From positions 1 through 27,812 of the IMG/VR virus record IMGVR_UViG_3300020419_000069: 27,812 nucleotides of DNA; one strand, 5' to 3'. Of this stretch, positions 1 through 27,812 are shown in pieces. The stretch is from a virus. How positions within the stretch are numbered: the stretch's first letter is position 1; each line of letters starts with the position of its first letter. Below the pieces are notes generated by a model. The model saw only the letters and a list, made by a program, of their open reading frames with translations. It was not told the DNA's origin and did not search any database. Position numbers and translations under genes: made by a program.

Positions 1-201
1 TACCAGTTGTTTAACAAGGTCTTTTAATTCAGACACTTCTTCTTTTAGTTCTACTAATTCTTGTTCTTTTAACAAGTTTTTTCTTTTTATTTCTTTCTGT
101 CTTTTTATTTCAGATACATCTGAATTTAAAATTGCACCACTTTCCCTATCTCTTACAAGACTTGGATTACCTTCAACTTGTATATATCTATTTTCATCCA
201 T
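1..201 (-). CDS. Small conserved phage protein, N-terminal part only (runs off the left edge)
   Basis: The ATG at 201..199 shares one base with the TAA of the upstream 1714-residue gene (TAATG), so the two are translationally coupled. The 67 codons visible begin MDENRYIQVEGNPSLVRDRE and continue SGAILNSDVSE, followed by a Lys/Glu-rich heptad-like stretch (about residues 33-67) that looks like a coiled coil. From memory, the pattern VEGxxxLVRDxxSGAILN recurs in a small protein of unknown function in many T4-like marine phages. No enzymatic motif is seen. The stop codon lies outside the window, so length is unknown. Being last in the baseplate operon suggests a late structural or assembly role, but that is inference only. 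Confidence 0.75.
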   Translation of the reverse strand, partial: MDENRYIQVEGNPSLVRDRESGAILNSDVSEIKRQKEIKRKNLLKEQELVELKEEVSELKDLVKQLV

Positions 202-3200
202 TATGTTGCAAGTGCGATAATACGCAAGTCCTTAAAGACAGGCACTTTCGAAGAATTAGTTGAATTCATTACAATTTTAACTTGATATTGGTTAAAAGAT
301 GCGATTGCATTTTGTAATGATGCCATGTATCGGTACTCTTTGAAATTAGTATTATCAGCTGCAACTGGAGATTCTAGATTTGCAAGGACATAACTTTGTT
401 CTGTAATATCTTGTCCTTCGGTTGCAGTTCTAAAATACACATCAAAACTTGCACTAGAAGGTTTTCTACATGCAAATAATATTTTTAAGTTAACCGCATC
501 TTCGAGAAGTGTAATTGGTCTAGTTATATGTTTACTTAATGCACTACCACCAAATGGTTGTGTTTCTGCAACAAATAGTAGTGGAGTATTACTTACACCC
601 GCAGACGCACCCCCAGATACTTGATTATCAATTCTGTGATGAACTGCAAGTAGTCCACTTCTTTGTGTATCGATTACTGGTGACACATCTGCACGAGTTG
701 TATTCATATTTGCACGAATAGTTGTAGATTTTTCACCCGCACCTAATTGTGCAGTTTCATTAGCTGCAGTTGCAAGTAATCTTGGTGCATCAAAAGAATT
801 ATCAGTATTTAATACTAAGTCCGTTGAAAAACTTGCATCTTTTGAAAATCTTGTTTCATTACCCGCAAGTGAATTACCCGTAGTAAATTTACCAGAAAAA
901 CTTAAAGTTGTATCTTCTGGAACTATATTGTCCAAAGTTGGAACAGCAATATCCATTAAAATTTGTCTGGTTGATTTAACTCTAGAACCACCAACATAAC
1001 CAGATGCAGTTGCAGAGTCATTTATATTTACTTGATAAGAGTTTCCGTCTACTCCAGTAATTGTGTGTGCTTTATTTACTGCACCCGCAGAGTCTATTCC
1101 GTTTAAAACTCCAGTTCCCGCAGAGTCAAAACCACTAATTGTGACTGCGTCCCCTACTTTAAATCCATGGTCTGGTGAAAGTACAGTAATACTTGTACTA
1201 CCCGAGTCCGTTAAGATTGGGTTTGCAGACAATAAATTATCTGGTACTGGTGCATTTTCAAAAGTTGCAAAACCACCCGCAGTACTAAATTCTGCTTTAA
1301 ACATAGTAAACGCAAGGTCTTTAGTTTGGTCAGGCTCCCATGTAGTTCCGTTCTGTGATTTAAATAAACTTCCTAATGATGGTTGTCTGTTAATTCTTCT
1401 TTCAGTACTTCCTAATTCAAATGCATAAGTTTCACCAACATATGCATTATATGAAGTACAATCTGCAAGTAATACAATTGCATATTCGGTATCTGCATTT
1501 AAAAATACTGGTTCAGTAAATTCAAATGTACTCGGTGCAGATAAAACTGCATCTTGAGTTTGACTAGCAGGTGTATTAACCGAAGCAGGATTTAAAAATA
1601 CACTTGAGCCTGGAACTATATGGTCAGAACTAGGCGCACCATTTACAACTGGTCTTATTTGCAATTGCACTGGTATTGCAGTATCTTTAGTTGAAAAATA
1701 ACATTGTACTTTAGTGACAAACATACCACTTGGTGCAGTCACCATAAAGGTTTGTGCAAGTGGGTCAGACCATGTGACTTGTTCCCATGTTCTTGTTGCA
1801 ATACTTGTTGTTCTAGTACTAACAATATCTTGTTGTCTAGTATCAATTGTTCCTCTTGAAGTAAATACTTTACTTGCAAAAGATGTTGCAGATGATTGAT
1901 TATCAACTGAAATATCTAATAATTTAAATTCTCTATCACCACTTCTAAATCTGTTTGTATCAGAAGAAGGTATTAAGAAAGAACCTTCCACTGCTCCATT
2001 TGCATCGGTGACAATATTTGTACTTCCACTCGGATGTGCGTTTAATCCTTGATATTGATTACCAACATAAGTTTGTCCCGCAACATTTGTGAATTCACTT
2101 GTTCCCGCACGAGTAAAGTCATCAAATGCAGTCCCGTCAAAGAATGGGAAATATCTTGTTGTTGGTCTTAAACCTTCTACTTTATAGAATACTAATCTTG
2201 GTCGCATAAATGGAACAAAAGTTAAAGATACTGTTCTGTCCGCAATTACTTCATTTACTACTTCACTTGAAGTTATTATCTCTTGCGAGAAAGTTCTAGT
2301 TCTTCTTCTACCTTGTGTCACATCCCGTGTCACGACATTAGGATTAAATGTGACATTAGGAATACCAAGCCAGTTCCAACCCCAATTACCAAACCAGTTA
2401 GTAGTATCTAATTGTAATTGACTAAAAGCACCAAAATTAGGCAACTGGACACCATTCCATGCAAAAGGTCTTGGTTGTTGTCCTTGTATTACTCCTTGGT
2501 CAACTGTGACTTCTACATTGGTCACATTTGCGGGTTCGAATTCTGTGTTTACCCAGATGTCTGACTCAGGAGATAGAGTAATTTGTCCTTCGTGTACAAC
2601 AACTGCAAATGGGTTAACATTTTCTGTTCCAGAAACAAGTCTATTTGCAATTGCAGAGTCATGACTATAATGTAAATAAATATTATCCCCTTTTAATATT
2701 ACATTCGAAGATTTTGCAGAGTCATAATCTAATGGTACATTTAATACAGAAACATGTGGATGTAAAGTTTTTGTTGCTGGATTTATTGATGCACGATAAT
2801 CTGGGTCTTGGTTATCAGAGAATGCTCTGTCTTTAAAGTTATCAACTAAGAAACCAGTCTTAGTTCTTGCAGTACCACTAGAGTCAGTAATTAATAAAGT
2901 TTCTGTTTGTTGTTCTAAGAAAGTTAATGCAGTTGTTTCTTCAAGGTCATCTATTCTCTCTTCAAGTCTTGCAATGTCTTCCATACGAAATCTTTTTGAT
3001 TTCATTACTCTTGTAGATAAATCCGAGTCACTAATACCATACCCATTTAAATTTAGTTCAAATAGACTTAAAGTATTTTCTGGTGTAGGTGGTAATTGTC
3101 TACTAAACCCAGGCTGACCTGACTCTAATTTTAATGTTCCATCTATATTTGCAACTATTTTATCTGACCTTGGTAAATAAAATTCTACATCGGTAGTCAC

Positions 3201-5345
3201 AACATCACCATTTGAAGGTAATTCATGAATAGTTCCAAAAGAACCAGTAGCTGCACCACTATCTCTAACACTTCTAAAGTCAATTACGTCTCTTAAATTT
3301 ACAGATTTTCTTGAACTAATTGTTAAGTCTGGTATGTTCTCATAATTAACCTGACCAGTGTACGAATTAACAGAGAAAAAGTCTCCAGTCGCACCGTGTG
3401 AGAAAAACTTATAACGAGTAAAAATTGTACCACTTGGTGCAGAAGTATTTTTTCTTACAACCAATCTACCATTTTGATAATAGTTTGTTCTTTGTCCGTT
3501 ATCAACTTCAAATTTTGCAGATAAATCCGCACCATTCGAATCAGTTTGTTTCATTGATAGGACTTCAAAGATATCTGCTCTTGGTAATTTTAAGAAAGAT
3601 ATACCACCTTCGGTCACTATTGTACCAGAATGTGTTTCTTCTGTCAAGGTTTTTGTTCTAGACTGTCCAATAGATTTATTTACTTTTGCATAAACTGTCA
3701 CTGCTTTGTTATTAGTTAAATTAGATATAGTCAATGAATTACTTCCAACTGAACCAAAAGATGCGTCAGAGTCAGTAAGACCGTCAGAGTCAGTTGTGAC
3801 TAACCAGTCCGAAGTGTTTACAAAAGTTTCTCCAGTTGTAGATAAAGTAAGTGTTAACTGACCACTACCGTTTGCAGTACCCGTAAACATTCTTTGTACT
3901 TCAAGTGAGATATCACTTAAGTTTTTAGGTCTTGGTCTAGATGTTGGAAAAACTAATGATTGTTCTACCGAGTTTCGTAAAATTGCATTACTATTTTCTA
4001 AAATTATATCTGCAAAATCTGTAGTGCTTGTACCTAAAGACCTAACACTACGGAATGAACCAGAGGACATATTGACATCAAATAAATAAACTTTATAGTT
4101 TGCACCATCTTCTTGTATTGCTCTTACTCTTGCAGTTCCAACTGTAGAACCACCATGTGCAACTGCGTCTCTTAAATTAACTAAACCAAAGGATGCAATA
4201 CCTAGATTACCAAGTATATTTGGTACGAGTACAAATGAACCATAGTTAACACCTACTACATCATTATTAATTATAGTTGTTGTTCTTGGTTTCGGAACAA
4301 CAAGTTTTGTTGGTTTTTCAGTATTAAATCTATATCCATTAATATATGCAGTTCCTTTTGAAACATTTGCAATTAAATTAGATGTACTTCCCCCCGCAGA
4401 GTCTTCTTCATAAGAAACTCTAAATGGATTAACAATGTAATTACCAGACTCTTCTTTTGTTCTTAACGCAAGAACATCATTTATTTTATTGTAATTATCT
4501 GCACCCGTGACTTGTTCTATTATCTCACCTCGAACTACATCACAATAAAATACAAAGTTATCGGACGCAGATACCGTAGTTTTGTTTGCAAGAGTCAATT
4601 GAATTCTGTATCGGTCTGCTCCAGGCGATGTAGTATTTGGAGTTGCACCTTGATTATCAAACAATGCAGTATCATCTGCAGTTGTGACAATATCTTCTTT
4701 TACAGTAAATCCAATTACTGCATCTGGATATTTAGAATATTTAGAAATTAATACGGATTGTGGTTTTGCAAAAACAAAATGTCCTCTTACGAAGAAGTCT
4801 CCACCCGCATTGTTTATAAGTGTACCTTGTCCAGTCGCTGGGTTTGCGACAGTGTTTGTTGTTTGTACAGTTAAAGTAGTTGCACCCGAAGTAATATTTT
4901 CACCCGCAGTAAATCTTACTGGAGTTGTACCTGATAAACCACTTGTATCAGTATCAGTGTATTGCACATATATTGTTGCGGGGTCACTACCAGTTGCAAC
5001 TTCGACTCTTACTACTCTTGCTTTTATACTTGAAGTTGCACCCGTAAATTCTAATCCAATCAAAGTTGAAGAATCTGTTGGTAATGCATTTGTTGTTGTA
5101 TTTAACTTGACAAATTCAAAAGAATTGTTTATAGTCGGCCCGCCTGGGTTTACAGCTGCACCATCTTTAAATACATTACGACCAAATCTTGCAACTTCTT
5201 CTTGAATAATAGTCTGCATTTGCGTAAGTTCTCTTGCCTGCAATGCACGACCAGAGTTAAATAATATTCTATGATAATTATCACTATCTAGAAAATCATC
5301 TTTATATGTGGTTTCGAAACTATTTTTAGTAAAGTTAGTTGCCAT
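201..5345 (-). CDS. Giant DUF4815-type virion protein (baseplate periphery or fibre)
   Basis: The 1714-residue product starts MATNFTKNSFETTYKDDF. Its N-terminus (about residues 25-75) carries the pattern ILFNSGRALQARELTQMQTI followed by ARFGRNVFKDGAAVNPGG, which I recognise as the start of DUF4815-type proteins of T4-like marine phages. The rest is Ser/Thr/Asn-rich beta structure typical of virion proteins, with a short predicted helical stretch near residues 780-825 (RMEDIARLEERIDDLEETT). No signal peptide or membrane segment is visible. It starts 4 nt after the gp8 stop and ends in a TAATG overlap with the next small gene. A position at the end of the baseplate operon fits a long peripheral baseplate or tail-fibre attachment protein (T4 gp10/gp12 region), but no T4 orthologue is assigned. 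Aspartate-serine motifs (DSAG, DSD) are unusually frequent. Confidence 0.75.
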   Translation of the reverse strand: MATNFTKNSFETTYKDDFLDSDNYHRILFNSGRALQARELTQMQTIIQEEVARFGRNVFKDGAAVNPGGPTINNSFEFVKLNTTTNALPTDSSTLIGLEFTGATSSIKARVVRVEVATGSDPATIYVQYTDTDTSGLSGTTPVRFTAGENITSGATTLTVQTTNTVANPATGQGTLINNAGGDFFVRGHFVFAKPQSVLISKYSKYPDAVIGFTVKEDIVTTADDTALFDNQGATPNTTSPGADRYRIQLTLANKTTVSASDNFVFYCDVVRGEIIEQVTGADNYNKINDVLALRTKEESGNYIVNPFRVSYEEDSAGGSTSNLIANVSKGTAYINGYRFNTEKPTKLVVPKPRTTTIINNDVVGVNYGSFVLVPNILGNLGIASFGLVNLRDAVAHGGSTVGTARVRAIQEDGANYKVYLFDVNMSSGSFRSVRSLGTSTTDFADIILENSNAILRNSVEQSLVFPTSRPRPKNLSDISLEVQRMFTGTANGSGQLTLTLSTTGETFVNTSDWLVTTDSDGLTDSDASFGSVGSNSLTISNLTNNKAVTVYAKVNKSIGQSRTKTLTEETHSGTIVTEGGISFLKLPRADIFEVLSMKQTDSNGADLSAKFEVDNGQRTNYYQNGRLVVRKNTSAPSGTIFTRYKFFSHGATGDFFSVNSYTGQVNYENIPDLTISSRKSVNLRDVIDFRSVRDSGAATGSFGTIHELPSNGDVVTTDVEFYLPRSDKIVANIDGTLKLESGQPGFSRQLPPTPENTLSLFELNLNGYGISDSDLSTRVMKSKRFRMEDIARLEERIDDLEETTALTFLEQQTETLLITDSSGTARTKTGFLVDNFKDRAFSDNQDPDYRASINPATKTLHPHVSVLNVPLDYDSAKSSNVILKGDNIYLHYSHDSAIANRLVSGTENVNPFAVVVHEGQITLSPESDIWVNTEFEPANVTNVEVTVDQGVIQGQQPRPFAWNGVQLPNFGAFSQLQLDTTNWFGNWGWNWLGIPNVTFNPNVVTRDVTQGRRRTRTFSQEIITSSEVVNEVIADRTVSLTFVPFMRPRLVFYKVEGLRPTTRYFPFFDGTAFDDFTRAGTSEFTNVAGQTYVGNQYQGLNAHPSGSTNIVTDANGAVEGSFLIPSSDTNRFRSGDREFKLLDISVDNQSSATSFASKVFTSRGTIDTRQQDIVSTRTTSIATRTWEQVTWSDPLAQTFMVTAPSGMFVTKVQCYFSTKDTAIPVQLQIRPVVNGAPSSDHIVPGSSVFLNPASVNTPASQTQDAVLSAPSTFEFTEPVFLNADTEYAIVLLADCTSYNAYVGETYAFELGSTERRINRQPSLGSLFKSQNGTTWEPDQTKDLAFTMFKAEFSTAGGFATFENAPVPDNLLSANPILTDSGSTSITVLSPDHGFKVGDAVTISGFDSAGTGVLNGIDSAGAVNKAHTITGVDGNSYQVNINDSATASGYVGGSRVKSTRQILMDIAVPTLDNIVPEDTTLSFSGKFTTGNSLAGNETRFSKDASFSTDLVLNTDNSFDAPRLLATAANETAQLGAGEKSTTIRANMNTTRADVSPVIDTQRSGLLAVHHRIDNQVSGGASAGVSNTPLLFVAETQPFGGSALSKHITRPITLLEDAVNLKILFACRKPSSASFDVYFRTATEGQDITEQSYVLANLESPVAADNTNFKEYRYMASLQNAIASFNQYQVKIVMNSTNSSKVPVFKDLRIIALAT

Positions 5346-5349
5346 TTTA

Positions 5350-6744
5350 TTATACCTGAATTACAATTTTAATATCTTCTGTTTGGTCTGCAGAACGAGT
5401 CACCGCAGAACGATTGTCAATATACATTAGTTCACCCGTATGTGGGTTTACTTCAAATGCAGTTGTAAATGCACCCGCACTATCTAATACACCCGTACCA
5501 GTTCCGTCCGTTTCGTTTACAGTTTCACCTGCTTGGAAAGACCTAAATCCAGTATCGTCATTTTGGTGATAGAATACTGAGTTTCCAGAGTCTTTATCAA
5601 TAAATGCTTTTGCACCAGAAGTTGCACCTAATATGGTTTTGTCTTCTGAAAAGTCAGTATTTACTGCAGAAAAGTTTAGCGCTTTTAATGCACGACCAGT
5701 TCCCGCTGTGAATGCAGTAGAAACTCCATTACCGCCATGTCCCGCAGAATCTACTTGTGGATTTTTTATTAATCCTACTTGTCTAAAGTCTTGTCCGATT
5801 ACAAAGTCAAGTGTTTCCGTTCCCGAAGGTTTTGCATTAAACATAATTGCAGATGCTTTAAAATCAACTGTTGGGTCATTACCAAGTCCACCTTGAGCTG
5901 CAAGAATAGTTCTAATCTTTGCGGGTTTACTTGGAGTTCCCCCACCAGTCACTTCAACATTTGCATAATCATAACCACTACCAAAGTTTGCAATCTTAAG
6001 TGTTGCATCCGAACTATCTGCAACTTCTACTTTAACTACTTGTCCACCAGATATTGTTGCAGTTGCAGTTGCACTTGAACCGTTTCCTCTTATTGTTAAG
6101 GTTGGTGCAGAACCATATCCCGCACCCGCAGAGTCAATACCATAACCAATAACTTGTCCATGAATAGCTCCATCTTGTACAGCTTTTTGTTCTACATCCG
6201 ATACTGGTGAGTTTGAGTCAGTTGAGGCAATAAATTGCACTGGTAAGAAGTTTGCAGACTGAAATTTGTTTGCATTTGTTGAACTAACAGTATACATAAA
6301 CTTCCAAACATATCCATCAGAAGTTAAAAACGGTGTACCCGTAGTTCCCCCAGTAGGTTCTACTGTAGATGCAACTGCAGTACCCGTTGCAGATTTAGCG
6401 GAACGAATTACCATGTATACTTGTTGGTTTGTATTTATTACATAATAAGAGTTAGCTGGATATCCAACTTGAGTGTCATCGTATGCAGAATAAAATGTAC
6501 CAGTAGACCAGTTATATCTAGGAATTACTAGTGACACATCACCAATTAATTTCATAGATTGCATAGAGTTTCTAAAATCATTTTCTTCTGCTTTTGTTCT
6601 TATAGGGGTTGGAGACACATCCGAGTCATTCCATGTTTCAGAACGACCAATAGCTGCATAGTATTTATTTGATGCATCACTATCGTTTAATTTAAGTAAG
6701 TCTACGACTAAATTCTTAAGTGGGTCTGTTATAATCGCTGCCAT
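5350..6744 (-). CDS. 8: Baseplate wedge subunit, gp8-like
   Basis: The 464-residue product starts MAAIITDPLKNLVVDLLKLN and contains YYAAIGRSETWND and DVSLVIPRYNWSTGTFYSAY, the N-terminal signature of T4 gp8-family wedge proteins (T4 gp8 is about 334 residues). In T4, gp8 is a dimeric wedge component that binds gp10, gp7 and gp6 and helps the baseplate switch from hexagon to star. The extra length lies in the C-terminal half, which is rich in Gly/Ser/Thr (for example GYGSAPTLTIRGNGS). Three DSAG motifs are present. The gene lies between the small fibre gene (6 nt gap) and the 1714-residue gene (4 nt gap), consistent with co-transcription. The family call rests on the N-terminal motifs. Confidence 0.8.
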   Translation of the reverse strand: MAAIITDPLKNLVVDLLKLNDSDASNKYYAAIGRSETWNDSDVSPTPIRTKAEENDFRNSMQSMKLIGDVSLVIPRYNWSTGTFYSAYDDTQVGYPANSYYVINTNQQVYMVIRSAKSATGTAVASTVEPTGGTTGTPFLTSDGYVWKFMYTVSSTNANKFQSANFLPVQFIASTDSNSPVSDVEQKAVQDGAIHGQVIGYGIDSAGAGYGSAPTLTIRGNGSSATATATISGGQVVKVEVADSSDATLKIANFGSGYDYANVEVTGGGTPSKPAKIRTILAAQGGLGNDPTVDFKASAIMFNAKPSGTETLDFVIGQDFRQVGLIKNPQVDSAGHGGNGVSTAFTAGTGRALKALNFSAVNTDFSEDKTILGATSGAKAFIDKDSGNSVFYHQNDDTGFRSFQAGETVNETDGTGTGVLDSAGAFTTAFEVNPHTGELMYIDNRSAVTRSADQTEDIKIVIQV

Positions 6745-6750
6745 TTTTTA

Positions 6751-7752
6751 TTACGCTACTGCGCCTCCATATGTTGCAAGTACTTGCCAGTTTGTTCCGT
6801 CAAAAACTAAAGTTCCAGTTTCATTTTGTTGCAATGCTAAAGTAGTTCCCGCACCAAAATTTGCGGGAGTAATTGTTGCAGTACCAGCACCACTTACACT
6901 AATGTATTTAACTTGTCCAACAACACCATCTGCAAGTGAATATGCACCCGCAGTTCCTTTAGTTATTTCACTATATGGTAATACTACCGATAATGCACCA
7001 TTACCACTTACAGTTTCTTGTTTTAATATTTCAGGACTATTTAATAAAATACCCCCAGTTCCTTGTCCTTCTATCTCTATGTCAACATTAGTGTCCGTTC
7101 CTTTTGCACTTATTTTTGGATTATTATTTGTTGCATTGTTTGTTATGTTGACATGATTAACTGCACTCGCAGTCTTAGTTAATTCTAATACCTCATTACC
7201 CGCAGAGTCTTTTAAAATACCACCACCAGACAAACCTGTGATAGTAGGAGCATTGATTGTTGGAGTAGTTAAAGTTTTGTTCGTTAATGTTTGTGCATGT
7301 GCATTGAAAGTAAATTCATCTGCACCAGTCAATAAAGGTAATGTGACTGTTCTATCAGCTGCAAGTTCTGATACTGCAACCACATATTGGTGGTTTGCAC
7401 TCGTATCGTTTATCTGTGGTGTAGTCAATACGGGACTTGTAAGAGTTTTATTAGTTAGTGTATTAGTACTTGAGTCTAATAAGATATTACCACTCGCATT
7501 CGGAAATACTATTTGTCTATCTACAGTTGGGTCAGTAAAAATTAAAGTAGTCTCATGTGAGTCTGCAGTCGCACCTTCAAAGGTGACATTACCGTCACCA
7601 AAAGATATTCTTGAAGTCAATGCGGTTGAGTCTCCCCCCAACATAGTATATATTTCTGAGAAGTTAGAATTTATTTTAGTAGCAGCTGAACGAAGAGTAT
7701 CACCCGTTCCGTCATTTGCGGTTGTTCCATTTGCGATTACTGATTTTGCCAT
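6751..7752 (-). CDS. Small tail-fibre-like structural protein with LTNKTLTxP repeats
   Basis: The 333-residue product begins MAKSVIANGTTANDGTGDTL and then RSAATKINSNFSEIY, a common N-terminus of phage fibre and collar proteins. LTNKTLTSPVLTTPQI and LTNKTLTTPTINAPTI are two copies of a repeat often found in phage fibre shafts. The C-terminal part is a beta-rich Gly/Thr segment (GTLVFDGTNWQVLATYGG). There is no catalytic motif. It has its own late box at 7771..7778 and a Shine-Dalgarno AGGAAA about 8 nt before the ATG. That suggests extra late expression compared with the neighbouring wedge genes, as expected for a trimeric fibre. The receptor or attachment site cannot be read from the sequence. 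Confidence 0.7.
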   Translation of the reverse strand: MAKSVIANGTTANDGTGDTLRSAATKINSNFSEIYTMLGGDSTALTSRISFGDGNVTFEGATADSHETTLIFTDPTVDRQIVFPNASGNILLDSSTNTLTNKTLTSPVLTTPQINDTSANHQYVVAVSELAADRTVTLPLLTGADEFTFNAHAQTLTNKTLTTPTINAPTITGLSGGGILKDSAGNEVLELTKTASAVNHVNITNNATNNNPKISAKGTDTNVDIEIEGQGTGGILLNSPEILKQETVSGNGALSVVLPYSEITKGTAGAYSLADGVVGQVKYISVSGAGTATITPANFGAGTTLALQQNETGTLVFDGTNWQVLATYGGAVA

Positions 7753-7770
7753 TTTTGTTTCCTATTCTCC

Positions 7771-7778
7771 TATTTATA
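7771..7778 (-). promoter_or_regulatory. T4-type late promoter box for the small fibre gene
   Basis: The minus strand reads TATAAATA here, in the 33-nt gap between the 345-residue gene and the fibre gene. With T4 geometry (box at -13 to -6) transcription would start near 7765, leaving a 13-nt leader that keeps the AGGAAA ribosome site. Promoter function is inferred from the T4 consensus. Confidence 0.65.
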
Positions 7779-7785
7779 CAAGTTA

Positions 7786-8823
7786 TTAACTTAAATGTGA
7801 TGCAGAATCTAATTTACTATAATAAACATCACTATCTGCACTAAAGAATTCAAATTTCTCTTGGTCAAAGGTTTCAGAAGTAAATGCATTACTAAAGTCA
7901 ATGTTCTGTGTACCAGTTGTACCAGTTGAATCTGCATCAAATGTCGGACTGGTTCTTAATTCTGCAGCTCTTAATGACTCATATTGTTTTGAAATATCAA
8001 CAATACTAGTAGTTTGAAGAGACGCAAGTAAATTATCATCAATAATAACTCTTTTGAATACTCCGTCACTGTCACCACTATCCCTTGCAATCCCAGTTAT
8101 TTCTGGTGCAAATTGTATAACATTATCAAAGTTAAATGCAGTCGCACCCACTACATCAATTGTTCCTACATCTGAGTCAACAAGACTTATTGGTGCAGTT
8201 AAAGCATTATCAACAATACCTTCTAGTCTTACTTCTGAACCAATGAACATTCCTGCTGGATGTACAAATAATTTATAAGGTCTTTGCCATGTTTTAACTG
8301 GTAATTCACTAATTATCTTGATTGCAAATTGTTGAAATAATTCTGCATTTGTTAAAAATTTTACTGACTCCGCACCTATTTCGCTTCCTTCCGTACCAAT
8401 TTTAAAAACATCTTTTTTCGTATATACTATCTCTACATCAATACCAAAGAACATACGAAAAAATTGTTGAATTGAAAACTTTGTACCTTTTGAACGATAC
8501 AAATTATTTGAAAATTTAGCAGCAGTTCTTTTGTCAACAAACCCTTCAAAGTAAGACTGTCCTAATAATAATTCATCTTCAATGTAATTTAACATAGAAG
8601 TATCGACTTGGTTAATATCACGACTATAAAATAAATCATTAACCAATCTACTTGGAGAAACATCACTGTCTTCAAAGTGATAATATTCTTCTAGGAATGA
8701 AGTTATTTTTGGATAATCAGTTTTAAAATACTCAGGAAGATTTTTCTTTACTTCCAAACCAGTAGTTAGAGCAATTTCTCTTCTACCATCATCCCTTAGA
8801 GTATCGTCTGATTTATGTGTCAT
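7786..8823 (-). CDS. Conserved phage structural protein between gp6 and the fibre (unknown, baseplate-associated)
   Basis: The 345-residue protein has an N-terminal half that looks like a conserved T4-like marine phage family: NLPEYFKTDYPKITSFLEEY, then a VDKRTAAKFSNNLYRSKGT region and FFRMFFGIDVEI (about residues 28-140). The C-terminal half is Ser/Asp/Thr-rich. It follows the gp6 stop by a single base (TAAAATG), so it is almost certainly co-translated with gp6. In T4 this place after gene 6 holds gene 7, a much larger wedge protein. A gp7-equivalent or a fibre-connecting role is possible, but I cannot show homology. No membrane segment or enzyme motif is seen. Confidence 0.6.
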   Translation of the reverse strand: MTHKSDDTLRDDGRREIALTTGLEVKKNLPEYFKTDYPKITSFLEEYYHFEDSDVSPSRLVNDLFYSRDINQVDTSMLNYIEDELLLGQSYFEGFVDKRTAAKFSNNLYRSKGTKFSIQQFFRMFFGIDVEIVYTKKDVFKIGTEGSEIGAESVKFLTNAELFQQFAIKIISELPVKTWQRPYKLFVHPAGMFIGSEVRLEGIVDNALTAPISLVDSDVGTIDVVGATAFNFDNVIQFAPEITGIARDSGDSDGVFKRVIIDDNLLASLQTTSIVDISKQYESLRAAELRTSPTFDADSTGTTGTQNIDFSNAFTSETFDQEKFEFFSADSDVYYSKLDSASHLS

Positions 8824-8824
8824 T

Positions 8825-10669
8825 TTAATTTAATACATCTGTTGATACTTCAACCACTGATACTAATGACCTTCCTAAGTCATGTTTTATAACGTCTTGT
8901 CTAAAAGGTGTGACAAATGATTGGTTATCAGGTGTTGCAGTTATTTTTACAAAACCCTCACCACTTGGTATTGCATCTATTTGTAATCCTACTAAATTAA
9001 TAGTATCATTCGTATATGACCCTACATTATCAACAACAATTGCAGATGCAATAGTATCAAAAACTTCAAGAATGTTAGAATTTAAACGGTTTCTTATAAT
9101 ACAGTTTTTATTTTGAAAAGTAAATGCAGTTGATGTTAAAATTCTATTTACATCATCTGGACTTGCAATCGCTTGAGGCATTCTTAAAGTATAATCAGAT
9201 ATTGCAGTTAGAGTTGGAGTAATTCTTTGTTGCATTCCGACAGTGCATCGAGAAGATAAAATTGATGGACTTACTGCGTCAATTAGTGTTAATAAATTAC
9301 TTCGTCTAAATGATTGTTTAAATTTACCAGTGTTTGCACTAAAATAATTAGTTATAACATCTTGTACTTGGTTTTTGATTGCATTTTCAGAAAGAGTAGT
9401 TAAGTTGGGATTAAATTGAAAGAATACACTTGTTTCAATAAATGTTTGTACTGGGTCAGTAAATTTAACATCAAAAGATGCAACTGATAAATCTTTTGCA
9501 AGTGCAACAATACTGTCTTTTGTTGTTTGCTTAATTGTTTCTCCCGAAGTCTCATCATTTTCTACTGCATTACTAAACAGTAAAGATAAAAAGATTACAC
9601 CAAATTCAGGTTCAAGTGCATCTTCACCACCAAATGAAGAAATATCATTTAATAACGAACCAAAGTTTCTTTGCACTAGAGTTGCATAATCTTCCGCAGT
9701 GACCATTCTATTTTGTGTTGCGTATTGAAATGGTGCAGTTGTTCTGATTGACGCCATAGATTCTTTTGGAGAACCACCAAAAGAGTTTGATACTGTAGTA
9801 GAAGTTATTGTGTAATTAACACCACTAACAGTTATTTGACTTACTGGAGTAAAAGTTTTTGCCCCATTTGCCTCTGCACCCGCACATGCTAGATAATCTA
9901 CGGTCACTTTATTACCCGCAACTGGAGATACTCCAAGAACTGTACCATTACCAAAAGTAATTTCAAAATCTCCTTTTGGTGTTTCTTTTAGTATATAAAT
10001 CTTAGAACTTTCTGTTATATTCGTTGCTTTTCTTAAATCGGTATAAGTTGTACCAGCAGAAGACGAAACAGTTTCAAAACTTCTTACGATTGCGGTATCA
10101 ATGTCAATAGTTTCGTCTGGAATAATGTATGCAAAGTTTTCCGCTTGTCCAGTAATTCTAAAAGTTTTTGTTTTTTGTTTTCCCTCATAAATGAGTATAT
10201 CTCCACTACCATCCGAAGATTGAAAAGTATAACTTCCATTTCCATCATCAGTTGCAGAAATATCTTCTTGAGTTTGAAAAATATATGCAACTCCATCAAC
10301 TGTACTATTAAAAGTAAATCCACTCGGTATTGTTATTTTGTTAGGTCGACCAGCAACACCCGCAAGACTTGTTGTTAAATTAACAATTCCTCGAGAACAA
10401 TTAACGGAATCAGGAATATATCCAATACCTTCTGCAAGTGACACTAAAGAGCTACGCAATTGTGCAGTACCAAGATAAGATTCGTTTAATGCAAAATTAG
10501 CGATGAGTCCATTAAAATGCGTATTCGTTGCAAGAACATCTAATACATTCGATAGTCCAGATGCTTCAAAATTATAATCACTAAACTCAGTCGACTGAGT
10601 TAAACTGGTCTTTAAATTATTTTTAATTGCAGTAAAATCTAGTGCGGTTGATTGAATTGTAGTTGCCAT
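8825..10669 (-). CDS. 6: Baseplate wedge subunit, gp6-like
   Basis: The 614-residue product is close to T4 gp6 (about 660). The N-terminus has FTAIKNNLKTSLTQSTEFSD, then YNFEASGLSNVLDVLATNTH and ALNESYLGTAQLRSSLVSLA, the hallmark of gp6/gpJ-type wedge proteins that form the ring around the hub. A central segment RMVTAEDYATLVQRNFGSL (about residues 320-340) is also characteristic. In T4, gp6 dimers join neighbouring wedges, and with gp53 and gp25 they form the inner baseplate. Here gp25 precedes gp6 directly (TAA, one base, then ATG) and gp53 lies upstream in the same operon, so the core wedge proteins are clustered. Confidence 0.9.
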   Translation of the reverse strand: MATTIQSTALDFTAIKNNLKTSLTQSTEFSDYNFEASGLSNVLDVLATNTHFNGLIANFALNESYLGTAQLRSSLVSLAEGIGYIPDSVNCSRGIVNLTTSLAGVAGRPNKITIPSGFTFNSTVDGVAYIFQTQEDISATDDGNGSYTFQSSDGSGDILIYEGKQKTKTFRITGQAENFAYIIPDETIDIDTAIVRSFETVSSSAGTTYTDLRKATNITESSKIYILKETPKGDFEITFGNGTVLGVSPVAGNKVTVDYLACAGAEANGAKTFTPVSQITVSGVNYTITSTTVSNSFGGSPKESMASIRTTAPFQYATQNRMVTAEDYATLVQRNFGSLLNDISSFGGEDALEPEFGVIFLSLLFSNAVENDETSGETIKQTTKDSIVALAKDLSVASFDVKFTDPVQTFIETSVFFQFNPNLTTLSENAIKNQVQDVITNYFSANTGKFKQSFRRSNLLTLIDAVSPSILSSRCTVGMQQRITPTLTAISDYTLRMPQAIASPDDVNRILTSTAFTFQNKNCIIRNRLNSNILEVFDTIASAIVVDNVGSYTNDTINLVGLQIDAIPSGEGFVKITATPDNQSFVTPFRQDVIKHDLGRSLVSVVEVSTDVLN

Positions 10670-10670
10670 T

Positions 10671-11120
10671 TTATCTTAGTCTCCTTAAGTTGGTAGTAAA
10701 CTCAACGACTTCTTGAGTGTTTATTATTTTAAATTCTAATTTTACACCCAATCTATTATAGTCTGGGTCAGTTTGTACTTCTATATTTAAAACTTGAACT
10801 CTCGGTTCAAATCTTTGTATTATTGCAATAATATCTCTTTTTAAAAAATAGTCACTTTCTCCGTCTGCGAGTTCAAATAACATACCTGTAATGTCCGCAC
10901 CAAATTTTGCATTAAAAGGTTTTTCTAACTTATTAGTTGATAATAAATTTTTTATTGCTTGTTTTACTGCACCTTGGTCAGTCTTTTTAAAAATATCACC
11001 AGATGTACTTTTTACAGCAAAATTTAAATCTATGTCAATAAAACTTTGATTTCTTGCAGACGATACTGTGGATGTATTTAAATCCCCTTGGTCTTCTCTT
11101 GAATATGCGTATCTAGTCAT
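10671..11120 (-). CDS. 25: Baseplate wedge subunit, gp25-like
   Basis: The 149-residue product matches the gp25 (GPW) family in size (T4 gp25 about 132) and layout. It has FIDIDLNFAVKSTSGDIFKK near residues 28-47, then AVKQAIKNLLSTNKLEKPFN, FGADITGMLFELAD and a C-terminal YNRLGVKLEFKI strand. In T4-like baseplates gp25 sits in the wedge core with gp6 and gp53 and is the point from which sheath assembly starts. The start codon lies 5 nt after a perfect TATAAATA box that fills the gap after the upstream TAG, and there is no normal ribosome site between box and ATG. The gene is therefore either read from upstream or from a leaderless late transcript. The gp6 gene follows after one base. Confidence 0.9.
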   Translation of the reverse strand: MTRYAYSREDQGDLNTSTVSSARNQSFIDIDLNFAVKSTSGDIFKKTDQGAVKQAIKNLLSTNKLEKPFNAKFGADITGMLFELADGESDYFLKRDIIAIIQRFEPRVQVLNIEVQTDPDYNRLGVKLEFKIINTQEVVEFTTNLRRLR

Positions 11121-11125
11121 ACTTC

Positions 11126-11133
11126 TATTTATA
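11126..11133 (-). promoter_or_regulatory. Late promoter box immediately before gp25
   Basis: The minus strand reads TAG-TATAAATA-GAAGT-ATG: stop of the upstream gene, box, five bases, start of gp25. By T4 spacing the +1 would be the A of the ATG at 11120. The same arrangement occurs at 19885 and 22149 on the other strand. Confidence 0.65.
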
Positions 11134-11724
11134 CTATTTTTCTTTAATCTCTACCAATTCATTTGCACTTTGTAAAACATTGTTATATACTGTTTCCACA
11201 TTCTTACTAAAGTTTGCATCAAAAGTTTCTCCAACAACAGGCATTTCTACACCAATTTGTGCAGTTAATGACCCATCTGGATTATAGGTATCATAATCTA
11301 ATATAAGTTTTTCGTAAGTTGTATAATCTTTCCAGTATTCTGCAATCTCAAATGTTGTTTCGAAATCAATAGTTCCATCTTGATTGATTACTTGGTAATA
11401 AATTAATTGTCCTTTGTTTTTCTTTTCACAATCTCCTGATAAAGTTTCTGTTGGGCCTGCACGATAAATACCTTCACTAACAATCAATCGAACATCATTA
11501 AATAATTCTATATTACCTTGAATTACTCTCATCATTTCTGCTTGTAAGTATAATTGTCTTGCGGTAGACAGTCGAGTTTCTTCATCACCCACAAAATCAA
11601 ATGGAGTTCTATCACCATATGCACCTAAAAACTTTGCAATGGTTATTCCAGGCCCTAATTTTGTTGCAGAACTTATTTGTCCCGCAAAGTTAGGATTAAA
11701 TACTGGGTCAACTAATATTATCAT
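11134..11724 (-). CDS. Conserved hypothetical protein between the gp5-type needle and gp25
   Basis: The 196-residue product starts MIILVDPVFNPNFAGQISSA and is predicted to be mixed alpha/beta, with an acidic central part (AEYWKDYTTYEKLILDYDTY). I do not recognise a family. It is not a PAAR-type spike tip: the Gly/Pro/His pattern of PAAR proteins is missing. It overlaps the needle gene by ATGA and ends directly at the late box of gp25, so it belongs to the hub/wedge operon and probably acts in hub or spike assembly. In marine T4-like phages a gene of unknown function often sits in this place. The last point is from memory. Confidence 0.55.
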   Translation of the reverse strand: MIILVDPVFNPNFAGQISSATKLGPGITIAKFLGAYGDRTPFDFVGDEETRLSTARQLYLQAEMMRVIQGNIELFNDVRLIVSEGIYRAGPTETLSGDCEKKNKGQLIYYQVINQDGTIDFETTFEIAEYWKDYTTYEKLILDYDTYNPDGSLTAQIGVEMPVVGETFDANFSKNVETVYNNVLQSANELVEIKEK

Positions 11725-13208
11725 TTTGGTGTAAACCTCTTTCCTCTATTTTCAATTGCATTACCTATTGGAATATATCCAAATCTAGATGTTGGTTCTT
11801 TACCAACAGTTCTACCAATTGCGGGTGGATTTGCAGTAAAAGATTTGTCTCCAACTCTTTCTTCACTCATAAGTTGTCCAAGTAAAGTGTCTCGATTACC
11901 TGAACTACGCATTGCAGAACGAATTTCTTGAGTACTTGGATGTTTGTTAAAGATACCTTTATAATCATTAGTTAGGTCAAGAATATCTTTTAACTTATCT
12001 CCTTCATCAATTACTACATCACGAATTGCAAATTCACCTTGATTTGCAAGTGCAGTCACTACTTCTGGTACTGGCCACTCTTCAAAAGTACCACTCCAAG
12101 GCGCACCAGATAAATCTTGTTGTTGATTAATAGTTTCGGGCGCACCACCAGTTGGTACACTTCCACCACTACTTGTTAAATTTTCTGCATAATTTTGTGA
12201 CTCAGTGACACCCGAAGTTTCTGCAAACTTAGACTTTTCAGCTTTCCATGCAAATCGAGAAAACATTGCGGATGTTGATTGTCCAAAAAACGAACCAAAG
12301 AAAGCTGCATCACTAGCATATGGTTTAGGGCCTGCATTACCTTGATATACCTTACCAGTAAAGTTAATTGATTTACCCCCAATATCACCCGCAGTACCAA
12401 GAACTGATAATTTTTCACTACCAGTTATGTTTGTTGCTTTTGATGTAGCTGCAATCGACTCTTTACCAGTTATTAATATACCCTTTTCTGAATTCATTTC
12501 GACTTCACCTTGTACCCAGTTTTTCTGCGTACCCTTGACGAATTGATTATTATCTGATAACATAATATCTGAGTGTTTTCCAATGGTCTTGGTAGATTTA
12601 GTTCCTTTAGTCACATATTCTGAATTGTTTGAAACAAAAGTACGATGGTTATCACGAATACCCATAATATGATTACCCGCAACATTTACATTATAATTAC
12701 CACCAACATCAACATTGTAGTCTCCAGTCACGGTTAAATTCATATTACCTTTATATACTAAATTACCCGCACCTTCAACAATAACTGTTTGGTCTCCACC
12801 AGTCACTTCAACCTTGTTATTTGTAGAAGAAACAACCACACTTCCATCTGCTCGCATTTCTACACCCGCACCAGTTCGATGTCTGATTAGTATTCTCTCT
12901 CCGCCTGGAGTATCATCATATTCAACGACATGTCCCGATATCGTTTCATCTACTTGGTTAAAAGGAAACTCCGAAGGTCTTTGGTCTTCTATATTTAAAG
13001 GTACGCCAATATCTCCACCCCCAGTGTAGAGTTTATTAATTTTTGTACCTCTTGCGGCTTTGTTTATACCAGAACCAAAGTTATAGTCTCTTTTCGGAAA
13101 CTCACCCGTGGGGTCTTGAAAACCATCTTCGGGTATACCAAGACTTTCTTCAACTCCTTCACCTAATTTTTGTGTTCTTAATTCAAAATTATCTTTTTTT
13201 GTTGTCAT
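11721..13208 (-). CDS. Tail needle / central spike protein with gp5-type C-terminal beta-helix
   Basis: The 495-residue product has SGHVVEYDDTPGGERILIRH and GAGVEMRADGSVVV at about residues 91-127, the typical lead-in to the gp5/VgrG needle. This is followed by short strand repeats to about residue 285, such as NLTVTGDYNVDVGGNYNVNV and AGNHIMGIRDNHRTFV, which fit the triple-stranded beta-helix of T4 gp5. The C-terminal third (about 290-495) has low-complexity Ser/Gly/Gln linkers and an extra helical part. T4 gp5 carries OB fold, lysozyme and needle in one chain. Here this protein has only the needle, while OB and cell-wall domains lie in the two preceding genes. Both ends overlap their neighbours by ATGA. 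Confidence 0.8.
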   Translation of the reverse strand: MTTKKDNFELRTQKLGEGVEESLGIPEDGFQDPTGEFPKRDYNFGSGINKAARGTKINKLYTGGGDIGVPLNIEDQRPSEFPFNQVDETISGHVVEYDDTPGGERILIRHRTGAGVEMRADGSVVVSSTNNKVEVTGGDQTVIVEGAGNLVYKGNMNLTVTGDYNVDVGGNYNVNVAGNHIMGIRDNHRTFVSNNSEYVTKGTKSTKTIGKHSDIMLSDNNQFVKGTQKNWVQGEVEMNSEKGILITGKESIAATSKATNITGSEKLSVLGTAGDIGGKSINFTGKVYQGNAGPKPYASDAAFFGSFFGQSTSAMFSRFAWKAEKSKFAETSGVTESQNYAENLTSSGGSVPTGGAPETINQQQDLSGAPWSGTFEEWPVPEVVTALANQGEFAIRDVVIDEGDKLKDILDLTNDYKGIFNKHPSTQEIRSAMRSSGNRDTLLGQLMSEERVGDKSFTANPPAIGRTVGKEPTSRFGYIPIGNAIENRGKRFTPK

Positions 13209-15136
13209 TTGTTCACCGATGTATCTGTTGGGTCTACTGGACTTTCTAAAAGTGGGTCAACAATTTTATTTGTTGATTTTCTAAATACTTTTTCAACATA
13301 GTCTTGCACATCAAAGTAAGGGTCTATTTCATCAACGTCCAAGTCGTTGTGACCAAAAACATTTCCGCCTGGATACTTACTATAAAATGCCTCTAAAAAC
13401 CTCTCTAAAGTCGTGTATTGTTCTCTAGTAAACGAAGATGCAGACCTATTCGCAAGTGGTTCAACTTGTCCAGTTGCGATATTAATACCACCAACTAATA
13501 CAATTCCAATTGAAAAATTGTTATGATTATTGACGGAAGTGTGGTCACCTATTCTGTCTGCTGGACGCCCTCGTTGTAATCTACCGTCTCTTCTTATTAC
13601 ATAATGATATCCAATACCGTCATGTCCTAATTTATTTTGCATATTATTTATTTCAATAGCACCGATATCTTTATCAGTTGTAGTTTCCGTTGCATGAATT
13701 ACAATTTCACTGATAGGTCTTGAAATTGCTTGCATTTCTGAATTAAGTTCTTCTACTGACGATACATAAGTAAACACATCAAGACTACTAGTTCTACCAG
13801 ACCATTTGGAAATTTCTTCTCCGATTGGTTTTGGGGGGTCATAAAATTCTGTATCTAATACTGTTTGACCCGCAATTGTTGGATTTAATTTTTTAATTTC
13901 ATCATCCGCTCTATCAATTACTCCAGTTGCGTTATCAATTTCATCACTTGAAATACCCTCTTCTTTTGCAACTCTTTCTACTTCTGATTTAAAATTTTCT
14001 GGATTAGTACCAACTGGTACATTTTCAACAACTCCTTTCATTTTTTCGGATATGTTTGCATTACCAGTTATTGACTTTATTGCTTTTGCGTCACCTAAAG
14101 GCGTATCTTCGGTAATATTTTCGGTAATTTCTTTTAATTTACCAGATGTAAATGCATTACCACTTGCCATACCAATAACTGTATTCTTGGTGTTTGAAGT
14201 AAGACCTTCGGTAATGTTTTGTAAATTACCCCCAAGACCAACATCTAGTTTACTTGTTAAATCTGCAGTAAATCCACTTGCACCTGATTTTAGTCTATCT
14301 ATTCCACTTTTTAAATCACCAAGTTTATCTAATTTATCCATGTTTGGAATGCTAGTTAGAGTAAGTTTTTTTGTATCTAATTTTGCAGAAAGTGCTTCAA
14401 TACCCGTAATATTTTTTACATTACCTAAATCATCTAATGGGTCGTCTATAGTTTTCAATGCGGGAACTCCTGAGATTGCACCCCCTAGTTTGTCTCCAAG
14501 ACCACCTATGTTTGGAATATCAAGATTAGGAACAACATCAGCAATTTCAGATAATTCACTTGCACTTAAAACTGAACTTAATCCCGCTTGCACTTCACTT
14601 CCTTTTCCGTTTGCAAGTGACTTTGCTTTATCTAATGCATCACTTATTCCTGATGGACTTCCAGACGCAATCATATTTAAAGGAGACTTTGGAAGTTCTA
14701 ATTTAGGTATCGGTAAACCAGTTATTGCACCAAGTAATGATGATAATGCTTGTGGTACTTCACCCCCAGTTTTTTCTGCACTTACAGTAAATCCTGCTGA
14801 GTCATATCCTGAGTCTGCACTTGTATAATTAAGTACAACATTTGATGTAGAATAAGGCAGTGTTTTACTTTTAGGGTCTATTTGTCCAGTAATACCAGCT
14901 GCGTCTGTTATAAGTGCAACACCTTCGCCTTGAATAACATCACCCGCAGAATTTTGAACTACTTCAAGAGACTCAATACCCGAAGTGGTTTTATCGTCTC
15001 GACCAATAATTGTGTCAAGTTTTGCTCTCCTTTCTTCTACCGTATTAACTTTAGTTTCAGTTTGATACTTTTGTTCCGCATCTTGACGGTTTAAAGATTT
15101 TAATCTTGCGTTAATCTGTCTTCTTAAATTAGCCAC
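13205..15136 (-). CDS. Virion-associated N-acetylmuramoyl-L-alanine amidase (hub)
   Basis: The start is GTG at 15136 (MANLRRQINARLKSLN), inside the end of the OB gene (8-nt overlap), with GGAG about 9 nt upstream. There is no nearby in-frame ATG. Residues 1 to about 450 are low-complexity Leu/Ser/Asp/Gly/Lys sequence, perhaps an extended or chaperone-like scaffold. Residues about 470-620 form an Amidase_2/T7-lysozyme-like domain: SEIVIHATETT with zinc ligand His481, GIGYHYVIRRDGRLQRGRP with the catalytic-type Tyr at 510 or 512, GDHTSVNNHNNFSIGIVLVGG, and FGHNDLDVDEIDPYF with His596 and Asp605 as the other ligands. Asp replaces the Cys of T7 lysozyme, as in AmiD-type enzymes. The likely role is cutting the stem-peptide to MurNAc bond during tail penetration, in place of the T4 gp5 lysozyme. 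Confidence 0.82.
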   Translation of the reverse strand: MANLRRQINARLKSLNRQDAEQKYQTETKVNTVEERRAKLDTIIGRDDKTTSGIESLEVVQNSAGDVIQGEGVALITDAAGITGQIDPKSKTLPYSTSNVVLNYTSADSGYDSAGFTVSAEKTGGEVPQALSSLLGAITGLPIPKLELPKSPLNMIASGSPSGISDALDKAKSLANGKGSEVQAGLSSVLSASELSEIADVVPNLDIPNIGGLGDKLGGAISGVPALKTIDDPLDDLGNVKNITGIEALSAKLDTKKLTLTSIPNMDKLDKLGDLKSGIDRLKSGASGFTADLTSKLDVGLGGNLQNITEGLTSNTKNTVIGMASGNAFTSGKLKEITENITEDTPLGDAKAIKSITGNANISEKMKGVVENVPVGTNPENFKSEVERVAKEEGISSDEIDNATGVIDRADDEIKKLNPTIAGQTVLDTEFYDPPKPIGEEISKWSGRTSSLDVFTYVSSVEELNSEMQAISRPISEIVIHATETTTDKDIGAIEINNMQNKLGHDGIGYHYVIRRDGRLQRGRPADRIGDHTSVNNHNNFSIGIVLVGGINIATGQVEPLANRSASSFTREQYTTLERFLEAFYSKYPGGNVFGHNDLDVDEIDPYFDVQDYVEKVFRKSTNKIVDPLLESPVDPTDTSVNK

Positions 15137-16010
15137 CGATACTCTCCAGTATTTCTAATGCTTTTTGTTCAACCTCTCCCGCAACACCCTTCTGGGTATT
15201 TTCTAAATAAAATTTAGTGACAATATCTGCAAGATTATTTATACCCTCTATATTATCTGATTGTAGTAATAATATATTTGCGTTTGCTTTTTTACCCCTT
15301 AATTCGTATGCAACAAACTCTAACTGTTTATCAAATTTATTAAAAGCAGGTGAAAAGTTAACTAAATCTACAAAACGACTACCCGTAAAACCACCAATAC
15401 CTTTTTTATCACCTTCGGTGTTAGTCACAAGTTTACTAGTAATAAATAAACCCGCAGTCAAAGTAATTGATTGTTTTTCGGTATAACCTAAATTCAAAAA
15501 GAATCGAACTGCAGTTTTTAGTCTTTGACTTCTAACTTTTTCAGATATTATTTTTCTATTGTTATCATTATCAATACCTATATCTTTAGGTTTTTTTAAT
15601 TTAACTCCAGAACTAAATAAATTTTCTGGTTTACTGTCGTCCCCGATATCTTCTTGAGTTTGTTTAGTTTGTGTTATTGTAGGTAATTCAATGTGTGGTA
15701 GAGAACCTAAAATAATTGGTGTTTGTGAGTGTCTACCGTCCATAAACATACCAAAGACTAATGAGTTTGGTTGTATTTTTGGTGATTTACCAATACCAGA
15801 TATACCCCCTTCGGTAGTTGGAAGAACACATTGCGCCCATGGTAAGTCTTGTTGTGGTAATAAGTATGTTTCATGACTATGTAAACCATGTACTCTTATT
15901 TTTACACGACCCTCAAAACCTAATGGTGGACTTGCATCTATTACAGTTGCAATAAACCAACGAATATTATCTCCATAATATTCATGCGATAGTGGTTTTA
16001 ATTCAATCAT
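15129..16010 (-). CDS. 5: Baseplate hub protein: gp5-type OB fold plus degenerate tail-lysozyme-like domain
   Basis: The 293-residue product has an N-terminal OB fold (about residues 15-105): IRWFIATVIDASPPLGFEGR, VKIRVHGLHS, LPWAQCVLPTTEGG and VFGMFMDGRHSQTPIILGSL, as in T4 gp5 and cyanophage hub proteins. Residues about 165-275 resemble the phage tail lysozyme family: FFLNLGYTEKQSITLTAGLF, GIGGFTGSRF, then FDKQLEFVAYELRG. The Glu expected in the family's N-L-x-x-E-S-G segment is not seen at the matching place (AGLFITSKLVTNT), so this domain may be inactive. The gene overlaps the gp27-like gene by ATGA and the amidase gene by 8 nt. In T4 the gp5 OB domain binds the gp27 trimer, so neighbours and partners match. 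The OB call is firm; the lysozyme-like call is weaker. Confidence 0.75.
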   Translation of the reverse strand: MIELKPLSHEYYGDNIRWFIATVIDASPPLGFEGRVKIRVHGLHSHETYLLPQQDLPWAQCVLPTTEGGISGIGKSPKIQPNSLVFGMFMDGRHSQTPIILGSLPHIELPTITQTKQTQEDIGDDSKPENLFSSGVKLKKPKDIGIDNDNNRKIISEKVRSQRLKTAVRFFLNLGYTEKQSITLTAGLFITSKLVTNTEGDKKGIGGFTGSRFVDLVNFSPAFNKFDKQLEFVAYELRGKKANANILLLQSDNIEGINNLADIVTKFYLENTQKGVAGEVEQKALEILESIGG

Positions 16011-17338
16011 ATTGCTTTCTCTAGTTTTGCAACTTGCATATAGGTTTCGTGTTTTTCCCCTCTAAAAGTATGTCTTAGTTTAGTAATTAAATGTTTACCA
16101 GATTTCTTTTTATCAATTAAATTATCTTTTGTTGTTTGTTCTCCAACTTCTAAATTTGTATTTACAATTCTTACATTTACGGTATCACCAACTGTTGCTT
16201 TACCTATAAAAAAACCTGAGCCTGGAATTACAAGATGATAACAGTTTTTAAGTAAAAGGTTGTTAATACTTGCAGATTCTAATTTTTTTGTAAGTAATGA
16301 TTTATCAAACTCATCATGATATGATTTGTAATCGCCATATACCCCACTTGATAAAATTGAATGTATATTAACTGCATCGTAAGATGCGAGTGGAATATCA
16401 TTTAATCTATATTGGTCATCATAAACATTTTGTTTTTCAATTTTAATTATACCTTCTCTATCTAAATTATTCAAAGTGTTTAAAACATTATAGTGTCTTC
16501 TTTCTATCTGTCCCGTATTTAAATTAGTTGTTTCTTGATTTGCACCATAATGTCCCTCTACAATAGACTCTAATAAATTATTAGACTCGCCAGGAATTAA
16601 AGCGGTTATTATAAATGCACTTTCTAATTCACTTTTTGCTTCTGCAGTACTAACATTTGCGGGATTATAAGTATATGGAAAATTTTCATTCCAAGGTTCT
16701 TGACTATACATAACATCTAAATTACCAAATCTAAGATTATTATCTTGTATAGTTGACCAGATAAAATACGGAGAACCAGTAGTTGTAGTTGCACGACTAG
16801 TTAACCATTTGATTGCTTTATTAGGGTTTAAGTTAGGTATGATAACCCTTATACTGTCTTGTATGGCATCTAACTGACCAGTGTAAGATGTATCAACAAA
16901 CTTATCTAAATATGATATTGCTATTTTAGTAATAATATTAGAAATTGAACCTCGGTAAGAATTCCTTAATTTTTGTGCAGTTGCAAGAATACCATGTTCT
17001 TCGATTACACTAAAGGTAAAAACTCCTTGACTATTAGAACCCCTATTTTCTTGTTTAATACTATCTAAAATAAAAGTTTTTTCCATTACTGGTTCTATAT
17101 CCTTATCTTTTCCAGCAATTTTTATTCTTAATTTTTCCGTACCTCTAAAATCTATTTCATCAAATAAAGATTTATCATCCAGTATTGTTATTTCACCAGT
17201 AATACACATATCGTATATACTTTCATAAAGACTTAATTCCATGATTAAATTTCTAATATCAATAGACTCAGTTTCAAAACCACCAAGTCTATCCGCTGTT
17301 AAAGAAGCTTCTGTTATAATATATTGACTTTGTTGCAT
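16007..17338 (-). CDS. 27: Baseplate hub protein, gp27-like
   Basis: The 443-residue product (T4 gp27 about 391) begins MQQSQYIITEASLTADRLGG and has SIDIRNLIMELSLYESIYDM followed by GEITILDDKSLFDEIDF. This is the tube-like first domain seen in gp27 and gpD-type hub proteins. Later it contains NPNKAIKWLTSRA, SPYFIWSTIQDN, VVIPG-type strands (YHLVIPGSGFFIGKATVGDT) and a C-terminal LITKLRHTFRGEKHETYMQV, again typical of hub proteins bridging tube and spike. It lies one base after gp53 and overlaps the OB-fold gene by ATGA. In T4, trimeric gp27 forms the cup that holds gp5. The exact T4 name is inferred from position and pattern, not from strong identity. Confidence 0.7.
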   Translation of the reverse strand: MQQSQYIITEASLTADRLGGFETESIDIRNLIMELSLYESIYDMCITGEITILDDKSLFDEIDFRGTEKLRIKIAGKDKDIEPVMEKTFILDSIKQENRGSNSQGVFTFSVIEEHGILATAQKLRNSYRGSISNIITKIAISYLDKFVDTSYTGQLDAIQDSIRVIIPNLNPNKAIKWLTSRATTTTGSPYFIWSTIQDNNLRFGNLDVMYSQEPWNENFPYTYNPANVSTAEAKSELESAFIITALIPGESNNLLESIVEGHYGANQETTNLNTGQIERRHYNVLNTLNNLDREGIIKIEKQNVYDDQYRLNDIPLASYDAVNIHSILSSGVYGDYKSYHDEFDKSLLTKKLESASINNLLLKNCYHLVIPGSGFFIGKATVGDTVNVRIVNTNLEVGEQTTKDNLIDKKKSGKHLITKLRHTFRGEKHETYMQVAKLEKAI

Positions 17339-17339
17339 A

Positions 17340-18089
17340 TCATCTTTGTTTTATGAACCTTTGAAATTCAGATACAATTGATACTATATTTCTCGGATGA
17401 ATTACTACAATTTCTCTTAACTCATCGTTTTTAGTTTCGAGTCTATCACGATAAGTTATGGGTGTTAAACTTGCACCTGGCCCACTAGATGGGTCAATGT
17501 CTACTTGTTCTCCATTATCTTCATAATGATGCACTGCATTAAATTGTTCAGTTTCACCAGTTATTGTAAGAGTTCGGGTTGGACTACCCGTTGCACCAGT
17601 ATCTACATAAGATATAGTTTCTCCCGCAGTAAATTTAGTACCCGTTGTTAATTCAACAAATAATTGTCCTAAATCTAAGTTTCTTTTTACAATCTTACCA
17701 ATTGAACTTGAAGATTGTCCTTCAATTACCTGACCTACTGGAAACAATGCACCAATTTCACTTGTTGTTGTTAAAACACGATTTGGATATTTTGATTTTA
17801 CTTGGTCAAGTATTTCATCATTATTTAGTGGCCATCCACTTAATTTTATGTGGTCATTCATTAAATAAAATGTCCAGTAATAATCCATAGTACCATAAAG
17901 TTTATGAGATACTATATCAGGTCTATCACCAGATAATATTTGATATTTTTCTGTAAAAGCTATATTATTTTTGATTTGGTCAATCAAATCTACATATTGA
18001 GTTATGTCCTTAAATAAATCTATATCAGAATTATCACCAAATTTATATTCTGCAAATTGAAAGTTTTTAAAATAATTACCAGATGCCAT
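17340..18089 (-). CDS. 53: Baseplate wedge subunit, gp53-like
   Basis: The 249-residue product (T4 gp53 about 196) begins MASGNYFKNFQFAEYKFGDN. It has YQILSGDRPDIVSHKLYGTM followed by DYYWTFYLMNDHIKLSGWPL (about residues 48-86), the conserved gp53 signature, which includes a LysM-like P-D-x-x-(S/A)-x-x-x-Y-G segment. In T4, gp53 sits over the gp6/gp25 core and holds adjacent wedges together, completing the hexagonal baseplate. The C-terminal half is a beta-rich extension (GQVIEGQSSSSIGKIVKRNL) ending RDRLETKNDELREIVVIHP. The Shine-Dalgarno GGAG overlaps the TAG of the gp48-like gene. Confidence 0.88.
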   Translation of the reverse strand: MASGNYFKNFQFAEYKFGDNSDIDLFKDITQYVDLIDQIKNNIAFTEKYQILSGDRPDIVSHKLYGTMDYYWTFYLMNDHIKLSGWPLNNDEILDQVKSKYPNRVLTTTSEIGALFPVGQVIEGQSSSSIGKIVKRNLDLGQLFVELTTGTKFTAGETISYVDTGATGSPTRTLTITGETEQFNAVHHYEDNGEQVDIDPSSGPGASLTPITYRDRLETKNDELREIVVIHPRNIVSIVSEFQRFIKQR

Positions 18090-18098
18090 TTATATCTC

Positions 18099-19358
18099 CT
18101 AAAATCCGTGTTCTGAAATATCTTTTCTAGAAAGAGTTCTAGTTTCGGTGAATGCAAGTGACATATCTATTTCAGTAAAATGTGGATTGTCTCCACCATG
18201 CATTGCTTGATTTGTTGGATTGTAAACTACACTCACATCCCTTAAAAAACAAGGTTGTATTTTTTGAGTAATTGTTTGACCATTATATAGTGGTGTAATT
18301 ACAAACTTTTTAGGAAATCTATAACCAACCGAAACTGGTATTTGACTACCTTCGTCACCTATGGGTACATTGATGTCCTCTGGATAAAGTTCTTCTCTAA
18401 AAAATTTAATTATTTTTTTAACTTGTTCTGCTTCTTCTAAAGATTTTGCAATAAATTTAAACTGAAATGCAAATTCTCTAAGTGCAACTGATTTAAATAA
18501 TGCACGAGTATTTGGATTTAATCTAACTCCGCCCGCTTGTCTTAGTGCAGACATCGTACCTTCTCCAAGACTTTTTCCTATAACATTTACTTGTAATGCA
18601 GCTAATGTTGCAAGGTCACCACTCTGTTCACCAAAGAGAGAAGTTATAGTTGCTCCACTTCCTTCAATAACACTTTGTATCATACCCCCTACACCAGTTT
18701 GTCCACCTGAAGCACCACCTTCAACAAGACCACCCGCAAAACCTAAATCAGCATTTTCATAACCTACATTGTCTCTAAAATTTAAAGCCATTGGTAAATA
18801 TAAAGTGACTCTTTTTCTTTCTGTCAAAGGTTCTACAGATTGAGAAGAATTTGGATTTTCTTCTGTTGCTCTTTCTAGTATTTTACCTTCTAATTCTTTT
18901 TTCTTTTCTTTTGCGTCTTGTCTTTCTTTAACAACATCATAGTCTCTATTCTGCTTTCTCTTTCCAGTACTAGAGCCTGTAGCTGCAAAGGCTGTTTCTT
19001 TAGCCTCTAATACTTCTAGTTCTGCTTTTTCTTCTTCTGTTGCAGCTTCTTGTATTACATTGTCTTCAAATTTTTTAATAGCATCATTAGTACCTTGTTC
19101 AGCAAGACTTTCAACGATTTCGTTATTTGTTTCTTCTTGTACCATTTCAAAAGTAAGTGTACCTTTATAATCCAAATCATCTAAGGGATATTTAAGATTG
19201 ACTACTTCTTGTATTGGTTTTTGTTCCGAACCATCCGATGCCTTTTCTTTTGGTTCATCTGTGGTTTGGTCTGCTAGTTCTTCTTTTTTTGCATTAACTC
19301 TAGCCTCTCTTTCTTCTCGAGCTTTTCTTCTCTGTATTATGTTTTCTCTTCTAGGCAT
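18099..19358 (-). CDS. 48: Baseplate tail-tube cap, gp48-like, with long charged N-terminal region
   Basis: The 419-residue product (T4 gp48 about 364) carries its conserved half at about residues 185-419: TLYLPMALNFRDNVGYENAD, FAFQFKFIAKSLEEAEQVKK, IIKFFREELYP and PCFLRDVSVVYNPTNQAMHG. These match gp48-type proteins that end the tube-forming platform on the baseplate. The first ~180 residues are dominated by Lys, Glu and Ala (MPRRENIIQRRKAREEREAR, then TEEEKAELEVLEAKE) and are predicted to be coiled coil or disordered, unlike T4 gp48. It is the first gene of the minus-strand operon, with a late box at 19388..19395 and Shine-Dalgarno AGGAAA about 6 nt before the ATG. It is divergent from gp4. 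Confidence 0.75.
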   Translation of the reverse strand: MPRRENIIQRRKAREEREARVNAKKEELADQTTDEPKEKASDGSEQKPIQEVVNLKYPLDDLDYKGTLTFEMVQEETNNEIVESLAEQGTNDAIKKFEDNVIQEAATEEEKAELEVLEAKETAFAATGSSTGKRKQNRDYDVVKERQDAKEKKKELEGKILERATEENPNSSQSVEPLTERKRVTLYLPMALNFRDNVGYENADLGFAGGLVEGGASGGQTGVGGMIQSVIEGSGATITSLFGEQSGDLATLAALQVNVIGKSLGEGTMSALRQAGGVRLNPNTRALFKSVALREFAFQFKFIAKSLEEAEQVKKIIKFFREELYPEDINVPIGDEGSQIPVSVGYRFPKKFVITPLYNGQTITQKIQPCFLRDVSVVYNPTNQAMHGGDNPHFTEIDMSLAFTETRTLSRKDISEHGF

Positions 19359-19387
19359 ATACTTTCCTACTAAATAGTGTTATGTTC

Positions 19388-19395
19388 TATTTATA
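19388..19395 (-). promoter_or_regulatory. Late promoter box for the baseplate operon
   Basis: TATAAATA followed by G on the minus strand, 29 nt before the gp48-like ATG. A T4-type start would be near 19382, giving a 24-nt leader that contains AGGAAAG. It overlaps the region upstream of the divergent gp4 start at 19401. Confidence 0.7.
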
Positions 19396-19400
19396 CACAA

Positions 19401-19883
19401 ATGAAGACATACAAAGGAAGATATAAAGTAAAAAATACAAAAAAGTATAAAGGTGACTATGCAAATGTTATCTTTCGTTCACTATGGGAACGTAATTGTT
19501 TTCGTTGGTGTGATGAAAACCCCAAAGTAGCATCATGGAGTTCCGAAGAAGTTGTTGTTCCGTATTTTTATGAAGTAGACAAAAGATATCATCGATATTT
19601 TCTTGATTTAAAAATAACATTTAAAGAAGGTAAGACTATACTAGTAGAAATAAAACCCGACTCACAAACTAAACCACCCAGAAAAGGAAGTAGAAGAACC
19701 AAGACATTTATTAATGAAGCTGCAACATATGTAAGGAATATGAATAAATGGGACGCAGCTAATGAGTTTGCAAAAGATAATGGATATGAGTTTCAAATCT
19801 GGACGGAGAAAACTTTAGAGTCTATGGGTATTCTACCAAAATCTATGAAACCCTTAAAACCTTTTACAAAAAGAAAAAAATAA
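19401..19883 (+). CDS. 4: Head-completion nuclease, gp4-like
   Basis: I place the start at the ATG 19401 (MKTYKGRYKVKN). A GTG at 19377 would add eight residues of no visible value. The 160-residue product matches T4 gp4 (about 150) and has a TnsA/PD-(D/E)xK-type nuclease layout: SLWERNCFRWCDENP with Glu30, YHRYFLDLKITF with Asp69, then KTILVEIKPDSQ with Glu83-x-Lys85. The Lys/Arg-rich C-terminus ends PLKPFTKRKK. In T4, gp4 acts after DNA packaging to make heads competent for tail joining. There is no Shine-Dalgarno directly before the ATG and only a weak late-box-like ACTAAATA at 19369..19376. It is the first gene of the plus-strand block, so a head gene shares an operon with tube and hub genes. 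Confidence 0.85.
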   Translation: MKTYKGRYKVKNTKKYKGDYANVIFRSLWERNCFRWCDENPKVASWSSEEVVVPYFYEVDKRYHRYFLDLKITFKEGKTILVEIKPDSQTKPPRKGSRRTKTFINEAATYVRNMNKWDAANEFAKDNGYEFQIWTEKTLESMGILPKSMKPLKPFTKRKK

Positions 19884-19884
19884 G

Positions 19885-19892
19885 TATAAATA
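19885..19892 (+). promoter_or_regulatory. Late promoter box immediately before the 195-residue gene
   Basis: The plus strand reads TAA-G-TATAAATA-GAAGT-ATG, between the gp4 stop and the next start at 19898. The box ends 5 nt before the ATG, so a T4-type +1 would be the A of the ATG. It is identical in layout to the gp25 box on the other strand. Confidence 0.65.
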
Positions 19893-19897
19893 GAAGT

Positions 19898-20485
19898 ATG
19901 TCAAATATATTCCAGAAGTTAGAACTTGCAGCTTTTAGAAATCAAATTACTCCAAGAACTAAAGAGAGTAGAGAGTGGTTTATGAAAAAAGCAAAGACTA
20001 TGCGTGGTATTAATCGTGAAAACTTAATGCAAGAAGAACCACTAAGTAGAAGTGGTCGTAGAATAATTGGTTCAATGCAAATGTTTTATTATGACCCAAA
20101 ACATAAAGAGACTTTACCTTATTATGATAGATTTCCATTATCAATTATAATTAAACCCGCAAAAGGTGGGTTTCTTGGAATGAACCTACATTATTTACCA
20201 CCAATACTTCGTGCTCAATTTCTTGATGCACTTATGGATAATGTGACAAGTAAAAAGAGTGATGACGCAAAGTTCAATGTGACAACTAAATTACTTGCGG
20301 GAACATCAGAATTAGAATACTATAAACCTTGTATTAAACACTATTTGACCGCACATGTAAAGAGTAAGTTTGCAGAAGTAAAAGCACCCGAATGGGAGAT
20401 TGCAACCTTTTTACCAACCGCAATATTTGAAAAGGCATCAAAACAGAAAATATACTCAGACAGTAGGAAGAAAATAAATGGCTAG
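19898..20485 (+). CDS. Conserved T4-like phage protein of unknown function
   Basis: The 195-residue product starts MSNIFQKLELAAFRNQITPR and has RSGRRIIGSMQMFYYDPKHK, then LPYYDRFPLSIIIKPAKGGF and GMNLHYLPPILRAQFLDALM (about residues 50-115). I recall this as a strongly conserved protein of marine T4-like phages without a known role. The C-terminus is basic (SKQKIYSDSRKKING). There is no nuclease or zinc motif. It sits between the gp4-like head-completion gene and the gp54-like tube initiator, with an 8-nt overlap into the latter, suggesting a virion-assembly role at the head-tail or tube-baseplate stage. It has no normal ribosome site: the late box TATAAATA lies 5 nt before the ATG. Confidence 0.6.
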   Translation: MSNIFQKLELAAFRNQITPRTKESREWFMKKAKTMRGINRENLMQEEPLSRSGRRIIGSMQMFYYDPKHKETLPYYDRFPLSIIIKPAKGGFLGMNLHYLPPILRAQFLDALMDNVTSKKSDDAKFNVTTKLLAGTSELEYYKPCIKHYLTAHVKSKFAEVKAPEWEIATFLPTAIFEKASKQKIYSDSRKKING

Positions 20486-21221
20486 AATAGATGATTTAAA
20501 ATCAGAAATAACAAGTGGTGATGGTCTTGCACTTGCGAACCGATATCGAGTATTTTTACCACCAGTGGGTGGAGTATCCGCAAGGAGTCTAGATTTACTT
20601 TGCAAAAGTGTTTCTTTGCCTGGAAAACAAATAATGTCTGTAGACTATCAACTTGGTACGACAAATAGAAAAATTGCAAATGGAACTGCATTTGCAGATG
20701 TAAGTATGACCTTTATTGGATTAAATGATTTCAAAGCAAGAAAATATTTTGATGTCTGGCAGTCTGGTGCAGTAAATCCAGATAGTTTAGAAGTAGGATA
20801 TTATAAAGATTACACCAAACCAGTAGTGATACAACAGTTGGAAAAGAATGCGAAGTCTCCATTATTAGGGCCTAAAAAGTTATTTGATAATCCTTTACCC
20901 GATGCACTTGCAGAAAGATTACCAAATGTTGGCCCACTAGATTTACAGAATGGTACTTTTGATTTAGGTTTAGTTGGTCGACAAGACTTAACTACTTTAG
21001 CAGAAGGTGTGAACTATTCAGTAAGATTAAATGAAGCGTATCCGACTACATTAAATGAAATACCTTTGTCAAATGACCCAGATGGTTTAGTTGAAATAAC
21101 CGTGCAACTATCATACAAAGACTTTACTATCGTTGAAGGTAATATAAAAGATAAACTGTTAGATAAGGTTATTGAAAAAACTGGACTTTCAAAAATATTT
21201 CCAGACTCACTTAAAATTTGA
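20478..21221 (+). CDS. 54: Baseplate tail-tube initiator, gp54-like (gp19-type fold)
   Basis: The 247-residue product has the strand pattern of tail-tube proteins: NRYRVFLPPVGG, LLCKSVSLPGKQIMSVDYQL, FADVSMTFIGLNDFKARKYF, then YSVRLNEAYPTTLNEIPLSN and VEITVQLSYKDFTIVEG. T4 gp54 (about 320 residues) and gp48 are related to tube protein gp19 and start tube polymerisation on the baseplate. Since a gp48-like gene lies just across the divergent promoter, gp54 is the best assignment. A gp19 tube paralogue is the alternative, but the PLLGPKKLFDNPLPDALAER insert is unlike a plain tube protein. The ATG lies inside the end of the upstream gene (8-nt overlap), with AGGAAG upstream. Confidence 0.7.
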   Translation: MARIDDLKSEITSGDGLALANRYRVFLPPVGGVSARSLDLLCKSVSLPGKQIMSVDYQLGTTNRKIANGTAFADVSMTFIGLNDFKARKYFDVWQSGAVNPDSLEVGYYKDYTKPVVIQQLEKNAKSPLLGPKKLFDNPLPDALAERLPNVGPLDLQNGTFDLGLVGRQDLTTLAEGVNYSVRLNEAYPTTLNEIPLSNDPDGLVEITVQLSYKDFTIVEGNIKDKLLDKVIEKTGLSKIFPDSLKI

Positions 21222-21228
21222 ATAAATA
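21221..21228 (+). promoter_or_regulatory. Variant late promoter box before the gp26-like gene
   Basis: AATAAATA differs from TATAAATA at the first base. A T4-type start would fall near 21234, giving a 22-nt leader with AGGAG at 21244..21248 before the ATG at 21256. The box overlaps the end of the gp54-like gene by one base. Confidence 0.5.
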
Positions 21229-21255
21229 GAAATACATTATAATAGGAGTAATATT

Positions 21256-21969
21256 ATGAATAATGTTTTACCAAAACTGAATGCGACCCCTTCGCATGAA
21301 ATGACGATACCGTCAACTCAAAAAGTAGTTAACTTTCGTCCATATCTTGTAAAAGAAGAAAAGGTACTTCTTCTTGCATTTGAATCTAAAGACCAAAAGA
21401 AGGCACTAAGTGCTATGATTGGTACTATTGATGCGTGTGTTTCAGATACTATAGATACTTCAAAACTTACTATGTTTGATGTTGAATATATGTTTACTCA
21501 AATAAGAAGTAAATCTGTAGGTGAGTCTACAAAAGTTATGATTAAATGTTCTGAATGTGGACACGAAAATGAAATAGGAATAGATTTATCTTCAGCAAAT
21601 GTCGATGTACCAGAAGTTGATAACATAATCAAAATATCAGATGAAATTACAGTTGAACTTAGATATCCTTCTTTTGAAGTTTTTATTGATAACTGGCAAG
21701 AAGAAATGAAAGAGTCTGAGTTAACTTATAAAATTGTTAATAAATGTATAAGTTCAGTCATGACCGAAGATACAAGAATAGATGCAGATGAAGTAAGTGA
21801 ACAAGAAATGAATTCGTTTATAGAGTCTATGAATTCTCAACAATTTAAAATGATAACTGATTATATTGCAACAATGCCAACATTAAAAAAAGATGTATCA
21901 TTTACATGTAGTTCTTGTTCTCATGACAATGAACAACAATTATCGGGGATATCGGATTTTTTCTCCTAA
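21256..21969 (+). CDS. 26: Baseplate hub / tail chaperone protein, gp26-like
   Basis: The 237-residue product fits the T4 gp26 hub family (T4_baseplate type, about 208 residues). It has HEMTIPSTQKVVNFRPYLVK, KEEKVLLLAFESKDQKKALS and KLTMFDVEYMFTQIRSKSVG in the N-terminal half. Four cysteines form two pairs, C98-x2-C101 (KCSECGHENE) and C218-x2-C221 (TCSSCSHDNE), which look like a zinc site. The ribosome site AGGAG is 7 nt before the ATG. The last codons, GAT TTT TTC TCC TAA, include the slippery heptamer T TTT TTC, from which a -1 shift leads into a 64-codon extension just before the tape measure gene. A tail-assembly chaperone role, analogous to lambda G/GT or P2 E/E', is inferred from that layout. 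Confidence 0.75.
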   Translation: MNNVLPKLNATPSHEMTIPSTQKVVNFRPYLVKEEKVLLLAFESKDQKKALSAMIGTIDACVSDTIDTSKLTMFDVEYMFTQIRSKSVGESTKVMIKCSECGHENEIGIDLSSANVDVPEVDNIIKISDEITVELRYPSFEVFIDNWQEEMKESELTYKIVNKCISSVMTEDTRIDADEVSEQEMNSFIESMNSQQFKMITDYIATMPTLKKDVSFTCSSCSHDNEQQLSGISDFFS

Positions 21970-22157
21970 ACCTTTCGCATGAAAATTTAGTTAACTATTA
22001 TCAAACTAATTTTGCAATGATGCAGAATTACAACTATAGTTTGACTGAATTAGAAAATATGATACCATGGGAAAGGGAAATATATGTTAATTTGTTGGTA
22101 GATTGGATAAAAAAACAAGAAGAACAACAAAAAACAAACGAGTCTAAGTATAAATAG
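21256..22157 (+). CDS. Predicted -1 frameshift fusion product of gp26 (about 300 residues)
   Basis: If ribosomes slip -1 on T TTT TTC (21957..21963), reading continues past the gp26 stop. It gives LLNLSHENLVNYYQTNF, then SLTELENMIPWEREIYVNLL and VDWIKKQEEQQ, ending at the TAG 22155..22157. The fused chain would have 236 gp26 residues plus 64 more. The extension could start alone only at the ATG pair 22017/22020, which has no ribosome site and would lose conserved-looking residues. The pattern L-x-x-M-x-P-W/F-E-x-E-I/L-Y is like the downstream part of tail-assembly chaperones in other phages. The tape measure gene follows 4 nt later. Frameshifting is inferred, not shown. Confidence 0.6.
21957..21990 (+). 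promoter_or_regulatory. Putative -1 ribosomal frameshift site: T TTT TTC heptamer plus hairpin
   Basis: The heptamer T-TTT-TTC lies in the gp26 frame at residues 235-236. Downstream, CTAAA (21966..21970) pairs with TTTAG (21986..21990), and TTTC (21973..21976) pairs with GAAA (21981..21984) around the loop GCAT, with a small internal loop. The gp26 stop codon is inside the stem. The stem is AT-rich, so its strength is uncertain. Confidence 0.55.
22149..22156 (+). promoter_or_regulatory. Late promoter box immediately before the tape measure gene
   Basis: The plus strand reads TATAAATA-GACGT-ATG. The box overlaps the TAG that ends the gp26 frameshift extension. T4 spacing puts +1 on the A of the tape measure ATG (22162), so this promoter would make a leaderless mRNA. 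Confidence 0.65.
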
Positions 22158-22161
22158 ACGT

Positions 22162-23721
22162 ATGGTAGACGAAACTATTAATAATCCTCAAAGTCAATTG
22201 TTGTTAGATTTGACTTCAACTCTTGAAGACCAAAATAAAACTGACAAAGAAACGAATGCAGTTCTTAGTTCATTTGGTGATGTATTCAAAAAATTTATTG
22301 CATCACAATCGGTAAACGCACTCGAAGAAGAAGAGAAAAGAAGAGAACAAGGTGAAGATTTAGGAAACACTATTTCAAAACTAGAATTCAAAGGTTTAGG
22401 TGATGAACTTAAAGATAGCGGTGGTATTTTTAAAGGATTTGTGGGTGGTCTATCTCTTATTGTCGCTGGATTTTTTGGATTTTTACAAGCTGCATTTGAA
22501 GATTTGTTTTCTTTTACTTCAAGCACAAGAAGATTATTCCTAATGACTTTTCAACTAAAAGACCCAAATAAGGGACTAGGGTTTGTTAGATTTCAATTAA
22601 TGCTTTTGTTTGAAAAAATAGGTAATGTGGTTAGGAGTATTTTTAGTTTGAAAACTTTTGAACCACTAAGAAATTTATTTACAAACATAGGTTCTTTAAC
22701 TAAAGGTTTACTTGGAGAAAAATCATTTTCTAAAGTAAGTAAATTTTTTCAAGGTGTAAGTAAATTTTTTGGTATATTTGGAAGAATTGGATTTGCAATA
22801 GGTCAAACATTAGGAAGATTATTTAAACCCATAACAATTGCAATTGCATTTTTTAGGGGATTGAATGCAATGAGAGATACTTTTGGAAGTTTAACAGAAG
22901 AAGGCGTTAATCCTATACTTGCTGGAATGGGAGCTCTTCTAGACGGTCTTTTTGTGGGTATTAAAGAATTCGTTGCAATGTTTGTAGGTGGACTTTTGGA
23001 TACTCTTAAATTTTTTACTGTTGACCTACTTGCTAGATTATTCATTCCAGATGAAAAAATTAAAAACGACATTTTAAATTTTAGTTTTGCAGATGGATTT
23101 AGATTTATTTTTGATAAAATAAAAGAAATTGTATTTGGATTTTTTGGTTCAATATCAGAACTTATGGACAATTTTAATATAACTAAACTAGACTTTATAT
23201 CCCCATTTTCAATGATAAAAAAACTTGTCTCATCGTTTATGGAAAATTTTGGTGACTCAATTTCTGACTTTTTTACGAACTCAATAGAATTTATTAGCGA
23301 TAGAATACATAATGCATTTAGAAATATTACAGAATTAGCTCGAAGAGCAGTTGACAAAATCAAAGGTACATTAGATTATCTCTTAAAATTACCTATGGCA
23401 TTTTTTAATGGTATAACTGCAGCTGCAAATATTTTTGGTGCGGGTACTGTAAGTGATAGATTTAATAAGGCATTTGATTCTACAATATCTGGAAGTGATA
23501 TTGAAACTGTTCTTTCAAAACCAAGTGGTGAAAGTGAAAAAGAAAAAACAATTAGAGAGGCTAATCAAGCTAATATAGCTGGTTCTAATATTAATATTAT
23601 CGATAATAGTGTAAAAGACCAAAGTCAAACTAGTAATAATAATAGTAATACTGGAATTTTGGGTGGTGTTAAAGATTTCTTTTTTGGTAAAGATAATGAT
23701 AAACAAGAAGTTGCAAAATAA
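22162..23721 (+). CDS. 29: Tail tape measure protein (gp29 analogue)
   Basis: The 519-residue product (T4 gp29 about 590) is strongly helical and rich in Phe, Gly, Ile and Lys. It has amphipathic and hydrophobic stretches at about residues 90-112 (GIFKGFVGGLSLIVAGFFGF), 205-235 and 250-285 (FVAMFVGGLLDTLKFFTVDL). The C-terminal 80 residues are Asn/Ser/Asp-rich and flexible. This composition and its place right after the putative tail-assembly chaperone frameshift pair mark it as the tape measure that sets tail length and leaves the tube with DNA. In T4 this job belongs to gp29 of the hub. Sequence identity to T4 gp29 is not evident, so the symbol is by analogy. The TAA is followed at once by the gp32 terminator on the other strand. 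Confidence 0.75.
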   Translation: MVDETINNPQSQLLLDLTSTLEDQNKTDKETNAVLSSFGDVFKKFIASQSVNALEEEEKRREQGEDLGNTISKLEFKGLGDELKDSGGIFKGFVGGLSLIVAGFFGFLQAAFEDLFSFTSSTRRLFLMTFQLKDPNKGLGFVRFQLMLLFEKIGNVVRSIFSLKTFEPLRNLFTNIGSLTKGLLGEKSFSKVSKFFQGVSKFFGIFGRIGFAIGQTLGRLFKPITIAIAFFRGLNAMRDTFGSLTEEGVNPILAGMGALLDGLFVGIKEFVAMFVGGLLDTLKFFTVDLLARLFIPDEKIKNDILNFSFADGFRFIFDKIKEIVFGFFGSISELMDNFNITKLDFISPFSMIKKLVSSFMENFGDSISDFFTNSIEFISDRIHNAFRNITELARRAVDKIKGTLDYLLKLPMAFFNGITAAANIFGAGTVSDRFNKAFDSTISGSDIETVLSKPSGESEKEKTIREANQANIAGSNINIIDNSVKDQSQTSNNNSNTGILGGVKDFFFGKDNDKQEVAK

Positions 23722-23745
23722 AAAAACCCCATGTTTCCATGGGGT
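23721..23745 (-). terminator. Rho-independent terminator of the gp32 operon
   Basis: On the minus strand, ACCCCATG (23745..23738) pairs perfectly with CATGGGGT (23733..23726) around a GAAA tetraloop, followed directly by a T run to 23721. The hairpin lies 32 nt beyond the gp32 stop. Read on the plus strand there is no immediate T tract, so it serves mainly gp32 while also facing the convergent tape measure transcript. Confidence 0.9.
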
Positions 23746-23776
23746 CTAAAACTCTTGTTTTTAAATTAAGTTTTAA

Positions 23777-24700
23777 TTATTCGTCATTTGCAAGTTTAGC
23801 AAAATAACTCAAAGTTTCATCATCAGACTCAGTTGACGCAACTGCGGGTTCTGGTGAACTCGGTGCAACAACTGGTGTTTCAACTTTATTAGGTTCAACT
23901 GCTTCTGCAGTTTTACTTAAGTCTTCCATACTCTGAGTCTTACCTTCTCCAACTGCTTCACCTAGAACTACAGATAGTCTCTGTTTTAGTTCATCATAAG
24001 TTTTATAGTTGGTTGGGTCAACGAACTCCGCAACATCAAACATAGAGTTATAAGTTGCTTCAAGTTTAGTTTCGTCTGCATCGTATAATGGACTTACGGG
24101 TTTGAACGAAGATTTGTCGTAGTTTCGATAACCAGCGACATTAGTAATCTTTAATTCAAAATCCGCACCATTCCAAAAATCAAATGGATTTACTGGTTCT
24201 TCGCCAGGAAATTGTGGTTGCATAACATCCATAACTTTATCCATGATTTTCTTTCCAAAGTCGTAAAGGAATACTTTACCATTGTTGGAAGGATTTGCGG
24301 GGTCAGAAACAATCATGATGTTTGCGACATGGTGCAATCTTCTTTTTTGTTTCCTTGCAGTTTCTTTATCCTCTTCGATACCAGAATTCCATAATCTAGA
24401 ATTCAGTTCTCCAAGTGGGTCTTTCTGACCAATAGATGTAAGAGACTTCTCAACATACCATTGTCCAGTTGGGCCTTTAAAGAAATGGTCGAAATACCTA
24501 ACCCATGGTAATTCTTGACCTTCTGCGGCTGGTAGAAATCGGATAACAGCATAACCATTACCAGATTCATCTACAGTGGGTTTCCAAAATCTTTCGTCTT
24601 CGTAAGATTTCTTTTGGGTTGTTGCACCAGTAGCTTCTTGCACTGCAGAAACTAGTTTTGAGACATCGGTGCGATTGGTCTTTAAGTTTTCAAATGACAT
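23777..24700 (-). CDS. 32: Single-stranded DNA-binding protein gp32, lacking zinc-site cysteines
   Basis: The 307-residue product (T4 gp32 about 301) has a basic N-terminus (MSFENLKTNRTDVSKLVSAV) for cooperative self-binding. The core has RFLPAAEGQELPWVRYFDHF, GQWYVEKSLTSIGQKDP and ANIMIVSDPANPSNNGKVFL, then YDFGKKIMDKVMDV. An acidic tail ends DDETLSYFAKLANDE and would contact replication partners. The protein has no cysteine at all, so the zinc ribbon of T4 gp32 (three Cys, one His) cannot form. It coats ssDNA in replication, recombination and repair. Expression is set by a tandem sigma70/late promoter at 24764..24792, GGAG 9 nt before the ATG, and a strong terminator after the gene. It follows gp33, with no gp59-type loader gene between them. 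Confidence 0.93.
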   Translation of the reverse strand: MSFENLKTNRTDVSKLVSAVQEATGATTQKKSYEDERFWKPTVDESGNGYAVIRFLPAAEGQELPWVRYFDHFFKGPTGQWYVEKSLTSIGQKDPLGELNSRLWNSGIEEDKETARKQKRRLHHVANIMIVSDPANPSNNGKVFLYDFGKKIMDKVMDVMQPQFPGEEPVNPFDFWNGADFELKITNVAGYRNYDKSSFKPVSPLYDADETKLEATYNSMFDVAEFVDPTNYKTYDELKQRLSVVLGEAVGEGKTQSMEDLSKTAEAVEPNKVETPVVAPSSPEPAVASTESDDETLSYFAKLANDE

Positions 24701-24763
24701 TTGTATACTCCGTATTATTTGTCTTCTGTTTGTCCACTTTATTCATAATATAAATCGTTGTGT

Positions 24764-24792
24764 ATTATACTTATTTATACAAGTAATGTCAA
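24764..24792 (-). promoter_or_regulatory. Overlapping sigma70 and late promoter for gp32
   Basis: Minus strand: TTGACA (24792..24787), 17-nt spacer, TATAAT (24769..24764). The spacer itself contains TATAAATA (24779..24772), the T4 late box. Expected starts are near 24757 for the sigma70 form and near 24766 for the late form, both leaving a leader of about 60 nt before the gp32 ATG. Both elements match their consensus exactly. Confidence 0.8.
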
Positions 24793-24801
24793 GTATAATT
24801 T

Positions 24802-25077
24802 TTAAAATAATGTATTACCTTTTGGAAGTAAATGTAAATCCATTCCTTCTGCTTCTAAATGGTCTTTGATTGCGGGAGAGATATACTTCTTAATATCTTC
24901 TATCTCAATATTATTCTTTTCACACAGATGTACAATTGCATCTATGTAAGATAAGTTATTCTGTTTAACACAGTCAAGAACCATTTCCGTGAACTTTTTT
25001 CTTGTAAGAAAATTATCCTCGGTTGCGTTCTCTTCTTTCTTTTGCTTTTTGATTGTTTCTTTCTCGGACTTTGTCAT
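24802..25077 (-). CDS. 33: Late-transcription co-activator gp33
   Basis: The 91-residue product (T4 gp33 about 112) keeps the conserved gp33 core: KFTEMVLDCVKQNNLSYIDA, IVHLCEKNNIEIEDIKKYIS and PAIKDHLEAEGMDLHLL, ending with PKGNTLF. T4 gp33 has the same run of features: MSYLEA, a LEENSIP segment, FIPSGIIEKI, and a C-terminal NTLDFLL that binds the sliding clamp gp45. gp33 bridges RNA polymerase and the clamp and, with sigma factor gp55, activates TATAAATA promoters. The hydrophobic terminal NTLF would be the clamp contact here. The first ~25 residues are Lys/Glu-rich and lie within the 65-nt overlap with the upstream gene. A weak AAGAAG precedes the ATG. Confidence 0.82.
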   Translation of the reverse strand: MTKSEKETIKKQKKEENATEDNFLTRKKFTEMVLDCVKQNNLSYIDAIVHLCEKNNIEIEDIKKYISPAIKDHLEAEGMDLHLLPKGNTLF

Positions 25078-25405
25078 TTTCTTCTTTGAGTATTACATTA
25101 CAAATGTACTCTTTCACTTCTTGGTCAGATAGAGTTGTTTCATTCATGAGTATCTTTAAATACTTTGGTGTTAGGATAAGACTTTTGTAGTCGTTGTATT
25201 TTTCATCAATGAGTTTATAACTAAACTTCTGAGTGTTTTCTTCAAATCTATTCTTTTCAGGATTTTCATCTTCTCCAAAGTAGTCGTAATGCACCCATGC
25301 ATCGTCTATTATTTCACCCGCATTATAACTGCCATGTTCCCACTCAAATGGTTTTGGATTAGGGTTATATGTTTTTTTCTTTTTCACGAACAGTTCTCTA
25401 TTCAT
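25013..25405 (-). CDS. Hypothetical early protein upstream of gp33
   Basis: The 130-residue product begins MNRELFVKKKKTYNPNPKPF, continues EHGSYNAGEIIDDAWVHYDY, and ends in a Lys/Glu/Arg-rich helix (EENDKVRERNNQKAKERR). I do not recognise a family. It has no transmembrane segment and no cysteine cluster. Its ribosome site GAGG is followed by TGTATAAAT and the ATG, so a perfect late box overlaps the start codon. It is the first gene after an exact sigma70 promoter at 25437..25465. Its last 65 nt also encode the start of gp33 in another frame, so the two reading frames share sequence for charged helices. A regulatory partner of gp33 is possible but unsupported. Confidence 0.6.
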   Translation of the reverse strand: MNRELFVKKKKTYNPNPKPFEWEHGSYNAGEIIDDAWVHYDYFGEDENPEKNRFEENTQKFSYKLIDEKYNDYKSLILTPKYLKILMNETTLSDQEVKEYICNVILKEENDKVRERNNQKAKERRERNRG

Positions 25406-25412
25406 ATTTATA
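25405..25412 (-). promoter_or_regulatory. Late box overlapping the start codon of the 130-residue gene
   Basis: TATAAATA ends on the A of the ATG at 25405. A T4-type start near 25399 would lie inside the gene, so a late transcript would lack its start codon and serve only gp33 and gp32. It could also be chance in an AT-rich leader. Confidence 0.4.
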
Positions 25413-25436
25413 CACCTCTTCTAGTTTATGTTAGCC

Positions 25437-25465
25437 ATTATACACGAGTCAACAAGAAATGTCAA
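25437..25465 (-). promoter_or_regulatory. Consensus sigma70 promoter for the 130-residue gene, gp33 and gp32
   Basis: Minus strand: TTGACA (25465..25460), 17-nt spacer, TATAAT (25442..25437). The expected start is near 25430, with a leader carrying AGAAGAGG before the ATG at 25405. The -35 box lies inside the end of the DUF2693-like gene. Confidence 0.82.
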
Positions 25466-25727
25466 ATCGAGTCACATTCTCCAGACGGAATGCTCTCCAT
25501 TGTTGAAGGTCTAAATCAAAGACTTTGATAACTTTATCTGTATTCTGATAATGCCATAACATTTCTGATTTAGGCATTTTATCATCAGGTATTTCAGTAT
25601 CCATTAAAGTACAACGCATTTTCCTAAGTTCTATGTCCTTTTCTTTAATGAACTCAACATCTACTATGTTCTCGACAAGTTTATGGATTACATCGACTCT
25701 ATCGAGTTCTAAGAACTTAGCTGGCAT
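25449..25727 (-). CDS. Small DUF2693-like protein
   Basis: I choose the ATG at 25727 (MPAKFLELDRVDVIHKLVEN, 92 residues). An in-frame TTG at 25793 would extend it by 22 residues but overlap the upstream gene by 77 nt instead of 11. The pattern DVEFIKEKDIELRKMRCTL, then KVIKVFDLDLQQWRAFRLEN and VTRFDI, fits the small DUF2693 family common in T4-like phages: a Lys/Asp strand with MRCTL, then vFD-x-x-x-x-x-WRaFRl. A compact SH3-like beta fold is likely. The molecular role of that family is unknown. Its 3' end carries the -35 region of the next promoter, which fits early co-transcription with the genes upstream. Confidence 0.62.
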   Translation of the reverse strand: MPAKFLELDRVDVIHKLVENIVDVEFIKEKDIELRKMRCTLMDTEIPDDKMPKSEMLWHYQNTDKVIKVFDLDLQQWRAFRLENVTRFDISC

Positions 25728-26292
25728 ATGAACTATATGTTCCCGTACCTTCGGTGTACCATTCGGGTTCTGTTCGTTTTGTCCACTTTGCAAAGTACTG
25801 TTTTTCGTTTATGTAATAATTTTTATATGCTTGAATTGTATTACCTTTTACTTTGCAATACTCAGGCATACATTGTGGTGGTTCAGTAAATCCATTATCT
25901 TCTATTTTCTTTGGAGTGTATCCAAGTAAATCTCCAAGTAATCTTTCAGTAGAATGTATCTTACCATATCTACGAGTATACTCAACACATAAATTCATAA
26001 ACAAATTATACAACCATTTGTAATGTTTCGAACTTTGTCTAACCCAAATTGCACTTGGGTGATTAACCATTGCAGCTTTGTAAAGAGTATTTTCCATATT
26101 AGGATTTTTTACCATCTTCCATCTTTTAATTCTACGACCATTTGCAGTTCTATCATCATATGGAATACCATCTATTACTCGATGTGCAGTAGACAATAGT
26201 TGTGCATACTCGATAATCATTTTGACAACATGTTTATCACAGTGTTGATTTGCACACCTTTGAGTATGGTGGTCTAAATAAAATATATTCAT
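25717..26292 (-). CDS. Conserved Cys/His-rich phage protein (YLDxxxxxCAxxHCDKHVVK family)
   Basis: The 191-residue product starts MNIFYLDHHTQRCANQHCDK then HVVKMIIEYAQLLSTAHRVI. Further conserved-looking parts are VNHPSAIWVRQSSKHYKWLY (about residues 76-95), EYTRRYGKIHSTERLL and TEPPQCMPEYCKVKGNTIQA. I recall this family in many T4-like and other marine phages as a protein of unknown function. The N-terminal D-H-H, C, H-C-D-K-H cluster looks like a metal or catalytic site, and the pattern of Trp, Arg and His would suit nucleic-acid binding. That is only a guess. The gene overlaps the upstream membrane-protein gene by ATGA and is in the early operon headed by the methyltransferase. Confidence 0.7.
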   Translation of the reverse strand: MNIFYLDHHTQRCANQHCDKHVVKMIIEYAQLLSTAHRVIDGIPYDDRTANGRRIKRWKMVKNPNMENTLYKAAMVNHPSAIWVRQSSKHYKWLYNLFMNLCVEYTRRYGKIHSTERLLGDLLGYTPKKIEDNGFTEPPQCMPEYCKVKGNTIQAYKNYYINEKQYFAKWTKRTEPEWYTEGTGTYSSYAS

Positions 26293-26513
26293 GTATTGTC
26301 GCCTTCGGTATATGTAGTTCTTTGTTTATCAAACTGACCTTTACCCGTAAGTGGGGGTTTATTACTAATTGCAACACCAGGCCTTTCTTCTCGTTTTTCG
26401 GGTAGACTATCAATATGACTTGTAATCTTTTGTTGTTTAATACCCGCTTGTTTACCTATTTTATAACCTATAACAAAAGGTAAAACTAAAACAAATATTC
26501 CTATCAGTTCCAT
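26289..26513 (-). CDS. Small single-span membrane protein
   Basis: The 74-residue product begins MELIGIFVLVLPFVIGYKIG, a hydrophobic segment of about 17 residues (roughly 2-18) that should form an N-terminal membrane anchor. It is followed by a basic KQAGIKQQK stop-transfer stretch and a hydrophilic, likely cytoplasmic tail. The first base of its ATG is the last base of the TAA of the methyltransferase gene (TAATG), with GGAG at the proper distance. It overlaps the next gene by ATGA. No family is recognised. Small anchored proteins of this type are frequent in early phage operons, but no function can be given. Confidence 0.62.
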   Translation of the reverse strand: MELIGIFVLVLPFVIGYKIGKQAGIKQQKITSHIDSLPEKREERPGVAISNKPPLTGKGQFDKQRTTYTEGDNT

Positions 26514-27211
26514 TATTTTTCTCCTTCTTTAACAAAAATTCCGCTATTACACATGTGATTAGTTCCTTTCTCCCACTTACAATATATTCTGTTTTCATCT
26601 GGTAATAATTCTGTAATCGTATAATTATGTTCGTTTGCAAACTCAAACATCAACTCACTTGACCAAGGAAAGAAGTTTATGTTCTGACATCTTTCATCAA
26701 CATGGTCGGCCATGCCTGGATTTAATCTCCAATAGATAACTGATTTTTTTTCGTTCATTACTGATGCAAGTTTTTCTATTTGTTTTTTAATCAGTTGATA
26801 GCTACCAAAGTTAATACTTCCCCAACAGATTGCAACATCAAACTTTTTAGTAAAAACTCTGACTTGATTTGGGACTTTAAAATCCTCGATTGCAACTTGT
26901 TCGTCAGAACCAACATCAGTAATATCAATACCCCAAGTTTTTTTATGAAAAAATTTGAGTGGATTAATACCGCAACCCACATCAAGTACCCATTGGTCTT
27001 TGTCTATTTGGTCTAGTACTCTTTTATAAGAACTCCAATATAAGGGTTTTTCTCTACCCCAAGACTTAGAATTTACCTTATCAGGATAATCTAACTCAGA
27101 ATTAAAACAAGGAATACTTTTCCTATCACTAAAATAATCTTTTAGATACTGTCTTTCATCGCTGTCCATTCTCCAATCTTCTCTTAGAAAATGATGAACA
27201 TCTTTTTTCAT
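26513..27211 (-). CDS. Class I SAM-dependent methyltransferase-like protein
   Basis: The 232-residue product carries motif I WVLDVGCGINPLKFF (residues about 74-88), the SAM-binding Gly loop, followed by WGIDIT with Asp96 as the probable ribose-binding acid. FDVAICWGSINFGSYQLIKK matches the motif IV region, and VIYWRLNPG matches a later strand. The C-terminal part ends ENRIYCKWEKGTNHMCNSG. The fold resembles small-molecule, sugar or protein methyltransferases. There is no DPPY/NPPY motif, so an N6-adenine DNA methylase is unlikely. The substrate is unknown. It is the first gene after an exact sigma70 promoter and is coupled to the small membrane-protein gene. A weak ribosome site precedes the ATG. 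Confidence 0.75.
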   Translation of the reverse strand: MKKDVHHFLREDWRMDSDERQYLKDYFSDRKSIPCFNSELDYPDKVNSKSWGREKPLYWSSYKRVLDQIDKDQWVLDVGCGINPLKFFHKKTWGIDITDVGSDEQVAIEDFKVPNQVRVFTKKFDVAICWGSINFGSYQLIKKQIEKLASVMNEKKSVIYWRLNPGMADHVDERCQNINFFPWSSELMFEFANEHNYTITELLPDENRIYCKWEKGTNHMCNSGIFVKEGEK

Positions 27212-27238
27212 ATCAAACCCATAAATTTTACGAGTAGT

Positions 27239-27267
27239 ATTATATACAATGACGCAAAAATTGTCAA
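27239..27267 (-). promoter_or_regulatory. Consensus sigma70 promoter for the methyltransferase operon
   Basis: Minus strand: TTGACA (27267..27262), 17-nt spacer, TATAAT (27244..27239). The predicted start is near 27232, about 20 nt before the ATG at 27211. No late box is near, so this operon looks purely early. Confidence 0.82.
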
Positions 27268-27290
27268 GACCGTTGTTGTGTATCCCATTC

Positions 27291-27473
27291 TTATATCCAC
27301 TGACTTTGGTTTTCGAAAATTCTTTTTGCCTGAAAAGGACTGTAATGATTTACATTCAACTGAATGGTTTCACCATCTGCCCTTTTAATTATGTATCTAT
27401 TTGATACTGGTTCTTTTTGAGTTCTCCTTAAAAGAACATCCCCTTGTTTATTTGATTTAATAACAATATCCAT
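27291..27473 (-). CDS. Small hypothetical protein
   Basis: The 60-residue product starts MDIVIKSNKQGDVLLRRTQK, continues RYIIKRADGETIQLNVNHYS, and ends IFENQSQWI. It looks like a compact beta protein with no membrane segment, cysteine or known motif. The ATG lies 2 nt after the TAA of the upstream gene, and its Shine-Dalgarno GGAGAA overlaps the end of that gene, so the two are co-translated. Function is unknown. The Lys/Arg content and short length fit a small early host-interaction protein, but nothing in the sequence shows this. Confidence 0.55.
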   Translation of the reverse strand: MDIVIKSNKQGDVLLRRTQKEPVSNRYIIKRADGETIQLNVNHYSPFQAKRIFENQSQWI

Positions 27474-27475
27474 AA

Positions 27476-27812
27476 TTATTCTCCTATGTAAATTATTCTA
27501 TCACCAAAAGTTTTTTCAATCTTTTGACCTAAAACTTTTGCAATTATCTTATCTTTCTTAAAAGGTAATTCTTTTTTATAAAGATAATATCCTAAATCTG
27601 CCCTACCGTCTGCATATGCAACATCACTTTTTCTTATATCTTCTATAATAGCATCCGCAACTGAAATTCCAAAATACTTAGCGTGTTCAGTTATTTTTTT
27701 ACGATAATCTTTCCAATTTTTTCTTTCTTGTCTTTGTTCCATTTCTGCAATTTCTTTTGCTTCTTCTGAAACATCGTTAATCATTTCTTCAAGTTCGTTT
27801 ACAGTATATTCT
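27476..27812 (-). CDS. Hypothetical protein, probably truncated at its start by the right window edge
   Basis: An ATG at 27784 would give 102 residues (MINDVSEEAKEIAEMEQRQE). The same frame stays open upstream to the edge and reads EYTVNELEE, which looks like coding sequence, so the true start probably lies outside the window. The visible part has an acidic helix, a basic stretch (RKNWKDYRKKITEHAKYFGI), and a C-terminal half containing YADGRADLGYYLYKKELPFK that ends FGDRIIYIGE. No family is recognised. It is followed after 2 nt by the 60-residue gene. Confidence 0.55.
   Translation of the reverse strand, partial: EYTVNELEEMINDVSEEAKEIAEMEQRQERKNWKDYRKKITEHAKYFGISVADAIIEDIRKSDVAYADGRADLGYYLYKKELPFKKDKIIAKVLGQKIEKTFGDRIIYIGE

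Follow-up and report, generated by a model that had tools for sequence, protein, structure and literature searches.

In phage T4, the OB fold on the hub, the wall enzyme and the trimeric beta-helix needle belong to one chain, gp5, which is cut after the lysozyme at Ser351/Ala352. The locus described here raises the question of whether the same puncturing device can be encoded as parts that are separate from the outset. The window, i.e., the whole 27,812-nt IMG/VR virus record IMGVR_UViG_3300020419_000069, is a virus fragment whose − strand encodes a tail module of T4 type. In a preliminary description, three overlapping genes of this module had been read as gp5 split into an OB hub, a zinc amidase and a needle.

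Gene Layout and Conservation of the Split

The three open reading frames begin and end exactly where they had been placed in the preliminary description, all on the − strand: an OB gene of 293 aa (15129..16010), a middle gene of 643 aa with a GTG start (13205..15136) and a needle gene of 495 aa (11721..13208). The overlaps also agree, with 8 nt between the OB and middle genes (GTGGCTAA, preceded by GGAGAG) and 4 nt between the middle and needle genes (ATGA). The surrounding genes, related to the baseplate neighbours of T4 gp5, follow the order gp48-gp53-gp27-OB-amidase-needle-196aa-gp25-gp6 on the same strand, with overlaps mostly of 1 to 11 nt. Upstream lie the tail-tube cap (gp48/54-like, 18099..19358; phrog_230, 4e-32), the gp53 baseplate wedge (17340..18089; phrog_232, 3e-22) and the gp27-like hub protein (16007..17338), which was assigned by synteny and by a match to the phrog_350 tail protein (3e-39), and whose stop overlaps the OB gene start by 4 nt. 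Downstream of the needle gene, and overlapping it by 4 nt, a 196-aa protein conserved across the clade (11134..11724) matched no Pfam or PHROGs family; it is followed by the baseplate wedge genes for gp25 (10671..11120; GPW_gp25, 7e-13) and gp6 (8825..10669; phrog_219, 7e-125). At 201-5345, the window also encodes a 1714-aa protein of a large unknown family, phrog_358.

Scans of viral contigs, with each of the three proteins as query, gave more than 100 loci. In 89 related loci, with 56 different middle proteins, the three genes occur in the same order. All distinct loci in which the three were found (56/56) keep this order and the separation into genes, in contrast with the single chain of T4. 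The gp27, 196-aa, gp25 and gp6 genes are also present in 38/56 of them. This clade comprises many uncultured T4-like phages of marine origin, and no cultured member of it was found. The overlap between the OB and amidase genes is 1 nt in 34/56 distinct loci and 11 nt in 10/56, and that between the amidase and needle genes is 4 or 11 nt in 37 of 56; such small overlaps would fit translational coupling.

In 11/56 distinct loci, a PP-loop ATPase-like gene of 233-235 aa lies between the amidase and needle genes (e.g., L003:10800-11507 and L005:7589-8290), with some carriers 87% identical to the window. Its product has the motifs SGGxDTALLLY and CxxCYWCEEK and a weak QueC-like match (phrog_1550, 0.0055). 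It is absent from the window, and no match was obtained among 50,697 phage records.

Domains of the Three Proteins

The OB-fold region covers about aa 1-109 of the OB protein (15684..16010, − strand). It was recognized by Pfam (Gp5_OB, aa 47-108, E 8.2e-8, over the cut-off), by an OB profile of our own and by Foldseek (T4 gp5, 1.4e-4); in a profile search of the PDB, T4 gp5 was matched with an E of about 1e-8. In PHROGs, the OB gene aligns with profile positions 11-109 of the gp5 family phrog_430 (3e-25) and the needle gene with positions 332-518 of 868 (8e-29). The two genes therefore match two ends of one gp5 family, as expected from the proposal that they are gp5-like pieces.

The OB protein does not consist of the OB fold alone, contrary to its earlier reading as a plain OB hub. 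A lysozyme-fold domain occupies its C-terminal half (aa 145-292; 15135..15578, − strand). Phage_lysozyme2 (PF18013) was detected at E up to 1 in 31/40 OB proteins, of which 38 belong to the clade and two to Mosig and C48C1, with a best value of 7e-12; for the window protein, the match behind the OB fold (aa 167-274) is below the cut-off, with E 0.19. In the AlphaFold model built with 38 sequences, this domain has a pLDDT around 87. Foldseek matched the model to phi29 gp13 (3csr) with a probability of 1.00, and VIA-align superposed the domain on phi29 gp13 (3csq) with a Z of 15.4 over 140 residues and an rmsd of 2.3 Å, a score far above unrelated rows. T4 gp5 (1wth) spans the OB and lysozyme parts of the model (14..288 on 6..341), with a loose overall fit of rmsd 17.

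The active site was read by alignment with gp5 of Ochrobactrum phage vB_OspM_OC, whose lysozyme2 domain keeps the motif KQESGF; by analogy with other lysozymes, its Glu is presumed here to be the catalytic residue. A PDB sequence search with this OC domain gave no match. In the clade, Glu never occurs in the aligned column (0/38), where A, S, T, V, M or a gap is found instead, and the window protein has Thr191 at this position. Based on model and alignment, the C-terminal half of the OB protein shares the fold of the phi29 gp13 N-terminal domain and of Phage_lysozyme2 and has lost the key acid. With no Glu left in any of the 38 members, the neighbour of the amidase is a dead lysozyme. The earlier statement that a glycosidase had been replaced by an amidase thus does not hold as written, because the Glu-less domain is still present behind the OB fold. 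A search for the GH24 lysozyme (PF00959) found no match in any of the three window proteins or in the records of 8 longer relatives.

The C-terminal domain of the middle protein is an Amidase_2 domain (PF01510; aa 473-606, 13319..13720, − strand), with 58.3 bits against a curated cut-off of 26 and E 1.3e-15. It aligns with T7 lysozyme at E 6e-15, with which it shares the fold family and the Zn site. H481 and H596 align with the Zn histidines, D605 with the Zn cysteine and Y510 with Tyr46; the roles of these residues, and of Lys128 as catalytic, are those known for T7 lysozyme and are presumed to apply. The predicted Zn ligands are kept in 36/36 middle proteins, and Tyr510 is Tyr in 34/36. Unlike T7 lysozyme, the middle protein has Asp for Cys as the third ligand, Glu603 at the Lys128 position (Glu in 33/36), a 450-aa N-terminal part and a place in a tail operon. 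Since the Lys128 equivalent is Glu603, amidase activity is not assured.

The amidase domain is preceded by approximately 450 aa that evolve fast and match no Pfam family. Identity to the related protein of L017 is 111/395 in this part versus 110/166 in the amidase part. Its length had been described correctly, but it is not strictly low-complexity as had been stated, with a Shannon entropy of 3.35-3.9 bits per 50 aa. The AlphaFold model of the middle protein has a mean pLDDT of 56 and shows, with low confidence, mostly helices in the N-terminal part. Profile searches found no relationship of this part with the helical inserts of other gp5 proteins or with the 451-aa gene of phage C48C1.

The needle protein starts with linker-1 (aa 28-56, GFQDPTGEFP...NKAARG; 13041..13127, − strand), followed by the gp5 trimerisation core and beta-helix (aa 79-265; 12414..12974, − strand), which correspond to the phrog_430 match and contain the motif SGH..EYDDTPGGER. 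The Pfam families Gp5_C and Gp5_trimer_C were detected below the cut-off only. A linker profile made from six other gp5 linkers, which excluded the clade itself and the core sequence, matched the window needle protein with E 9e-6 and relatives down to 8e-8. In T4 gp5, the OB fold is immediately followed by the motif GFSDPTGQYP (aa 113); then come the lysozyme and, at 397, the core TESGH. Among enzyme-less gp5 proteins, motif and core are at 114 and 186 in Vibrio phage EniLVp02 and at 113 and 203 in Pelagibacter phage Mosig, while in the window needle protein GFQDPTGEFP is at 29 and the core at 91. By sequence, the needle gene is everything behind the OB fold of an enzyme-less gp5.

Since the needle gene carries the GFxDPxGxYP linker, the break lies between the OB fold and linker-1 (OB|linker-1) and not at Ser351/Ala352; a split at the T4 gp5 maturation site was ruled out by the same position of linker-1. 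The order of parts had been described as that of the T4 domains, which is roughly correct but not exact: the GH24 domain of T4 is between linker-1 and the needle, whereas the amidase and the break of the clade are between the OB fold and linker-1.

Behind the beta-helix, the needle protein has a C-terminal extension of about 230 aa (11721-12413) with the conserved end FGYxPIGNxIENRGKRF. No PAAR tip protein (PF05488) was found in the window or in the incomplete records of 5 relatives.

Role of the Middle Gene and Proposed Device

Sequence, structure models and analogy with known systems make it probable that the products of the three genes form the central spike of a contractile tail of T4 type, with separate needle and amidase subunits. 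This reading is favoured by synteny, by phrog_430 matches at both the OB and needle genes, by fused counterparts in other phages (OC, GH19-containing and enzyme-less forms), by the lysozyme fold in the OB protein, by the Zn ligands kept in 36/36 proteins, by the hub position of Amidase_2 in longer relatives, some with a separate M15 gene (see below), and by the T4 precedent of gp5* and gp5C. The Glu603 at the Lys128 position counts against it, as do the unmatched N-terminal 450 aa and their poor model.

The overlaps of 4–8 nt would also result if a frameshift error in sequencing or assembly had broken a fused gene. The same order in 89 related loci shows that there is no frameshift, and the explanation was ruled out by this conservation: the 56 distinct middle proteins range from 585 to 1063 aa, each with its own start, the GTG of the window gene is preceded by the Shine-Dalgarno-like GGAGAG, and a two-gene split arose independently in 56 Melnitz-type loci (see below). 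The chance of such an artefact is practically nil, and the split proposed earlier is genuine and old. It is also improbable, to a high degree, that the amidase is a lysis endolysin placed by chance among tail genes. The nearest PHROGs family, phrog_822, is named lysis amidase, many of the best phage matches are annotated as endolysin or lysozyme, and the scanned proteins of the window include no other lysin. Nevertheless, an endolysin would not be expected from a protein of 643 aa with a 450-aa extension, whose gene is always between the hub and needle genes and mostly overlaps them. In 7/8 longer relatives (53-149 kb), Amidase_2 occurs once per record, at the hub place; the eighth is without it, and there the contig end cuts the middle gene. 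Four records (149-kb, 103-kb, 107-kb and 65-kb) contain a stand-alone M15 gene in an open frame of 157-187 aa. The one in the 149-kb relative (L132:2938-3402, 154 aa), beside a PhoH-like gene, matches the phrog_894 endolysin at 6e-42. Since long relatives have a separate endolysin-type M15 gene, the lysis role is probably filled elsewhere, and the hub amidase is probably not the lysin. Its earlier placement as an enzyme of the spike locus agrees with its position in the hub operon.

A structural or wall-binding role of the middle gene, with an inactive amidase fold acting as a peptidoglycan-binding or assembly part, is unlikely. The Glu at the Lys128 position in 33/36 proteins would fit such a role, and the neighbouring lysozyme fold, already Glu-less, indicates that erosion does occur in this device. 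However, amidase-active PGRPs are likewise not known to have the Lys128 of T7 lysozyme. Full conservation of the Zn ligands, the Tyr46 equivalent in 34/36 proteins and the far better conservation of the amidase part than of the preceding 450 aa also argue against an inactive fold.

For the spike with separate subunits, the following sequence of events can be proposed, with presence of the proteins in the virion suggested by synteny. A trimer of the OB/pseudo-lysozyme protein would cap the gp27-like hub, and a separate trimeric needle would be seated on it without a covalent bond and would pierce the outer membrane. The middle protein may bring the N-acetylmuramoyl-L-alanine amidase to the tip by docking with its long N-terminal part, which is mostly helical in the model. 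When the tail contracts, the needle would enter and then detach, and the amidase is predicted to cut the MurNAc-L-Ala bond so that the tube crosses the wall. The mature T4 virion contains gp5* and gp5C as two chains, held together as (gp27-gp5*-gp5C)3; gp5C restrains lysozyme activity to 10%, and the needle must leave before full activity is reached (PMC3004832). Separate genes would reach this end state, with the needle freed from the enzyme, in the absence of proteolysis. With the parts separate from the outset, the spike could stay as it is while the enzyme is lost, acquired or extended.

The OB–Linker-1 Junction in Other Phages

The OB, linker and core profiles were run on all loci fetched. 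The wall enzyme in T4-like gp5 proteins is GH24, GH19, M15/VanY, CHAP, lysozyme2, Amidase_2 or none, so that the proposed exchange of the enzyme independently of the spike is well supported across T4-like phages. It does not extend to the inside of the clade. A survey of the middle gene in related loci, which had been suggested as a search for other enzymes, found only Amidase_2 (36/36), with an additional Peptidase_M15_3 match in 9 proteins; in those whose layout was read, it follows the amidase. The clade has therefore extended its enzyme and never exchanged it.

Material between the OB fold and linker-1 of a fused gp5 was found in OC, L205, L214 and L215. The OC protein has 808 aa in the order OB - M15 - lysozyme2 - GFQDP linker - needle; it shares the junction with the clade but is fused and has no amidase. 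A GH19-type domain is at this place in L205 and L215, L214 being outside the domain scan. The L205 gene (L205:768-4733) encodes 1321 aa and that of L215 (L215:1191-4373), cut by the contig end, 1061 aa, both with a domain of the GH19 chitinase type. Fused proteins with an enzyme-less OB-linker-needle arrangement occur in Mosig, HTVC008M, EniLVp02, Los1, DLP6, L204, L207, L212 and L213, of which DLP6, L207, L212 and L213 were called enzyme-less by length only. CHAP is carried by Ackermannvirus S8.

In Methylophilales phage Melnitz, an isolate, and in 56 related loci, gp5 is cut at the same junction into two genes, with a 1-nt overlap in 48 of these loci; a split of this kind thus also occurs outside the window. 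In contrast with the clade, they have no middle gene; weak matches place a VanY-type domain on the OB gene and a VanY/endolysin-type part at the C-terminal end of the linker-needle gene. In a gp6 tree, Melnitz groups with the fused HTVC008M and Mosig, while the window clade is sister to the fused C48C1, which indicates separate origins of the two splits (root arbitrary). The well-supported branches require a minimum of two transitions between the fused and the split state; since the Mosig and OC rows are partial and the root is arbitrary, the tree also allows refusion. On these grounds, it is put forward tentatively, as a less than even prospect, that OB|linker-1 is a plug-in site where several families of wall enzymes were inserted independently and the gene was cut at least twice, and that in the clade the old lysozyme became a pseudo-enzyme docking a separate, exchangeable amidase subunit.

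All parts of the device are already known, and the three-gene arrangement with pseudo-lysozyme and amidase is apparently undescribed: the literature searched contained neither this form nor OB|linker-1 as a repeated insertion and fission site. The nearest descriptions concern a P1 gp5 that lacks lysozyme (PMC9024508), a gp5 variant of CBB (PMC5259590) and Melnitz, in a paper that uses neither the term gp5 nor the term OB domain (PMC9004378). In PHROGs, needle-only proteins and OB-type 'tail lysozyme' proteins each have families of their own, so split forms are already in databases; no comment on them was found. The textbook single-chain machine would here have parts already separated by evolution, and two questions become open to experiment: the need for a covalent link between needle and enzyme, and the way in which a phage exchanges its wall enzyme on host change. 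The junction also suggests a natural spike position that tolerates extra domains.

Two further genomes look split. In Prochlorococcus phage MED4-213 (L118:5860-9545), a 938-aa protein with an OB region and a 289-aa needle overlap by 1 nt, with a VanY gene upstream, and in Rhizobium AF3 a 288-aa protein has OB and CHAP, with the needle not on the same gene.

Follow-up and report, generated by a model that had tools for sequence, protein, structure and literature searches.

Tail chaperone frameshifts were reportedly described by Xu, Hendrix and Duda in 2004 (cited in PMC9024508) for G/GT of phage lambda and E/E' of phage P2. For T4-like phages, Vladimirov, Gautam and Davidson (Virology 2022, 566:9-15, pmid 34826709) are said to have named genes 26 and 51 as the tail assembly chaperones (TACs), and to have noted that a number of T4-like groups use frameshifting while the T4 group has separate genes. 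The E. coli dnaX -1 signal combines a Shine-Dalgarno-like tract about 10 nt upstream, a slippery heptamer and a downstream stem. In two papers that cite this work, polyT slippery sequences are reported in T4-like TAC-N genes (PMC12846349), and some T4-like phages are described as having separate short and long genes (PMC10885494).

Here, the gp26 homologue of a marine T4-like phage was analysed in the window, by which we mean the whole 27,812-nt stretch of viral DNA under study (IMG/VR record IMGVR_UViG_3300020419_000069). The 3' end of the gene reads TCG GGG ATA TCG GAT TTT TTC TCC TAA, with the stop codon at 21967-21969. Because it ends GAT TTT TTC TCC TAA, a T_TTT_TTC heptamer is in frame at 21957-21963, as a sequence-only reading of this DNA had noticed, and one codon separates the heptamer from the stop. 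We conclude that a -1 frameshift very likely joins gp26 to a gp51 extension, and that gp26 and gp26-51 represent TAC-N and TAC-NC for the adjacent tape measure protein. This rests on the slip site and how it is conserved, on the reading frame, on selection upstream of any start codon in the extension, on the T4 domain correspondence, on the gene order and on a fold match of the TAC type; from these we infer the slippage itself, its efficiency and the chaperone role.

In the proposed mechanism, gp26 would be made mainly as the short protein, TAC-N. A minority of ribosomes would slip back by one base, both Phe tRNAs re-pairing on U_UUU_UUC, and would then bypass the gp26 stop and translate a further 64 codons to give a gp26-gp51 fusion of about 300 residues. 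TAC-N and TAC-NC, the latter with a helical hairpin at its end, would together chaperone the tape measure protein encoded next.

Gene context and predicted fold

Pfam and PHROG profile matches showed that the window holds a T4-like virion gene cluster, with mainly baseplate, tail cap and gp32 genes on the - strand (main features in Table 1). The gp26 product matched Pfam PF12322 (T4_baseplate, E = 1.2e-58) and PHROG 150 (baseplate hub, E = 2.9e-60), and a tblastn search with it gave matches in 740 phage records. The candidate tape measure gene begins 4 nt past the stop codon of the extension, and a long ORF, counted by its length and not its identity, begins within 20 nt after the extension in 134/145 relatives. 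Elsewhere in the cluster, the product of 20478-21221 (+) is tail tube-like, with matches to the tail tube families PHROG 45 and 3629, and the genes that relatives have at this position carry the annotation tail tube or tail tube initiator. On the - strand, 13205-15136 encodes a protein of 643 residues that ends in an amidase domain. The genes on either side of it, 11721-13208 and 15129-16010, match different parts of hub-lysozyme families.

Table 1. Features at and around the gp26-gp51 junction, in window coordinates
Feature	Position	Strand	Evidence or remark
Head closure	19377	+	Profile match
DNA end protector	19898	+	Profile match
gp26 homologue, short form (TAC-N), 237 aa, C-terminal end SDFFS-stop	21256..21969	+	Pfam, PHROG, AlphaFold
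GGGG, weak Shine-Dalgarno-like tract, ends 8 nt before heptamer	21945..21948	+	Sequence
Slippery heptamer T_TTT_TTC, gp26 frame	21957..21963	+	Sequence; T_TTT_TTN in 160/160 distinct relatives
-1-frame extension, gp51 / putative TAC-C domain, 64 codons + stop	21963..22157	+	PHROG, purifying selection, helical hairpin model
Hairpin of the sequence-only reading (CTAAA/TTTAG + TTTC/GAAA), 2 nt after heptamer	21966..21990	+	-2.6 kcal/mol
Alternative stem TTAGTT/AACTAA	21987..22009	+	Near family-wide stem-loop position; weak in window
46-codon ATG-initiated ORF within extension	22017..22157	+	No ribosome site; kind of stretch often annotated gp51
Tape measure protein candidate, 519 aa	22162..23721	+	PHROG 58 tail length tape measure protein, E = 1.1e-7

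The AlphaFold model of gp26 had a mean pLDDT of 94.5. When compared with solved structures, residues 1-98 gave a Z of 8.2 with 3fgx and 7.3 with the HK97 tail assembly chaperone 2ob9, the next value being 4.3. The match to 2ob9 was weak in Foldseek (E 0.28), and its Z is also below 8. Modelled alone with AlphaFold, the extension consists mainly of two long helices, the first of which starts at the slip site. Placed in order, the two models would look like TAC-N followed by a TAC-C hairpin, at Z values that are moderate. No relatives were found by a sequence search of the PDB. Both models matched the BFVD entry A0A8S0HX62 (182 aa), which is apparently a natural single-frame fusion of gp26 and the extension.

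Together, the logic of T4 (see below), the fold match to the HK97 chaperone and the tape measure gene next door indicate that gp26 and gp26-51 are very probably TAC-N and TAC-NC. It could instead be argued that the fusion is made but serves classical T4 hub assembly, with gp51 as hub catalyst, and not tape measure chaperoning. gp26 and gp51 are classically named baseplate hub proteins, and the annotation of gp26 in Dickeya phage LIMEstone1 calls it a confirmed structural protein, a counterpoint to a pure chaperone. The fold and gene order, however, fit a tail assembly chaperone, and we consider an exclusive hub role unlikely. Since the T4 hub includes the tape measure protein gp29, the hub and chaperone roles may be one.

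The -1-frame extension

Starting at 21963, the -1 frame runs through 64 codons before it meets a TAG stop at 22155-22157, just as had been read from the sequence alone. The extension matched PHROG 634 (baseplate hub assembly catalyst gp51) with E = 1.6e-25, and on this profile similarity it is assigned to the known gp51 domain. The C-terminal end of PHROG 150 also matched it (E = 4.4e-6), so some PHROG 150 members hold both parts in one protein. A tblastn search with the extension gave matches in 641 phage records, mostly from cyanophages, and a Pfam search of the extension gave chance-level matches only.

In the window, none of the first 18 extension codons is ATG, GTG or TTG. These codons precede the first ATG of the frame at 22017 (the second is at 22020), which has no Shine-Dalgarno sequence, in agreement with the earlier claim that the extension has no start codon with a ribosome site. 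Among 145 representatives, 117 had no ATG, GTG or TTG in the extension frame until 15 nt past the gp26 stop, and in most the first ATG of the frame was found 50-56 nt past that stop. Residues soon after the slip are conserved (codon 6 H and codon 9 L, each 139/145; codon 17 F, 145/145). Stops within the first 17 extension codons occurred in 0/145 in the -1 frame, versus 145 and 142 in the other two frames. Compared with one of the three nearest relatives (L007), these 17 codons carry 4 synonymous and 2 nonsynonymous changes, an omega of 0.09 from few events, while omega was 0.32 for the whole extension and 0.23 for gp26. By these comparisons, the codons ahead of the first ATG are under purifying selection.

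These data bear on a further explanation, in which gp51 would be a small gene of its own, a reading implied by most annotations in databases, with translation starting at the ATG of 22017 or 22020 or following gp26 by termination-reinitiation. Database records do annotate gp51 with a start of its own, in phiM9 a start overlaps the gp26 stop, and 19/145 relatives have an ATG that lies no more than 15 nt beyond the stop and could allow reinitiation. Against this, conserved codons under purifying selection lie before the first ATG, 117 representatives are without a nearby start, the annotated starts vary between phages, and phiM9 keeps the heptamer, as T_TTT_TTG, despite its overlapping start. 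We therefore regard a separate gene as very improbable.

Several public records give gp51 as a short stand-alone gene, with starts that differ between phages. The genomes of C48C1, HTVC008M and Mosig carry truncated gp51 genes with inconsistent starts, and in S-WAM1 the extension was left unannotated. This suggests that gp51 has been wrongly cut in many deposited marine T4-like genomes, the true product being probably a gp26 frameshift fusion. Re-annotation of the extension as a frameshift product seems due in all four of these genomes.

Conservation of the slippery heptamer

Relatives were collected as 80 viral contigs via the gp26 profile and 80 via the extension profile, together with closer relatives and reference phages. 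In all 169 loci in which both parts were readable, representing 160 distinct junctions, the extension was in the -1 frame relative to gp26 and T_TTT_TTN was in register near the gp26 end. The heptamer and the open -1 frame thus persist in relatives, as the sequence-only reading would have it. Its proposal of a TAC pair made by a -1 shift, with the tape measure gene directly after it, is the best-supported reading and agrees with this constant frame and with the PHROG 58 match next door. The gp26-profile search made no selection for extension or heptamer, and both were present in 79/80 of the loci it seeded, the 80th contig stopping 30 nt after gp26. Within the genes of the window, in-frame T_TTT_TT occurs four times in 7,992 codons, the gp26 site included, so its presence at this place in all distinct junctions exceeds chance.

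Across the 160 distinct junctions, the heptamer was TTTTTTC in 85, TTTTTTT in 57, TTTTTTA in 17 and TTTTTTG in one. The second codon therefore varied among TTC, TTT, TTA and TTG with six T's kept throughout, and protein constraint hardly accounts for this change from Phe to Leu. The codon preceding the heptamer was AGT, GAT, TCT, AAT or GCT, with T as third base in 160/160. With the encoded amino acids and the codon use of these genes taken as given, a preceding codon that always ends in T had a log10 probability of about -34 and a first Phe that is always TTT one of about -22, values that overstate the significance because the sequences are related and not independent. The same junction was found in phages of Pseudomonas (Milchi), Citrobacter (Ci1), Aeromonas (avDM12-TAAL), Stenotrophomonas (Mendera), Sinorhizobium (phiM9) and Vibrio (PG216). 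In a few relatives, such as L006 (Mosig) and L058, the heptamer is retained and the gp26 frame continues for 10-11 codons beyond it, giving a larger frame overlap.

Transcriptional slippage, with RNA polymerase adding one U on the T run and the fusion arising from altered mRNA, is less probable still than a separate gene, for although the run is 7-8 long in 57/160 relatives, it is exactly six T's, short for such slippage, in 103/160 (the window included), and it starts at a codon third position (offset 0) in 160/160, a register that is required by tRNA slippage alone. Two further candidates were rejected: readthrough of the gp26 stop, since the 0 frame reaches a TAG seven codons later, and additional slippage on the in-frame A run at 21885, since the -1 frame from there to the extension contains stops.

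Putative stimulatory elements

Ribosomal -1 frameshifting at the heptamer may be aided by elements on both sides of it. At the position of the upstream tract, relatives mostly have GGAGG, GAGG, AAGG or AGGA, and the GGGG of the window is atypical. Before a near-invariant Gly about 10 nt upstream, GAG and GAA were used at 46:28, whereas the ratio was 833:2354 over the rest of these genes (p = 2e-10) and 18:55 where another Gly codon follows (p = 6e-6). Followed by the Gly codon, this GAG produces a GAGG Shine-Dalgarno-like element in the family. No comparable bias for AAG over AAA was found.

Downstream, the hairpin put forward in the sequence-only reading was present with its stems (CTAAA 21966-21970 with TTTAG 21986-21990; TTTC 21973-21976 with GAAA 21981-21984) and its 2-nt spacer, but it is weak and confined to near relatives. 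It was retained in the three nearest (L007-L009) and absent from L010 and C48C1 (L002), and was rejected as a family signal because it is lost beyond the nearest relatives. The alternative stem is mutually exclusive with the outer stem of this hairpin. Across the family, downstream folding energy beat synonymous draws of the same peptide at +8..+24 (mean z about -0.8 to -1.3), with hardly any excess at +0 or beyond +32. Enriched base pairs in relatives joined +21..29 with +36..44, that is, 21-44 nt downstream. These comparisons point to two family-wide signals, the Shine-Dalgarno-like GAGG on the upstream side and, at about +21..+44, a stem-loop. For the window itself, the weak downstream hairpin and a GGGG that is not the family's usual GAGG are counterpoints. 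A search of the window against Rfam gave no matches.

Divergent sites in Ackermannviridae

Loss of the heptamer with retention of the extension, named in the sequence-only reading as evidence against it, was seen in 0/169 loci of the window's group, but does occur in the distant Ackermannviridae. In L175, L178, L180, L182, L183, L185, L186 and L187 of this family, gp26 ends ATT TTC ATT TAA or CTT TT[TC] NNN TAA. The -1 frame of the extension remains open, and the six T's are replaced by sites that are either A_ATT_TTC-like or [AC]_CTT_TTY. Full re-pairing is possible there at the A-site codon only, and the P-site codon mismatches. In some of these phages a start codon overlaps the gp26 stop; in the Salmonella and Klebsiella Ackermannviridae loci, no nearby extension start codon was seen. 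Given the altered sites and some overlapping starts, the mechanism may differ in this family, and the junction is possibly a noncanonical frameshift site. T_TTT_TTT is retained in Acinetobacter phage SH-Ab 15599 (L184), which is also filed under Ackermannviridae.

More tentatively, marine T4-like gene 26 may carry a three-part dnaX-like signal (GAGG, U_UUU_UUN and a stem-loop at about +21..+44), with the wider family having moved among this signal, separate genes (T4) and noncanonical P-site-mismatch sites (Ackermannviridae). We hold this to be plausible, if somewhat short of an even chance. If true, it would provide a natural series for a frameshift kept, weakened or replaced.

Comparison with known systems

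Like dnaX, the gp26 site has an upstream tract, a slippery heptamer and a downstream stem; it differs in that the stem of the gp26 family is further downstream and not uniform, and the upstream tract of the window is weak. As in lambda G/GT and P2 E/E', the probable -1 shift sits close to where the short gene ends, and the tape measure gene comes next. However, the lambda heptamer is G_GGA_AAG, in contrast to U_UUU_UUN in gp26, and gp26 is larger than the lambda and P2 proteins, with cysteine-rich zinc-ribbon-like parts after the TAC-like domain. With the T4-like TACs reportedly named by Vladimirov and colleagues, the locus shares the gene family, and its products would likewise be a short form and the short form plus a C-terminal domain. 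The general arrangement in T4-like phages is already published and the class itself is not new. As the class has been named and the polyT site appears in citing papers, the present locus is a strongly supported further member and not the discovery of a class.

In T4 itself, gp51 covers positions 13-280 of PHROG 150, the extension included, whereas gp26 covers only 14-235. By hhalign, the gp26 profile matched T4 gp26 (P = 8e-17) and the first part of T4 gp51 (P = 1e-6). The extension profile matched T4 gp51 residues 204-244 (P = 4e-5), and gave no match to T4 gp26. T4 gp26 thus corresponds to the short form, and T4 gp51 to the long form, gp26 plus extension as one gene. Unlike the arrangement described here, T4 genes 26 and 51 are separate and on opposite strands; gene 26 ends GAG TTC TTT GAG TTA CTA TAA, with no heptamer and a -1 frame that closes at once. 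By this correspondence, the two products that these phages appear to draw from a single gene have a gene each in T4. The independent support added here (invariant heptamer, selection, T4 domain fusion and fold) suggests that the long-puzzling gp26 and gp51 of T4 are its tail assembly chaperones.
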